NCBI RefSeq assembly: GCF_003937915.1
Contig: NZ_RHUM01000006.1
Location: forward strand, 62,001-126,000
Length of the DNA stretch: 64,000 nt
Source: Erwinia sp. 198
GTDB lineage: Bacteria; Pseudomonadota; Gammaproteobacteria; Enterobacterales; Enterobacteriaceae
Direction of reading: 5' to 3'
Part shown: positions 1 to 64,000 of the stretch, piece after piece
How the letters are laid out: the number at the start of each line of letters is the position of its first letter
How positions within the stretch are numbered: position 1 is the first letter of the stretch
The notes under the pieces: generated by a model
Told to the model about the DNA's origin: nothing
The model's input: only the letters and a program-made list of their open reading frames with translations
The model's database searches: none
Position numbers and translations under genes: made by a program

Positions 1-2246
1 TATTACGCGCGATGGCTTTTCGTCATGCGTGCCGCACGGCGCCGCTGGTGATTGCAGAAGATGAGCTTATCATCAGTCATCCGGCAGGCGCGGCGCGCGG
101 TGGCGAAGTGTCGCCAGAAATCGCCTGGCGCTGGGTGGCGGACGAGCTGGATACCATGTCCACCCGCGCGCAGGATCCCTATGAAATCAGCGAAGAGGTA
201 AAGCGCGAACTGCGTGAAGAGATTTTCCCTTTCTGGCAGGGGCGGTCGCTGGATGAGGTGGCGGAAACCCGTCTGCGCCACGCCGGGCTGTGGGAATGGA
301 GCACCGTCGAAGGCATTTGTGACTTAAGCATTAAAACGCAAAACGGCGGCGGCGATACCTGTCCGGGCTATGACATCATCCTGCTGAAAAAAGGCATGGG
401 CGGCGTACGGCGGGAAGCACAGGCGGCGCTGGAACGGCTTTCGCCAGCCTGTCCCGACGATCGGGACAAGCGCTACTTCTATCAGGCGGTTATGGAAACC
501 TGTCAGGGCGTGGTGGATTACGCCAATCGCTATGCCGATTATGCGCAGACGCTGGCTGAGCAGACGCCGGACGCGCAGCGCAAAGCGGAGCTGGAAAAAC
601 TGGCCGCTATTTGCCGTCGCGTGCCGGAACAGCCGCCCGCCACCTTTTACGAAGCGCTACAGGCCATCTGGTTTGCGCAGTCGCTGTTTATTCTGGAAGA
701 AAACCAGACCGGCATTTCGCTTGGCCGTGTCGATCAGTACCTGTGGCCGCTGCTAAAGGCCGATCTTGCCAGCGGCGAGCTGACAGAGGAACAGGCGGAA
801 GAGCTGCTCTGCTGCTGGATGATCAAAATGTCCGAGTGCATGTGGATTTGCAGCGCCAGTTCCGCCATGTACTTTGCGGGCTACCAGCCCTTTGTCAATC
901 TGGTGGTTGGCGGCCAGAAGCGCGAGGGCGGCGACGCAACTAATCCGCTTTCTATGCTGATTATGGACTGTTCGCGCAAGCTGAAAATTTATCAGCCAAG
1001 CCTCGCGGTGCGTATTCATAACCAGTCGCCGCAGCCTTTTATGCGCAAAATCGTCGAAGTGATCCGCGCCGGGATCGGTTTCCCTGCCTGTCACTTTGAC
1101 GACGCGCATATCAAAATGATGCTGCGTAAAGGCTTCGATTACGACGATGCCCGCGATTACTGCCTGATGGGCTGCGTAGAGCCGCAGCGTTCCGGCCGCA
1201 TCTATCAGTGGACGTCGGTTGGCTATACCACCTTTACCTGCGCTATTGAGCTGGCGCTCAATAACGGCAGAAGCGCCAGCGGTAGCCAGGTAGGGCCGCA
1301 GACCGGCGAAGCGGCCGCGCTGACCAGTCAGGAGGCCTTTGAAGAGGCGGTCAGACAACAGCTGCGCCATATTGTGAAACAGGCCGCAGAAGCCACGCTG
1401 ATCATGCAAAAGCTGCATAAAGAGCTGGCGCCCAAGCCGTTTATCTCCTGCCTGGTAGAAGGCTGTCTGGAGCAGGGCAAGGATGTGATGCACGGTGGCG
1501 CGGCGATCAACAACGGGCCGGGGCTGATCTGGACCGGAATGGCGGACTATGCCAACGCCATGATGGCGATGCGCGAGCTGGTTTATAAGCAGCAGATGGT
1601 CACGCCAGCGCAGATGGCGCAGGCGCTGCGTGATAATTTCGTCGGACACGAAACGCTGCGCAACGCCTGCCTGAACGTTGCCAAATTTGGTAATGATATT
1701 GAAGAGGTCGATCTGATAGCGCGCGATCTGATCCGCTTTATCGAAAGCGAACATCGTCGGTACTCAATGCTGTACGGCCCATTCACCCACGGGACACTCT
1801 CTATTTCTAACAATACGCCGTTTGGCCTGTCCACCGGCGCGCTGCCCAGCGGACGGCTGGCCGGTATGCCGCTTGCGGACGGTATCAGCCCTTCCCAGCA
1901 GACGGACTATGCAGGCCCAACGGCCATCATTAATTCCGTCGGCCGGATCAATGTCGAAGAGATGGAGATCGGCATGGTGCACAACTTTAAGCTGCTGCAC
2001 GGCATTCTGGATACGGAAGAGGGCGAGCAGGGCATTATCACTCTGCTGCGCAGCGCCAGCCTGCTGGGCAATGCACAGATGCAGTTCAGCTACGTGGATA
2101 ACGAAACGCTGAAAAAAGCGCAGGAAAACCCGGAGCAGTATCGCAACCTGATGATCCGGGTTGCGGGCTACAGCGCCTTTTTCGTTGAACTCAGCCGCGA
2201 GGTTCAGGATGAAATCATCAGCCGTACCCAGCTCCGGTCTTTCTGA
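1..2246 (+). CDS. cutC: Glycyl radical enzyme, choline TMA-lyase (CutC)-like, 5' end outside window
   Basis: Glycyl radical enzyme of the pyruvate formate-lyase superfamily; the closest family I recognise is choline trimethylamine-lyase, which cleaves choline to trimethylamine and acetaldehyde anaerobically. Numbering from the ATG at 12, the thiyl Cys388 and base Glu390 lie in GCVEP, followed by QRSGRIYQW, which I associate with CutC rather than HypD or isethionate lyase. The glycyl radical loop RVAGYS has Gly719 near the C-terminus. Asp115, Phe294, Thr401 and Tyr405 fall at the same offsets from the active Cys as the substrate residues of Desulfovibrio CutC; the position of its Tyr208 is Ile107. 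The reading frame is open to the window edge, and CutC numbering implies about 100 N-terminal residues upstream. No microcompartment genes are visible. The family call is strong, the choline substrate only probable. Confidence 0.75.
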   Translation, partial: LRAMAFRHACRTAPLVIAEDELIISHPAGAARGGEVSPEIAWRWVADELDTMSTRAQDPYEISEEVKRELREEIFPFWQGRSLDEVAETRLRHAGLWEWSTVEGICDLSIKTQNGGGDTCPGYDIILLKKGMGGVRREAQAALERLSPACPDDRDKRYFYQAVMETCQGVVDYANRYADYAQTLAEQTPDAQRKAELEKLAAICRRVPEQPPATFYEALQAIWFAQSLFILEENQTGISLGRVDQYLWPLLKADLASGELTEEQAEELLCCWMIKMSECMWICSASSAMYFAGYQPFVNLVVGGQKREGGDATNPLSMLIMDCSRKLKIYQPSLAVRIHNQSPQPFMRKIVEVIRAGIGFPACHFDDAHIKMMLRKGFDYDDARDYCLMGCVEPQRSGRIYQWTSVGYTTFTCAIELALNNGRSASGSQVGPQTGEAAALTSQEAFEEAVRQQLRHIVKQAAEATLIMQKLHKELAPKPFISCLVEGCLEQGKDVMHGGAAINNGPGLIWTGMADYANAMMAMRELVYKQQMVTPAQMAQALRDNFVGHETLRNACLNVAKFGNDIEEVDLIARDLIRFIESEHRRYSMLYGPFTHGTLSISNNTPFGLSTGALPSGRLAGMPLADGISPSQQTDYAGPTAIINSVGRINVEEMEIGMVHNFKLLHGILDTEEGEQGIITLLRSASLLGNAQMQFSYVDNETLKKAQENPEQYRNLMIRVAGYSAFFVELSREVQDEIISRTQLRSF

Positions 2247-3156
2247 GGCCGCCAGCGGGAGCGTGTTCAACATTCAGCGCTTTTCTCTGCATGACGGCCC
2301 CGGCGTGCGCACCGTGGTGTTTCTGAAAGGGTGCCAGATGCGCTGCGCCTGGTGCGCCAATCCGGAAAGCCTGGCACCGCAGCCGGAAGTCCTGTTCGAT
2401 CGGCAACGCTGCGCAAATGCGCCTTGCGAGCAGAACTGTCCGGGCCGATCGGCCGTTAAAATGGCGGCGGTCGGCTATGAAAGCTGGCCGGATGAGCAGA
2501 AGTGCCCGGCGGCGGCACTGCGCAAGGTGGGTAAAATGCTTAGCGTCGATGAAGTGATGCGCACGGTGGCGGCGGATGCGCTTTATTACCGTACTTCAGG
2601 TGGCGGGATGACGCTCAGCGGCGGTGAGGCCGCCATGCAGCCTGATTTTTCCCGTGCCTTACTGTGCCGCGCCAGGCAGGAGGGGATCCACACCGCCGTT
2701 GAAACCTCCGGCTTTGCCGCCTGGCCCGCGCTCTGGCAGGTCTGCCAGGCCAGCCAGCTGATCCTGTTTGATTTTAAGCTGGCCGACGACGTCCTGCACC
2801 AGCGCTACACCGGCGTCAGCAACCGCAGCATCCGGCAGAACCTGACGCGCCTGCTGGCGCAGACGATCCCGCTGCGCATCCGCATTCCGGTAATACCTGA
2901 GGTGAACGACAGCAGGAAAGAGGCGGAAAAGATGATGCGCGCCATCGCCAGCATGACGCAGGGCAGCCGCTGTTTTCAGGGCATCGATCTGCTGCCTTAT
3001 CACGATTTCGGCCTGCGCAAATACGCGCTGATGGACAGGCCGTGTTTTTATGAGGAAATGCACCCTAATCGCGGCAAGCCGCAGGTGGCGGAGCTGGAGA
3101 AAATGGCCGTGCGCTATGGATTAAGCACGACAGCGCTCTCCCACTGCATCGGCTGA
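2209..3156 (+). CDS. cutD: Glycyl radical enzyme activase (radical SAM), CutD-like
   Basis: Activase that would install the glycyl radical on the upstream lyase using S-adenosylmethionine and a [4Fe-4S] cluster. The radical SAM motif is Cys42-x3-Cys46-x2-Cys49 in KGCQMRCAWC, preceded by the family signature HDGPGVRT and followed by the SAM-binding TLSGGE segment. I chose the ATG at 2209, which has a GAGG/AGG-rich Shine-Dalgarno inside the lyase gene and gives a 315-residue protein; the frame is open further upstream but only as antiphase sequence of the lyase. The genes overlap by 38 bases, so they are translationally coupled. Oddity: the ferredoxin-like insert, which normally carries eight cysteines in two CxxCxxCxxxCP repeats, keeps only Cys68, Cys73, Cys77 and Cys99. 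Confidence 0.85.
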   Translation: MKSSAVPSSGLSEAASGSVFNIQRFSLHDGPGVRTVVFLKGCQMRCAWCANPESLAPQPEVLFDRQRCANAPCEQNCPGRSAVKMAAVGYESWPDEQKCPAAALRKVGKMLSVDEVMRTVAADALYYRTSGGGMTLSGGEAAMQPDFSRALLCRARQEGIHTAVETSGFAAWPALWQVCQASQLILFDFKLADDVLHQRYTGVSNRSIRQNLTRLLAQTIPLRIRIPVIPEVNDSRKEAEKMMRAIASMTQGSRCFQGIDLLPYHDFGLRKYALMDRPCFYEEMHPNRGKPQVAELEKMAVRYGLSTTALSHCIG

Positions 3157-3158
3157 AT

Positions 3159-3184
3159 AAGGCCTCTGGCGACAGAGGCCTTTG
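3159..3184. terminator. Bidirectional terminator between cutD and rluA
   Basis: A perfect 10-bp stem, AAGGCCTCTG and its complement around a GCGA loop, lies between the two convergent genes. The stem ends in TT on one strand and is flanked by AATAA on the other, so it can serve both cutD and rluA. Confidence 0.75.
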
Positions 3185-3185
3185 T

Positions 3186-3836
3186 TCAGAAGTCCGCCGG
3201 CTGACGGAAAGTCATCGGCGTTTGGTATTTGGGATGGGTGATGGTGAGCATTTCGGCATGCAGCAGCAGACGCGGCGCCATCGCTCTGGCCTCTTCATGC
3301 GCGTAAAAGTTATCGCCCAGAATCGGATGCCCCAGCGCCAGCATATGCACGCGAAGCTGATGAGAACGGCCGGTAATGGGCTTTAGCCGCACGCGGGCGC
3401 TGTTATCCGCCGCATACTCCAGCACCTGATATTCGGTCTGCGCCGGTTTGCCGGTTTCAAAACAGACTTTCTGCTTTGGCCGCAGCGGCCAGTCGCAGAT
3501 CAGCGGCAGATCGATAAGCCCTTCTTCCTGCGCGGGATGACCCCAGACGCGTGCCAGATAGGTTTTTTTCGGCTCGCGCTCGCGAAACTGGCGTTTCAGT
3601 TCCCGCTCGGCCGCTTTGGTCAGTGCGACCAGAATAATACCGCTGGTTGCCATATCCAGGCGGTGTACGGATTCCGCCAGCGGAAAGTCGCGCTGAAGAC
3701 GCGTCATCACGCTGTCTTTATGCTCGGGCAGCCGACCGGGCACCGACAGCAGACCGCTCGGTTTGTTGACCACGATAATATGCTCGTCCTGATAAAGAAC
3801 GGCTAAGGGATCTTGCGGAGGATTATAGGGTTCCAT
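3186..3836 (-). CDS. rluA: 23S rRNA/tRNA pseudouridine synthase RluA
   Basis: Dual-specificity pseudouridine synthase modifying U746 of 23S rRNA and U32 of several tRNAs. At 216 residues it is close to the 219 of E. coli RluA. The catalytic aspartate is Asp61 in the HRLDMATSG motif, and the later GRSHQLRVHM segment is the conserved substrate-binding motif III of the family. It lies downstream of rapA in the same direction with about 40 bases between, as in E. coli. In E. coli djlA follows; here the neighbour is the glycyl radical pair instead. Confidence 0.95.
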   Translation of the reverse strand: MEPYNPPQDPLAVLYQDEHIIVVNKPSGLLSVPGRLPEHKDSVMTRLQRDFPLAESVHRLDMATSGIILVALTKAAERELKRQFREREPKKTYLARVWGHPAQEEGLIDLPLICDWPLRPKQKVCFETGKPAQTEYQVLEYAADNSARVRLKPITGRSHQLRVHMLALGHPILGDNFYAHEEARAMAPRLLLHAEMLTITHPKYQTPMTFRQPADF

Positions 3837-3877
3837 CTTTTTGCCTGTGGGGGGCGGCCGCAGCCGCCCTGTGCTAA

Positions 3878-6784
3878 TTACTGGTGCGTGACGACGATCA
3901 GGCGCAGCGCGTCAAGACGCCAGCCCGCGTCATCCAGCGCCGCCAGCACCTGCTCGCGATTGCTCTCCAGCGCGTCGATCTCATCCTGACGGATGTTAGG
4001 ATTGACCGCGCTCAACGCCTGCAAACGCGACAGCTCTGCGCTCAGGTTCTCGTTTGCTTCCGTGCGGGCAATCTCGATCAGCTTGCGCGCTTCTTCGGCA
4101 GCCTGACCTTCCGCCAGCTTCAGGATCTCGTGCACATCCTGCTGTACGGCGTTAACCAGCTTGCTGCCGGTATGACGATTGACCGCGTTCAGCTGACGGT
4201 TAAAGCTCTCGAACTCGACCTTGCCCGCCAGGTTGGTGCCTTTGCGGTCAACCAGCATCCGCACCGGCGTTGGCGGCAGGAAGCGCGTCAGCTGAAGCTG
4301 TTTCGGCGCCTGCGCCTCTACCACGTAGATCAGCTCCAGCAGCAGCGTGCCGACCGGCAGCGCCTTGTTTTTCAACAGCGAGAGCGCGCAGCTGCCGGTA
4401 TCGCCGGACAGGATCAGATCCAGGCCGTTGCGAATGATCGGATGCTCCCAGGTGACGTACTGCGCGTCTTCGCGCGACAGCGCCTGATTGCGATCGAAAG
4501 TAATAGTGCAGCCATCTTCCGGCAGGCCTGGGAAGTCCGGCACCAGCATATGATCGCCCGGCGTCAGCACGATCAGGTTGTCGCTGCGGTCTTCCTGATT
4601 AATACCGACGATATCAAACAGGTTGAGTGCAAAGTTAACCAGCTCGATATGGTTATCCTGCTCGCTGATGGTTTCCGCCAGCGCCTGCGCTTTTTCACCG
4701 CCGTTGGAGTTCAGCTCCAGCAGGCGGTCGCGGCCCTGTTCCAGCTTGCTTTTCAGCGCGTTATGCTGCTCGCGGCAGTCGCCGATAAAGTCGTCCAGCC
4801 CCTCGCTGTTTTCCGGCGAGGCCAGATAGTTCACCAGCCGATCGCTGACCGCATCGTAAATAGCGCGGCCGGTCGGGCAGGTATGCTCAAAGGCGTCCAG
4901 CCCCTCGTGATACCAGCGCACCAGCACCGACTGGGCGGTTTTTTCCAGATAAGGCACGTGGATCTGGATATCGTGCGCCTGACCGATACGGTCAAGACGG
5001 CCAATACGTTGCTCCAGCAAATCCGGGTTGGCAGGCAGATCGAACATCACCATCTGGCTGGCGAACTGGAAGTTACGGCCTTCGGAACCGATTTCCGAAC
5101 AGAGCAGCACCTGCGCGCCATCCTCTTCGGAGGCGAACCAGGCCGCCGCGCGGTCGCGTTCAATAATCGACAGCCCTTCATGGAACACGGCGGCGCGGAT
5201 GCCTTCGCGCTCGCGCAGCACCTGCTCCAGCTGGAGCGCGGTGGTGGCTTTGGCGCAGATAACCAGCACCTTGCTGTCGCGATGGCTGGTCAAAAAGCCC
5301 ATCAGCCATTCGACGCGCGGATCGAAGTTCCACCAGGTGCCGCTGTCTCCTTCAAATTCCTGATAAATCTGCTCCGGATATAGCATGTCGCGCGCGCGCT
5401 CATCGGCCGCCTTACGCGCGCCCATGATGCCGGACACCTTGATCGCCGTCTGATACTGCGTCGGCAGCGGCAGGCGGATCTGATGCAGTTCGCGTTTCGG
5501 AAAGCCTTTGACGCCGTTACGGGTATTGCGGAACAGCACGCGGCTGGTGCCGTGGCGATCCATCAACATGCTGATCAGCTCCTGACGCGCTTCCAGCTTG
5601 CCTTCGCGATCGCTGTTGGCGACCTGGAGCAGCGGCTCGATATCCTGCTCGCCCATCAGGTCGTTCAGCATATTCAGGGCGTCGTTATCGATCGCCTTAT
5701 CGGCCAGCAGGCCGGAAACCGCATCGGCAATCGGCTGAAAATGCTGCTGCTCTTCAACAAAAGCGGCGAAATCGTGGAAGCGATCCGGGTCCAGCAGGCG
5801 CAGACGGGCAAAGTGGCTCTCCATGCCCAGCTGTTCCGGCGTCGCGGTCAGCAGCAGCACGCCGGGGATCTGCTCGGCCAGCTGCTCAATCACCTGATAT
5901 TCGCGGCTTGGCTGACCCTCTTCCCAGGCCAGATGGTGCGCTTCGTCGACGATCAGCAGATCCCACTCCGCTTCCGCCAGCATCTCCAGACGCTGCTTGT
6001 TACGGCGCACAAAGTCGAGCGAGCAGATCACCAGCTGTTCGGTATCAAAAGCGTTGTCGCTGTCCAGACGCGCCTGCGCGTAGCGATCGTCGTCAAACAG
6101 GGCAAAGCGCAGGTTAAAGCGGCGGAGCATTTCCACCAGCCACTGGTGCTGCAGCGTTTCCGGCACGACGATCAGCACGCGCTCGGCGCGACCGGCCAGC
6201 AGCTGCTGATGAATAATCATGCCCGCTTCAATAGTTTTGCCAAGGCCCACTTCGTCAGCCAGCAGCACGCGCGGCGCATGGCGACGGCCTACGTCGTGCG
6301 CGATATGCAGCTGATGCGGGATCAGGCTGGTGCGCATGCCGCGCAGGCCGCTGACCGACAGGCGATACTGTTCGCTCTGGTATTTACGCGCGCGAAAACG
6401 CAGCGCGAAGCGGTCCATACGATCCAGCTGACCGGCAAACAGGCGGTCCTGCGGCTTGCTGAACACCAGCTTGCTGTCGAGCATGACTTCACGCAGCATC
6501 ACGTCGGACTCTTCGGTATCAAGCCGGGTGCCGATGTAGCTGACCAGACCGTTTTCGGTCACGACTTCCGCCACCTCCAGCTGCCAGCCTTCGTGACTGG
6601 TAACGGTGTCGCCCGGATTGAAGATCACACGAGTAATAGGCGAATCATTTTTAGCGTAAAGACGGTTCTCGCCGGTGGCGGGGAAAAGCAGTGTGACCAT
6701 GCGCGCATCTACCGCAACAATAGTTCCTAATCCCAGTTCGCTTTCCGTATCGCTGATCCAGCGTTGACCAAGTGTAAAAGGCAT
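3878..6784 (-). CDS. rapA: RNA polymerase-associated Swi2/Snf2 ATPase RapA
   Basis: RNA polymerase recycling factor that binds core enzyme and promotes release of stalled post-termination complexes. It is 968 residues, the same length as E. coli RapA. The tandem Tudor-like N-terminal domain (about 1-110) precedes the helicase core: Walker A GLGKT with Lys183, DEAH box in VDEAHH at about 280, and helicase motif VI in [10 protein letters not shown]. The C-terminal spacer/effector domains follow. It sits between polB and rluA as in E. coli. The opposite strand carries long open frames that are shadows caused by codon bias. Confidence 0.97.
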
Positions 6785-6916
6785 AGATATTCGGCTCGAT
6801 TCTCGTAGAGGTTATTTCAGGCAATAGCACGGCTGCCCGGCAATAAAGCCCGGCAGATTCATTTCGTTTTGCAGGAAGGGCGCTATGGTACTGGAAGGTG
6901 GCGCGTTCGTCACCTG

Positions 6917-9280
6917 TCAAAAAAGCCCCAACTGACCTGTTACCAGTGTAGCAAAGTCATCCTGCACGAAAGGCAAAATGCCTTCCGCAACGGGCTGCAG
7001 CTGGCGGGAAAGATAGTGATCGTAGTCCAGCGGCGTCAGGCGGGCCTCCAGCGGCTCCGGCCCTGAGGTGGCGATAACGTAACAGATCCGGCCGCCTTTT
7101 TGATACTGCAACGGGCGGCCCAGCTGGCGGTTCTGCTCATCGGCAAGGCGCGCGGCGCGCACGTGCGGCGGTACGTTGCGCTGATAATCTTCCAGCGGGC
7201 GGCGCAGCTTTTTGCTGTAGGTCAGCTGTTCGTCCAGTTCGCCATCCAGCAGCTGCCGCACGGTTTCGCGGATGTAATCCTGATAGGGCTGCCGCTTAAA
7301 AATCCGCAGATAAAGCGCCTGCTGAAAATTTTTCGCCAGCGGCGTCCAGTCGGTACGCACCGTCTCCAGCCCTTTAAACACCATTCTCTCCTGGTCGCCT
7401 TCGCGGATCAAACCGGCGTAGCGTTTTTTGCTGCCCTGTTCCGCACCGCGAATGGTCGGCATCAGAAAACGACTGAAGTGGGTTTCGTACTCCAGCTCCA
7501 GCGCGCTGGTCAGCCCCAGCGTTTCCTGCAGATGCTGCTGCCACCAGGCGTTGATTTTTTCCACCAGCCGGCGGCCAATCGCGGCGGCCGACGCCTCGTC
7601 GTGCGGCGTTTTCAGCCAGACGAAGGTGGAGTCGGTATCGCCATAAATCACGTCATAGCCTTCCGCCTCTATCAGCTCCCGCGTCTGGCGCATGATTTCA
7701 TGGCCGCGCAGCGTGATGGAGGAGGCCAGCCGCGGATCGAAAAAGCGACAGGCGCTGGTGCCCAGCACGCCGTACAGCGCGTTCATGATGATTTTCAGCG
7801 CCTGCGACAGCGGCTTGTTGCCGTGCTTTTTGGCCGTTTCGCGGCCCTGCCAGATCTGACCAACGATCTCCGGCAGGCAGTGCAGGGTACGGGAGAAACG
7901 CGCGCCGCGAAAGCCGCTGACCGACTCGCTGTCGTCGGGATGCGCCATGCCTTCGGCCAGCCCGACCGGGTCAATCAAAAAGGTACGGATAATCGAGGGA
8001 TAAAGGCTTTTGTAATCCAGCACCAGCACCGAGTCGTAAAGACCTGGCCGCGAATCCATCACGTAGCCGCCCGGACTCGCCTCCGGCGCGACTTCGCCCA
8101 TATTCGGCGCAACGTAGCCGGCGCGATGCATACGCGGCAGATAAAGATGGCTGAACGAGGCGACCGAGCCGCCATGCCGATCCGCAGGCAGGCCGTTGAC
8201 GGTGGCGCGCTCCAGCAGAAAAGGCATGATCTCGGTACGCTGGAAAATGCGCGTGACCAGCTCGCAGTCTTTCAGGTTGTAGTGCGCCAGCGCCGGTTTG
8301 TCTTCCGCAAAGCGCTGGTCGATCTCCTGCATCCTGTCCCACGGATTATTAATGGCTTTACCTTCGCCCAGCAGCTCGCGCGAGACCGATTCCAGGCTGA
8401 AGGAAGGGAAATCCCAGAAGGCGGATTTCAGCGCCTCGATGCCGTCGATAATCAGCCGCCCGGTCGCCTGCGCAAAGTAGATCCCCGGCTTGAAGCCGTG
8501 CTCGCGCCATTCCAGCGCTTCGTTGTTGCGGCCCAGCCGCAGCGGAATGCCATAGCGGTCGGCATGTTTTTGCAGCATCCTGAGATCAAACTGCACCACG
8601 TTCCAGCCGATCAGCACGTCCGGATCGTGTTCGGCAAACCAGGCGTTGAGTTTTTCCAGCAGCGCGGGACGGCTGGCGACATATTCCAGCCTGAAGTCCA
8701 GGCGGCTGGCGTCGCCGTTTTCTGGCCCTAACATATAAACCACGCGCTGGCCGCAGCCTTCCAGCCCGATACAGTAAAGCTCGCCGTGGCGCGTGGTTTC
8801 AATGTCCAGCGACACCCACTTCAGCGGCGGGCGATAGTCCGGGTTGGGTTTAAGCCGCGCCTGCGTCAGGCTGCCACCGACCTGCTGGCCGCTGAACCAC
8901 ACCGGCGCGGTAATAAAACGCTCCATCAGGAAACGATCGGGCGGGCGGATATCCGCTTCATAAACCACTACGCCGTTTTCGCGCAGCAGCTTCTCCAGCT
9001 TTTGCAGCTGCCGATACTGCTTGCAGTAAAGCCCTGCGACCGGACGCTGGCGGAAATCCTTCAGCGTCAGCGGCGTCAGCCGGATATCTTTTTCGGCGCG
9101 CAGCAGCGTTTCCGCCTGCGCCAGCTGCTGCTGCTGCGGAATAAAGGCGACCGACTCCTGCGGTGGCAGCACGATCCGCTGCGGGCCATCATCCGTGGCC
9201 AGCCACAGCACGATCTCCGTGCCGTTAGGCGTATCCCGCCAGTGTCGGGTCAGCAGAAAGCCTGCGCGCGCGTCGTTCAC
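6917..9280 (-). CDS. polB: DNA polymerase II
   Basis: Family B DNA polymerase with 3'-5' exonuclease, used in SOS-associated replication restart and translesion synthesis. It is 787 residues against 783 in E. coli. The Exo I motif has Asp159-Ile-Glu161 in [11 protein letters not shown]; polymerase motif A is DYKSLYPSI, motif B is KIIMNALYG and motif C is YGDTDS with the two catalytic aspartates. The C-terminus ends in QLGLF, the beta-clamp binding peptide. The start codon is GTG at 9280 with a strong GGAGG six to seven bases before it. A LexA-like box 67 bases upstream indicates SOS control. In E. coli araD lies upstream; here yabI is the divergent neighbour. Confidence 0.97.
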
Positions 9281-9346
9281 CTGAACCTCCTGAGCGGCTG
9301 GAAATGGAATACGGGGCAGTTCACCGCCATGCGGGCCTATAATAGC

Positions 9347-9362
9347 ATGTTTATTTATACAG
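9347..9362 (-). promoter_or_regulatory. LexA (SOS) box upstream of polB
   Basis: Read on the polB strand the site is CTGTATAAATAAACAT. It matches the LexA consensus CTGT-N8-ACAG except for the last base, with the usual AT-rich core. It lies 67 bases before the polB GTG, where the E. coli polB LexA site is also found. No binding data can be seen from sequence. Confidence 0.7.
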
Positions 9363-9520
9363 TTCTTACTTCGCCCGCGCCGCTTTTTTATCCATTGGCA
9401 AGCGCTTGTTCTTATTTACCTGAACAAAAGGAATATCCGCATTCCCATACAAAACAGCGCTTGACGGATCCCGGACGGGCCAGGACAATCCGGCTTTCCA
9501 ATAAACAGAATGTGAAACCT

Positions 9521-10285
9521 ATGGAAGCCTGGCTGGAACACCTTATAACTCAATCAGTTGCCTGGTCTTTACTGGCAGTCGGCCTGGTGGCCTTTTTCGA
9601 GTCGCTGGCGCTGGTTGGGCTGCTGCTGCCGGGCACCGTGCTGATGGCCTCGCTGGGCGCGCTGGTTGGCAGCGGACAAATCAGTCTCTATCCGGCCTGG
9701 GGCGTGGGGATCATCGGCTGCCTGCTGGGCGACTGGATCTCCTATTTTATCGGCTGGCAGTTCAAAGGGCCGCTGCACCGCTGGTCATTTATTAAAAAGC
9801 ATCAGCCGCTGATGGATAAAACCGAACACGCGCTGCATCAGCACAGCATGTTTACCATTATTATCGGCCGCTTTATTGGCCCGACGCGGCCGCTAATCCC
9901 GCTGGTGGCGGGGATGCTGGAGCTGCCGGTAAAGAAGTTTATCCCGCCTAATCTAATCGGCTGCGTGCTGTGGCCGCCTCTGTACCTGCTGCCGGGCATC
10001 CTGGCTGGCGTGGCGATTGACGTGCCGAAGGACGCCAGCAGCAGCCTGTTTAAATGGCTGCTGCTGGCGGTAGCGCTGCTGGTGTGGCTGGGCGGCTGGC
10101 TGGGCTGGCGCTTGCTGCGCGCCAAAAAACAACATGACTGGGCGACGGCTTATCTACCGGAAAGCCGCCTGCGCTGGCTCGCGCCGCTGATGATGGCGGC
10201 GGGCGTGGCCAGTTTCGTGGCGATCCAGTTCCATCCGATGATGCCAGTCTTCCGCCATCTGCTGTGTCAGGTCTTTATCGGCTAG
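9521..10285 (+). CDS. yabI: DedA family inner-membrane protein YabI
   Basis: DedA/SNARE-associated family membrane protein, a family linked to envelope integrity, proton-motive-force homeostasis and lipid translocation. The ATG at 9521 gives 254 residues, the same as E. coli YabI; the open frame extends far upstream only as antisense of polB. Several hydrophobic segments are visible, including re-entrant-loop hallmarks: an acidic residue in FFESLALVGLLLPG and the conserved GRFIGPTRPLIPLVAGM, whose arginines are characteristic of the family. It separates polB from the accessory block; in E. coli araBADC would lie here. Confidence 0.92.
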   Translation: MEAWLEHLITQSVAWSLLAVGLVAFFESLALVGLLLPGTVLMASLGALVGSGQISLYPAWGVGIIGCLLGDWISYFIGWQFKGPLHRWSFIKKHQPLMDKTEHALHQHSMFTIIIGRFIGPTRPLIPLVAGMLELPVKKFIPPNLIGCVLWPPLYLLPGILAGVAIDVPKDASSSLFKWLLLAVALLVWLGGWLGWRLLRAKKQHDWATAYLPESRLRWLAPLMMAAGVASFVAIQFHPMMPVFRHLLCQVFIG

Positions 10286-10343
10286 ATCGTCAAAAGCGAC
10301 CCGGACGGGGCCGCGCCTGTCACCGCTGAAGGGATAAACAGAG

Positions 10344-11231
10344 ATGCCGGTAAACGTTGACCTGAATGATTTTTACGCCTTTCGGGCGCTGGTGGAATAC
10401 GGCAACTTCCGCCTTGCGGCAGAGTCGATCTGCCTGTCTCAGTCCGCCCTTAGCCGACGAATAGACAAGCTGGAAAACGCGCTGGGCCTGAAGCTGTTTG
10501 AGCGCACCACCCGGCGCGTCAGCCTGACGCTGGCCGGACAAAACTTTGCCGAGCGATCGGGACGACTGCTGACGGATTTCGAAGATTTGATGGCGGATCT
10601 GAGCGAGGTTAGCCAGAATCGAACCGGGCTGGTCACTGTCGCCAGCGTCCCTTCCGCCGCCTATTATTTTATGCCGGATGTTATCCGCCGCTTTCAGAGC
10701 CGCTATCCCAGAGTACGGGTTAAACTGATCGACAGCAGCGCGAGCAATGTTTACGACTCCGTTGTCAGCGGCCAGGCGGATTTCGGCATCAGCTTTGCAG
10801 GCCGTACGCAGGCAGATATTGAATTTTTGCCGCTGCTGGCGGACAGATACGTCGCTGCCTGTCGGCATGAGCATCCGCTTGCGGGGAGTAAAGAACTTAC
10901 GTGGAAGGCGTTTTATCAGCAGGCCTGGATTGGCCTTGATAAGACCTCCGGCAACCGCAACCTGCTCGATCAGGCGCTGGCGCACATCGTGCCGGAACGA
11001 CCCAGCATTTGCGAAACCCGCCATGTCACCACTATGCTGGGTATGGTTGAAGCGGGCCTCGGCATTGCCGCCGTGCCCGCTATGTCGATGCCGTATTCAG
11101 GCCATTCCGTGCTCACCAGCGTGCCGCTGACAGAACCGGTAGTGCAGCGTACGGTTGGCTTACTTAAGCGCAGCGGTCGCGTGCTGTCACACGTCGCCGC
11201 CGAGCTTGAAAAGCTAATTACTGAACGGTAG
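10344..11231 (+). CDS. LysR family transcriptional regulator
   Basis: LysR-type regulator of 295 residues. The N-terminal winged helix-turn-helix (about 6-65) contains the typical FRLAAESICLSQSALSRRI core and the LGLKLFERT segment; a periplasmic-binding-like effector domain follows (about 90-290). The last 14 bases overlap the convergent binding-protein gene. The adjacent citrate-type symporter and binding protein are the most plausible targets, inferred only from position. The effector is unknown. It has no counterpart at this place in E. coli. Confidence 0.85.
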   Translation: MPVNVDLNDFYAFRALVEYGNFRLAAESICLSQSALSRRIDKLENALGLKLFERTTRRVSLTLAGQNFAERSGRLLTDFEDLMADLSEVSQNRTGLVTVASVPSAAYYFMPDVIRRFQSRYPRVRVKLIDSSASNVYDSVVSGQADFGISFAGRTQADIEFLPLLADRYVAACRHEHPLAGSKELTWKAFYQQAWIGLDKTSGNRNLLDQALAHIVPERPSICETRHVTTMLGMVEAGLGIAAVPAMSMPYSGHSVLTSVPLTEPVVQRTVGLLKRSGRVLSHVAAELEKLITER

Positions 11232-12012
11232 TCGCCCGGGACTGAGCTATGGTTTTCAGTCCGGTGGCGCGAATGCTCTGCTGCACCGCCGCCGACGAAA
11301 GATAGCGCAGCAGCTTTTGCGCCTCCTGCGCGTTGGCCGAGGTTTTCGTTACGGCCCCGGCAAAGCGGGTGGTGTACTGCACGCTGGCCGGCAGCTCGCC
11401 GATAAAGGTGACGCCGGAAACGGGGAGCAGCTCGCTAACCTGCTGAAAGCCCAGCATGTATTTCCCTTCAGCGACAACACGCGCTACCGGGATCCGTTCT
11501 ATCATCTGCGCCTTGCTCTTCATTTGCTCCGCAATGCCCAGCTTTGCAAACAGCTGCCCGCTGACATATCTGCCGCTTGCGCTGTCGGAATAGGCAACGG
11601 ACTGCGCCTGTAACAGCGCCGCCCGCAGCGCCTGCTCCGTTTTGATGTTGACCGGCGTTGCGCCTTTTTTAACGACCGTTCCCACGGGCGAATCGGCCAG
11701 CTCCACGCGGGAGTTTTTAGCCAGCCAGCCCGCCTTATCCAGCTTTTCCAGCGCGTCGCCGACCATAATGACCACGTCCGCCTGTTCGCCGCGAGCCAGC
11801 CTGGCGGGAATGGCCTGAGGCGACTGGCCCATTGACGGGCCGGAGACCGTGGTGATTTTATAGCCTTCCTGCGCGGCAAAACGCGGCGCGAGTTTTTCCC
11901 AGGCGGCGCTGAAGCCGCCGGACATCATGACCGTCAACGTTTTGGCCTGTACGCCCGGGCAGAGGAGGAAAAGAAGCGGCAATACACAAAGAAATCTTCC
12001 TGTCTGGTTCAT
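11218..12012 (-). CDS. Orphan periplasmic binding protein, ModA/type 2 fold
   Basis: Secreted substrate-binding protein of 264 residues. The signal peptide is clear: a polar start (MNQTGR), a hydrophobic core and a cleavage site after VQA at about residue 23. The mature part resembles the molybdate-binding ModA group (an early MSGGF segment, QADVVIM, a YSDSASGRY segment and GFQQVSEL). No ABC permease or ATPase is encoded nearby. The gene starts nine bases after the stop of the citrate-type symporter, with AAGGA before the ATG, so the two are almost certainly cotranscribed. It may deliver or sense an organic acid or oxyanion; the ligand cannot be told from sequence. Confidence 0.75.
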   Translation of the reverse strand: MNQTGRFLCVLPLLFLLCPGVQAKTLTVMMSGGFSAAWEKLAPRFAAQEGYKITTVSGPSMGQSPQAIPARLARGEQADVVIMVGDALEKLDKAGWLAKNSRVELADSPVGTVVKKGATPVNIKTEQALRAALLQAQSVAYSDSASGRYVSGQLFAKLGIAEQMKSKAQMIERIPVARVVAEGKYMLGFQQVSELLPVSGVTFIGELPASVQYTTRFAGAVTKTSANAQEAQKLLRYLSSAAVQQSIRATGLKTIAQSRATTVQ

Positions 12013-12021
12013 GATTTTTCC

Positions 12022-13332
12022 TTAGCCGAGCGGTCTGGCGACCGGCTGAACAGACGTTGCGCTGCGACGATAGAGATAAAGCGTGGCCAGCAGGGCGCAT
12101 ACGGCGGCAAAACTCATCCAGTATCCCGGCGAGGCTTTATCTCCCGTAAGCTCAATCAGGCCGGTAGAGACGACGGGCGTAAATCCGCCAAAGATCGCCG
12201 TCGCCAGGCTATAGGCGAGCGAGAATCCGGCCACCCTGACTTCCGGCGGCATAATTTCCGTCAGCGCCGGGATCATTGCGCCGTTGTAAAGGCCATAAAT
12301 AAAAGACAGCCACAGCAGCACGCCCAGCATCATATAAAAGCCCGGCGCGCCAGCAAGCAGGCGAAGGGCTGGCCAGGCGGTGGCAAGCGCCAGCAGCGTC
12401 ATGGTAATCAGTACCGGTTTGCGGCCGAAGCGATCGGACAGCGCGCCGCCTATGGGAAGCCAGCAAAAATTCGAGATAGCGACCAGCAGCGTAACCAGCA
12501 GGCTGTCGGAAGCGCTGAGCATCAGTACTTTCTTGCCGAAGGTCGGGGCGTAAACGGTAATCAGATAAAAAGCCGTGGTGGTCATTGCGACCATCAGCAT
12601 CCCGGCGATAACCACCTGCCAGTTAGCCAGCAGCGTGGCAAAAACCTGCCTCATCGCCAGATGAGTACGGCGGGCGTTAAACTCCTGCGTCTCTTCCAGC
12701 TTGCGGCGCAGAACAAAGATGAAAGGCACAATCAGGCAGCCAAACAGAAACGGCAGACGCCAGCCCCATTCGCGGATGGCGGTTTCCTCAAGGAGGGCGT
12801 TAAGGGCGAAGCCCATCGCTGCCGCGACCATGATGGCGACCTGCTGACTGGCTGACTGCCAGCTGGTATAGAAACCCTTGCGCCCCGGCGTGGCAATTTC
12901 GGCCAGATAAACCGATACGCCGCCCAGCTCTGCGCCGGCAGAGAACCCCTGGAGTAAACGTCCCGTCAGCACCAGCAGCGGCGCCCAAAGGCCGATGGCC
13001 TGATAGGACGGGATAAGCACGATCAGGAAAGTCCCCGCCGCCATGATGGAAAGCGTCACAATCAACCCTTTGCGTCGGCCAACCTTATCGATATAGGCAC
13101 CCAGCACGATCGCGCCGACAGGCCGCATCAGAAACCCCGCGCCGAATACCGCGAAAGTCATCATCAGCGAAGCGAACTCGCTGCTTGCCGGAAAAAAAGT
13201 GTGCGCGATATAGGTGGCGTAAAAACCGAAAAGGAAAAAATCAAACTGCTCCAGAAAATTGCCTGAGGTAACGCGAAATATGGCGCCGAGACGGGCGCGC
13301 AGGGACAGGGGTAAGCCAGAAGTAAGGTGCAT
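12022..13332 (-). CDS. citA: MFS citrate/tricarballylate:proton symporter, CitA/TcuC-like
   Basis: Twelve-helix symporter of the metabolite:H+ symporter (MHS) family, 436 residues. It closely resembles the CitA citrate carrier that lets enteric bacteria take up citrate aerobically: [25 protein letters not shown] in helix 1 and [15 protein letters not shown] after helix 4 are near-identical to what I recall of CitA. The sugar-porter-like DRFGRKPV loop lies between helices 8 and 9. A GGAG stands six bases before the ATG. The binding-protein gene follows after nine bases. Tricarballylate (TcuC) is the main alternative substrate, but tcuA and tcuB are absent here. Confidence 0.85.
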
Positions 13333-13534
13333 AGCGATCTCCAGTTTGTCAGTGGCGCTTTTTGCCGCGCCTGCTTTGAAGACTGGCTGAGTAAATCGCA
13401 GTAAATAAGCGCAAATAGTGCATTGATTGATGTGTCGATCGCATGAATAAGGCGGATACGTATAAAACCGATTGGATTTACTACGGTTTTATTTTTAAGC
13501 GGCTGCGGCTGGCCTAAAAGCGGGATCTCTTTTT

Positions 13535-13550
13535 TGTGATGTTATTCATA
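13535..13550. promoter_or_regulatory. Candidate CRP (cAMP receptor protein) site
   Basis: TGTGA-N6-TCATA differs at one base from the CRP consensus TGTGA-N6-TCACA. It lies about 200 bases upstream of citA, which would suit catabolite repression of citrate uptake, but the distance is large and such matches occur by chance. Confidence 0.3.
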
Positions 13551-13705
13551 AAGCTACCCGGACAAAGGCAGACGCAGAGGCGACCGCCGGGCTATTCGTT
13601 AATTCATCAAATCGTAACGATTTTTAAGTTATAGCGGGTCATTTTTATTACCGTCCTGCTCAGGCGCGGCTTCAAAAAAGGGTGAAAAAAACAGGCGTTA
13701 ATCTC

Positions 13706-13720
13706 TAGACGACCGGTCTA
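13706..13720. promoter_or_regulatory. NemR-type operator 1
   Basis: TAGACGACCGGTCTA is a perfect five-base inverted repeat (TAGAC/GTCTA). It lies 20 bases before the TetR-family start codon and recurs with one changed spacer base before the Hsp31-like gene at 14537. It resembles the E. coli NemR box built on TAGAC and GTCTA, so it is the likely autoregulatory operator. Confidence 0.8.
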
Positions 13721-13740
13721 ATCAGGTGTAAGGTAAGTTC

Positions 13741-14346
13741 ATGAACACAGCGACGCATAAACACAAAGACGATGTCCGCGAGCATATCCTCGCCACCGGA
13801 CAGCGCATCATGGCGGGAAGAGGCTATTCGGCCGTCGGGCTGAACGAAATCCTGACCGAAGCGGGCGTGCCCAAAGGCTCCTTCTATCACTATTTCGGCT
13901 CCAAGGATGCCTTTGCTGTCGCCATGCTGGAAAGCTATTTTGCCGACTATCAGGCCGGGCTTGACCAAACGATGAGCCAGCCCGGCGTCAATATGGCGCA
14001 GCGGCTGATGAACTACTGGCAGCAGTGGCAGGATACACAGTCCTTCCAGGACTGTCAGGGCAAATGCCTGGCAGTAAAGCTGGGTGCGGAAGTGGCCGAC
14101 CTGTCGGAAAATATGCGGCTTGCGCTGGAAAAAGGCACTTCGCAAATTGTGGCGCGGCTGGCTGAAGCCATTGAGACTGGCGCAGAAGAAGGATCGCTGC
14201 GGATTATCGACGAGCCAGGCCGGGTCGCGGAAAGTCTTTACCAGCTCTGGCTGGGTGCGAGCGTGATGGTAAAAATTGTTCGCCACAAAGGGCCATTTGC
14301 CTCTGCCATGCTGTTAACCCGACAGACGCTGGGTCTGGCAGGCTGA
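13741..14346 (+). CDS. nemR: TetR family repressor, NemR-like electrophile sensor
   Basis: TetR/AcrR repressor of 201 residues. The DNA-binding domain (about 10-60) carries GLNEILTEAGVPKGSFYHYF, as in NemR, which senses N-ethylmaleimide, methylglyoxal and hypochlorite in E. coli. The redox pair is kept: Cys109 in CLAVKLGAEV and Lys178 lie 69 residues apart, exactly the spacing of NemR Cys106 and Lys175, which form a sulfenamide bond. Operators lie before this gene and before the downstream Hsp31-like gene. Unlike E. coli, no nemA or gloA follows. An imperfect tandem copy of the gene's 3' end follows its stop codon. Orthology to NemR is likely but not proven. Confidence 0.75.
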   Translation: MNTATHKHKDDVREHILATGQRIMAGRGYSAVGLNEILTEAGVPKGSFYHYFGSKDAFAVAMLESYFADYQAGLDQTMSQPGVNMAQRLMNYWQQWQDTQSFQDCQGKCLAVKLGAEVADLSENMRLALEKGTSQIVARLAEAIETGAEEGSLRIIDEPGRVAESLYQLWLGASVMVKIVRHKGPFASAMLLTRQTLGLAG

Positions 14347-14460
14347 AAGGCCGTTTGCCTCAGCCATGCTGTCTCCTGCAAATGCTGGATATGAGTGGCT
14401 GCAAGGCCGTTTGACTCAGCGGTGCGGCAAACGCCCGGCCTGGCCGCCCGAAGTATTGCT
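14291..14460. repeat. Imperfect tandem repeat of the nemR-like gene tail, three units
   Basis: Three related units begin with GGCC(A/G)TTTG at 14291, 14349 and 14405, a period of 58 then 56 bases. The first is the last part of the coding sequence and the next two follow its stop. Units 1 and 2 also share the GCTGG...GGCTG end of the unit. The third has decayed most. Confidence 0.6.
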
Positions 14461-14497
14461 AAGCCAGGCGCAGAGTTTTATTACAGGTTTACGACCG

Positions 14498-14527
14498 ACA
14501 GGGCCAGCAGGCTGGCCTGTTTTTTTA
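14498..14527 (+). terminator. Rho-independent terminator after the nemR-like gene
   Basis: The stem CAGGGCCAGC / GCTGGC-CTG, with one bulged base and a very short AG loop, is followed by seven T residues. It ends 10 bases before the second operator, separating the repressor transcript from the Hsp31-like gene. Confidence 0.7.
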
Positions 14528-14536
14528 CCTCAATAT

Positions 14537-14551
14537 TAGACGACTGGTCTA
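14537..14551. promoter_or_regulatory. NemR-type operator 2
   Basis: TAGACGACTGGTCTA differs from operator 1 by a single base in the spacer. It lies 34 bases before the Hsp31-like start codon, where a repressor would block transcription initiation. Confidence 0.8.
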
Positions 14552-14584
14552 CTATTTACTAACGCCACTATGCGGAGAGACACG

Positions 14585-15262
14585 ATGAAAGTTTTAATGG
14601 TCCTGACCTCACACGATCGACTGGGTGACACCGGCCGTAAAACCGGTTTCTGGCTGGAAGAGCTGGCCGCACCTTATTACGCTTTTAAAGACGCGGGTGC
14701 CGAAGTGACTCTGGCTTCGCCGGCCGGCGGCAATCCACCGCTGGATCCAAAAAGTAACGAACCGGATTTTCAGACTGAGATGACGCATCGCTTTGAGGCT
14801 GATGCCGGGGCTGTTGCGCAGCTTGCTGCCACCGTGCGCCTGGACACAATTTCTCAGGCCGATTATGACACGGTGTTTTATCCGGGCGGGCACGGCCCGC
14901 TGTGGGATCTGGCCGAGGACAAGCACTCCATCGCCCTGATTGAATCTTTCCTCGCCGCAGAAAAACCGGTCGCGCTGGTTTGTCATGCGCCAGGCGTGCT
15001 GCGCCATGTGAAAACGCCGGCGGGCCGTCCGCTGGTGGAAGGGAAAAAGGTCACGGGCTTCGCCAACAGCGAAGAAGAAGGCGTCGGCCTGACCAACGTG
15101 GTGCCTTTCCTGGTGGAGGATGAGCTGGTGGCACAGGGCGGCATCTACTCTAAAGGCGCCGACTGGGGTTCCTACGTGGTTCAGGACGGATTGTTGATTA
15201 CCGGTCAGAACCCTGGCTCCTCCGCGGCAGCGGCCGCGCTGCTGCTTAAGCAGTTCGCATAA
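14585..15262 (+). CDS. DJ-1/PfpI superfamily protein, Hsp31-like glyoxalase III/deglycase
   Basis: Cytosolic class I glutamine-amidotransferase-like protein of 225 residues. The nucleophile elbow Cys133-His134 in ALVCHAPG, the acidic residue Glu25 in FWLEE and YPGGHG (99-104) match the Hsp31 group, whose members convert methylglyoxal to lactate without glutathione or act as deglycases or chaperones. I chose the ATG at 14585, five codons inside the longest frame, because GGAGAG stands at ideal distance before it. It has its own NemR-type operator, which fits a reactive-carbonyl defence role. The exact activity is inferred. Confidence 0.8.
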   Translation: MKVLMVLTSHDRLGDTGRKTGFWLEELAAPYYAFKDAGAEVTLASPAGGNPPLDPKSNEPDFQTEMTHRFEADAGAVAQLAATVRLDTISQADYDTVFYPGGHGPLWDLAEDKHSIALIESFLAAEKPVALVCHAPGVLRHVKTPAGRPLVEGKKVTGFANSEEEGVGLTNVVPFLVEDELVAQGGIYSKGADWGSYVVQDGLLITGQNPGSSAAAAALLLKQFA

Positions 15263-15271
15263 TCATCGCTT

Positions 15272-15294
15272 TCCTGCGGCATAATGCCGCAGGA
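15272..15294. terminator. Hairpin after the Hsp31-like gene
   Basis: An almost perfect palindrome, TCCTGCGGCAT with its complement around one A, stands 10 bases after the stop codon. No T tract follows, so it may be a weak terminator or an RNA 3'-end stabiliser. Confidence 0.5.
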
Positions 15295-15365
15295 TCCCGG
15301 CGGGTCGCTGCTATTGCAGCCGCAGGGCGGCAATTAACGGTTCGGGCGTAATGATAGCCGTTGGC

Positions 15366-16202
15366 CTAAACGGCCAGCCCGTTAACCCTTAACATAAACA
15401 GGTCGCCTTCCCGGATTTCTCTTTTTCTTTCCAGCAGCAGATCGAGATCGTCTCTGACGGTAAGATAAAGTCCGCTTAACGACCTGTATTTCCCGCTGCA
15501 CAGTTTTTCAATATTGATCAGGCTTTGCGTTTCATCAACGGTATTCCCGGCATCTTTTTCATCATATACCCACTGTAAGGCTTTTCCGCGAGCGCTGTTG
15601 CTGTCGGTGACGGTATCAATCAGATTCGTTACCATGCCGGTGGAATGAACCAGTCCGGGGTGATAGGCGTAAAGAGAGATATTTTCACGCTTCATTTCAA
15701 CCGCAAGGTTTTCGGTTAATTTAATCACGGCCGCTTTGGTTACGGAATAAGAGGTACAATAAGGCCAGCGGTAAACTCCGGCATTACTGACGATATTAAT
15801 AATAATCCCACGCTTTTTCACTCGCATCGGCTTTAGCGCCTCATGCGTGCAATAAGAAAGGCCAAGCAGGTTAATATTAATGGCTTCAAACCAGTCATCC
15901 AGTTCGATATCGGCAAATTTATCTACCGGCCCCCAGACACCGGCGTTGTTGATCACGACATCGATATGACCAAACTTTTCGGCTATGCCGGTAAAGCAGG
16001 CGGCGACGGCTATCCGATCGGTAACATCGCACGGTAGGCAGTGGACGGCACCGCCAAATTCCTCTTCAAGCTCGGCCAGTCTTTGCGCATCTCTGCCGGT
16101 AATAATAACCCGATGATCTTTCGCCAGCGCTCTGGCATAGGACAGGCCAAGCCCTTTAGATCCACCGGTGATTAATATCGTCTTTTTTTGCGCATCAATC
16201 AT
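15366..16202 (-). CDS. Short-chain dehydrogenase/reductase, AT-rich accessory gene
   Basis: Classical SDR of 278 residues with a Rossmann fold. The cofactor motif TGGSKGLG is at 12-19, NNAG at 85-88, and the catalytic triad is Ser139, Tyr152 and Lys156 (SYSVTK). The C-terminal 80 residues (about 200-278) are not typical of the short SDRs and I cannot assign them. The substrate is unknown. The gene and the 370 bases upstream are visibly richer in A and T than all neighbours, which suggests acquisition by transfer. It stands alone between the Hsp31-like gene and thiQ. Confidence 0.85.
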   Translation of the reverse strand: MIDAQKKTILITGGSKGLGLSYARALAKDHRVIITGRDAQRLAELEEEFGGAVHCLPCDVTDRIAVAACFTGIAEKFGHIDVVINNAGVWGPVDKFADIELDDWFEAININLLGLSYCTHEALKPMRVKKRGIIINIVSNAGVYRWPYCTSYSVTKAAVIKLTENLAVEMKRENISLYAYHPGLVHSTGMVTNLIDTVTDSNSARGKALQWVYDEKDAGNTVDETQSLINIEKLCSGKYRSLSGLYLTVRDDLDLLLERKREIREGDLFMLRVNGLAV

Positions 16203-16575
16203 TGCCTGTTTTCCTTTAATTAAATAGGTTTCTGGTCATGCTTGCTATATCGCATTATTAACATATCTTTATGTAAGTTACATGACATCCATCATTCATT
16301 TTATTTATGGCAGGATAATGATGTGTTTGTAAGTTGAATTGACAGATGAATGAGGTGATTATTCCTTTGCGTTAATACATGGCGGCAAAAAGGAAATATT
16401 TAATAAAGCCGTGTGGGCCTGTTGATATCAATATATCTATGCCGTTTCAAGAAATATGGCTTAGTAAACAGTGCCAGTTTAATTTGGGCTGTCACTATGC
16501 CAGCGAGGACTTACGGCGTGGCGCGACTTAATGCAAACAGACAGCGAGGCCCGGTATATAAACCAGGCGCCGCCG
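16203..16575. other. AT-rich intergenic region upstream of the SDR gene
   Basis: This stretch of about 370 bases holds no convincing gene. It is strongly AT-rich between 16203 and 16450, with several ATATC and TTAATA stretches, and would hold the SDR promoter. I see no terminator of the canonical type for thiQ. Confidence 0.6.
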
Positions 16576-17277
16576 TTACCGCAGGCTAATGCCCAATATG
16601 GCGGCCTCTTTGACCTCGCCGTTAAGCAGCGCGGAAGTGCTGCCGTCCCAGAAAACCCGACCATCGACCACCAGGGCGCTGCGCGGTGTAATGCGTGCCG
16701 CATCCTCAATACTGTGCGATACCATCAGCAGCGTCATCTTTCTTTCCCGACAAACTTCATCCGTCAACGCCAGCATCTCTTTACGCAGCGCCGGATCCAG
16801 CGCCGAGAAGGGTTCGTCCAGCAGCAGGATCGGCTGCTGGCGCACCAGGCAACGGGCCAGCGCCGCGCGCTGACGCTGCCCGCCGGAAAGCTCGCCCGGC
16901 AAACGGGTCAGACAGTCTTCCAGACCGACCCTCTCCGCAATCGCCTGTAAGCTTCGCTGCTGTTCCGTCGTCAGCCGCAGCCCCGGATGTAGCCCCAGCC
17001 CGATATTTTGCGCCACGGTAAGATGGGGAAACAGGTTATTTTCCTGAAACAGCATGGAAACCGGCCGCCTGGCCGGCGGCGTAGCGCGATGATCTTCGCC
17101 GTTCAGCCGCAGTTCGCCACTGTCGGCGGTAAGAAAACCCGCAACCAGGCTCAGCAGAGTGCTTTTACCTGCGCCGCTGGGGCCAAGTATCGCCAGGCGC
17201 TCCCCGGCCTGCATCGACAGAGAAAAGCGCATCGGCAGATGCTGGTAAATCCAGGTAAGATTAGTCAATGTCAGCAT
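16576..17277 (-). CDS. thiQ: Thiamine ABC transporter ATP-binding protein ThiQ
   Basis: Cytoplasmic ATPase that powers thiamine/TPP import through ThiP. The ATG at 17277 gives 233 residues (E. coli 232) starting MLTLTNLTW; seven codons upstream are open but do not align. Walker A is GPSGAGKST, the ABC signature is LSGGQRQR and Walker B is ILLLDEP, followed by the D-loop SALDP. The start overlaps the end of thiP by 17 bases. It is the last gene of thiBPQ. Confidence 0.95.
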
Positions 17278-18880
17278 GGCGCCCCGGCAGTTTTTCAATC
17301 AGGGTAAACAAAAGAAAGCAGAGCAGCAGCAGCAGCAGCGCGGACACCGCGCCATCCTCGCTACGATAGGCGCCCATCTGCTGGTAAAGCCAGAACGGCA
17401 GGGTGCGGAAATTTTCGTTGCCGAAAAGCGCCACCACGCCGAAATCGCCGACCGACAGCACGCTGGCAAACGCCAGCGCCTGCGCCAGCGGCCGTTTTAA
17501 CGCGCGCAGTTCGATCAGCCGCAGACGGTTCAGCCCGCGAATATCCAGCGCCAGACAAAGGCGGCTGTAGCGTTCGGCGATATCGCGCAGAGGATTTTCC
17601 AGCACTTTCATCGCATAGGGCACGGCCATCAGCGCATTGGTAAAAATAACGATGCCGTCCGCAGACTGCGGCAGACCGATGGTATCGTTCAACAACAGGA
17701 AAAAACCGGTAGCCAGCACGATCCCCGGCATCGCCAGGATCAGCATCCCGCTCAGCTCCATCAGCTGGCCTGCGAAAGGCTGCTGGCGCAGGCGCAGCTC
17801 GCGGCTGCTCCACAGCAGCATCGTGGTCAGCAGCACGCAGAGCACGCCGGCGCCCAGGGCGATGCGTAGCGAGGTAAAGGTCGCCTGCCAGAGCGCGGGC
17901 TGTTGCAGCACGCTAAGCAGGTTGCTGTTCAGGCCGCTGACAATCACGGCCACGAGCGGCGGCGCGATCAGCAGCAGCAGCAGTGAAATCAGTACGCCGT
18001 CCAGCAGCTTCGCGCCCGGCGCTTCTTGCTTATCCCGCCAGCCCTGCAGGTTAGTGGTGCCTGACGGCAGCGCTTTACTCAGCCGCTGGCTCAGCAGCAC
18101 CAGGCTCAGGCAGCAGATCATTTGCAGCAGCGCCAGCAATGCGGCGCGGCCGGGATCGTAATCAAAATTCAGCGCCTGAAAAATCGCCAGCTCGATAGTG
18201 GTGGCTTTAGGGCCGCCGCCCAGCGCCAGTACGGTAGCGAAGCTGGCAAAGCAGAGCATAAAGATCAGCGAACCGACCGGCAGCAGCTGGCGCCGTAGCC
18301 AGGGCCACTCCACCAGGCGAAACTGATCCCAACCCGTGACGCCCAGCTGCGCGGCCAGCTGGCGCTGTTCGGCAGGAATTTGCTCCAGCGTTTGCAGCAG
18401 CAGCCTGGCGGCCAGCGGCAGGTTAAAAAAGACGTGCGCCAACAAAATGCCCTGCAAACCATAAGGCGTAAAGTGGTAGTCCACGCCCAGCCAGGCGCAT
18501 AGCGAGGCCAGCCATCCCGTACGCCCGTAGACGCTAAGGATACCGAATACCGCCACCAGCACTGGCAGCACCAGCGTCATCGCGCAAAGGCGCAGCACGA
18601 GTTGCCTGCCCGGAAAGCGGCGGCGATACAACGCCCGTGCCAGCGGCACGGCGGGCGCCAGCGCCAGCAAAGCGGAGAGAAAAGCCTGCCAGAAGGAGAA
18701 GCGGAGCACGTGCCACAGATAGCTGTCTTCCCAAAGCGCGCGGGCGCTGACCGGCGCGTTGCGCCCCAGCGCGATAAAGGCAAGCAGCGCCACAGCGACC
18801 AGCAGCGTGGCGGCCAGGCAGCCAGGCGCGAGGCTGCCTGAAGGCTGATAGCCGGCTAGCGACTGACGGCGCGTTGCCAT
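17261..18880 (-). CDS. thiP: Thiamine ABC transporter permease ThiP
   Basis: Inner-membrane permease of the thiamine/TPP importer, 539 residues against 536 in E. coli. It is a fused double permease: two binding-protein-dependent transport domains, each with an EAA-like loop (around [10 protein letters not shown] and around [10 protein letters not shown]). I chose the ATG at 18880, which begins MATRRQ as in E. coli, rather than the upstream in-frame ATG at 18892. Its start overlaps the end of thiB by 25 bases, and thiQ overlaps its end, so all three are translationally coupled. Confidence 0.95.
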
Positions 18881-19839
18881 TCGCTGATCCATTGGCTGCG
18901 ATGGCTGGCGACGTCCTGCGACGAATATTGCAGCGTGGTTTTCGGCAGGGTCAGCGTGTCAAAGCCTGCCGGCAGTTTGCCGGACACGGCGGGATACATC
19001 CAGTTGCCCTGTGGAATGGTCTGCTGGAAAGGCTGAGCCAGCATAAACTGCAGAAACTTCTGCGCCAGCTGCGGCTGTTTACTGGTTTTAAGCTGCCCGG
19101 CGACCTCCACCTGGAGGTAATGGCCTTCGCTAAAGTCGGCAGCGGCATACTGCGTTTTTTTCTCGGCAATCAAATGGTAAGCGGGCGAAGTGGTGTAGCT
19201 CAGCACCATGTCGGCTTCGCCTTTCAGAAACAGGCCGTAAGCCTCGCTCCAGCCTTTGGTCACGGTCACGGTTTTCTGCGCCAGCTTCTGCCAGGCGGCG
19301 GGCGCGCTATCGCCATAGACTTTCTGCATCCACAGCAGCAGGCCCAGACCCGGCGTGCTGGTACGCGGATCTTCGTAGATAATTTTCAGCGGCTGGCTGC
19401 CCTCGACCAGCTCTTTCAGGCTTTTGGGCGGGTTTTGCAGTTTAGTTTTGTCATAGACAAAGGCGAACCAGCCGTAGTCGTAGGGTACGAAAGTGCGGTT
19501 TGACCAGCCGCCCGGCACGGTGACGCTGCGCGTATCGACGCCGCTGGCGGCAAACAGCCCGGTTTTTTCCGCCGCGTCCAGCAGGTTGTTATCCAGCCCC
19601 AGCACCACGTCGGCGCGGCTGTTTTTTCCTTCCATACGCAGGCGGTTCAGCAGCGCGACGCCGTCGGGCAGAGCGACATAGCGCAGCTCGCAGCCGCAGT
19701 CGGCCTCAAAAGCCTTTTTAATGGCCGGGCCTGGCCCCCATTCGGAAGAGAAAGAGTCATAGGTATAAACCGTCAGCGCAGGTTTGGCGGCGGCCGAAAG
19801 CGAGCAGAGCAGCAACAGAGGCAGGACTTTTTTTAGCAC
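18856..19839 (-). CDS. thiB: Thiamine-binding periplasmic protein ThiB (TbpA)
   Basis: Periplasmic thiamine/TMP/TPP-binding protein, 327 residues as in E. coli. A signal peptide is visible (LLKKVLPLLLLCSLSAAAKP type, cleavage near residue 18). The mature part has the YTYDSFSSEWGPG segment that lines the thiamine site in the family. The start codon is GTG at 19839 with AAGGAA upstream. A TPP riboswitch lies in the leader, so expression should fall when TPP is plentiful. Confidence 0.95.
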   Translation of the reverse strand: MLKKVLPLLLLCSLSAAAKPALTVYTYDSFSSEWGPGPAIKKAFEADCGCELRYVALPDGVALLNRLRMEGKNSRADVVLGLDNNLLDAAEKTGLFAASGVDTRSVTVPGGWSNRTFVPYDYGWFAFVYDKTKLQNPPKSLKELVEGSQPLKIIYEDPRTSTPGLGLLLWMQKVYGDSAPAAWQKLAQKTVTVTKGWSEAYGLFLKGEADMVLSYTTSPAYHLIAEKKTQYAAADFSEGHYLQVEVAGQLKTSKQPQLAQKFLQFMLAQPFQQTIPQGNWMYPAVSGKLPAGFDTLTLPKTTLQYSSQDVASHRSQWISEWQRAVSR

Positions 19840-19890
19840 CTGGAATTCCTTGAAGGTCAGGCGACGCGCGATCTGAGCAGGTGAAGCACT

Positions 19891-19973
19891 CTCAAATCCC
19901 TACGCCGGTATTAGCCGGGTCAGGTTCGACGGGTTTATCTCAGCGTCGGCTAATGCCGCGCACCCCGTTGAGA
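19891..19973 (-). ncRNA. TPP riboswitch (THI element)
   Basis: Read on the thiB strand, the leader contains the conserved blocks CTGAGA, ACCC...GAACCTGA and TAATACCGGCGTAGGGA of the thi-box aptamer, closed by a CTCAA/TTGAG P1 stem. It lies about 50 bases before the thiB GTG, placing thiBPQ under TPP control. Confidence 0.93.
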
Positions 19974-20012
19974 ACGGCTTATTCTAATGATTTCTACAGA
20001 GTAGCGAAAGCA

Positions 20013-21674
20013 TCATAATTCGGGCGGTGCAAACCACGCGGACTTGAAGTCAAACCAGCCCAGCGTATTCATGCGTACCCCGCGCATACTGCGTTCGCCT
20101 TCCAGCAGCAGCCAGTGATGGAAAAGCGGATGAAAGTAGCAGTCGGCTGTCAGCTGCCTGCTCCAGTCGGCCAGCGGCAGCTGCTGTTCGCGCCAGCGCT
20201 GCGCGTCCTGCTGCCAGTCAATCGGCACGCAGTGTTGCAGCAGCGGGATCTCATACAGCAGGGCAAACAGGGAAAACTCAAGCGGCAGCGTAAAGTTAGC
20301 GCTGCCCAGCCAGATGTCGCTTTCCGCCTCGCCCTGATGCCAGCTGGCATAATCGACCTGCCTCGTAACCAGCGTCACCCCTTGCGCAGCCAGCAGCGGC
20401 CGGAGCAAATTAGCAATAGCCTGATGCTCAAGATGATCGCCATACCAGGTCAGCGTAAGCGAGGTCAGACCCGTCGGCTTTTCCGGCGCGTCCAGATCGC
20501 GTCGATGATGCCAGCGCGGCAGCAGCCCGTAGGCCGGAAACCAGTAGCGCTGATAGCCCGTTCCGGCATGGCTCAGCAGCGCTATCGGGTTAGCGATGGC
20601 GCTGACCCAGCGACGGATCTGCTCGTCCCGCCCCAGCGGCGAACGCTGGTCGAACAGCAGAAAATAGCAGCCTTCTTCAAGCCGGCTTTCTTCCGATTTC
20701 TCATCCAGGCTGCCGCCTTCCAGCCTGACGCCGGAATAGACCAGCTCCTCGCTGATTTCCGGCAAAACCCAGATATTGACCTCATCAAGCAGCGCGCGGT
20801 AGCCGAAATAGGCATCAAAGGCTTCGATCCTGAGCTGGCTTTGCTGATTACGCACCACGGCATAGGGCCCGGTGCCGACGGGCTGACGGCTAAAATCGGG
20901 CAGAAAAGGCCACTCTTTCGGCACGATCAGCGCGCCGACGCCCGCCAGCAGCCACGGCAGCCAGCGGTCGGGCTGGCGCAGATGAATATCCAGCGTCCAG
21001 GACGTGGAAGAGTGAATACGGGCGATATTGGCGAAAAGCGGCTGCGCTTGCGCGCGTTCCAGCGTGGCGATCACGTCTGCCATCTCCAGCTCGCGTCCGT
21101 GATGAAAATGCACCGCGGGCCGTAAATAGAAACGCCAGTGCAGCGAAGAAACCGACTGCCAGTGGTGGGCAATATCCGGCTCAATTTCCCCGTTTTCCTC
21201 ATTTATGCGCGTCAGGCCGCTGAAGATCTGCCGGGCCAGATGTGTTTCCGAACGACGCAGCGCGGTAGCGGGATTCAGGTTCAGCAGCGAACGATAATAG
21301 AGCACCCGCAGGATATGTTTTCCCTGGCGAAAGCTGCGGCCCAGATGAGAGAGCAGCATTTGCCGCACGGTATTTTTATCGCCGACCAGCTGCACCAGCT
21401 GATCGATGCGATCCTGCTCCAGCAGGTCTTTCGCGCGCTGCTGCTGAAGCGCCAGGCCCGTATAGTGAAACGTCAGCTTCGAGCGCTTGCCGCGCCCGGC
21501 CTCTGCCTGCCAGGTTAGCCAGCCCGCCTGCTGCATGGCGCCAAGCAGGTTACGCATATGGCGACGCGAGCAGCTGAGCTGGAGCGCCAGATGGTCGAGC
21601 GTGGTCTCCTGCGGCTGGCCCTCGCAGCTCTGCCAGAGCCGGATAAACTGCTGCTGTAAACGAGTTGATTGCAT
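20013..21674 (-). CDS. sgrR: Transcriptional regulator SgrR of glucose-phosphate stress
   Basis: Activator of sgrS and setA during sugar-phosphate stress; 553 residues against 551 in E. coli. The N-terminal winged helix (about 1-110; [11 protein letters not shown] recognition region) is followed by a solute-binding-protein-like domain (about 160-550) thought to sense a small metabolite. It is divergent from sgrS and setA, as in E. coli, with the TPP riboswitch of thiB just downstream. Confidence 0.95.
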
Positions 21675-21734
21675 AAAAGGGGAACTCTTGCTGAAAAGTC
21701 GCCTGTTTTTCTTGCCCTATATTAAGGCAATACT

Positions 21735-21848
21735 GGTTAGCGATGAAAGTGCGGGAGGCATTCTTTTGAATGGCGCGCTTTCAAGACTTTATATCTGAGT
21801 AGGGTGTGTTTTCACCAGCCAGCAGGCGTCTTGCCCGCTGGCTTTTTT
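21735..21848 (+). ncRNA. sgrS: Small RNA SgrS, without sgrT
   Basis: The 3' half is clearly SgrS: CTGAGTA, a GGTGTG...TTTTCACC hairpin, and a GC-rich terminator stem at 21818-21842 followed by six T residues, in the order of the E. coli ptsG-pairing region and terminator. It lies between divergent sgrR and setA as expected. The 5' end is an estimate. No SgrT-like reading frame is present; the only ATG frames are under 12 codons. It should repress ptsG mRNA with Hfq. Confidence 0.75.
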
Positions 21849-21919
21849 CATTTCCCGTTTTCTTCTATGCTTGCTGTTTGCGCCCGCGTGCGGGCCTCTT
21901 TATTTACAAGGGATGTGGC

Positions 21920-23098
21920 ATGAAATCGTTGCTTACGCGTCAACGTCGTATTAACCCGGTTTACCTCGCCTTTATGGCCGTCTCTTTTATGGTAGGTATC
22001 GCGGGTGCGCTACAGGCACCAACGCTGAGCCTGTTTCTGACGCGCGAAGTGGGCGAGCGGCCATTCTGGGTCGGGCTGTTTTATACCGTGAACGCCATTG
22101 CCGGTATTGCGGTCAGCCTGCTGCTGGCGAAACGGTCGGACAATCGTGGCGATCGACGTATGCTGATCCTCTTTTGCTGTCTGATGGCGACAGGCAACGC
22201 GCTGCTGTTTGCCTTTAATCGTCACTATCTGACGCTGATTACCTTTGGCGTGCTGCTGTCAGCGTTGGCGAGCGTCGCCATGCCGCAAATTTTTGCGCTG
22301 GCGCGCGAGTATGCGGACAGCTCTGCGCGTGAAGTCGTGATGTTCAGTTCGGTGATGCGCGCCCAGCTTTCGCTGGCGTGGGTGATTGGCCCGCCGCTCT
22401 CTTTCGCACTGGCGTTGAACTACGGCTTTACCACCATGTTTTCCGTGGCCGCCGCGCTGTTTGTGCTCTGTATCGCGCTGATCTGGTTTGCGCTGCCTTC
22501 CGTACCCCGGGTGGAACAGTCGCCGGAGGTGGTTATCACGCAAATCAGCGCGTGGAAAAACAGAGACGTGCGGCTGCTGTTTATCGCCTCGCTGCTGATG
22601 TGGACCTGCAATACCATGTATATCATTGATATGCCGCTTTATATCAGCAGCGTACTGGGCCTGCCGGACAGGCTGGCGGGCCTGCTGATGGGCGTGGCGG
22701 CGGGCCTGGAGATCCCGGCGATGCTGCTGGCCGGGCACTATGTTAAGCGCTTCGGCAAGCGCAACATGATGCTGTTTGCCGTGGCGGCGGGCGTGCTGTT
22801 TTATCTGGGTCTGGTGCTGTTTCACTCGCGTGCGGCGCTGCTGGCGCTACAGATTTTCAACGCTATTTTTATCGGCATCATCGCCGGGATTGGGATGCTT
22901 TATTTTCAGGACCTGATGCCCGGCAGACCGGGTGCGGCCACCACGCTTTTTACCAACAGCATTTCAACCGGCGTGATCCTGGCGGGCGTGTTGCAGGGCG
23001 CACTGGCAGAAACGTTCGGCCACTATTCGGTTTACTGGGGCGCGCTGATCCTCGCCGTCGCGGCGCTGGCAATGTCGGCTAAGGTGAAGGATATTTGA
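21920..23098 (+). CDS. setA: Sugar efflux transporter SetA
   Basis: MFS sugar efflux pump for lactose, glucosides and alpha-methylglucoside, part of the sugar-phosphate stress response. The ATG at 21920 gives 392 residues, identical in length to E. coli SetA; the longer frame from 21806 would run through the sgrS terminator and is rejected. Twelve hydrophobic segments are visible, with RSDNRGDRR as the loop after helix 2. A GGGATG-type ribosome site precedes the start. It is placed downstream of sgrS and is probably partly read through from it. Confidence 0.95.
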   Translation: MKSLLTRQRRINPVYLAFMAVSFMVGIAGALQAPTLSLFLTREVGERPFWVGLFYTVNAIAGIAVSLLLAKRSDNRGDRRMLILFCCLMATGNALLFAFNRHYLTLITFGVLLSALASVAMPQIFALAREYADSSAREVVMFSSVMRAQLSLAWVIGPPLSFALALNYGFTTMFSVAAALFVLCIALIWFALPSVPRVEQSPEVVITQISAWKNRDVRLLFIASLLMWTCNTMYIIDMPLYISSVLGLPDRLAGLLMGVAAGLEIPAMLLAGHYVKRFGKRNMMLFAVAAGVLFYLGLVLFHSRAALLALQIFNAIFIGIIAGIGMLYFQDLMPGRPGAATTLFTNSISTGVILAGVLQGALAETFGHYSVYWGALILAVAALAMSAKVKDI

Positions 23099-23106
23099 GT
23101 GAAGGG

Positions 23107-23131
23107 AAGCGGCCCGCCCGGGCCGCTTTTA
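23107..23131. terminator. Terminator between setA and leuD
   Basis: A perfect stem, AAGCGGCCCG and its complement around a two-base loop, ends in TTTT on the setA strand and begins with AA on the leuD side. It can serve both convergent genes. Confidence 0.8.
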
Positions 23132-23143
23132 ACGCGGCTGGAG

Positions 23144-23749
23144 CTAACGTAAAAAGGCTGGCCGTCGCCGTTCGTACTCGCTGATGCTGGCTTCGTGCTG
23201 CAGCGTCAGGCCAATACTATCCAGCCCGTTCAGCAGGCAGTGACGACGGAAAGGATCGATGCTGAAAGCGTAACGCTTGTCGCTCGCCAGCACTTCCTGC
23301 CTGTCCAGATCCACGGTAAAGCTGACGCCCGGCTCGGCGGCGACCCGTTGAAACAGCTCATCCATCTCGGCTTCGCTTAACGTTACCAGCAGCAGCTGAT
23401 TATTAAACGCGTTATTGGCAAAAATATCGGCGAAATCGCTGCCGATAATCGCCTTGATACCGTAGTCGGTCAGCGCCCAGGGCGCATGTTCGCGCGAAGA
23501 TCCACAGCCGAAGTTCTCCCGCGTCAGCATAATGCTGGCGCCGCGAAACGCCGGTTTATTCAGGATAAAGTCCGGGTCAGGGATTTGACCTTCCGCATCC
23601 TTGTAGCGCCAGTCGTAAAACAGGTTGCGGCCAAAGCCGGTGCGCGTCACCATCTGTAAAAACTGCTTGGGGATAATGGCGTCGGTATCGACGTTGGCGG
23701 CGTCCATCGGCACCACTACGCCCGTATGCTGCGTAAATTTTTTCGCCAT
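23144..23749 (-). CDS. leuD: 3-isopropylmalate dehydratase small subunit
   Basis: Small subunit of isopropylmalate isomerase in leucine synthesis, 201 residues as in E. coli. The swivel domain has [11 protein letters not shown] near the start and [15 protein letters not shown] (about 78-92), which places the substrate-binding serine and arginine. It is the last gene of leuABCD, starting two bases after the leuC stop. Confidence 0.96.
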
Positions 23750-23751
23750 AG

Positions 23752-25155
23752 TTACTCCTGATCCAGCTCGCGGATATCGGCAAAGTGGCCGGCTACCGCC
23801 GCGGCGGCGGCCATCGCCGGGCTGAGCAGATGCGTACGTCCGCCACGGCCCTGGCGGCCTTCGAAATTACGGTTGCTGGTTGAGGCGCAGCGCTCGCCCG
23901 GACTCAGGCGATCGTTATTCATCGCCAGGCACATCGAGCAGCCGGGCAGGCGCCACTCAAAACCGGCAGCCAGGAAGATTTGATCCAGACCTTCCGCTTC
24001 GGCCTGCGCTTTGACCGGGCCGGAGCCGGGCACGACGTAAGCCTGCACGCCAGCGGCGATTTTATGGCCTTTGACCACAGAGGCCGCCGCGCGCAGATCC
24101 TCAATACGGGAATTGGTGCAGGAGCCGATAAATACTTTATCAATCCGCACGTCAGTCAGCCTGATGCCCGGCTTGAGATCCATATAGGCCAGCGCTTTTT
24201 CCGCCGAGGCGCGTTCAATGGGATCGCTGAAGCTGGCCGGATCGGGGATGACGTCATTGACGGCGATCACCTGGCCGGGATTGGTGCCCCAGGTCACCTG
24301 TGGCGCGATCTCACTGGCATTAAGCGTCACGACTTTATCAAAACGGGCGCCGCTGTCGGATTTCAGCGTTCGCCAGTAGGCGACCGCCTGCTCCCAGGCC
24401 CGATCTTTGGGCGCAAACTGGCGGCCCTTCACATAGTTAAACGTGGTTTCATCCGGCGCGACCAGGCCCGCTTTCGCGCCCAGCTCAATCGCCATATTGC
24501 ACAGCGTCATGCGGCCTTCCATGCTGAGCTGCTCCACGGCCGGGCCGCAGAACTCCACCACGTGCCCGTTGCCGCCGCCGCTGCCGGTTTTACCGATGAT
24601 CGCCAGCGCAATATCCTTGGCGGTAATACCAGGAGCAGTCTGCCCCACAACTTCGATCTTCATGGTTTTAGCGCGCGACTGCTTCAGCGTCTGCGTCGCC
24701 AGCACGTGTTCGACTTCTGAGGTGCCGATGCCAAACGCCAGCGCGCCGAAAGCGCCGTGGGTAGAAGTATGCGAATCGCCGCAGACGATGGTCATACCGG
24801 GCAGCGACATACCCTGTTCAGGCCCGATAACGTGCACAATGCCCTGAAAAGGATGCTGCAGATCGTACAGCCGCACGCCGAATTCTTCGCAGTTTTTAAT
24901 TAGCATCGACATCTGAATGCGCGCCATCTCGCCGCTGGCGTTAATATCCCGTGTTTGCGTAGAGACGTTGTGATCCATCGTGGCGAAAGTTTTACCCGGC
25001 TGGCGCACCGGGCGGCCGTGCGCGCGCAGACCGTCAAACGCCTGCGCCGAGGTCACTTCATGCACCAGATGCCTGTCGATATAGAGCAGCGGCGTCTCGT
25101 CAGGCGTTTCATACACGACATGGGCGTCAAACAGCTTCTCGTATAATGTTTTCAT
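23752..25155 (-). CDS. leuC: 3-isopropylmalate dehydratase large subunit
   Basis: Large, [4Fe-4S]-carrying subunit of isopropylmalate isomerase, which converts 2- to 3-isopropylmalate. It has 467 residues (E. coli 466). Cluster ligands lie in [11 protein letters not shown] and in [10 protein letters not shown]; the aconitase signature [16 protein letters not shown] is present. It follows leuB after two bases and precedes leuD after two, so the operon is compact. Confidence 0.97.
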
Positions 25156-25157
25156 AA

Positions 25158-27805
<2,648 letters not shown>

Positions 27806-27848
27806 CAGATAATTCCTTTCATGTTTGCATCGCTAATGCTACGAGCAT

Positions 27849-27879
27849 AAAAAAACCCGCGCAGTAGCGCGGGTTTTTT
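27849..27879 (-). terminator. leu operon attenuator
   Basis: Read on the leuA strand, AAAAACCCGCGC-(TACT)-GCGCGGG is followed by seven T residues. It lies between leuL and leuA, as expected for leucine-dependent transcription attenuation. Confidence 0.9.
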
Positions 27880-27903
27880 AGTTTGCAAGCCTGAATCAGT
27901 GAT

Positions 27904-27978
27904 TCATTCCGCCCACAAGTCTACCGCGCATAAATATGCGTTGAGTAGTAGACCAGGTAGGAGGAGGGTACGGATCAT
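27904..27978 (-). CDS. leuL: leu operon leader peptide LeuL
   Basis: Leader peptide of 24 residues with eight leucines, including two runs of three (CTC CTC CTA and CTA CTA CTC). The rare CTA codons make translation slow when charged Leu-tRNA is low, which would favour the antiterminator and leuABCD expression. An in-frame ATG 15 bases upstream (27993) gives a 29-residue version; I prefer the inner start because GAGG precedes it. The sequence differs from E. coli LeuL apart from the leucine runs. Confidence 0.85.
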   Translation of the reverse strand: MIRTLLLPGLLLNAYLCAVDLWAE

Positions 27979-28011
27979 TGAGTCAGGCCTCATAAATTTG
28001 CTGTTCCTTTA

Positions 28012-28041
28012 TTGATACTTGAAAGCGGGGGGCGATGTCAA
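28012..28041 (-). promoter_or_regulatory. leu operon promoter
   Basis: On the leu strand, a perfect -35 TTGACA and a -10 TATCAA are separated by 18 bases. They lie about 20 bases before the first possible leuL ATG, the arrangement of the E. coli leu promoter. Confidence 0.75.
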
Positions 28042-28712
28042 GGCGAGTCACAAGGTTATAATTAGCGACGGAAAATCAGCGCAGAGAAATTATTCTGGCT
28101 CAGCAAAGGCAGGCAGAACAAAAAGGCGTACGGCAGGCGGCTCAGCAGGAAATCATCGAAAAGCAAAAGAAAATCCTGGCGGATTTAAGAAAAAATAACC
28201 TTTTTATCAAAAGCTTACATACTGTTCCTTATAAATAACCTTCACCGATAATGCCCGGTTAGTTAGCGCATTCTTTTTCAGATAGATCGGGAAGCAGCAG
28301 AAAAAACCAAATCCGCCACGATGTTTGAACAGGTAAACTTTATTCAAAGAAGTTCACTCATTAATAACGAAACGATCACACTGGAAAATAAAGCGCAGTC
28401 AGCATAAACCGCTTTTTTCCTGGCGAATAGTTAGTGTAAACGTCGACGCGTTAGCGAAACAGGTAGTGCCTTAATGAGGGCTTTCATTCATCAGTCACGT
28501 GCAGGACGTTTGCCTGTCGGGTTTTCTGCGGTTATGGTAAATCTTCACTCAAAGCAAAAATAAAACGGGCATCGCCCTGTACCTGGCCGCTGAAAATATT
28601 TTTAGCGGTTGAATAAACACAGGTTTTGAACTTATCGGCAGGCAGGCGTTATTTTCTCTATAGGCACGCTAAGCACGTCGGTAGATCAGCACCTTAAAGC
28701 CTGGAGGCAAAA
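28042..28712. other. Non-coding region between leu promoter and ilvI; leuO absent
   Basis: About 670 bases with no complete gene, where leuO lies in E. coli. It is AT-richer than its flanks and must contain the ilvIH promoter and its Lrp sites, which I cannot delimit. Two open stretches with coding-like composition are present: 28062-28238 without a start codon (glutamine/lysine-rich, coiled-coil-like, ending SLHTVPYK) and 28267-28407 in another frame. Neither resembles LeuO. Confidence 0.6.
28062..28238 (+). pseudogene. Possible gene remnant, coiled-coil-like open stretch
   Basis: An open frame of 58 codons without a start codon, preceded in frame by a TAA at 28059. It encodes alternating charged and hydrophobic residues rich in Gln, Lys and Glu (QQRQAEQK, QQEIIEKQKKIL). 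A second open stretch follows at 28267-28407 in another frame (MFEQVNFIQ from the ATG at 28321). It may be debris of a lost gene or a chance frame; I do not recognise the family. Confidence 0.3.
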
Positions 28713-30434
28713 ATGGAGATGTTGTCAGGAGCCGAGATGGTGGTCCGATCGTTAATCGATCAGGGCGTAAAACATGTGTTCGGCTACCCCGGCGGGGCAG
28801 TACTGGATATTTATGACGCATTGCAAACCGTGGGCGGCATTGACCACGTGCTGGTGCGCCATGAGCAGGGCGCTGTACATATGGCCGACGGCTACGCACG
28901 CGCTACCGGCGAAACCGGCGTGGTGCTGGTCACGTCCGGACCGGGCGCCACCAATGCCATTACCGGCATTGCCACCGCTTATATGGATTCTGTTCCTATG
29001 GTCGTGCTCTCCGGGCAGGTTCCTTCCTCCCTTATTGGCTATGACGCCTTCCAGGAGTGCGATATGGTCGGTATTTCGCGGCCGATCGTTAAACACAGCT
29101 TTATGGTGAGGCAGGTTGAAGATATCCCCATCGTCGTGAAAAAAGCCTTCTGGCTGGCGGCCAGCGGGCGTCCCGGCCCGGTAGTGATCGACCTGCCAAA
29201 AGATATGATGAATCCGGCGAACAAGCTGCCGTATCAGTGGCCGGAATCGGTCAGTATGCGCTCTTACAATCCCACGACGCAGGGGCATCGGGGCCAGATC
29301 AAGCGCGCGCTGCAAAGCCTGCTGGCGGCGAAAAAACCCGTTCTCTATGCGGGCGGCGGCGTAATCAATGCCGACTGCGCTAACGAGCTGCGCGAGTTCG
29401 CTGAACGGCTCAATTTGCCGGTGACCTGCTCGCTCATGGGCCTGGGCGCTTTCCCCGGTACCCATCGCCAGTGTTTAGGCATGTTGGGGATGCACGGCAC
29501 CTATGAAGCGAATATGACGATGCACAATGCCGACGTTATTTTCGCCGTTGGCGTGCGTTTCGATGACCGCACCACCAATAATTTAATGAAGTATTGTCCG
29601 AACGCGACGGTGCTGCATATTGATATCGATCCCGCGACTATCTCCAAAACCGTGCCGGCAGATGTGCCTATCGTCGGCGATGCCCGCGATGTACTAAAGC
29701 AGATGCTGGAGATGTTAAAACAGCACAGCGAACAGGATTGTGACAGCCTGCGCGACTGGTGGCAGAGCATCGAACAGTGGCGAGCGCGTCAGTGCCTGGC
29801 GTTCGATCGCAGCAGCGAGAAAATTAAACCGCAGGCGGTGATCGAAACGATCTGGCGTCTGACCAACGGCGACGCCTACGTGACCTCTGACGTGGGGCAG
29901 CATCAGATGTTTGCCGCGCTTTATTATCCCTTTGACAAGCCGCGTCGCTGGATCAACTCGGGCGGTCTGGGCACGATGGGCTTCGGCCTGCCTGCCGCGC
30001 TGGGCGTGAAACTGGCGCTGCCGGAGGAAACCGTGGTTTGCGTCACGGGCGACGGCAGTATTCAGATGAATATTCAGGAGTTGTCGACCGCGCTGCAATA
30101 CAACCTGCCGGTACTGGTGCTGAGTCTTAACAATCGCTATCTGGGTATGGTGAAGCAGTGGCAGGATATGATTTATTCAGGCCGGCATTCGCAATCCTAT
30201 ATGGAGTCGCTGCCTGATTTTATCAGGCTGGCAGAGGCTTACGGCCATGTCGGCATCGGCATTAATCATCCGCATGAGCTGGAAGAAAAACTGAGCCAGG
30301 CGCTGGTGGAGCTGCGTAAAGGCCGTCTGGTGTTTGTAGACGTTAACGTTGACGGCAGCGAGCACGTTTACCCGATGCAGATCCGCGGCGGCGGAATGGA
30401 CGAAATGTGGCTGAGCAAAACGGAGAGGACATAA
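28713..30434 (+). CDS. ilvI: Acetolactate synthase III, catalytic subunit
   Basis: ThDP-dependent acetohydroxyacid synthase large subunit for valine, leucine and isoleucine synthesis; 573 residues (E. coli 574). The catalytic glutamate lies in [16 protein letters not shown] (about 44-59), and the ThDP/Mg motif runs GDGSIQMN to NNRYLGMV at about 448-475. A strong GGAGG precedes the ATG at 28713. It is followed after two bases by ilvH. Confidence 0.97.
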
Positions 30435-30436
30435 TT

Positions 30437-30928
30437 ATGCGTCGTGTTTTATCGGTACTGCTGGAAAACGAATCCGGCGCATTATCGCGGGTAGTGGGGC
30501 TTTTTTCTCAGCGCGGCTACAACATCGAAAGCCTGACCGTCGCGCCTACTGACGATCCGACGCTGTCGCGGATGACTATTCAGACCGTGGGCGATGAGAA
30601 GGTGCTGGAGCAGATTGAAAAGCAGCTGCACAAGCTGGTGGACGTACTGCGCGTCACGGAGCTGGGCCAGGGCGCATTTGTCGAGCGCGAGATCATGCTG
30701 GTGAAAATTCAGGCGACCGGTTACGGGCGTGAAGAGGTTAAGCGCAGCGCGGAAATCTTCCGTGGACAAATCGTTGACGTGACGCCTTCGCTTTATACGG
30801 TTCAGCTGGCGGGCACCAGCGACAAGCTGGATGCTTTTTTGAGCACCGTTCGTGAAGTGGCGGAAATCGTTGAGGTCGCACGTTCAGGCGTGGTCGGCGT
30901 TGCGCGCGGCGAGCGAATTATGCGCTGA
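30437..30928 (+). CDS. ilvH: Acetolactate synthase III, regulatory subunit
   Basis: Valine-sensitive regulatory subunit of acetolactate synthase III, 163 residues as in E. coli. An N-terminal ACT domain (about 1-76; [27 protein letters not shown]) precedes the C-terminal domain that activates IlvI. I chose the ATG at 30437, with GGAG 12 bases before, over a start ten codons upstream that lies in ilvI. Confidence 0.97.
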
Positions 30929-30958
30929 TTGCGCCACGTGATAATTGCGAAATTCTTC

Positions 30959-30985
30959 TAACCCGGCGTAATACCGGGTTTTTTT
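30959..30985 (+). terminator. ilvIH terminator
   Basis: The stem ACCCGG-(CGTAATA)-CCGGGT is followed by seven T residues, about 30 bases after the ilvH stop. Confidence 0.85.
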
Positions 30986-31120
30986 ATTTTTGCCAGAAAG
31001 CTCCCGACTGGGGCTAAAAGAGGTTGCTGGCGCAGCCGTTAGATGTAAGATTATCTTATCCTTAGCCGCGACGTGGCTATTTTTTCTGCGCCGTCATGGT
31101 GCCCGAAGCGTGGAGTTATT

Positions 31121-32131
31121 GTGAAACTGGATGAAATTGCGCGTCTTGCTGGTGTATCGCGCACGACGGCCAGCTATGTTATAAACGGAAAAGCCCGGCA
31201 GTATCGTGTCAGCGACAAGACCGTAGAAAAAGTCATGGCGGTGGTTCGCGAGCATAATTATCACCCTAATGCGGTCGCGGCAGGCTTAAGAGCAGGGCGA
31301 ACCCGCTCGATAGGCCTGGTTATTCCCGATTTAGAGAATACAAGCTATACGCGGATCGCGAATTACCTGGAGCGTCAGGCCCGTCAGCGCGGCTATCAGC
31401 TGCTGATCGCCTGCTCCGAAGATCAGCCGGATAACGAAATGCGCTGCGTGGAACACCTGCTACAGCGCAAGGTAGACGCAATTATCGTTTCGACCTCCCT
31501 GCCGCCGGAACACCCTTTTTACCAGCGCTGGATTAACGATCCGTTGCCAATCGTGGCGCTGGATCGCGCGCTGGATCGCGAACACTTCACCAGCGTCGTC
31601 GGCGCCGATCAGGATGATGCCGAGATGCTGGCGGCCGAACTGCGCAAGCAGCCTGCTGAATCCATTCTTTACCTCGGCGCGCTACCGGAACTGTCCGTCA
31701 GCTTCCTGCGTGAAATGGGCTTTCGCCAGGCCTGGCAGGGCGACGAGCGCCATATCGACTATATCTATGCCAACAGCTTTGAGCGTACGGCGGCGGCAGC
31801 GCTGTTTGAAACCTGGCTGGAAACGCACGCCATGCCCGATGCGCTTTTTACCACCTCTTTTGGTCTGCTGCAGGGCGTGATGGACGTGGCGCTGAAGCTG
31901 GAGGGGCGGATGCCGACCGATTTATCGATAGCCACTTTCGGCGATCATGAACTGCTGGATTTTCTGGATTGTCCGGTACTGGCGGTAGGCCAGCGTCATC
32001 GCGACGTGGCCGAGCGGGTGCTGGAACTGGTGCTGGCCAGCCTGGACGAGCCGCGTAAGCCAAAACCTGGCCTGACGCGTATACGCCGCAATCTTTACCG
32101 GCGTGGGCGCCTGAGCCGTAAAGGAAGTTAA
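31121..32131 (+). CDS. cra: Catabolite repressor/activator Cra (FruR)
   Basis: LacI-family regulator of carbon flow that responds to fructose 1-phosphate and fructose 1,6-bisphosphate. The start is GTG at 31121 with TGGAG before it, giving [23 protein letters not shown] and 336 residues (E. coli 334). The helix-turn-helix lies at 1-25 and the periplasmic-binding-like effector domain at about 60-330. Its place between ilvIH and mraZ is as in E. coli. Confidence 0.97.
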
Positions 32132-32584
32132 TCAGTTGCTAAAAGGGTGTCTTTTATTGGCACCTTTTATTTTTCCGTTTTCGCGACTTTTCGCGCGGTG
32201 CCGGATGCCCAAATAAGGCCGTGCGCCTTTTGTTTGCTGTTAGCGTAAATAAAAGTAAAGATAAAGTTTCAAATGATTTTAACTTTCCGAAAATGCTCGC
32301 GTATTAAAACGTTAGGCGCGCGCCTTCGCTGCCGCATCAGGCAGAACGCCACTATCAGGCCCTTTCCTTAAGAAATTCCTTAAAATACCGTTCAACGGCT
32401 AAAGTTGGCGGCAGGAATTTTACGGGCAATAGCTGGTATATTTTTGAACAACTCAGACTTTCTCATCAATTTCCCGTCACTATTCATTAGTTTAATTTCC
32501 GATAGCGCGCTAAAGGCGCTTCTTTTTTAACTCTTTGCTGTTTTTTCTGGAAAAGAAATAATTCTTCAGGGCCCGCGCTGTCGC

Positions 32585-32614
32585 TTGACAATGATTTCCT
32601 CCGCTCCGTACACT
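32585..32614 (+). promoter_or_regulatory. mra promoter of the dcw cluster
   Basis: A perfect -35 TTGACA (32585-32590) and a -10 TACACT (32609-32614) are separated by 18 bases. It is the main promoter expected to drive mraZ through the division and cell-wall genes. Confidence 0.75.
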
Positions 32615-32622
32615 CCTCCGGG

Positions 32623-32650
32623 TGGGAATTTGTGGTGTAAAGTGGGACAT
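32623..32650 (+). promoter_or_regulatory. MraZ-binding box
   Basis: Three TGG(G/T) repeats begin at 32623, 32633 and 32643, exactly ten bases apart (TGGGA, TGGTG, TGGGA). This is the arrangement to which MraZ binds to repress its own operon. They lie just downstream of the -10 element. Confidence 0.8.
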
Positions 32651-32676
32651 AAGGGTAACCAAAGGGGAAGGCTGGC

Positions 32677-33135
32677 ATGTTCCGTGGAGCAACGTTAGTC
32701 AATCTCGACGGCAAAGGGCGACTGGCTGTGCCCATGCGCTACCGCGAAACGCTGATCGGGGAATCTCAGGGGCAAATGGTGTGTACTATTGACCTCCATC
32801 AGCCATGCCTGCTGCTTTACACCCTGCCTGAATGGGAAATTATTGAACGTAAGCTGGCTCGCTTATCGAGCATGAACCCGGTAGAGCGCCGTATTCAGCG
32901 CTTATTACTTGGCCATGCCAGCGAATGCCAGATGGATAATGCAGGCCGTTTGCTGATTGCGGGTACGCTCCGTCAGCACGCGAATCTGACCAAAGAAGTG
33001 ATGCTGGTTGGACAGTTTAACAAGTTTGAGCTGTGGGATGAACAGACCTGGTATCAACAAGTCAGGGAGGATATTGACGCGGAGCAGTCGTCTCAGGAAC
33101 CACTATCTGAGCGCTTGCAGGACTTGTCATTATAG
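32677..33135 (+). CDS. mraZ: Transcriptional regulator MraZ
   Basis: First gene of the dcw cluster and its repressor; 152 residues as in E. coli. Two AbrB-like swapped-hairpin domains are visible (5-47 and 81-124), each with the DxxGR-type core ([10 protein letters not shown] and [10 protein letters not shown]). AAGGGGAAGG precedes the ATG. It acts on the repeats immediately upstream. Confidence 0.97.
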
Positions 33136-33137
33136 CT

Positions 33138-34079
33138 ATGCAGGAAAATTTTAAACATACCACGGTGCTGCTGGACGAGGCGGTTAACGGCCTTAATATC
33201 AAACCAGACGGCATCTATATTGATGGCACATTTGGACGAGGCGGGCATTCCCGACTGATCCTCTCCGCGCTGGGCGAACAGGGGCGTCTGTACGCCATCG
33301 ACCGCGACCCGCAGGCTATTGCCGCCGCCGCCGCCATTACCGATCCGCGCTTTACCATTATACATGGGCCTTTCTCCGCGCTGGCGGAGTATGTTGACGC
33401 GCACGGGCTGACCGGCCGCATCGACGGCATTTTACTGGATTTGGGCGTCTCTTCGCCGCAGCTGGATGATGCCGAGCGCGGTTTCTCTTTTATGCGCGAC
33501 GGCCCGCTGGATATGCGCATGGATCCGACCAAAGGCTTATCTGCCGCGCAGTGGCTGCTTCAGGCAGAGGAGAGCGATATCGCCTTTGTGCTGAAAACCT
33601 TTGGCGAAGAGCGCTTCGCAAAACGCATCGCGCGCGCCATCGTCGAGCGCAACCGCGAGCAGCCAATGACCCGCACCAAAGAGCTGGCGGACGTGATTTA
33701 TGCCGCTACGCCGGTAAAAGATAAATTCAAGCATCCGGCAACGCGCAGCTTCCAGGCTATTCGTATTTGGGTAAACAGCGAGCTGGAAGAGATTGAAAAA
33801 GCGTTGAAAGGCGCGCTTTCCGCGCTGGCGCCACAGGGGCGCCTGTCGGTGATCAGCTTCCATTCGCTGGAAGACCGTATCGTTAAACGCTTTATGCGCG
33901 AACAGAGCCGCGGCCCGCAGGTTCCGGCCGGTATTCCGATGACGGAAGCACAGCTGAGCAAGCTCGGCGGTCGTCAGCTTAAAGCGCTGGGCAAAATGAT
34001 GCCGGGCGAAGCGGAAGTGGCGGAAAACCCGCGCGCGCGCAGTTCCGTATTACGTATCGCTGAGAGAACAGACGCATGA
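33138..34079 (+). CDS. rsmH: 16S rRNA (cytosine1402-N4)-methyltransferase RsmH
   Basis: S-adenosylmethionine-dependent methyltransferase that adds the N4-methyl group of m4Cm1402 in the 30S P site; 313 residues as in E. coli. The SAM site includes [10 protein letters not shown] (about 33-42), the [12 protein letters not shown] segment is typical, and [13 protein letters not shown] is the catalytic-domain motif. It starts two bases after mraZ and overlaps ftsL by ATGA. Confidence 0.97.
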
Positions 34080-34396
34080 TCGGCAACGAGCGACACAGTT
34101 TACCCGGCGTGATTGCAGGCGATCTTTTACGCCACGGCAAAATCCCGTTGATGCTGGCTGTCGCCGTGCTGGTGTCTGCGGTGTTGGTGGTAACCACGGC
34201 GCATAAAACCCGCCTGCTTACCGCGCAGCGCGAGCAGCTGGTGCTGGAACGCGACGCGCTGGATATCGAATGGCGTAACCTGATTCTGGAAGAGAATGCG
34301 CTGGGCGATCACAGCCGCGTGGAAAGAACGGCGATGGAAAAACTGCAAATGCAGCATGTCGATCCTTCGCAGGAAAATATTGTGGTACAGCCATAA
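34076..34396 (+). CDS. ftsL: Cell division protein FtsL
   Basis: Bitopic divisome protein that joins FtsB and FtsQ and activates FtsWI; 106 residues. A short cytoplasmic tail precedes one membrane segment (about 25-43) and a periplasmic coiled coil ([15 protein letters not shown], about 46-85). The start overlaps rsmH by ATGA. E. coli FtsL is annotated 15 residues longer at the N-terminus; here the equivalent residues would lie inside rsmH, and the coupling favours this start. Confidence 0.95.
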
Positions 34397-34404
34397 GGGC
34401 ATAA

Positions 34405-36147
34405 ATGAAAGCCGCAGTTAAGACGCTTAAGACAAAACGTCAGGAAGATCAGGCCAGCTTTGTCAGCTGGCGTTTTGCGTTGTTGTGCGGCTGTATTTTA
34501 CTCGCGCTGGGCGGACTGCTGGCGCGCATGGCTTATCTGCAGGTGATCAACCCGGATAAGCTGGTGCGTGAAGGCGATATGCGCTCACTGCGCGTCCAGG
34601 CCGTCCCGACCTCTCGCGGCATGATCACCGATCGTGCCGGGCGACCGCTGGCCGTCAGCGTACCGGTCAACGCTATCTGGGCCGATCCGAAAGAGCTGCA
34701 CGCTAAAGGCGGCATCACGCTCGACAGCCGCTGGCAGGCGCTTTCCGATGCGCTTTCCATTCCGCTGGATCAACTGGCGGCGCGCGTTAACGCCAACCCT
34801 AAAGGGCGCTTCGTCTATCTGGCGCGCCAGGTCAATCCGGCCATCGGTGACTACATCAAAAAACTCAAGCTTCCCGGCATCTTTTTACGGGAAGAGTCGC
34901 GTCGCTATTATCCGGCAGGCCAGGTCACGTCACATCTGATCGGCTTTACCAACATTGATGGTCAGGGTATTGAAGGCGTCGAAAAAAGCTTTGATAAATG
35001 GCTGACGGGCGAGCCGGGCGAGCGCACCGTGCGCAAAGATCGTCACGGCCGCGTGATTGAGGATGTCTCTTCCGTAGACAGCCGGGCGGCGCACAATCTG
35101 GCGTTGAGTATCGACGAACGCCTGCAGGCGCTGGTCTATCGCGAGCTTAACAACGCCGTCGCCTTTAACAAGGCGGAGTCCGGCACCGCCGTGCTGGTGG
35201 ATGTTAACACCGGCGAAGTGCTGGCGATGGCCAACAGCCCGGCTTATAACCCGAACAACCTTACCGGCGTCACCAAAGACGTAATGCGCAACCGCGCCAT
35301 CACCGATATTTTTGAACCGGGTTCGACCGTCAAACCTATGGTGGTCATGACCGCGCTACAGCGCGGCGTGGTGCGCGAAAACAGCGTGCTGAACACCGTG
35401 CCTTACCGTATTAACGGCCATGAGATCAAAGATGTGGCCCGCTATAACGAGCTGACGCTGACCGGCGTTTTGCAAAAATCGAGTAACGTCGGCGTTTCCA
35501 GGCTGGCGTTAGCGATGCCGTCCTCGGCGCTGGTAGAAACCTACTCGCACTTTGGACTGGGTAAAGCGACCAATCTGGGACTGGTCGGAGAAAGCAGTGG
35601 CTTATATCCCCAAAAACAACGGTGGTCTGACATAGAGAGGGCCACCTTCTCTTTCGGCTACGGGCTGATGGTAACGCCGTTACAGTTAGCGCGAGTCTAC
35701 GCCACAATCGGCAGCTACGGCCTTTATCGCCCGCTGTCGATTACCAAAGTCGATCCGCCCGTGGGCGGACAGCGCGTATTTCCTGAAGAAGTGGTTCGCA
35801 CCGTCATGCATATGATGGAGAGCGTGGCGCTGCCCGGCGGCGGCGGCGTGAAAGCGGCCATCAAAGGCTACCGCATCGCCATTAAAACCGGTACGGCGAA
35901 AAAAGTCGGGCCGGACGGGCGCTACGTTAACAAATATATTGCCTACACCGCCGGCGTGGCACCGGCAAGTCGTCCCCGTTTTGCGCTGGTTGTGGTGATC
36001 AACGATCCCCAGGCCGGTAAATATTACGGCGGCGCGGTTTCGGCTCCGGTGTTTGGCGCCATTATGGGCGGTGTGTTGCGCACCATGAATATCGAACCTG
36101 ATGCACTACCGGTCGTTGAGAAAAACGAACTGGTAGACAATAAGTGA
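34405..36147 (+). CDS. ftsI: Division-specific peptidoglycan transpeptidase FtsI (PBP3)
   Basis: Septal class B penicillin-binding protein, 580 residues (E. coli 588). One membrane anchor (about 24-44) precedes the pedestal domain. In the transpeptidase domain the active-site serine is at about 306 in GSTVKP, with SSN in QKSSNVGVS and KTGT at 494-497. It works with FtsW and is recruited by FtsL/FtsB/FtsQ. It starts eight bases after ftsL. Confidence 0.97.
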
Positions 36148-36155
36148 GGGATCAA

Positions 36156-37643
36156 GTGACAGATCGTAATCTGCACGACTTACTGGCGCCGTGGGTGCCT
36201 GGCGCGCCCGCGCTGCCGCTGCGTGAAATGATCCTGGACAGCCGTTTAGCGGCTGCCGGCGATCTCTTTGTCGCCATAAAAGGGCATACGGCAGACGGCC
36301 GCCGTTTTATTCCCCAGGCTATCGCGCAGGGCGTGGCGGCGATTATCGCCGAAGCGGAAGGCGAAGCGGAAGATGGCGACATCACTACCGTGCACGGCGT
36401 GCCGGTGATTTATCTGGCGCAGCTGAGCCAGCGGCTTTCCGCACTGGCCGGGCGCTTTTATCAGCAGCCGGGCGAAAAACTGCGCCTGATCGGCGTGACC
36501 GGCACCAATGGCAAAACCACGACCACTCAGCTGCTGGCGCAATGGGCGCAGCTGCTGGGCGAAACCGGCGCGGTGATGGGCACCGTCGGCAATGGCCTTT
36601 ACGGGCATCTGGCGCCGGTTGAAAACACGACCGGCTCGGCGGTTGAGGTACAGCAGACGCTGGCTTCGCTGGTGGAGCAGGGCGCGACGCTGGCCGCGAT
36701 GGAGGTTTCCTCCCACGGTCTGGTACAGCATCGGGTAGCGGCGCTGCCTTTTGCCGCTGCGGCCTTTACCAACCTCAGCCGCGATCACCTGGACTACCAC
36801 GGCGATATGACGCGCTATGAGTCCGCCAAATGGCTGCTTTTCTCCGAGCACATGGTCGGCCAGGCCATTATCAACGCCGATGACGAGACGGGACGCCGCT
36901 GGCTGGCGAGCCTGCCGGACGCCGTTGCCGTTACGCTGGAAGATAACCTGGAGCCGGGCTGTCATGGCCGCTGGCTGAAGGCGACGGAGGTGCGTTACCA
37001 CGACAACGGCGCTGCTATCCGTTTTGACTCCAGCTGGGGCGGCGGCGAGCTGGAAAGCCGCCTGATGGGCGCGTTTAACGTCAGCAATCTGCTGGTGGCG
37101 CTGGCGACGCTATTGGCGCTGGGCTATCCGCTCAACGAGCTGGTCGCGACCGGCAGTCGGCTACAGCCGGTCACCGGCCGTATGGAAGTTTTCAGCGCGC
37201 CAGCGAAGCCAACGGTAGTAGTGGATTACGCCCACACGCCGGATGCGCTGGAAAAAGCATTAGAGGCCGCTCGCCTGCACTGTAAAGGCAAGCTGTGGTG
37301 CGTCTTCGGCTGTGGCGGCGATCGCGATAAAGGCAAACGGCCGCTGATGGGCGCCATTGCCGAGCAGTTCTCCGACGTGGTGGTGATCACCGACGACAAC
37401 CCGCGCAGTGAAGATCCTGCCGCTATCGTGGCCGATATTCTGACCGGCCTGCTCGATCCGGGCCGCGCCCGCGTGGTAGCCGGCCGAGCGCAAGCGGTCA
37501 CTAACGCCATTATGCAGGCTAAAGAAGAAGATATCGTGCTGGTTGCCGGTAAAGGCCATGAAGATTATCAAATCGTTGGCAACCGTCGGCTGGACTATTC
37601 CGACCGCGAAACCGTGGCGCGTCTGCTGGGGGTGATGGCATGA
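36156..37643 (+). CDS. murE: UDP-MurNAc-tripeptide synthetase MurE (meso-DAP adding)
   Basis: Cytosolic Mur ligase adding meso-diaminopimelate to UDP-MurNAc-L-Ala-D-Glu. I chose the GTG at 36156, with GAGGGA before it, giving 495 residues as in E. coli; a GTG at 36144 overlapping the ftsI stop is the alternative. The ATP loop GTNGKTTTT lies at about 114-122 and DNPR, the meso-DAP specificity motif, at about 413. The end overlaps murF by four bases. Confidence 0.96.
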
Positions 37644-39001
37644 TCGCACTCTCTTTGCAAAAGCTGGCTGAGATCACCGGCGGTGAACCGATCGGCAGCG
37701 ACCTTACCTTTAGCGAAGTGGCCACCGATACGCGCAAGATAAGCGCTGGCTGTCTGTTTATCGCGCTGAAGGGCGAACGCTTTGACGCGCACGAGCTGGT
37801 CGGCGACGCAATAGCGGCCGGTTCGGCGGCTCTGTTGGTCAGTAAGCACTTACCTGTCGCCGTGCCGCAGGTACTGGTTGCCGACACGCGCGTGGCGCTG
37901 GGCCAGCTGGCCGGCTGGGTTCGCCAGCAGTCTTCGGCGCGCGTCGTGGCGCTGACCGGTTCTTCCGGCAAAACCTCGGTCAAAGAGATGACCGCTGCCA
38001 TTCTGCGCCAGTGCGGCGAAACCCTCTATACCGCAGGCAATCTGAATAACGATATCGGCGTCCCGCTGACGCTGCTGCGTTTGAGCGCGCAGCACCGGTA
38101 CGCGGTGATTGAGCTGGGCGCCAACCATCAGGGCGAAATCGCCTGGACCACCAGCCTGGCGCGACCGGAAACGGCGTTGGTCAACAACCTGGCGGCCGCG
38201 CACCTGGAAGGGTTCGGCTCGCTGGCAGGCGTGGCCAAAGCCAAAGGTGAAATTTTTCAGGGGCTGCCGGAAAACGGCACCGCCATTCTGAACGCCGACA
38301 GCAACGACGAGGCCAACTGGCAGCCGATGCTGAAAGGCAAAACGGTGTGGCGCTTCTCCTCCCAACCGCAGGCCGAAAGCGAGTTTGCCGCCAGCGATGT
38401 GCAAATCACCAGCGCGGGCACCCATTTTGTAATGAAAACGCCTGTAGGCAGCGTGGCCGTTCAGCTGCCGTTGCCGGGGCGTCACAATATCGCGAATGCG
38501 CTGGCCGCCGCCGCGCTGGCTGTTTCGGTCGGCGCTTCCCTGGAGGCGGTACAGCTTGGCTTAGGTCAGCTTGAAGCCGTGCCGGGCCGCCTTTTCCCGG
38601 TTCTGCTGGCGGAAAATCAGCTGCTGCTGGACGACAGCTATAACGCCAACGTCGGCTCAATGACCGCAGCGGCTCAGGTGCTGGCGGACATGCCGGGCTA
38701 TCGCGTGATGGTAACCGGTGATATGGCGGAGCTGGGCGAGGAAGCCGAAGCCTGCCATCGCGAAGTAGGCGAAGCGGCCCGTCGTGCCGGCATTGATAAG
38801 GTGCTTAGCGTGGGCACATTAAGCCGCGCTATCAGCGAGGCCAGCGGCGTGGGCGAACATTTTACCGATAAGGCTGCCGTCACGGCGCGTCTGCGGATGC
38901 TGCTGGCGGAACAGCCGACGATCACCATTTTAGTTAAAGGTTCACGTAGTGCCGCCATGGAGCAGGTAGTACAGAGCTTACAGGAGAAAAGAACATGCTA
39001 G
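37640..39001 (+). CDS. murF: UDP-MurNAc-pentapeptide synthetase MurF
   Basis: Adds D-Ala-D-Ala to the UDP-MurNAc-tripeptide; 453 residues (E. coli 452). The ATP-binding loop is TGSSGKTS at about 107-114, followed by [11 protein letters not shown] typical of MurF and [10 protein letters not shown]. Its start overlaps murE by ATGA and its end overlaps mraY by seven bases. Confidence 0.97.
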
Positions 39002-40077
39002 TCTGGCTGGCCGAACATCTGGTCGCTTTTTATTCAGGCTTTAACGTCTTTTCCTATCTGACGTTTCGCGCCATCGTCAGCCTGCTGACCGCGCTGTTTA
39101 TCTCACTGTGGATGGGGCCGCGCATGATTGCCCGCCTGCAGGAAATGTCCTTTGGGCAGGTTGTGCGTAACGATGGCCCGGAATCGCACTTCAGCAAGCG
39201 CGGCACGCCGACCATGGGCGGCATTATGATCCTGTTCTCCATTACCGTGTCGGTGCTGATGTGGGCCTATCCCTCCAACCCTTACGTCTGGTGCGTGCTG
39301 GTGGTGCTGGTGGGCTTTGGCATCATCGGGTTTGTAGACGATTACCGTAAGGTGGTGCGTAAAGACACCAAAGGGCTGATCGCGCGCTGGAAATATTTCT
39401 GGATGTCGGCGATTTCGCTGGGCGTGGCCTTTACGCTTTATGCGACCGGAAAAGGCACGCCGGCAACGCAGCTGGTGGTCCCGTTCTTTAAGGACATCAT
39501 GCCGCAGCTTGGCCTGTTTTACGTGGTGCTTGCCTACTTCGTTATCGTCGGCACCGGCAATGCGGTGAACCTGACCGATGGGCTGGACGGCCTGGCCATC
39601 ATGCCTACCGTTTTTGTGGCCGCCGGCTTTGCGTTGGTTGCCTGGGCCACCGGTAATATGAACTTTGCTAACTACCTGCATATCCCCTATCTGCGCCACG
39701 CTGGCGAACTGGTGATCGTCTGTACGGCGATTGTCGGCGCCGGACTGGGCTTTTTATGGTTTAACACCTATCCGGCGCAGGTCTTTATGGGCGACGTCGG
39801 ATCGCTGGCGCTGGGTGGCGCGCTGGGCACCATCGCCGTGCTGCTGCGTCAGGAGTTTTTGCTGGTGATTATGGGCGGCGTCTTCGTGGTAGAAACCCTG
39901 TCGGTGATCCTACAGGTGGGGTCGTTCAAGCTGCGCGGCCAGCGGATTTTCCGCATGGCGCCTATTCACCATCATTACGAACTTAAAGGCTGGCCGGAAC
40001 CGCGCGTTATCGTGCGTTTCTGGATCATTTCACTGATGCTGGTGCTGATTGGCCTGGCGACGCTGAAGGTACGGTAA
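38995..40077 (+). CDS. mraY: Phospho-N-acetylmuramoyl-pentapeptide transferase MraY
   Basis: Inner-membrane enzyme that makes lipid I from UDP-MurNAc-pentapeptide and undecaprenyl phosphate; 360 residues as in E. coli. About ten membrane segments are visible. Catalytic aspartates lie in GFVDDYRK and [11 protein letters not shown]; the HHHYELKGW motif near the C-terminus is the family's histidine loop. It starts inside the end of murF. Confidence 0.97.
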
Positions 40078-40079
40078 TA

Positions 40080-41396
40080 ATGACTGATTACCAGGGTAAA
40101 AAAGTAGTCATTATCGGTCTGGGATTGACCGGTCAGTCTTGCGTTGACTTCTTTTTAGCGCGTGGCGTCACGCCGCGCGTCATGGATACCCGGCTTGTGC
40201 CGCCGGGCCTGGAAAAGCTGCCATCAGAAGTGGAACGCTGGCTGGGTTCGCTGAACGACGACTGGCTGCAAAGCGCCGATCTGATTGTCGCCAGCCCCGG
40301 GCTGGCGCTGTCGCACCCGTCACTGACGGCGGCGGCGAAAGCGGGTGTAGAGATCGTAGGCGACATCGAGCTGTTTTGCCGCGAGGCGCAGGCGCCGATT
40401 GTGGCGATCACCGGCTCTAACGGCAAAAGCACCGTGACCACGCTGGTGGGCGAGATGGCTACAGCCGCAGGCTGGCAGGTCGGCGTGGGCGGCAATATTG
40501 GCCTGCCGGCGCTGATGCTGCTGGATAAGCCCGTCCGGCTCTACGTGCTGGAACTCTCCAGCTTTCAGCTGGAAACGACCCACAGCCTGAAAGCGGCGGC
40601 AGCGACCATTCTGAACGTGACGGAAGATCATATGGATCGCTATCCGTTCGGGATGCAGCAGTATCGGGCGGCCAAGCTGCGCGTTTACGAGCAGGCGGAC
40701 GCGTGCATTGTGAATGCGGACGATGCGATGACCATGCCGGTACGCGGCGCGGATAAACGCTGCATCAGCTTTGGCGTCGATGTCGGCGACTACCATCTGA
40801 CGCGCCAGCAGGGCAGTACCTGGCTGCGGGTGAAAGGCGAGAAGGTGTTGAATACCAACGAGATGGCGCTGGTGGGCCAGCATAACTACACCAACGCGCT
40901 GGCGGCCCTTGCGCTGGCCGACGCCGTGGGTTTGCCCCGCGCCTCCAGCCTGAAAGCGCTGACGACCTTTACCGGCCTGGCGCACCGCTTCCAGCTGGCG
41001 CACGAGCGTAACGGCATCCGCTGGATCAACGATTCCAAAGCGACCAACGTCGGCAGCACCGAAGCGGCGCTGAACGGTCTGAACGTGCAGGGCACGCTTT
41101 GGCTGCTGCTGGGCGGCGACGGCAAATCCGCCGATTTCAGCCCGCTGGCGCGCTATTTACAGGGCGATAACATCAGAATTTACTGTTTTGGTCGGGATGC
41201 GGCCGCGCTGGCGGCGCTGCGTCCGGCAGGGGCAGTGCAGACCGAAACCATGCAGGAAGCCATGCAGCAGATCGCCGCCAAAGCGCAGCCGGGCGATATG
41301 GTGCTGCTGTCGCCAGCCTGCGCCAGCCTCGATCAGTTTAAAAACTTCGAGCAGCGCGGCGACGTGTTCACTCGACTGGCAAAGGAGCTGGGCTGA
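40080..41396 (+). CDS. murD: UDP-MurNAc-L-alanine:D-glutamate ligase MurD
   Basis: Cytosolic Mur ligase adding D-glutamate; 438 residues as in E. coli. A Rossmann-like UDP-binding start ([12 protein letters not shown]), the ATP loop GSNGKST at about 112-118 and the NDSKATN segment of the C-terminal domain are clear. It begins two bases after mraY and its TGA shares one base with the ftsW ATG. Confidence 0.97.
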
Positions 41397-42610
41397 TGCG
41401 TGTTCCGGGTTTAAGCATTGCCAGCTGGCTGTCAGACCGTTTGAAAGAGTGGGTGATGGGCTCGCGCGAGAGCGATGCCAGCACCATGGTGCTTTATGAC
41501 CGCACGCTGCTCTGGCTGACGATAGGGCTGGCGATTATCGGCTTCGTGATGGTGACGTCGGCCTCGATGCCGGTGGGCCAGCGTTTGTCGGACGATCCTT
41601 TTTACTTCGCCAAGCGCGATGCCTTTTACATCCTGCTGGCGTTCGGCATTGGGCTGGTCACGCTGCGCGTGCCGATGGCTTTCTGGCAGCGCTACAGCAA
41701 CATTATGCTGCTGGTCACGGTGGTGATGCTGCTGATCGTGCTGGTGGTGGGCAGCTCGGTAAACGGCGCCTCGCGCTGGATTGCGCTCGGCCCGCTGCGT
41801 ATCCAGCCTGCGGAGCTCTCCAAGCTTTCGCTGTTCTGCTATCTCGCCAGCTATCTGGTGCGCAAGGTAGAGGAAGTGCGCAACAACTTCTGGGGTTTCT
41901 GCAAGCCGATGGGCGTGATGGTGGTGCTGGCGGTCCTGCTGCTGGCGCAGCCCGATCTGGGTACCGTCGTGGTGCTGTTTGTCACCACGCTGGCGATGCT
42001 ATTCCTGGCTGGCGCAAAGTTATGGCAGTTTTTGGCGATCATCGGCTCCGGCATTTTTGCCGTTTGCCTGCTGATTATTGCCGAACCTTACCGTATGCGA
42101 CGCGTTACCTCTTTCTGGAATCCGTGGGAAGATCCTTTCGGCAGCGGCTACCAGCTGACCCAGTCGCTGATGGCGTTTGGCCGCGGTGAATTCTGGGGCC
42201 AGGGGCTGGGCAACTCGGTACAGAAACTGGAATATTTACCGGAAGCGCATACCGACTTTATCTTCTCGATAATCGGTGAAGAGCTGGGTTATATCGGTGT
42301 GGTTTTAGCGCTGTTAATGGTATTCTTCGTCGCTTTTCGCGCGATGTCTATCGGGCGCCGCGCGCTGGAGCTTGACCAGCGCTTCGCCGGTTTTCTGGGC
42401 TGCTCTATCGGCGTCTGGTTTAGCTTCCAGGCGCTGGTTAACGTTGGCGCCGCAGCAGGTATGCTGCCGACCAAAGGTCTGACGCTGCCGCTGATCAGTT
42501 ACGGCGGCTCCAGCCTGATAATTATGTCAACCGCCATCGTATTTTTGTTACGCATAGATTATGAAACGCGTCTGGCAAAAGCCCAGGCGTTTACGCGAGG
42601 TAGTCGATGA
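41396..42610 (+). CDS. ftsW: Septal peptidoglycan polymerase FtsW
   Basis: SEDS-family lipid II polymerase of the septum, partner of FtsI; 404 residues (E. coli 414). About ten membrane segments are visible. The catalytic aspartate of the family lies in the [17 protein letters not shown] region, and the C-terminal [13 protein letters not shown] motif is present. It overlaps murD by one base and murG by four. Confidence 0.97.
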
Positions 42611-43665
42611 AAGGGAAGCGACTGATGGTTATGGCCGGCGGCACCGGAGGACACGTTTTTCCGGGGCTGGCGGTGGCGCACCATCTGATGGCGCAGGGCT
42701 GGCAGGTGCGCTGGCTCGGCACGGCTGACCGTATGGAGGCCGATCTGGTGCCGAAACATGGCATCGACATCGATTTTATTCGCATCAGCGGCCTGCGCGG
42801 CAAAGGGCTGAAGGCGCAACTGGCCGCGCCGCTGCGGATTTTTAACGCCGTACGCCAGGCCCGTGCAATCATGAAGGCCTACAGGCCGGACGTGGTGCTG
42901 GGCATGGGCGGCTACGTTTCCGGGCCGGGCGGCCTGGCGGCATGGAGCTGCGGTATTCCGGTGGTGTTACATGAACAAAACGGCATCGCCGGATTAACCA
43001 ACAAGTGGCTCGCGAAAATCGCCAAAAAAGTGATGCAGGCGTTTCCCGGCGCGTTCCCTGATGCGGATGTGGTGGGCAACCCGGTACGGACAGACGTGCT
43101 TGCTCTGCCGTTGCCTGCTGAACGCATGGCCGATCGCAGTGGCCCGGTTCGCGTATTGGTCATCGGCGGCAGTCAGGGCGCCCGCGTGCTGAACCAGACG
43201 CTGCCCCAGGTGGCCGCGAAGCTGGGCGACAGCATTACGCTGTGGCACCAGACAGGCAAAGGCGCGCTGGCTGAAGTCAACGACGCCTACGGTAAGGTGG
43301 GACAGACGCAGCATAAAGTCACCGAATTTATTGACGATATGGCAGCAGCCTACGCCTGGGCGGACGTTATCGTCTGCCGCTCCGGCGCGCTGACGGTCAG
43401 CGAAGTGGCCGCCGCAGGCTTACCGGCGATCTTCGTGCCGTTTCAGCATAAAGATCGTCAGCAGTACTGGAACGCGCTGCCGCTGGAAAAAGCGGGCGCG
43501 GCAAAAATTTACGAGCAGCCGCAGTTTACGGCTGACACCGTGGCGCAGACGCTGGCCGCATGGGATCGCCCAACGCTGATGGCGATGGCGGCGAAGGCCC
43601 GTGCCGTAGCGATCCCGGATGCGACCGAACGTGTCGCAGCCGAAGTCAGCAAAGCGGCGCTATAG
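42607..43665 (+). CDS. murG: Lipid II synthase MurG
   Basis: Peripheral inner-membrane GT-B glycosyltransferase adding GlcNAc to lipid I; 352 residues (E. coli 355). The first glycine-rich loop is [10 protein letters not shown] (about 12-21), the second [11 protein letters not shown], and the UDP-GlcNAc site contains RSGALTVSE. The start overlaps ftsW by four bases; a 58-base gap separates it from murC, the largest gap so far in the cluster. Confidence 0.97.
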
Positions 43666-43723
43666 CACAGGACGAGACTTGTCCCGGAACAGGGTGCCAG
43701 CAGGTACCGACAGGCAGAAAGAG

Positions 43724-45196
43724 ATGAATACACAACAACTGGCAAAACTGCGTTCTATCGTGCCCGAGATGCGTCGCGTCCGGCACATTCACTTTGTTGG
43801 CATCGGTGGTGCCGGCATGGGCGGTATTGCCGAAGTGTTGGCCAATGAAGGCTATGAAATCAGCGGCTCCGATCTGGCGCCGAATGCGGTCACGCAGCAT
43901 TTGAGCGCGCTGGGTGCGACCATCTATTTTAACCATCGCCCTGAAAACGTCAGCGATGCCAGCGTGGTGGTGGTATCCACCGCGGTATCGCAGGATAACC
44001 CGGAACTCATCGCGGCGCGTGAAGCCCGCATTCCGGTGATCCGTCGGGCGGAAATGCTGGCCGAGCTGATGCGATTCCGTCACGGCATTGCCGTCGCCGG
44101 AACGCACGGAAAAACCACGACCACGGCCATGGTATCCAGCATTTATGCAGAAGGCGGTCTGGATCCGACCTTCGTTAACGGCGGCCTGGTTAAGGCGGCA
44201 GGCACCCATGCGCGCCTGGGCAGCAGCCGCTATCTGATTGCGGAAGCGGATGAAAGCGATGCGTCCTTCCTGCACCTTCAGCCAATGGTGGCTATCGTCA
44301 CCAATATCGAAGCTGACCACATGGATACCTATCAGGGCGATTTTGAGAACCTGAAACAGACCTTTATCAATTTTCTGCACAACCTGCCGTTCTATGGCCG
44401 CGCGGTGCTCTGCGTGGATGACGCGGTGATCCGCGATCTGATCCCGCGCGTAGGCCGTCAGATCACCACTTACGGCTTTAGCGAAGATGCCGACGTGCGT
44501 ATCGCCAGCTACGAGCAGCACGGCGCGCAGGGCCACTTCACGCTGGCCCGCCACGACAGGCCGCTGATGCAGGTGACGCTGAATGCGCCTGGCCGCCATA
44601 ACGCGCTGAACGCCGCCGCTGCGGTAGCCGTCGCGACGGAAGAGGGCATTGACGATGCAGAAATCCTGAGCGCGCTGGAAAGCTTCCAGGGCACCGGTCG
44701 TCGCTTCGATTTCCTGGGCGAGTATCCGTTACAGGAAGTGAACGGCATTCAGGGCACCGCGATGCTGGTTGATGACTATGGCCATCATCCCACGGAAGTT
44801 GACGCAACGATCAAAGCGGCCCGAGCGGGCTGGCCGGACAAGCAGCTGGTGATGGTCTTCCAGCCGCACCGCTACACGCGTACCCGCGATCTCTATGACG
44901 ATTTCGCGAACGTGCTGTCTCAGGTAGATGTGCTGCTGATGCTGGACGTTTACTCCGCTGGCGAAACGCCGATCCCCGGCGCCGACAGCCGCTCGCTGTG
45001 CCGCACCATCCGTGGGCGTGGCAAAGTCGATCCTATCCTGGTCTCGGACCATGACGCCGTGCTGGAAATGCTGGCGCCGAAGCTGTCCGGCAATGATTTA
45101 ATTCTGGTGCAGGGCGCGGGCAACGTTGGCCGCATCGCCCGTACGCTTGCTGAAAATAAGTTACAACCGCAGAAAGAAGGTAAACATCATGGCTGA
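43724..45196 (+). CDS. murC: UDP-MurNAc:L-alanine ligase MurC
   Basis: First Mur ligase of the peptide stem; 490 residues (E. coli 491). I chose the ATG at 43724 (MNTQQLAKL), which aligns with E. coli and follows an AGAAAGAG stretch; a longer frame from 43619 runs inside mur[11 protein letters not shown] lies near the N-terminus, the ATP loop GTHGKTTTT at about 124-132, and the HHPTEV segment is typical. It overlaps ddlB by eight bases. Confidence 0.96.
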
Positions 45197-46109
45197 AAAA
45201 GTAGCGGTATTGCTGGGTGGCACTTCTGCGGAACGCGACGTTTCCCTGATGTCGGGTAACGCCGTGGTGAGCGGACTGCTTGAAGCGGGCATTGATGCGC
45301 ATGCTGTTGATATCCGCGATTTTCCGGTAACGCGTCTGAAAGAAGAAGGCTTCGATAAAGCGTTTATCGCGCTGCACGGTCGCGGTGGCGAAGACGGTAC
45401 GTTGCAGGGGCTGTTGGAGTTCCTCGCTATTCCCTATACCGGCAGCGGTGTGATGGCCTCCGCCATTACTATGGATAAGCTGCGTACCAAGTGCCTTTGG
45501 CAGGGCTGCGGCCTGCCGGTATCGCCTTATGTGTCGATTACCCGTAAAGAGATGGATGCCGGCCTTAGCGACGAGATGCGCGCCCGTATTGCCGCCCTTG
45601 GCCTGCCGGTTTTCGTTAAGCCCAGCAGCGAAGGCTCCAGCGTTGGCATCAGCCGCGTTAATGAAGCTGATTCGCTTCAGGCCGCGCTGACTGAAGCTTT
45701 CCGTCACGATGACGACGTGCTGGTAGAAGCGTTCCTGAGCGGCCCGGAATACACCGTAGCGGTGATCGGCGACGACATTCTGCCTTCAATCCGCATCCAG
45801 GTGGCTTCTGAGTTCTATGACTATGAAGCAAAATATTTTTCTGACGAAACGCAGTACTTCTGTCCAAGCGGTTTATCGGCTGAACGGGAAGCGGAACTGA
45901 GCGAGATCGTTATTAAAGCCTGGCGTGCGCTGGGCTGTAGCGGCTGGGGACGCGTCGATCTGATGATGGGCGGCGACGGCCAGTTTTACCTGCTGGAGGT
46001 GAATACCTCGCCCGGTATGACCAGCCACAGCCTGGTGCCAATGGCCGCTAAGCAGGCCGGCATGAGCTTTTCTCAGCTGGTAGCCCGCATTCTGGAACTG
46101 GCGGACTGA
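45189..46109 (+). CDS. ddlB: D-alanine:D-alanine ligase B
   Basis: ATP-grasp ligase making D-Ala-D-Ala; 306 residues as in E. coli. [16 protein letters not shown] (about 8-23) and LHGRGGEDG are N-terminal active-site motifs; the ATP-grasp metal ligands lie in the [14 protein letters not shown] segment near the C-terminus. The ATG at 45189 overlaps murC by eight bases and has AGAAAGAAGG before it. Confidence 0.97.
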
Positions 46110-46110
46110 T

Positions 46111-46950
46111 ATGTCCCAGGCTGCTCTGAATGTTCGCAATCGCGAGGCGCAGGAAAAAGCGCGCACCGGCCGCAGCAACGGCTCGCGGCTCGCCGGCATT
46201 CTTTTTCTGTTGATAGTGCTTGGCGTGATGTCGGCAGGCGGTTACGTAGTGGTACGCTGGATGAACGACGCGTCCCGGCTGCCGCTGTCGAGGCTGGTGG
46301 TGACGGGGCAAATGCACTACACCACCAACGACGATATTCGCCAGGCGATCCTGTCGCTGGGGGAGCCTGGCACTTTTATGTCGCAGGATGTGGATGTGAT
46401 CCAGCAGCAGATTGAACGGCTGCCCTGGATCCAACAGGTCAGCGTGCGTAAGCAGTGGCCGGACGAATTAAAGATTCATCTGGTTGAATATGTGCCCGTT
46501 GCCCGCTGGAATGACCTGCATCTGGTTGATGCAGGAGGAAAATCGTTCAGCGTGCCGGCTAATCACCTCGGCAAAGAGAAGATGGTGATGCTTTACGGGC
46601 CGGAAGGCAGCGAATCCGAAGTGCTGGCAGGCTACCATCAGATGGAGGCTATGCTGGCAGCCGGAAAATTTAAGCTGAAGGCGGCGTCAATGACGGCGCG
46701 GCGTTCATGGCAGCTGGTGCTGGATGACGATACGCGTCTGGAACTGGGACGCAACGAGGATATGAAGAGGCTGAAACGCTTCATTCAGCTCTGGCCGACG
46801 CTCCAGCAGCAGGCGCAAGCGGAAAATAAGCGCATCGGTTATGTGGACCTGCGATACGACTCTGGCGCGGCAGTAGGCTGGGCACCGCCACTTATTCAGA
46901 CCACTGACGGTAATAAGCAACAGAATCAGGCACAGGTTAAACAACAATGA
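46111..46950 (+). CDS. ftsQ: Cell division protein FtsQ
   Basis: Bitopic divisome scaffold that binds FtsB and FtsL; 279 residues (E. coli 276). A basic cytoplasmic tail, one membrane segment (about 28-50), the POTRA domain (about 57-128) and the beta domain are visible. A short glutamine-rich C-terminus follows. It starts one base after ddlB and overlaps ftsA by four. Promoters for ftsAZ often lie inside this gene in relatives; I did not identify them. Confidence 0.96.
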
Positions 46951-48203
46951 TCAAGGCGACGGACAGAAAACTGGTAGTTGGACTGGAAATCGGCACCGCG
47001 AAGGTCGCCGCTTTGGTAGGGGAAGTTTTGCCCGATGGTATGGTCAATATCATCGGGGTGGGTAGCTGTCCTTCTCGCGGTATGGATAAAGGCGGCGTCA
47101 ACGACCTGGAGTCGGTCGTCAAGTGCGTACAGCGTGCGATTGACCAGGCCGAATTAATGGCGGACTGCCAGATTTCGTCGGTTTATCTGGCGCTGTCGGG
47201 AAAACACATCAGCTGTCAGAACGAAATAGGGATGGTTCCTATTTCAGAAGAGGAAGTGACCCAGGAAGATGTGGAAAACGTGGTGCACACCGCGAAATCC
47301 GTGCGTGTTCGTGACGAACACCGGATTTTGCACGTTATTCCGCAAGAATATGCGATCGATTATCAGGAAGGGATCAAAAATCCGGTAGGCTTATCGGGCG
47401 TGCGTATGCAGGCGAAAGTCCATTTGATCACCTGCCATAACGATATGGCGAAAAACATCGTTAAAGCGGTTGAACGATGCGGCCTGAAAGTTGACCAACT
47501 GATTTTCGCCGGTCTGGCCTCGAGTTTCGCCGTGCTGACCGAAGATGAACGCGAGCTGGGCGTTTGCGTTGTGGACGTCGGCGGCGGCACAATGGATATC
47601 GCGGTCTATACTGGCGGGGCGCTGCGCCACACCAAGGTTATTCCGTATGCGGGCAACGTGGTGACCAGCGACATCGCCTATGCGTTCGGCACGCCGCCGA
47701 CCGATGCGGAAGCCATTAAGGTGCGTCACGGCTGCGCGCTCGGCTCCATTGTCGGCAAAGATGAAAACGTCGAGGTGCCCAGCGTGGGCGGACGGCCGCC
47801 GCGCAGCCTGCAGCGCCAGACGCTGGCAGAGGTCATTGAGCCGCGCTATACCGAGCTGCTGAACCTGGTCAACGACGAGATTTTACAGCTGCAGGAGCAG
47901 CTGCGTCAGCAGGGCGTCAAGCATCACCTGGCCGCAGGCATCGTCCTGACCGGCGGCGCGGCGCAGATTGAAGGCCTGGCGGCCTGCGCGCAGCGTGTGT
48001 TCCATACGCAGGTACGCATCGGCCAGCCGCTGAATATCACCGGCTTAACAGATTATGCGCAGGAGCCTTACTACTCGACTGCTGTCGGGCTGCTGCACTA
48101 CGGAAAAGAGTCTCATCTTAACGGTGAGGCGGATGTGGAAAAAAGAGCGTCAGTGGGCAACTGGTTCAAGCGAATCAACAGCTGGCTGAAAAAAGAGTTT
48201 TAA
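46947..48203 (+). CDS. ftsA: Cell division protein FtsA
   Basis: Actin-like protein that anchors FtsZ to the membrane; 418 residues (E. coli 420). The phosphate 1 motif is [11 protein letters not shown] near the N-terminus, phosphate 2 [16 protein letters not shown] (about 210-225) and the adenosine motif [13 protein letters not shown]. The C-terminal amphipathic helix ([14 protein letters not shown]) is the membrane-targeting sequence. Confidence 0.97.
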
Positions 48204-48214
48204 TTTAGAGAAAA

Positions 48215-48246
48215 GGAGATCATGCTAGGCTTATTTTATGATCTCC
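48215..48246 (+). other. Inverted repeat with a micro-ORF between ftsA and ftsZ
   Basis: A perfect nine-base inverted repeat (GGAGATCAT/ATGATCTCC) with a 14-base loop lies in the ftsA-ftsZ gap. An ATG at 48222 next to AAGGAG opens a 13-codon frame (MLGLFYDLQATGT) that stops at 48263, directly before the ftsZ ribosome site CGGAGAG. Neither has an assigned role. Confidence 0.5.
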
Positions 48247-48275
48247 AGGCGACAGGCACATAACGGAGAGAAATT

Positions 48276-49433
48276 ATGTTTGAACCTATGGAATTAACCA
48301 ATGACGCGGTGATTAAAGTCATCGGCGTCGGCGGCGGCGGCGGTAACGCTGTAGAGCATATGGTGCGTGAGCGCATCGAAGGCGTAGAATTCTTTGCCGT
48401 TAACACCGACGCTCAGGCGTTGCGCAAAACGGCAGTAGGCCAGACCATCCAAATCGGTAACGGGATTACCAAGGGTCTGGGTGCCGGGGCAAACCCGGAA
48501 GTAGGACGCAATTCAGCGGAAGAAGATCGTGAAGCATTACGTCAGGCGCTGGAAGGCGCGGACATGGTGTTTATCGCCGCAGGTATGGGCGGCGGCACCG
48601 GTACCGGCGCAGCGCCGGTCGTGGCCGAAGTAGCCAAAGATTTAGGTATCCTGACCGTGGCCGTCGTGACCAAGCCTTTCAATTTTGAAGGCAAGAAGCG
48701 TATGGCTTTCGCGGAGCAGGGTATTGCCGAGCTCTCCAAGCATGTCGATTCTCTGATTACTATTCCAAACGACAAGCTGCTGAAAGTGCTGGGTCGCGGT
48801 ATCTCTCTGCTGGACGCGTTCGGCGCGGCTAACGACGTGCTGAAAGGCGCGGTACAGGGCATTGCCGAACTGATTACCCGTCCGGGCCTGATGAACGTCG
48901 ACTTTGCCGACGTGCGCACGGTGATGTCCGAAATGGGCTACGCAATGATGGGTTCCGGCGTGGCTTGCGGCGAAGACCGTGCGGAAGAAGCGGCCGAAAT
49001 GGCGATCTCCAGCCCGCTGCTGGAAGATATCGACCTTTCCGGCGCGCGCGGCGTACTGGTCAACATCACGGCTGGTTTCGACCTGCGTCTGGACGAATTT
49101 GAAACCGTGGGTAACACTATCCGCGCCTTCGCTTCCGACAACGCGACCGTGGTTATCGGTACCTCGCTGGATCCGGAAATGAACGACGAGCTACGTGTGA
49201 CCGTGGTCGCAACCGGCATCGGCATGGACAAACGTCCGGAGATCACGCTGGTGACCAACAAGCAGGCACAGACTCAGCCTGTCATGGATCATCGTTATCA
49301 GCAGCACGGCATGGCGCCGCTGCCTCAGGAGCAAAAGCCTGCGGCGAAAGTCGTCAACGAGCCCGGCACGCAAACCAACAAAGAGCCTGACTATCTGGAT
49401 ATTCCGGCCTTCCTGCGTAAGCAGGCGGACTAA
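48276..49433 (+). CDS. ftsZ: Cell division GTPase FtsZ
   Basis: Tubulin-like GTPase that forms the Z ring; 385 residues (E. coli 383). The tubulin signature [10 protein letters not shown] lies at about 104-113, the T7 synergy loop in [11 protein letters not shown] at about 207-217, then a variable linker and the conserved C-terminal peptide [14 protein letters not shown] that binds FtsA, ZipA and MinC. CGGAGAG precedes the ATG. Confidence 0.98.
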
Positions 49434-49513
49434 GAATTCCCTGAAGGTTGGGGTTCTCCGCTCTTTGTGTTAAAGTGTTCGCCCGTCAGTGATTTATACT
49501 GGCGGTCGGATGA

Positions 49514-50452
<939 letters not shown>

Positions 50453-50455
50453 GCA

Positions 50456-50968
50456 CTATTTATGACGACTGGTTGAGCGGGTACTCTCTCCGGCCAGCAA
50501 GGCCAGTCGTTCTAATGTTTTCTTTAGTTTTTCCGGGCTACGGCTCGCGACTCCCCGTAAAATCTCCGCACTCTCTTCGCTAAGCTGACGTCCCAGATTA
50601 TTCTCTTTTGCTGGCCGAACGCTGTTTTCCTGCGCGTTTTCCTGAGCTTTTGCCGCCATCGTTGGATTTATCCTGATGTCGATTGACGTCAATGATGGTA
50701 ATATTTGCGCTCGTAAAGCTGACAGCAGGCTGGATTGTTCATAGCGTAAGCGCATCATCCAGCTGGCGTTAGCGGTTTCAAGCACCAGAACGCCCTGGCG
50801 AAAATTCGCCACGCGGCACCAGGGATGCAGCTGAGCCGGGATAATACCCTGCAACGCACGGTTCAGCTTATTCAGCGCAATAGCGCGTTGCTGAATGGAT
50901 TGCAGCATACTCTGGCCTTCGGCAGCTTCGAAAAAACTTTCAATTGATTGCGGGCGACTATCGCGCAT
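50456..50968 (-). CDS. dciA: DciA-like DUF721 protein
   Basis: DUF721 family protein of 170 residues. DciA members load or assist the replicative helicase DnaB. The KH-like DUF721 domain occupies about 10-110 ([10 protein letters not shown], then [20 protein letters not shown]), followed by a polar tail rich in Glu and Lys. I chose the ATG at 50968 with GGAG six bases before it; further upstream the frame overlaps secM. It is divergent from secM by 21 bases and ends four bases from lpxC. The lpxC-DUF721-secM-secA order recalls other gammaproteobacteria. E. coli K-12 lacks it. Confidence 0.75.
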
Positions 50969-50989
50969 AGCAGGCTCCGGCGGAAAACA

Positions 50990-51469
50990 GTGGGTATTCT
51001 TAATTGTTGGCGACAATTTGGCAGACGTTACTTCTGGCCGCATCTCCTGTTGGGGATGGTCGCGGCGAGCTTTGGTCTGCCTCACGCCTCAGGTGATACC
51101 TTACCAGAAACTGCTTCCAGAAGCCTGAATATCAATAATAGCGTGCGTTTCGACAGCCTTGCGTTGTTAAACGCGCGTCGCGCCAGCTTCAACGTGGATT
51201 ACTGGCATCAACACGCCATCCGCACCGTTATTCGCCATCTCTCTTTTACGCTGACGCCCGCTGCCGTTATTGAGCAGGCCACGCCGCTTGAAGTGCATCG
51301 GCTGGCGCTACTGGATACGCTAAATGCGCTACTCACGCATGAAGCCAGACCGCCCGCGATTGTTCGTCAGACCGCGCCGCAGCAAACAACCGACGCGCCT
51401 CGCTATCATACCGGCCTGTGGCTGGCCAGCGTGCAGGGCATTCGCGCCGGGCCTGCCTCTCTCGCATAA
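50990..51469 (+). CDS. secM: Secretion monitor SecM
   Basis: Exported arrest peptide that couples SecA synthesis to secretion capacity. I chose the GTG at 50990 (159 residues), aligning with the E. coli start; an ATG at 50948 would enlarge the overlap with the divergent gene. A long signal peptide is visible (basic start, then [11 protein letters not shown]). Near the C-terminus the arrest sequence reads Tyr139, Trp144, Leu145 and GIRAGP (150-155), four residues from the end as in E. coli, with Phe150Tyr and Ile156Leu substitutions. secA starts 70 bases downstream. Confidence 0.9.
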
Positions 51470-51539
51470 ATCGACTATAGTTCCCCCATTAAAAGTTTAG
51501 TGATGCGCTGTAGAAGCAGTGGCTGAGAGAATATTGTTT

Positions 51540-54245
51540 ATGTTAATCAAATTATTAACCAAGGTTTTTGGTAGCAGTAACGACCGTACGCTGCGCCGTA
51601 TGCGCAAAGTGGTTGAGCAGATCAACAAGATGGAACCGGACTTCGAGAAGCTGTCCGATGATGAGCTGAAGGCGAAGACCGCCGAGTTCCGCGCGCGTCT
51701 GGAAAAAGGTGAAGTGCTGGAAAACCTGATCCCGGAAGCCTTTGCGACCGTACGCGAGGCCAGCAAGCGCGTCTTTAACATGCGTCACTTTGACGTGCAG
51801 CTGCTGGGCGGCATGGTACTGAACGATCGCTGCATCGCGGAAATGCGTACCGGTGAAGGTAAAACCCTGACCGCTACGCTGCCTGCCTACCTGAACGCCC
51901 TTAGCGGCAAAGGCGTGCACGTCGTCACGGTCAACGACTATCTGGCGCAGCGTGATGCGGAAAACAACCGCGCGCTGTTCGAGTTCCTGGGATTGAGCAT
52001 CGGCATCAACCTGCCGGGAATGCCTGCCCCGGCCAAACGTGAAGCCTACGCTGCCGATATTACTTACGGCACCAACAACGAATATGGCTTTGACTATCTG
52101 CGCGATAACATGGCGTTCAGCCCTGAGGATCGCGTGCAGCGTAAGCTTAACTATGCGCTGGTGGATGAGGTCGACTCCATCCTGATCGACGAAGCACGTA
52201 CGCCGCTGATTATCTCCGGTCCGGCGGAAGACAGCTCCGAACTCTATATCAAAGTTAACAAAATCATCCCTCACCTGATCCGTCAGGACAAAGAAGATTC
52301 CGACACCTTCCAGGGCGAAGGCGACTTTTCTGTGGATGAAAAAGGGCGCCAGGTGCATCTGACCGAGCGCGGCCTGATGAAGGTGGAAGAGCTGCTGGTC
52401 AGCGAAGGCATCATGGTAGAGGGCGAGTCGCTTTACTCGCCGGGCAACATCATGATGATGCACCACGTAACGGCGGCGCTGCGCGCCCATGCGCTCTTTA
52501 CCCGCGACGTGGACTATATCGTGAAAGACGGCGAAGTGATTATCGTCGATGAACATACTGGTCGTACCATGCAGGGCCGTCGCTGGTCGGATGGTCTGCA
52601 TCAGGCGGTAGAAGCGAAAGAAGGCGTGGAGATCCAGAACGAGAACCAGACGCTGGCTTCTATTACTTTCCAGAACTATTTCCGCCTTTACGACAAGCTG
52701 GCCGGTATGACCGGTACGGCAGATACCGAGGCTTTTGAATTCAGCTCTATCTACAAGCTGGAAACGATTGTAGTGCCGACCAACCGCCCAATGGTGCGTA
52801 AAGATCTGCCGGATCTGGTCTATATGACCGAGAAAGAGAAGATCGACGCGATCATTGAAGATATCCGCGAGCGTACCGCTAACGGCCAGCCGGTGCTGGT
52901 GGGAACGATCTCTATTGAGAAATCGGAAGTGGTGTCAGCCGAGCTGACCCGCGCAGGGATTAAACACGAGGTGCTGAACGCCAAATTCCACGCCCGTGAA
53001 GCGGATATCGTGGCGCAGGCTGGTCAGCCGGGCGCGGTTACCATCGCAACAAACATGGCGGGTCGCGGTACGGATATCGTGCTGGGCGGCAGCTGGCAGG
53101 CGGAAATCGCCGCGCTGGCCGATCCAACTCCTGAGCAGATTGAAGCGATCAAAAGCGCCTGGAAAGTACGTCACGATGCGGTACTGGCCTCCGGCGGTCT
53201 GCATATCATCGGCACCGAGCGTCATGAATCACGCCGTATCGATAACCAGCTGCGCGGCCGCTCCGGTCGTCAGGGCGATAATGGCTCCTCACGCTTCTAT
53301 CTGTCGATGGAAGATGCGCTGATGCGTATTTTTGCCTCCGATCGCGTCTCTAACATGATGCGTAAACTGGGCATGAAGCCGGGCGAAGCAATTGAGCATC
53401 CGTGGGTGACCAAAGCTATCGCCAATGCACAGCGCAAAGTGGAAAGCCGCAACTTCGATATTCGTAAGCAGCTGCTGGAATATGATGACGTGGCTAACGA
53501 TCAGCGTCGCGCTATCTACACCCAGCGTAACGAGCTGCTGGACGTTTCCGACGTATCGGAAACCATTGCCAGCATCCGTGAAGACGTGTTTAAAACCACG
53601 ATCGATACCTACATTCCACCGCAGTCGCTGGAAGAAATGTGGGATGTGCCAGGCCTGCAGGAACGGCTGAAAAACGATTTCGACCTGGAGCTGCCAATTG
53701 CAGAGTGGCTGGACAAAGAGCCTGAACTGCATGAAGAGACGCTGCGCGAACGTATTATGACGCACGCCAAAGAGCAGTATCAGCGTAAAGAAGAAGTGGT
53801 CGGCATTGAGATGATGCGCAACTTTGAAAAAGGCGTGATGCTGCAAACGCTGGATTCGCTGTGGAAAGAGCATCTGGCTGCAATGGACTACCTGCGTCAG
53901 GGCATCCATTTGCGTGGCTATGCGCAGAAGGATCCTAAACAGGAGTACAAGCGCGAGTCTTTCGCCATGTTCGCCGCAATGCTGGAGTCGCTGAAGTATG
54001 AAGTGATCAGCACGCTGAGCAAGGTGCAGGTGCGGATGCCGGAAGAGGTTGAAGCGATGGAAGAGCAGCGTCGTGAGGAAGCCGAGCGTCTGGCGCAGCA
54101 GCAGCAGCTGAGCCATGTGGATACCGAAACGGAAGCGGCGATGGCGCTGGCTGAGCAGACCGGCGAGCGTAAAGTCGGGCGTAACGATCCTTGCCCTTGC
54201 GGCTCCGGTAAAAAATATAAGCAGTGTCACGGCCGCCTGGCCTAA
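51540..54245 (+). CDS. secA: Protein translocase ATPase SecA
   Basis: Motor of the SecYEG translocon; 901 residues, identical in length to E. coli. The ATG at 51540 gives [11 protein letters not shown]. Walker A is TGEGKTLT at about 104-111, the DEAD-type box is [12 protein letters not shown], the helicase motif VI is [11 protein letters not shown], and the C-terminal zinc-binding [14 protein letters not shown], which contacts SecB, is intact. Translation is coupled to SecM pausing upstream. Confidence 0.98.
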
Positions 54246-54268
54246 CGGGTATTGCTGACTACGCTTTA

Positions 54269-54297
54269 AAAAACCGGGGAATTCCCCGGTTTTTTTA
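54269..54297 (+). terminator. secA terminator
   Basis: The stem AACCGGGGAATTCCCCGGTT, with no loop bases outside the palindrome, is preceded by A residues and followed by seven T residues, about 25 bases after the secA stop. Confidence 0.9.
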
Positions 54298-54598
54298 TGG
54301 CGGAGCAGGCAGGGACGTTTAAAACTCTTCTCCACAGCCACAGCCACAGCCACAGCCACAGCCACAGCCACAGCCACAGCCACAGCCGTTGCGAAAGCGA
54401 GGCAAAATATTAAGTTCGCCAAAGCGAACGTTTATTACTTCGCAATGCCGCAACGTCGCTACTTTGCAGCCATAATTTTCGTCAAAATGAGTCCTTCATG
54501 TATCGCAGCCTGCGTCGCGGACAGGAACCTGGCGCAGCCGCGTCGATGCCACAGCGGCGCTTAAGTAAAGCCTGCCGTCCGGGCCGGCCTCCTGGCCG
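54298..54598. other. secA to prepilin peptidase intergenic region
   Basis: About 300 bases without a gene. It holds the hexamer repeat (54332-54387), the GTTCGC/GCGAAC hairpin (54414-54429) and a C+G-rich stretch next to the end of the leftward peptidase gene that could act as its 3' structure. I see no promoter I would name. Confidence 0.6.
54332..54387. repeat. (CCACAG)9 hexanucleotide tandem repeat
   Basis: Nine perfect copies of CCACAG plus CC stand about 35 bases after the secA terminator. They lie in non-coding DNA between secA and the prepilin peptidase gene. The reverse strand reads as an alternating Ala-Val tract in a spurious frame. A small GTTCGC-CAAA-GCGAAC hairpin follows at 54414-54429. 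Confidence 0.95.
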
Positions 54599-55144
54599 TT
54601 ATCCGTAGAGCCAGAGAAATATCGTCCAGCCTGCAAAGGCCAGCGCAGGCCCAAAGGGGAAAGGTACATTAAGCGGATGCCTGAACAGCAGCCACGCGGC
54701 AAACAGCGCGGCTGCGGTGATAAGCGTCGCCAGCAGCACGACCCAGGGCAGCCGCTCCAGGCCCGTCCAGGCGCCCAGCGCCGCCAGTAATTTGGCATCG
54801 CCCAGCCCCAGCCCCTCTTTGTTTCTCAGCAGCCAATAGCCGTGTGAGAGTAGCCAAAGCGTGCTGTAACCTGCTGCCGCGCCGTAAACGGCCTGCTCTG
54901 GCGACAGGCCCGGCAGCAATCCGAGCGTGCTGGCAAGCAGTCCAAGCCAGAGCAGCGGCAGCGTCAGCATATCCGGCAGCAGCAGCATACGGTAATCCAC
55001 TACTGCCAGTACTAATAACGTCCAGCTTAGCAGCAGCGCCGGTAGCCACAGGCTCAGAGGCAGCTGCACTATGACGACTGCTGTCACTGCCAATAGCGCT
55101 GGCAGCATGATCATGTTTATCCGGTGGTTAAAGATGCGGCGCAT
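54599..55144 (-). CDS. Short prepilin peptidase, A24 domain only
   Basis: Integral membrane aspartyl peptidase of the type IV prepilin peptidase (A24) family; 181 residues with six to seven hydrophobic segments. The catalytic aspartates are Asp50 in VVDYRMLLLPD and Asp116 in the GLGLGD motif. The N-terminal cysteine-rich N-methyltransferase part of full-length PilD/GspO enzymes (about 270 residues) is missing, as in other short homologues. The nearest client candidate in the window is the pilin PpdD, about 6 kb away, with HofB and HofC. It has no counterpart at this place in E. coli. Confidence 0.8.
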   Translation of the reverse strand: MRRIFNHRINMIMLPALLAVTAVVIVQLPLSLWLPALLLSWTLLVLAVVDYRMLLLPDMLTLPLLWLGLLASTLGLLPGLSPEQAVYGAAAGYSTLWLLSHGYWLLRNKEGLGLGDAKLLAALGAWTGLERLPWVVLLATLITAAALFAAWLLFRHPLNVPFPFGPALAFAGWTIFLWLYG

Positions 55145-55382
55145 ATTTCTTTCCTCTTATCCGTGAGTCGGCAGACGTCGCCCTGCCTGTCTGTTTTGCT
55201 TAGGACAGGCTTCCCTGGAAAGAAATGTTACGCTTTGTTTTTACTGGCGTACCGATCTTCGGCCATTTTCATGCTGTTACATAGCTGATTTTCGTAACGG
55301 CCCGCAGTTTACAATCGGGCTTGCGATCGTGCCGCAACGCTGGAATAGTGGCGGCGTACTTCAGGCAATCCAGAGAACAGTT

Positions 55383-55778
55383 ATGAAGCATTTGCAGGTG
55401 GCAGTAGGCATCATTCGTGACGGGCAGAAAAGAATATTTTTAACCCAGCGCTCCGCCAAATCCCATATGGCTAATCGATGGGAATTTCCTGGCGGGAAAA
55501 TCGAAGCAGGCGAAACGCCGGAACAGGCGCTGAAGCGCGAGCTACAGGAAGAAACGGGCATCACTCCACTGGGCGCATCGGCCTGCGGTATGGCCAGCCA
55601 TACGGACAGCGAGCTACAGGTCACACTGCATTTTTTTCTGGTCGAGGCCTGGCGGGGCGAACCGTGGGGACGTGAAGGGCAGCCGCAGCGCTGGGTCGCG
55701 CAGCAGGCGCTGGTGGCGGAAGAATTTCCTCCCGCCAATGCAGAACTGATAGCTCGCCTGCAGGCCGGGCTGATTTAG
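55383..55778 (+). CDS. mutT: 8-oxo-dGTP diphosphatase MutT
   Basis: Nudix hydrolase that removes 8-oxo-dGTP from the nucleotide pool; 131 residues (E. coli 129). The Nudix box GX5EX7REUXEEXGU is complete (GGKIEAGETPEQ to RELQEETGI, about 37-59). I chose the ATG at 55383. The last bases of the gene take part in a 35-base tandem duplication that crosses the stop codon. Confidence 0.96.
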   Translation: MKHLQVAVGIIRDGQKRIFLTQRSAKSHMANRWEFPGGKIEAGETPEQALKRELQEETGITPLGASACGMASHTDSELQVTLHFFLVEAWRGEPWGREGQPQRWVAQQALVAEEFPPANAELIARLQAGLI

Positions 55779-55824
55779 ACGATATCGCCCGCCTGCAGGC
55801 CGGGCTGGTTCAGGCGATATCGTT
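55755..55824. repeat. 35-base tandem duplication across the mutT stop codon
   Basis: Two head-to-tail copies at 55755-55789 and 55790-55824 share CGCCTGCAGGCCGGGCTG and CGATATCG and differ at five positions. Copy 1 contains the mutT stop; copy 2 follows it. The length is not a multiple of three. Confidence 0.85.
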
Positions 55825-55917
55825 CGGCTTCAGAGGGATTAACGAAGGCGATATTGCATAGCCGCTGGCTGAAAAGGGCCATATTCAGCCAGCGTTCATC
55901 TTCCTGACAGCAAGCTT

Positions 55918-56121
55918 TCAGTAGCGATCTTTCGGCTCTTCGCTCCATTCATCGCTGTCGGAAAGGCCGCCCTCGCTGGGGATTCGTTTCTCTTCGTTAG
56001 CCCATTCGCCCAAATCGATCAGCTGACAGCGCTTGCTGCAGAAGGGCCGCCATGGGCTTAGCTCATCCCAGATAACCTCTTTATTACAGGTTGGACAGTT
56101 TACGGTGATGACTTCATTCAT
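55918..56121 (-). CDS. yacG: DNA gyrase inhibitor YacG
   Basis: Small zinc protein that inhibits DNA gyrase by binding GyrB; 67 residues (E. coli 65). The zinc ligands are CPTC (9-12) and CSKRC (28-32), i.e. C-x2-C-x15-C-x3-C. The rest is acidic. It is the last gene of coaE-zapD-yacG, 11 bases after zapD. Confidence 0.96.
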
Positions 56122-56132
56122 TGATCGTTACC

Positions 56133-56876
56133 TCAGCAGCAGGCAAGTTGAAAATCGAGGCGCGCCGGCACCTCGCCGTGCTCGCTGTCAAGCGGCAGAA
56201 AGCGGATAGCATAGCGGCTTTTATGGCCGGAAACCTGCGGATAAAGCGAGTCCTCCAGCATCAGCTGCAGGCGCAGCAGATCGGCGCCTTCCGCGTTGTC
56301 CTGGTAAAATCCGTTCAGGCTGGTCTGATGGCGAAAAGCGCCCGACTGGCGAATTAAGTCTAAAATCAGCGTCAGCGCGTCGCGAATAGGCGCCAGCGAA
56401 TTCATCCACAGCGCGACCTGACTGTCCCGTTTCTCCTGTTCTATATGCAGCCAGATATGCAGCGTAGGCAGGTCGAAACTGCAGCAGCCGCCGGGAATAC
56501 TTAAGCGCTGACGGACCAGTCCGATCAACCGATCCTCCCGCATCATCTGTCCCATACGCGGGGCGGCCATAAGCGCAGTCGAACGCGTTTTCAGACTGTC
56601 GTGCAGCTTATGCACCAGATCCATGTCCACGCCCGGCACTTCCGCCCAGGAACGCAGCTTCTGCTGCTGCTTATCCAGCTCTTTGACAATTTCGGTGCGC
56701 AGTTCGCCGCGTTCAAATACATCCAGCAGCTCGGCCGCATTGCGGAAAAAAGTTAGCGCGCTGACTGAATCGACGATGGTGCGACTGCTGTCCAGTTGAT
56801 TCATTAAAAATTCAATGCGCAGCCAGGTCCGCATTTTTTCATTTAGTGGGTACTCAAATAAAACCGTTGTGCTCAT
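56133..56876 (-). CDS. zapD: Z-ring associated protein ZapD
   Basis: Cytoplasmic FtsZ-bundling protein that binds the FtsZ C-terminal peptide; 247 residues as in E. coli. An alpha-helical N-terminal half (about 1-110) is followed by a beta-rich C-terminal half. [20 protein letters not shown] is the conserved start. It begins three bases after coaE. Confidence 0.96.
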
Positions 56877-56879
56877 GCT

Positions 56880-57491
56880 TTAATCCTGATCTGTTGCTCC
56901 GGCAAGCTGGCGATAGCGCCGATCCAGCCGGGCAACTTTGGCGGCCACATCATCAGGTGTGCCGCCGTTATCGATAATGTCGTCGGCTACGGCAAGTCGC
57001 GCTTCACGCGTGGCCTGCGCAGCCAAAATATGTTCAGCCTGTTCACGGCTGATGTTGTCTCTGGTCATGGTACGCGCCAGCTGCGTTTCGCGATCGACAT
57101 CCACTACCAGCACCCGATCGGCCAGCTGCTGCAGATTGTTTTCAACCAGTAAAGGAACGACCCACAGGCACCAGACGGAGCGGGTTAACGCCAGCTGGCG
57201 ACGGGTCTCACAATGGATCAGCGGATGTAGAAGGGCGTTCAGCCAGGCTTTTTCCTGCGTGGAGCTGAAAATCCGCTTACGCAGCGCGGCGCGATCTAAC
57301 GTGCCGTCCGGGCGAATGACCGCCGCGCCAAACCGCTCTTGTATCGCCTTCAGCGCGGGTTGACCGGGCTCTACGACCTGACGGGCAATAACATCGGCGT
57401 CAACGATATCCACGCCTCTGGCCGCGAAGGCGTTAGCGATAGTGGTTTTCCCGCTGCCGATACCGCCGGTCAGCGCAACAGTATAGCTCAT
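56880..57491 (-). CDS. coaE: Dephospho-CoA kinase
   Basis: Last enzyme of CoA synthesis, phosphorylating the ribose 3'-OH of dephospho-CoA; 203 residues (E. coli 206). The P-loop GGIGSGKTT lies at about 9-17 and DADVIARQV follows. I chose the ATG at 57491 ([10 protein letters not shown]), which aligns with E. coli; the longer frame runs into the promoter region shared with guaC. Confidence 0.96.
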
Positions 57492-57726
57492 AGTCCCGAT
57501 TCTCACGGCTCCGATGTGGCCGCATCCGCGCCGGCCAGCATTGACGCGGCCGTTAAAAGTGGGGTGCAGATCACATAAGAGAATCACAGATAAATTTATG
57601 GGATTGTAGCCTAAATAAACCTGTTTTCGCAGTCTTGTCCGTGCGTTTTTAGCGCGTATGATAAGGCTACTGGAGCTGGCCGCAGCACCCAATCATCAGA
57701 TTGCGCCATCAACCAGGAAGTGATTT

Positions 57727-58767
57727 ATGCGTATTGAAGAAGATATTAAACTAGGCTTTAAAGATGTCCTGATCCGCCCCAAACGTTCCACGTTGAAGAG
57801 TCGTTCACAGGTTGATCTGAACCGTCAGTTCACCTTCAAACACTCCGGCGTCGCCTGGTCAGGCGTGCCGATCATTGCCGCCAATATGGATACCGTCGGT
57901 ACCTTCAGCATGGCGGAAGCGCTGGCCTCATTCCAGGTCCTTACCGCCGTTCACAAGCATTATAGCGTGGCACAATGGCAGGCCTTTATCGCTCGCGTGC
58001 CGGAAAGCGTACTGCAACACGTGATGGTTTCCACCGGCACTTCCGATGCCGATTTCGTTAAAATGCAGCAGATCCTCGCACTGTCGCCCGCGTTAAATTT
58101 CATTTGTATTGACGTTGCTAACGGCTACTCCGAACACTTTGTCGAGTTTTTACAGCGTGCTCGCGAGGCCTGCCCGGATAAAACTATCTGTGCGGGTAAC
58201 GTAGTGACGGGCGAAATGGTGGAGGAACTTATCCTTTCCGGTGCCGATATCGTGAAGGTGGGCATCGGCCCCGGCTCCGTCTGTACGACAAGGGTGAAAA
58301 CTGGCGTAGGCTATCCGCAGCTTTCCGCTGTGATTGAATGTGCCGATGCGGCGCATGGGCTGGGCGGTCAAATTGTCAGCGACGGCGGCTGTTCGGTACC
58401 GGGCGACGTGGCGAAAGCCTTCGGCGGCGGCGCTGATTTTGTGATGCTTGGCGGGATGCTGGCCGCGCATGATGAATGCGAAGGCACGCTGGTGGAAGAG
58501 GATGGCGAGCAGTTCATGCTGTTTTACGGCATGAGTTCTGAATCTGCGATGAACCGTCACGTCGGCGGCGTGGCTGGCTACCGTGCCGCCGAAGGCAAAA
58601 CCGTTAAGCTTCCCGTTCGCGGCCCGGTAGACAACACGGCGCGAGACATTCTTGGTGGCCTGCGCTCTGCCTGCACCTACGTTGGCGCTGAGCGGCTGAA
58701 AGAGCTGACCAAGCGCACGACCTTTATCCGCGTGGCGGAGCAGGAAAACCGGGTGTTCAATCGATAA
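57727..58767 (+). CDS. guaC: GMP reductase
   Basis: NADPH-dependent enzyme converting GMP to IMP; 346 residues (E. coli 347). The IMP dehydrogenase/GMP reductase barrel has the catalytic cysteine in GPGSVCTTR at about 180-188 and the DGGCSVPGD phosphate-binding segment. It is divergent from coaE with about 235 bases between, where both promoters lie. Confidence 0.97.
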
Positions 58768-58783
58768 GCAATATTGCCGATCG

Positions 58784-58814
58784 GCCTGCCGCTTGCGCTA
58801 AGCGGCAGGCTTTT
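58784..58814. terminator. Terminator between guaC and hofC
   Basis: An 11-base perfect stem, GCCTGCCGCTT and its complement around a GCGCT loop, is followed by TTTT on the guaC strand. Confidence 0.85.
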
Positions 58815-58896
58815 CCGGCTATAGCTCCCGCGCTTCTGCCTGACCGGGCGGTATTATGTTGCCAGCCTCAAAGCGTCGTCTGCCGTAAGCCCTCGT

Positions 58897-60102
58897 CTAT
58901 CCCAAAGCATCGCCCAGGTTGAAGATGGGCAAGTACATCGCAACGACCAGCGTGCCTACCAGCACGCCGGTAACGACCATCATTAATGGCTCCAGCGCAG
59001 CGGCCAGATTATCCGCCAGCTCATGCGTGCTGGCCTCATGCCATTCACCCAGCCGGCGCAGCAGGCTGTCCAGCGCGCCAGCCTCTTCGCCCACTTTTAT
59101 CAGCTGGTAGCATAACGGCGTGAAAAGCTCGTGCTGCGCCAGCGCCCGATACAGCGGGTTACCGGCGGCGATATGCTGCTGCAAGGCGACTATCGCCTCA
59201 CGCCACAGCAGATGATCGAGCGTTTTCTCTACCGCCTGCAGCCCCTGCAACAGCGTCAGGCCAGCCTGCTGCGTCAGCGTCAGGGTCAGAAAGATACGGC
59301 TGAGCTGGCCGCCGCGATAAAGCCGGCCGATAAGCGGCAGCTGTAACAGACATCGCTGCTCGTTACGCTGCCAGACGGGCAGGCGACGGCTCTGCCAGCG
59401 CCAGTAAGCGAGGCCGCCGAAGGCCAGCGGCAAAATAAGCATGCCATAATGCTGTAGCCCCTCGGAAAGGGCTATTATGGCCGCGGTAAAGGCCGGTAGC
59501 GGCGCGTTAAAGGAATGATAGATAGCTACGAACTCCGGCAAAACGAAAACCAGCATTCCGATGCTGACCAGCAGCGCGACGGCGACGACAAACAGCGGGT
59601 AGCGCAGCGCTTTCATTACTTTCTTTTGCAGCTGTCGTTCTCTTTCCTGCTGACCGGCCAGACGCAGACAGCATTCGTCCATTCTGCCGGTCAGTTCGCC
59701 AACCGCGATCAGGGCAGGGTAGAGCGGTGGAAAAACTACAGGCCAGTCAGCCAGCGCCTGTGAAAATGGTACGCCCTCCGATACGCTTTGCTCTATCTGC
59801 GTGAGCAAAGCCTGCCAGCCGGGATCGGCATGGCCTTCAGCCGTCAGCCGCAGGCTGGCAGAAAGCGTCATGCCTGCCTGCAAAAGCGTAGCCAGCTCGC
59901 GGAAAAAGGTAATCTTGTGCTGCCATTTCCAGTCGCCGGCGCGATAGCGGCGTCCTTTGCTAACCTTTAGCGGCAGCAGGTCGAGCGCCATGAGCCGTTC
60001 CGTTGCCTCCTGGCGGCCGCGGCAAAAACAGGCTCCCTGATGGAAAGCGCCTTCTTTGTCCGTGGCCTGCCATGCCACTAACAGCGGATCAGTCATCGTC
60101 AT
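58897..60102 (-). CDS. hofC: Type IV pilus inner-membrane platform protein HofC
   Basis: GspF/PilC-family platform protein; 401 residues (E. coli 400). Two GspF domains (about 65-190 and 270-390) and three long hydrophobic segments are visible, with the typical LIKVGEEAGALD stretch. It overlaps the end of hofB by 14 bases. With HofB and PpdD it forms the hof/ppd locus. Function in pilus assembly is inferred from family and context. Confidence 0.93.
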   Translation of the reverse strand: MTMTDPLLVAWQATDKEGAFHQGACFCRGRQEATERLMALDLLPLKVSKGRRYRAGDWKWQHKITFFRELATLLQAGMTLSASLRLTAEGHADPGWQALLTQIEQSVSEGVPFSQALADWPVVFPPLYPALIAVGELTGRMDECCLRLAGQQERERQLQKKVMKALRYPLFVVAVALLVSIGMLVFVLPEFVAIYHSFNAPLPAFTAAIIALSEGLQHYGMLILPLAFGGLAYWRWQSRRLPVWQRNEQRCLLQLPLIGRLYRGGQLSRIFLTLTLTQQAGLTLLQGLQAVEKTLDHLLWREAIVALQQHIAAGNPLYRALAQHELFTPLCYQLIKVGEEAGALDSLLRRLGEWHEASTHELADNLAAALEPLMMVVTGVLVGTLVVAMYLPIFNLGDALG

Positions 60103-61480
60103 TACCCACAGTTCGATTCAGCTCTGCCAGCGTGGTTTCGCCTTTATTCACGCTATGTAGCCCTTCTACAAACAGCGAGTTTATATTTTGCTGCCGGGTA
60201 ATTTTTAGCAGCGCCTCCTGAGCGCTGTCGATCGCGATAGCATTTTGCAGCCGCGCATTAACGGGAAGCAGCTCGAACAGCGCCAGCCTGCCGTAGAAGC
60301 CGGAATAGCAGCGTTCGCAGCCGACGGCCCGCCAGTTTTGCACCGTACCCGGCCACAGAGCCTGAGGGAAATGGGCCAGGGCTTCGGCGGGTTCGCGACA
60401 GTGGGGGCAGAGACGGCGTACCAGACGCTGGGCGATAACCAGCTTTAGCGCGGAGGCAAGCTGGTAGCCAGGAATACCGATTTGCCTTAGCCGGGTCAGC
60501 GTTTCCGCCGTGGAGTTGGTGTGCAAAGTCGACAGGACCAGGTGGCCGGTCTGCGCCGCCTTGATGGCGATTTCCGCCGTTTCCGCATCGCGGATCTCAC
60601 CAATCATAATTACATCGGGATCCTGACGCAGCAGAGCGCGCAGCACGCGGTTGAAATCAAGACCGGTTTTAGGATGTACCTGGGTTTGATTAACGCCCGG
60701 CAGCGGGATTTCCACGGGATCTTCCACGCTGCACAGGTTGCGGTCCGGCGTGTTAAGCGAGCTTAGCCCGCTGTAAAGGGTAAAGGTTTTCCCGCTGCCG
60801 GTAGGGCCGGTAACCAGAATCAGCCCCTGCGGCCGCGCCAGCGCTTCGCGAAAGCAGCGCAGCGCCGCTGGCGACATGCCAAGATGCGCCAGCGACACGG
60901 ACTGGGTGTCGTTTTGCAGCAGTCGGATAACGGCTTTTTCACCGCAGCGCGTGGGCAGCGTCGAGAGGCGAAAGGAAGCGGGGTTGCCCGGCAGCGGCAG
61001 CGTGAACTGACCATCCTGCGGGACGCGGCGTTCGGCGATATCCAGGTTAGCGACTATTTTCAGCCTTGCCAGCAGCGCCGCGCCGTTGTCGACTGGCGAA
61101 GTCGGCACGCTTTGCAGCACGCCGTCCACCCGAAAACGGATGCGTAACGCATCGGCCTGGGGTTCGATATGGATATCGGACGCGCGCTGCCGTATCGCCA
61201 GCGCCAGCAGATTGTCGATACGCTGGATGGTTGTTTCGCTATGTGCCGCCGCAGGTTCTGATGCGGTCGGGCGATCCTGTCGATACTGTTCCAGTCGCGC
61301 CGGCGGCCAGTACTCAATCTCAATCGCGCCCTGAGCGGTAAAACGCAGCGCCGCCATCATCTCGGCCGAGGGCGGCGCTGCCATAGCGATGTGCAGCCGC
61401 TGCGGCGTAAGCGAAAGCACCACGGCATGATGACGTTGGCAGAGAGCCTCAATGGCCTGCAGAGAGGAAGACGTGGTCAT
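60089..61480 (-). CDS. hofB: Type IV pilus assembly ATPase HofB
   Basis: GspE/PilB-family secretion ATPase; 463 residues (E. coli 461). Walker A is GPTGSGKT, the Asp box and Walker B include IGEIRDAETAEIA, and the zinc tetracysteine is CPHC plus CERC near the C-terminus. It overlaps ppdD by four bases and hofC by 14, so the three genes are coupled. Confidence 0.94.
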   Translation of the reverse strand: MTTSSSLQAIEALCQRHHAVVLSLTPQRLHIAMAAPPSAEMMAALRFTAQGAIEIEYWPPARLEQYRQDRPTASEPAAAHSETTIQRIDNLLALAIRQRASDIHIEPQADALRIRFRVDGVLQSVPTSPVDNGAALLARLKIVANLDIAERRVPQDGQFTLPLPGNPASFRLSTLPTRCGEKAVIRLLQNDTQSVSLAHLGMSPAALRCFREALARPQGLILVTGPTGSGKTFTLYSGLSSLNTPDRNLCSVEDPVEIPLPGVNQTQVHPKTGLDFNRVLRALLRQDPDVIMIGEIRDAETAEIAIKAAQTGHLVLSTLHTNSTAETLTRLRQIGIPGYQLASALKLVIAQRLVRRLCPHCREPAEALAHFPQALWPGTVQNWRAVGCERCYSGFYGRLALFELLPVNARLQNAIAIDSAQEALLKITRQQNINSLFVEGLHSVNKGETTLAELNRTVGNDDD

Positions 61481-61926
61481 TCCGCCACCTCGCTGTCATC
61501 GTCAAAGCGGAAGATATTTTCACAGGCTTCTTTCAGCCCCGTTTGCTGCGTGGCGCAGGTGCGCTGCCAGCCGATTTGGCCTTCGGCACCGTCCCACTGC
61601 GGTTTCATCGTTACCGTCAGGCCGTTCAGGCTTTCCTGGCCCGTCAGCGTCAGTGCGCCGCCCTGTACGGTGACGGCGGCAACATAACGCGACCCTTTCC
61701 CGGACGGCACGCCGTTGCTGCCTTCGCTACAGCTTTCTGCGCCGCCGTGCTCAATGGCGCACAGTTCCACTGCGGTTTTAAAAGGCATTGCCGTTTGCAG
61801 CATATCGGTCAGCGCGGCTTTTTGCAGATAGTTCTGGTAAGCCGGCAGGCCGATAGCGCTGAGAATGGCGATGATAGCGATAACTATCATTAGTTCGACC
61901 AGGGTAAATCCCTGTTGGTTTTTCAT
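61477..61926 (-). CDS. ppdD: Major type IV pilin PpdD
   Basis: Prepilin of 149 residues. The type III signal is short (MKNQQG) followed by Phe at +1, then FTLVELMIVIAIIAILSAIG with the conserved glutamate at +5. The C-terminal half has cysteines (CAIEHGGAESC and later pair) for disulfide loops, as in E. coli PpdD. I chose the ATG at 61926, with GGAAG eight bases before it, over a start five codons upstream that would lengthen the leader. The A24 peptidase about 6 kb away is a candidate processing enzyme. Confidence 0.93.
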   Translation of the reverse strand: MKNQQGFTLVELMIVIAIIAILSAIGLPAYQNYLQKAALTDMLQTAMPFKTAVELCAIEHGGAESCSEGSNGVPSGKGSRYVAAVTVQGGALTLTGQESLNGLTVTMKPQWDGAEGQIGWQRTCATQQTGLKEACENIFRFDDDSEVAE

Positions 61927-62092
61927 GATGTTGACTTCCATGTGTTTAAGGAGCCAGCAACGTACCGCTGAAAAAAAACGCAGGCCAGCGGCAAAAAAAC
62001 GTTTCCGAAGAAGGGCAGCAGGAATTCTTTTGCTATTGCATCAGCCGACAAAAAGGCGGGAAGCCAGCCCGCAAAATTTAGCGTGGCGGGCG

Positions 62093-62118
62093 AAAACGCC
62101 ATCCGGAGACGGCGTTAA
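62093..62118 (-). terminator. nadC terminator
   Basis: On the nadC strand the stem AACGCC/GGCGTT encloses a ten-base loop and is followed by TTTT. It lies about 15 bases after the nadC stop. Confidence 0.7.
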
Positions 62119-62132
62119 AATGACAGGTAAAA

Positions 62133-63077
<945 letters not shown>

Positions 63078-63254
63078 CTAGCTTTTTTACCTGCGGCTGG
63101 CGAGTCGGTTACTGCGCCAGGGCAGCCGGTTTCTTGCCGCCTGACCGGGCAAAGGCGACGAAATTTCCCCCCGTGCTGTTTCTGCGGCGGCAGGGCTTCC
63201 TGCGTCAGGGATTCATGTTACTCTGATGTTATCTATAGAAAAGGAGAGCAGGCC

Positions 63255-63830
63255 ATGCAGTTGCAGTCAGGCTGGCTGACCGGCGTGAAACGGGTGCCGT
63301 CACCGCATTTTAATCAGCGCCCGCAAAACGAAACGCCCACGCTTCTGGTTATTCATAATATCAGCCTGCCGCCGGGCGAGTTCGGCGGCCCGTGGATCGA
63401 TGCGCTATTTACCGGCCAGCTGGATGCCGCAGCCCATCCTTACTTTGCGGATATCGCGCATCTGCGGGTTTCCGCGCATTGCCTGATCCGTCGCGATGGC
63501 GAAATTATCCAGTATGTGCCTTTTGATTTACGCGCCTGGCACGCGGGCGTTTCCTGCTATCAGGGACGGGAGGCCTGCAATGATTTTTCTGTTGGCATTG
63601 AGCTGGAAGGCACCGACGTGCTGCCCTATACCGATGCGCAATACCAGGCTTTGCAGGCGGTAACCCGTTTACTGGCAAAGCACTATCCGCAAATAGTCGA
63701 AAATATTACCGGGCATAGTGATATCGCGCCGGAAAGAAAAACCGATCCCGGGCCGGCGTTTGACTGGGAAAGATTTCGGAGCGGGCTGAAGCAGGAACCC
63801 TCCGCTTTACAGCAGGAGTCACAGGCATGA
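63255..63830 (+). CDS. ampD: 1,6-anhydro-MurNAc-L-alanine amidase AmpD
   Basis: Cytoplasmic zinc amidase of peptidoglycan recycling; its loss derepresses AmpC in species that carry ampR-ampC. It has 191 residues (E. coli 183). Zinc ligands are His at about 34 in VIHNIS, His in [16 protein letters not shown] (about 154) and the Asp in that same segment (TDPG). I chose the ATG at 63255 with AAGGAG before it. The stop overlaps the ampE start by ATGA. The C-terminus is about eight residues longer than in E. coli. Confidence 0.96.
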
Positions 63831-64000
63831 CGCTTTTTAGTTTGTTATTGGTTCTGGGTTGGGAACGCTTGTTTAAAATGGGCGAGCACTGGCAGCTGGA
63901 TCACCATCTGGCACGCTTGTTCCGTCGTCAGCGGCGCTTTTCGCTGCTGCGCACGCTGGCAATGACGCTGGCGGCGATGGCGGTGGTCGCACTCTGTTTA
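63827..64000 (+). CDS. ampE: AmpE inner-membrane protein, 3' end outside window
   Basis: Start of the AmpE membrane protein, cut by the window edge after 58 codons (E. coli about 284). The sequence [20 protein letters not shown] and HWQLDHHL matches AmpE. The ATG overlaps the ampD stop, the usual ampDE arrangement. AmpE is a putative sensory protein of the beta-lactamase regulatory locus. Confidence 0.93.

Follow-up and report, generated by a model that had tools for sequence, protein, structure and literature searches.

The window, that is, the whole 64,000-nucleotide stretch of Erwinia sp. 198 DNA analysed here, contains on its forward strand a gene for a TetR-family repressor (13741..14346, 201 aa, with Cys105, Cys109 and Lys178) and, behind it, a gene for a DJ-1/PfpI enzyme of the Hsp31/Glx3-like branch (14585..15262, 225 aa). 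Each gene is preceded by a copy of a 15-bp box on the same strand: operator 1 (TAGACGACCGGTCTA, 13706..13720) lies 35 bp 5' of the repressor ATG at 13741, and operator 2 (TAGACGACTGGTCTA, 14537..14551) lies 48 bp 5' of the likely enzyme ATG at 14585, a start that was chosen by homology in a frame with an earlier ATG at 14570. The repressor exceeds the cut-offs of PF00440 and PF16925, and its 50.4 bits for PF00440 (TetR_N, cut-off 24) place it in the TetR family; likewise, the enzyme belongs to the DJ-1/PfpI family with 57.6 bits for PF01965 (gathering cut-off 26.6). The space between the two genes contains a hairpin and, behind it, seven consecutive T, an arrangement that resembles a terminator (14501..14526, forward strand). 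Three terminator-like sites occurred in the region compared to 2.3 expected in shuffles, which makes the hairpin weak evidence on its own, but its position between the genes suggests separate transcripts, which would explain the second operator. A scan near both boxes found no sigma-70 consensus promoter beside either of them. By eye, the terminal stretch of the repressor gene (GCCATTTGCCTCTGCCATGCTG) is repeated twice, imperfectly, right after the stop codon (14288-14430), as if copied.

An earlier, sequence-only reading of the locus had described two nearly identical boxes, one before the repressor and one before the DJ-1 gene, and both are indeed present, differing at a single position. They are not the perfect palindromes it had seen in them, since on reading the sequence only the arms TAGAC and GTCTA pair, with an asymmetric 5-bp core, GACYG, between them; TAGACCGGTCGTCTA is simply the reverse complement of TAGACGACCGGTCTA. 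The proposed genome-wide search for further copies was run as well. With either C or T allowed at position 9, the 15-mer exists in exactly two copies in the 4.53-Mb genome, the ones before the repressor and the DJ-1 gene; a rough calculation for both strands with equal base frequencies predicts approximately 0.02 exact sites. By this exact-box count the regulon in this genome would comprise two sites, which agrees with the earlier view of a self-contained cassette. The looser pattern TAGACNNNNGGTCTA also has two matches in the genome, a count that proves nothing because about two are expected by chance; here it is the conservation in relatives (76 of 80) that carries the proof. One-mismatch sites elsewhere in the genome were discounted: there are 11 matches in total, four of which are the two boxes read on both strands, and the reversed pattern gave 63.

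This conservation was analysed in named genomes carrying the best 80 of 574 confirmed repressor relatives, chosen by protein similarity, by scanning the 220 bp that precede the repressor start and the first 30 bp of the gene. Within one mismatch, the box was found in 76 of these best 80 relatives (67 exact, nine with one mismatch) and the reversed pattern in none of the 80. The best matches were in direct orientation, 20-43 bp before the start, in 72 of the 76 cases, and on the other strand in the remaining four. No box before the repressor was found in this region in four of the 80 (L117, L124, L140 and L145), and L117 has an inverted box before an upstream DJ-1 gene instead. Furthermore, positions 6 to 9 were left free in the search and are nearly fixed nonetheless: among 110 sites preceding a repressor or DJ-1 gene (a few shared divergent sites are counted twice), they are G in 103, A in 109, C in 103 and C or T in all 110. 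Hence, not only the arms but also the asymmetric core is conserved.

Genes in the flanks of the same 80 relatives were located by tblastn. The fetched flanks span up to 5 kb, some being cut by contig ends, and 59 of the best 80 have a DJ-1 gene there, in Pseudomonadota and Actinomycetota, while none was seen in the fetched flanks of the other 21, some of which end at contig ends. Whether the DJ-1 gene has a box of its own within one mismatch depends on the arrangement. It does in 26 of 31 cases in which it starts 60-400 bp downstream of the repressor gene (the other five have two to three mismatches), in five of five in which it lies upstream on the same strand and in three of three with divergent genes. 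At less than 60 bp downstream no own box was found (0/6), nor at 401-600 bp (0/5) or above 600 bp (0/9, one with two to three mismatches), so that none of the 14 of 59 cases beyond 400 bp has a box of this quality. The second operator thus occurs in those arrangements in which the DJ-1 gene would have to be transcribed from a promoter of its own, with the 401-600 bp group as the exception; operon readthrough is assumed for the DJ-1 genes beyond 400 bp without own box. In a Methylobacterium group (L091, L095, L097, L098 and L114), DJ-1 starts approximately 435-480 bp behind the repressor without an own box, and the residue at the place of Cys105 is Tyr in four of the five sampled repressors and His in one. 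Two tandem exact boxes, 41-135 bp apart, stand before one DJ-1 gene in L046, L048, L049, L068, L070 and L080. Further neighbours of the relatives include old yellow enzymes, reductases of the CurA-like type and alcohol dehydrogenases that depend on iron; antisense "GlxA" matches over TetR genes in these loci were rejected as frame artefacts. A recurrent small ORF in L103, L115, L116, L119, L120, L130, L133 and L134, putatively an ABM-domain protein, recalls ArqI-gloA2, described in one paper as the glyoxal response of Pseudomonas aeruginosa (PMC12274486).

The box was also searched without any protein information. The exact 15-mer occurs at 113 sites in 70 of 295 genomes drawn from the order, the reversed pattern at two sites. 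For 111 of the 113 exact sites, falling into 77 loci, the sequence was retrieved, and each site was assigned the longest ORF of at least 80 aa starting within 260 bp downstream. All 111 face a gene of one of only seven homology groups, namely the repressor (42 sites) or six families of carbonyl- or electrophile-related enzymes: CurA-like (39), Fe-dependent alcohol dehydrogenase (Fe-ADH; 8), old yellow enzyme (OYE; 8), DJ-1 (6), aldehyde dehydrogenase (4) and AcuI/YhdH-like (4). None of the 45 ORFs facing away from the sites matches any of these groups. From the five groups besides repressor and DJ-1, one member each was scanned, and all five exceeded their Pfam cut-offs; against NCBIfam, the models for CurA, N-ethylmaleimide reductase and AcuI were over their cut-offs and those for Fe-ADH and aldehyde dehydrogenase under. 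DJ-1 is a minority client in the order of the window (6/111 boxes), and elsewhere the same box precedes CurA, Fe-ADH, OYE, aldehyde dehydrogenase and AcuI/YhdH. The "alternative effector enzyme" of the sequence-only reading is thus right, but it is only one case of a wider pattern of several enzymes.

In 30 of the 77 loci, two sites on the same strand are 646-831 bp apart, with a CurA-like gene behind the second box in 24, an Fe-ADH gene in five and DJ-1 in the window, which makes the duplicated operator a common layout. Such pairs might be taken to act jointly over a distance by DNA looping instead of serving as independent operators. We regard this as very improbable, as the spacing is roughly the length of a repressor gene and varies between loci with no constant phase, and as DJ-1 genes that lie upstream or divergently have their own box too. 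Two independent operators remain our preferred reading.

Regarding its identity, the repressor is CurR-like, neither CurR nor NemR by its sequence. Its best NCBIfam family is CurR (NF058643), with 241.9 bits under the cut-off of 300, and the next match is AcuR. Ten further proteins were scored against the CurR model; five exceeded the cut-off, and E. coli NemR reached 196.4 bits. Four of the five relatives over the cut-off have the box, which is exact and upstream in L127, L131 and L144 and present in L132 as a one-mismatch box plus an inverted exact copy, while no box was found in the scanned start region of L124. No paper on CurR was found in the open-access literature, outside of which most subscription papers lie. 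PA14_36300 is presumably the same gene as PA2196.

The sequence-only reading had named the repressor NemR-like, and one could extend this to a true NemR orthologue whose regulon was rewired from nemA-gloA to DJ-1. The nearest solved structures are 3rd3/4l62, followed by NemR itself (4yze, E 2.8e-47), the E. coli NemR box, TAGACCGACTGGTCTA, is operator 2 plus one C, and both proteins have the Cys-Lys pair with equal spacing. The genome has no second NemR- or CurR-like repressor, the next match having 30% identity, and it does contain nemA (72%) and gloA (83%), adjacent on another contig and without nemR, so that the window species appears to have lost nemR. However, a quickly built tree of 112 rows, with SH-aLRT as the sole branch support and no bootstrap, unites 18 NemR rows including E. 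coli NemR in a single clade (SH-aLRT 100). The window protein stands outside this clade, in a set of 14 rows (SH-aLRT 98), all with a CxxxC motif. The operators separate in the same way: a 16-bp box was found in five, 12 and 16 of the 18 NemR rows within one, two and three mismatches, respectively, and the 15-bp box within three mismatches in none of them, whereas the boxes of the window have 15 bp and not the 16 bp of the NemR operator TAGACCnnnnGGTCTA. Moreover, Cys21 and Cys116 of NemR correspond to Met24 and Ala119 in the window protein; Cys21 is present in all 18 NemR rows and in no other of the 112 aligned rows, and Cys116 in 26 aligned rows, the 18 of NemR and eight others, not including the window protein. 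Finally, in eight of ten genomes of the genus with a close orthologue, a second relative with 41-46% identity exists (these second copies are outside the tree). The NemR label was therefore given up, and NemR orthology, largely refuted by the tree, has in our view hardly any chance of being right. The window repressor is not linked to nemA-gloA, and these genes were also ruled out as further targets, since neither the 15- nor the 16-bp box was found within two mismatches in the surrounding 8 kb. At this place (L157, G000:C36:186500-194500), a 555-aa ORF lies directly 5' of nemA, with nemR missing.

The same alignment allows us to evaluate the putative cysteine switch. Cys109 and Lys178 are 69 positions apart, exactly as Cys106 and Lys175 of E. 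coli NemR, and to this extent the earlier observation of the pair is correct. It is not specific for NemR, because Cys109 is found in 112 and Lys178 in 111 of the 112 aligned rows, the majority of which do not belong to the NemR clade. In the order, 42 repressors stand behind exact boxes, the one of the window included; in these, Cys109 is invariant (42/42) and Lys178 is replaced in only two (40/42). According to two reviews, Cys21 and Cys116 are the electrophile cysteines of NemR and Cys106-Lys175 forms its bleach switch (PMC7464077, PMC12735817); because of this division, a carbonyl response cannot be predicted from the Cys-Lys pair by itself. Cys105, the additional cysteine, is present in 36 of the best 80 of the 574 relatives, 32 of which have DJ-1 nearby, and missing in 44, of which 27 have DJ-1, so that it tracks DJ-1 only in part in these counts, which are uncorrected for relatedness. 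It occurs in only two of the 42 repressors behind exact boxes in the order, hence the box does not require it. A structure model of the repressor has a mean pLDDT of 84.8 and a pTM of 0.82, but the loop that carries Cys105 and Cys109 is weakly modelled, with block means of 55 and 53, for which reason no switch geometry was taken from it.

TetR proteins usually bind ligands. Hence, the repressor could instead sense a specific small molecule (an aldehyde, enone, quinone or plant-derived compound) by its pocket and not by a cysteine, with DJ-1 acting on this compound or its product. The client enzymes in the order are, by family, of enone, aldehyde and acrylyl type, and AcuR as next best family match would fit as well. 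Nevertheless, an invariant Cys109 and a nearly invariant Lys178 are not obviously needed by a pure pocket sensor, and we give pocket sensing a minority chance.

The DJ-1 protein aligns over nearly its whole length with Candida Glx3 (4lru, E 2e-24), and its putative triad Glu26, Cys133 and His134 matches the Glu, Cys and His that we take to be catalytic in Glx3. By this aligned triad it is a putative enzyme of the glutathione-independent glyoxalase type; the HchA (E. coli Hsp31) model of NCBIfam gives only 46.6 bits at a cut-off of 365. Whether DJ-1 family members act as glyoxalase or deglycase is described as disputed in a review (PMC12735817). One study of E. coli saw no increase in the occupancy of hchA by RNA polymerase upon exposure to methylglyoxal (PMC3739934), so that control of DJ-1 by a NemR/CurR-like repressor would differ from the E. 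coli model.

Eight DJ-1/PfpI-type matches over the Pfam cut-off exist in the genome, and the DJ-1 of the cassette may thus be redundant. A second paralogue with 68% identity lies on contig C32 next to an ORF that, by visual inspection of its start, is CurA-like; the paralogue was rejected as a target, as no box within two mismatches was found in 8.5 kb, and judged from sequence alone the CurA-like ORF beside it also has no such box and offers no sign of curA control. There (L158, 2861-5086), the CurA-like ORF, the second DJ-1 and a small ORF stand in a row, perhaps a paralogous operon under other control. Across the genus, 33 of 37 genomes (its own included) have a repressor match at E 1e-20 or better, and there are ten close orthologues besides that of the window, with 57-78% identity. 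DJ-1 adjoins nine of the ten, three in the order of the window and six with DJ-1 first; the remaining one (G017) has kept the box, and no DJ-1 was seen in the 13 kb covered there. Other neighbours of these orthologues match the proteins in the first 30 kb of the window weakly, with up to 35% identity. Plasmids encode relatives at E 1e-40 or better as well, on 126 of 72,556 records and with 60-80% identity in 18 cases, and on the one plasmid examined, from Pantoea piersonii, a DJ-1-type gene follows the repressor relative. This distribution in the genus and on plasmids fits a cassette that moved as a unit.

Taken together, we think it quite probable that the locus is a two-gene electrophile/carbonyl-response cassette, consisting of a CurR-like repressor, two operators and a DJ-1-type client, with release based on Cys109. 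A dimer of the repressor would occupy each 15-bp operator, the one at the repressor promoter and the second copy at the DJ-1 promoter, and silence both genes. Cys109, the equivalent of NemR Cys106, would then be modified by a reactive electrophile, carbonyl or chlorine species, in a switch in which Lys178 and perhaps Cys105 may take part. The modified repressor would leave both operators, the DJ-1 enzyme would be made and remove the reactive carbonyl, and autoregulation of the repressor would restore repression. Binding, inducer, switch chemistry and enzyme activity are elements that we infer, and release from both operators by cysteine modification is modelled on NemR, whose cysteines release DNA upon oxidation or alkylation according to three papers (PMC7464077, PMC12735817, PMC5297802). 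In P. aeruginosa, one study reports no hypochlorite response of the gene that it calls nemR (PMC7950407). From the original interpretation, one repressor with two operators and DJ-1 as client in place of nemA/gloA persists, based on conservation, while the identity as NemR does not.

The window cassette is real, strongly conserved and was partly mislabelled before, and it is one case of a broader regulon defined by its operator. A further claim, which we put forward tentatively and rate as somewhat short of probable, is that TAGACGACYGGTCTA marks an undescribed carbonyl/electrophile regulon across Pseudomonadota and Actinomycetota, in which a single repressor subfamily and a nearly invariant asymmetric operator are combined with detoxifying enzymes that can replace one another; the DJ-1 branch, with CxxxC (Cys105-Cys109) and without Cys21/Cys116 of NemR, would then use a different switch chemistry. 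In the open-access literature, outside of which most subscription papers lie, we found no record of the 15-mer and, the reviews included, no report of DJ-1 being controlled by a repressor like NemR or CurR; an Acidovorax TetR paper concerns a pqi cluster, with no bearing seen on the cassette (PMC4204640). The box is predictive, as each retrieved exact site in the order faces a repressor or a carbonyl-handling enzyme, so that merely searching for the pattern may reveal how DJ-1, CurA, Fe-ADH, OYE, ALDH and AcuI-like genes are regulated. Moreover, a bacterial DJ-1 homologue gains a candidate dedicated regulator, so that its natural inducer can be sought directly, and an operator shorter by one base together with different cysteines separates two sister stress sensors.

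Compared to known systems, the enzyme resembles the Hsp31/Glx3-type glutathione-independent glyoxalases (yeast YDR533c, Candida Glx3) in its near-full-length match and aligned Glu-Cys-His, but it is nearer to the bacterial structures 4p5p and 1u9c, both listed without function. RcrR of uropathogenic E. coli is likewise described as a NemR-similar, hypochlorite-responsive TetR repressor; it is set apart by sensing that, according to the same paper, proceeds via Cys54/Cys95, and by other clients (PMC9600549). With E. coli NemR and its nemRA-gloA system, the cassette shares the TetR family, the equivalent of the Cys106-Lys175 pair, a related operator and carbonyl-detoxifying clients, whereas NemR forms a separate clade with a 16-bp operator and Cys21/Cys116 and controls OYE and GloA where the window has DJ-1. 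The Pseudomonas-type CurR/CurA system (NF058643/NF058644) provides the best family match and, in four of five proteins over the cut-off, the same operator; the window repressor differs from it in its score below 300, its additional Cys105 and a client that is DJ-1 instead of CurA.
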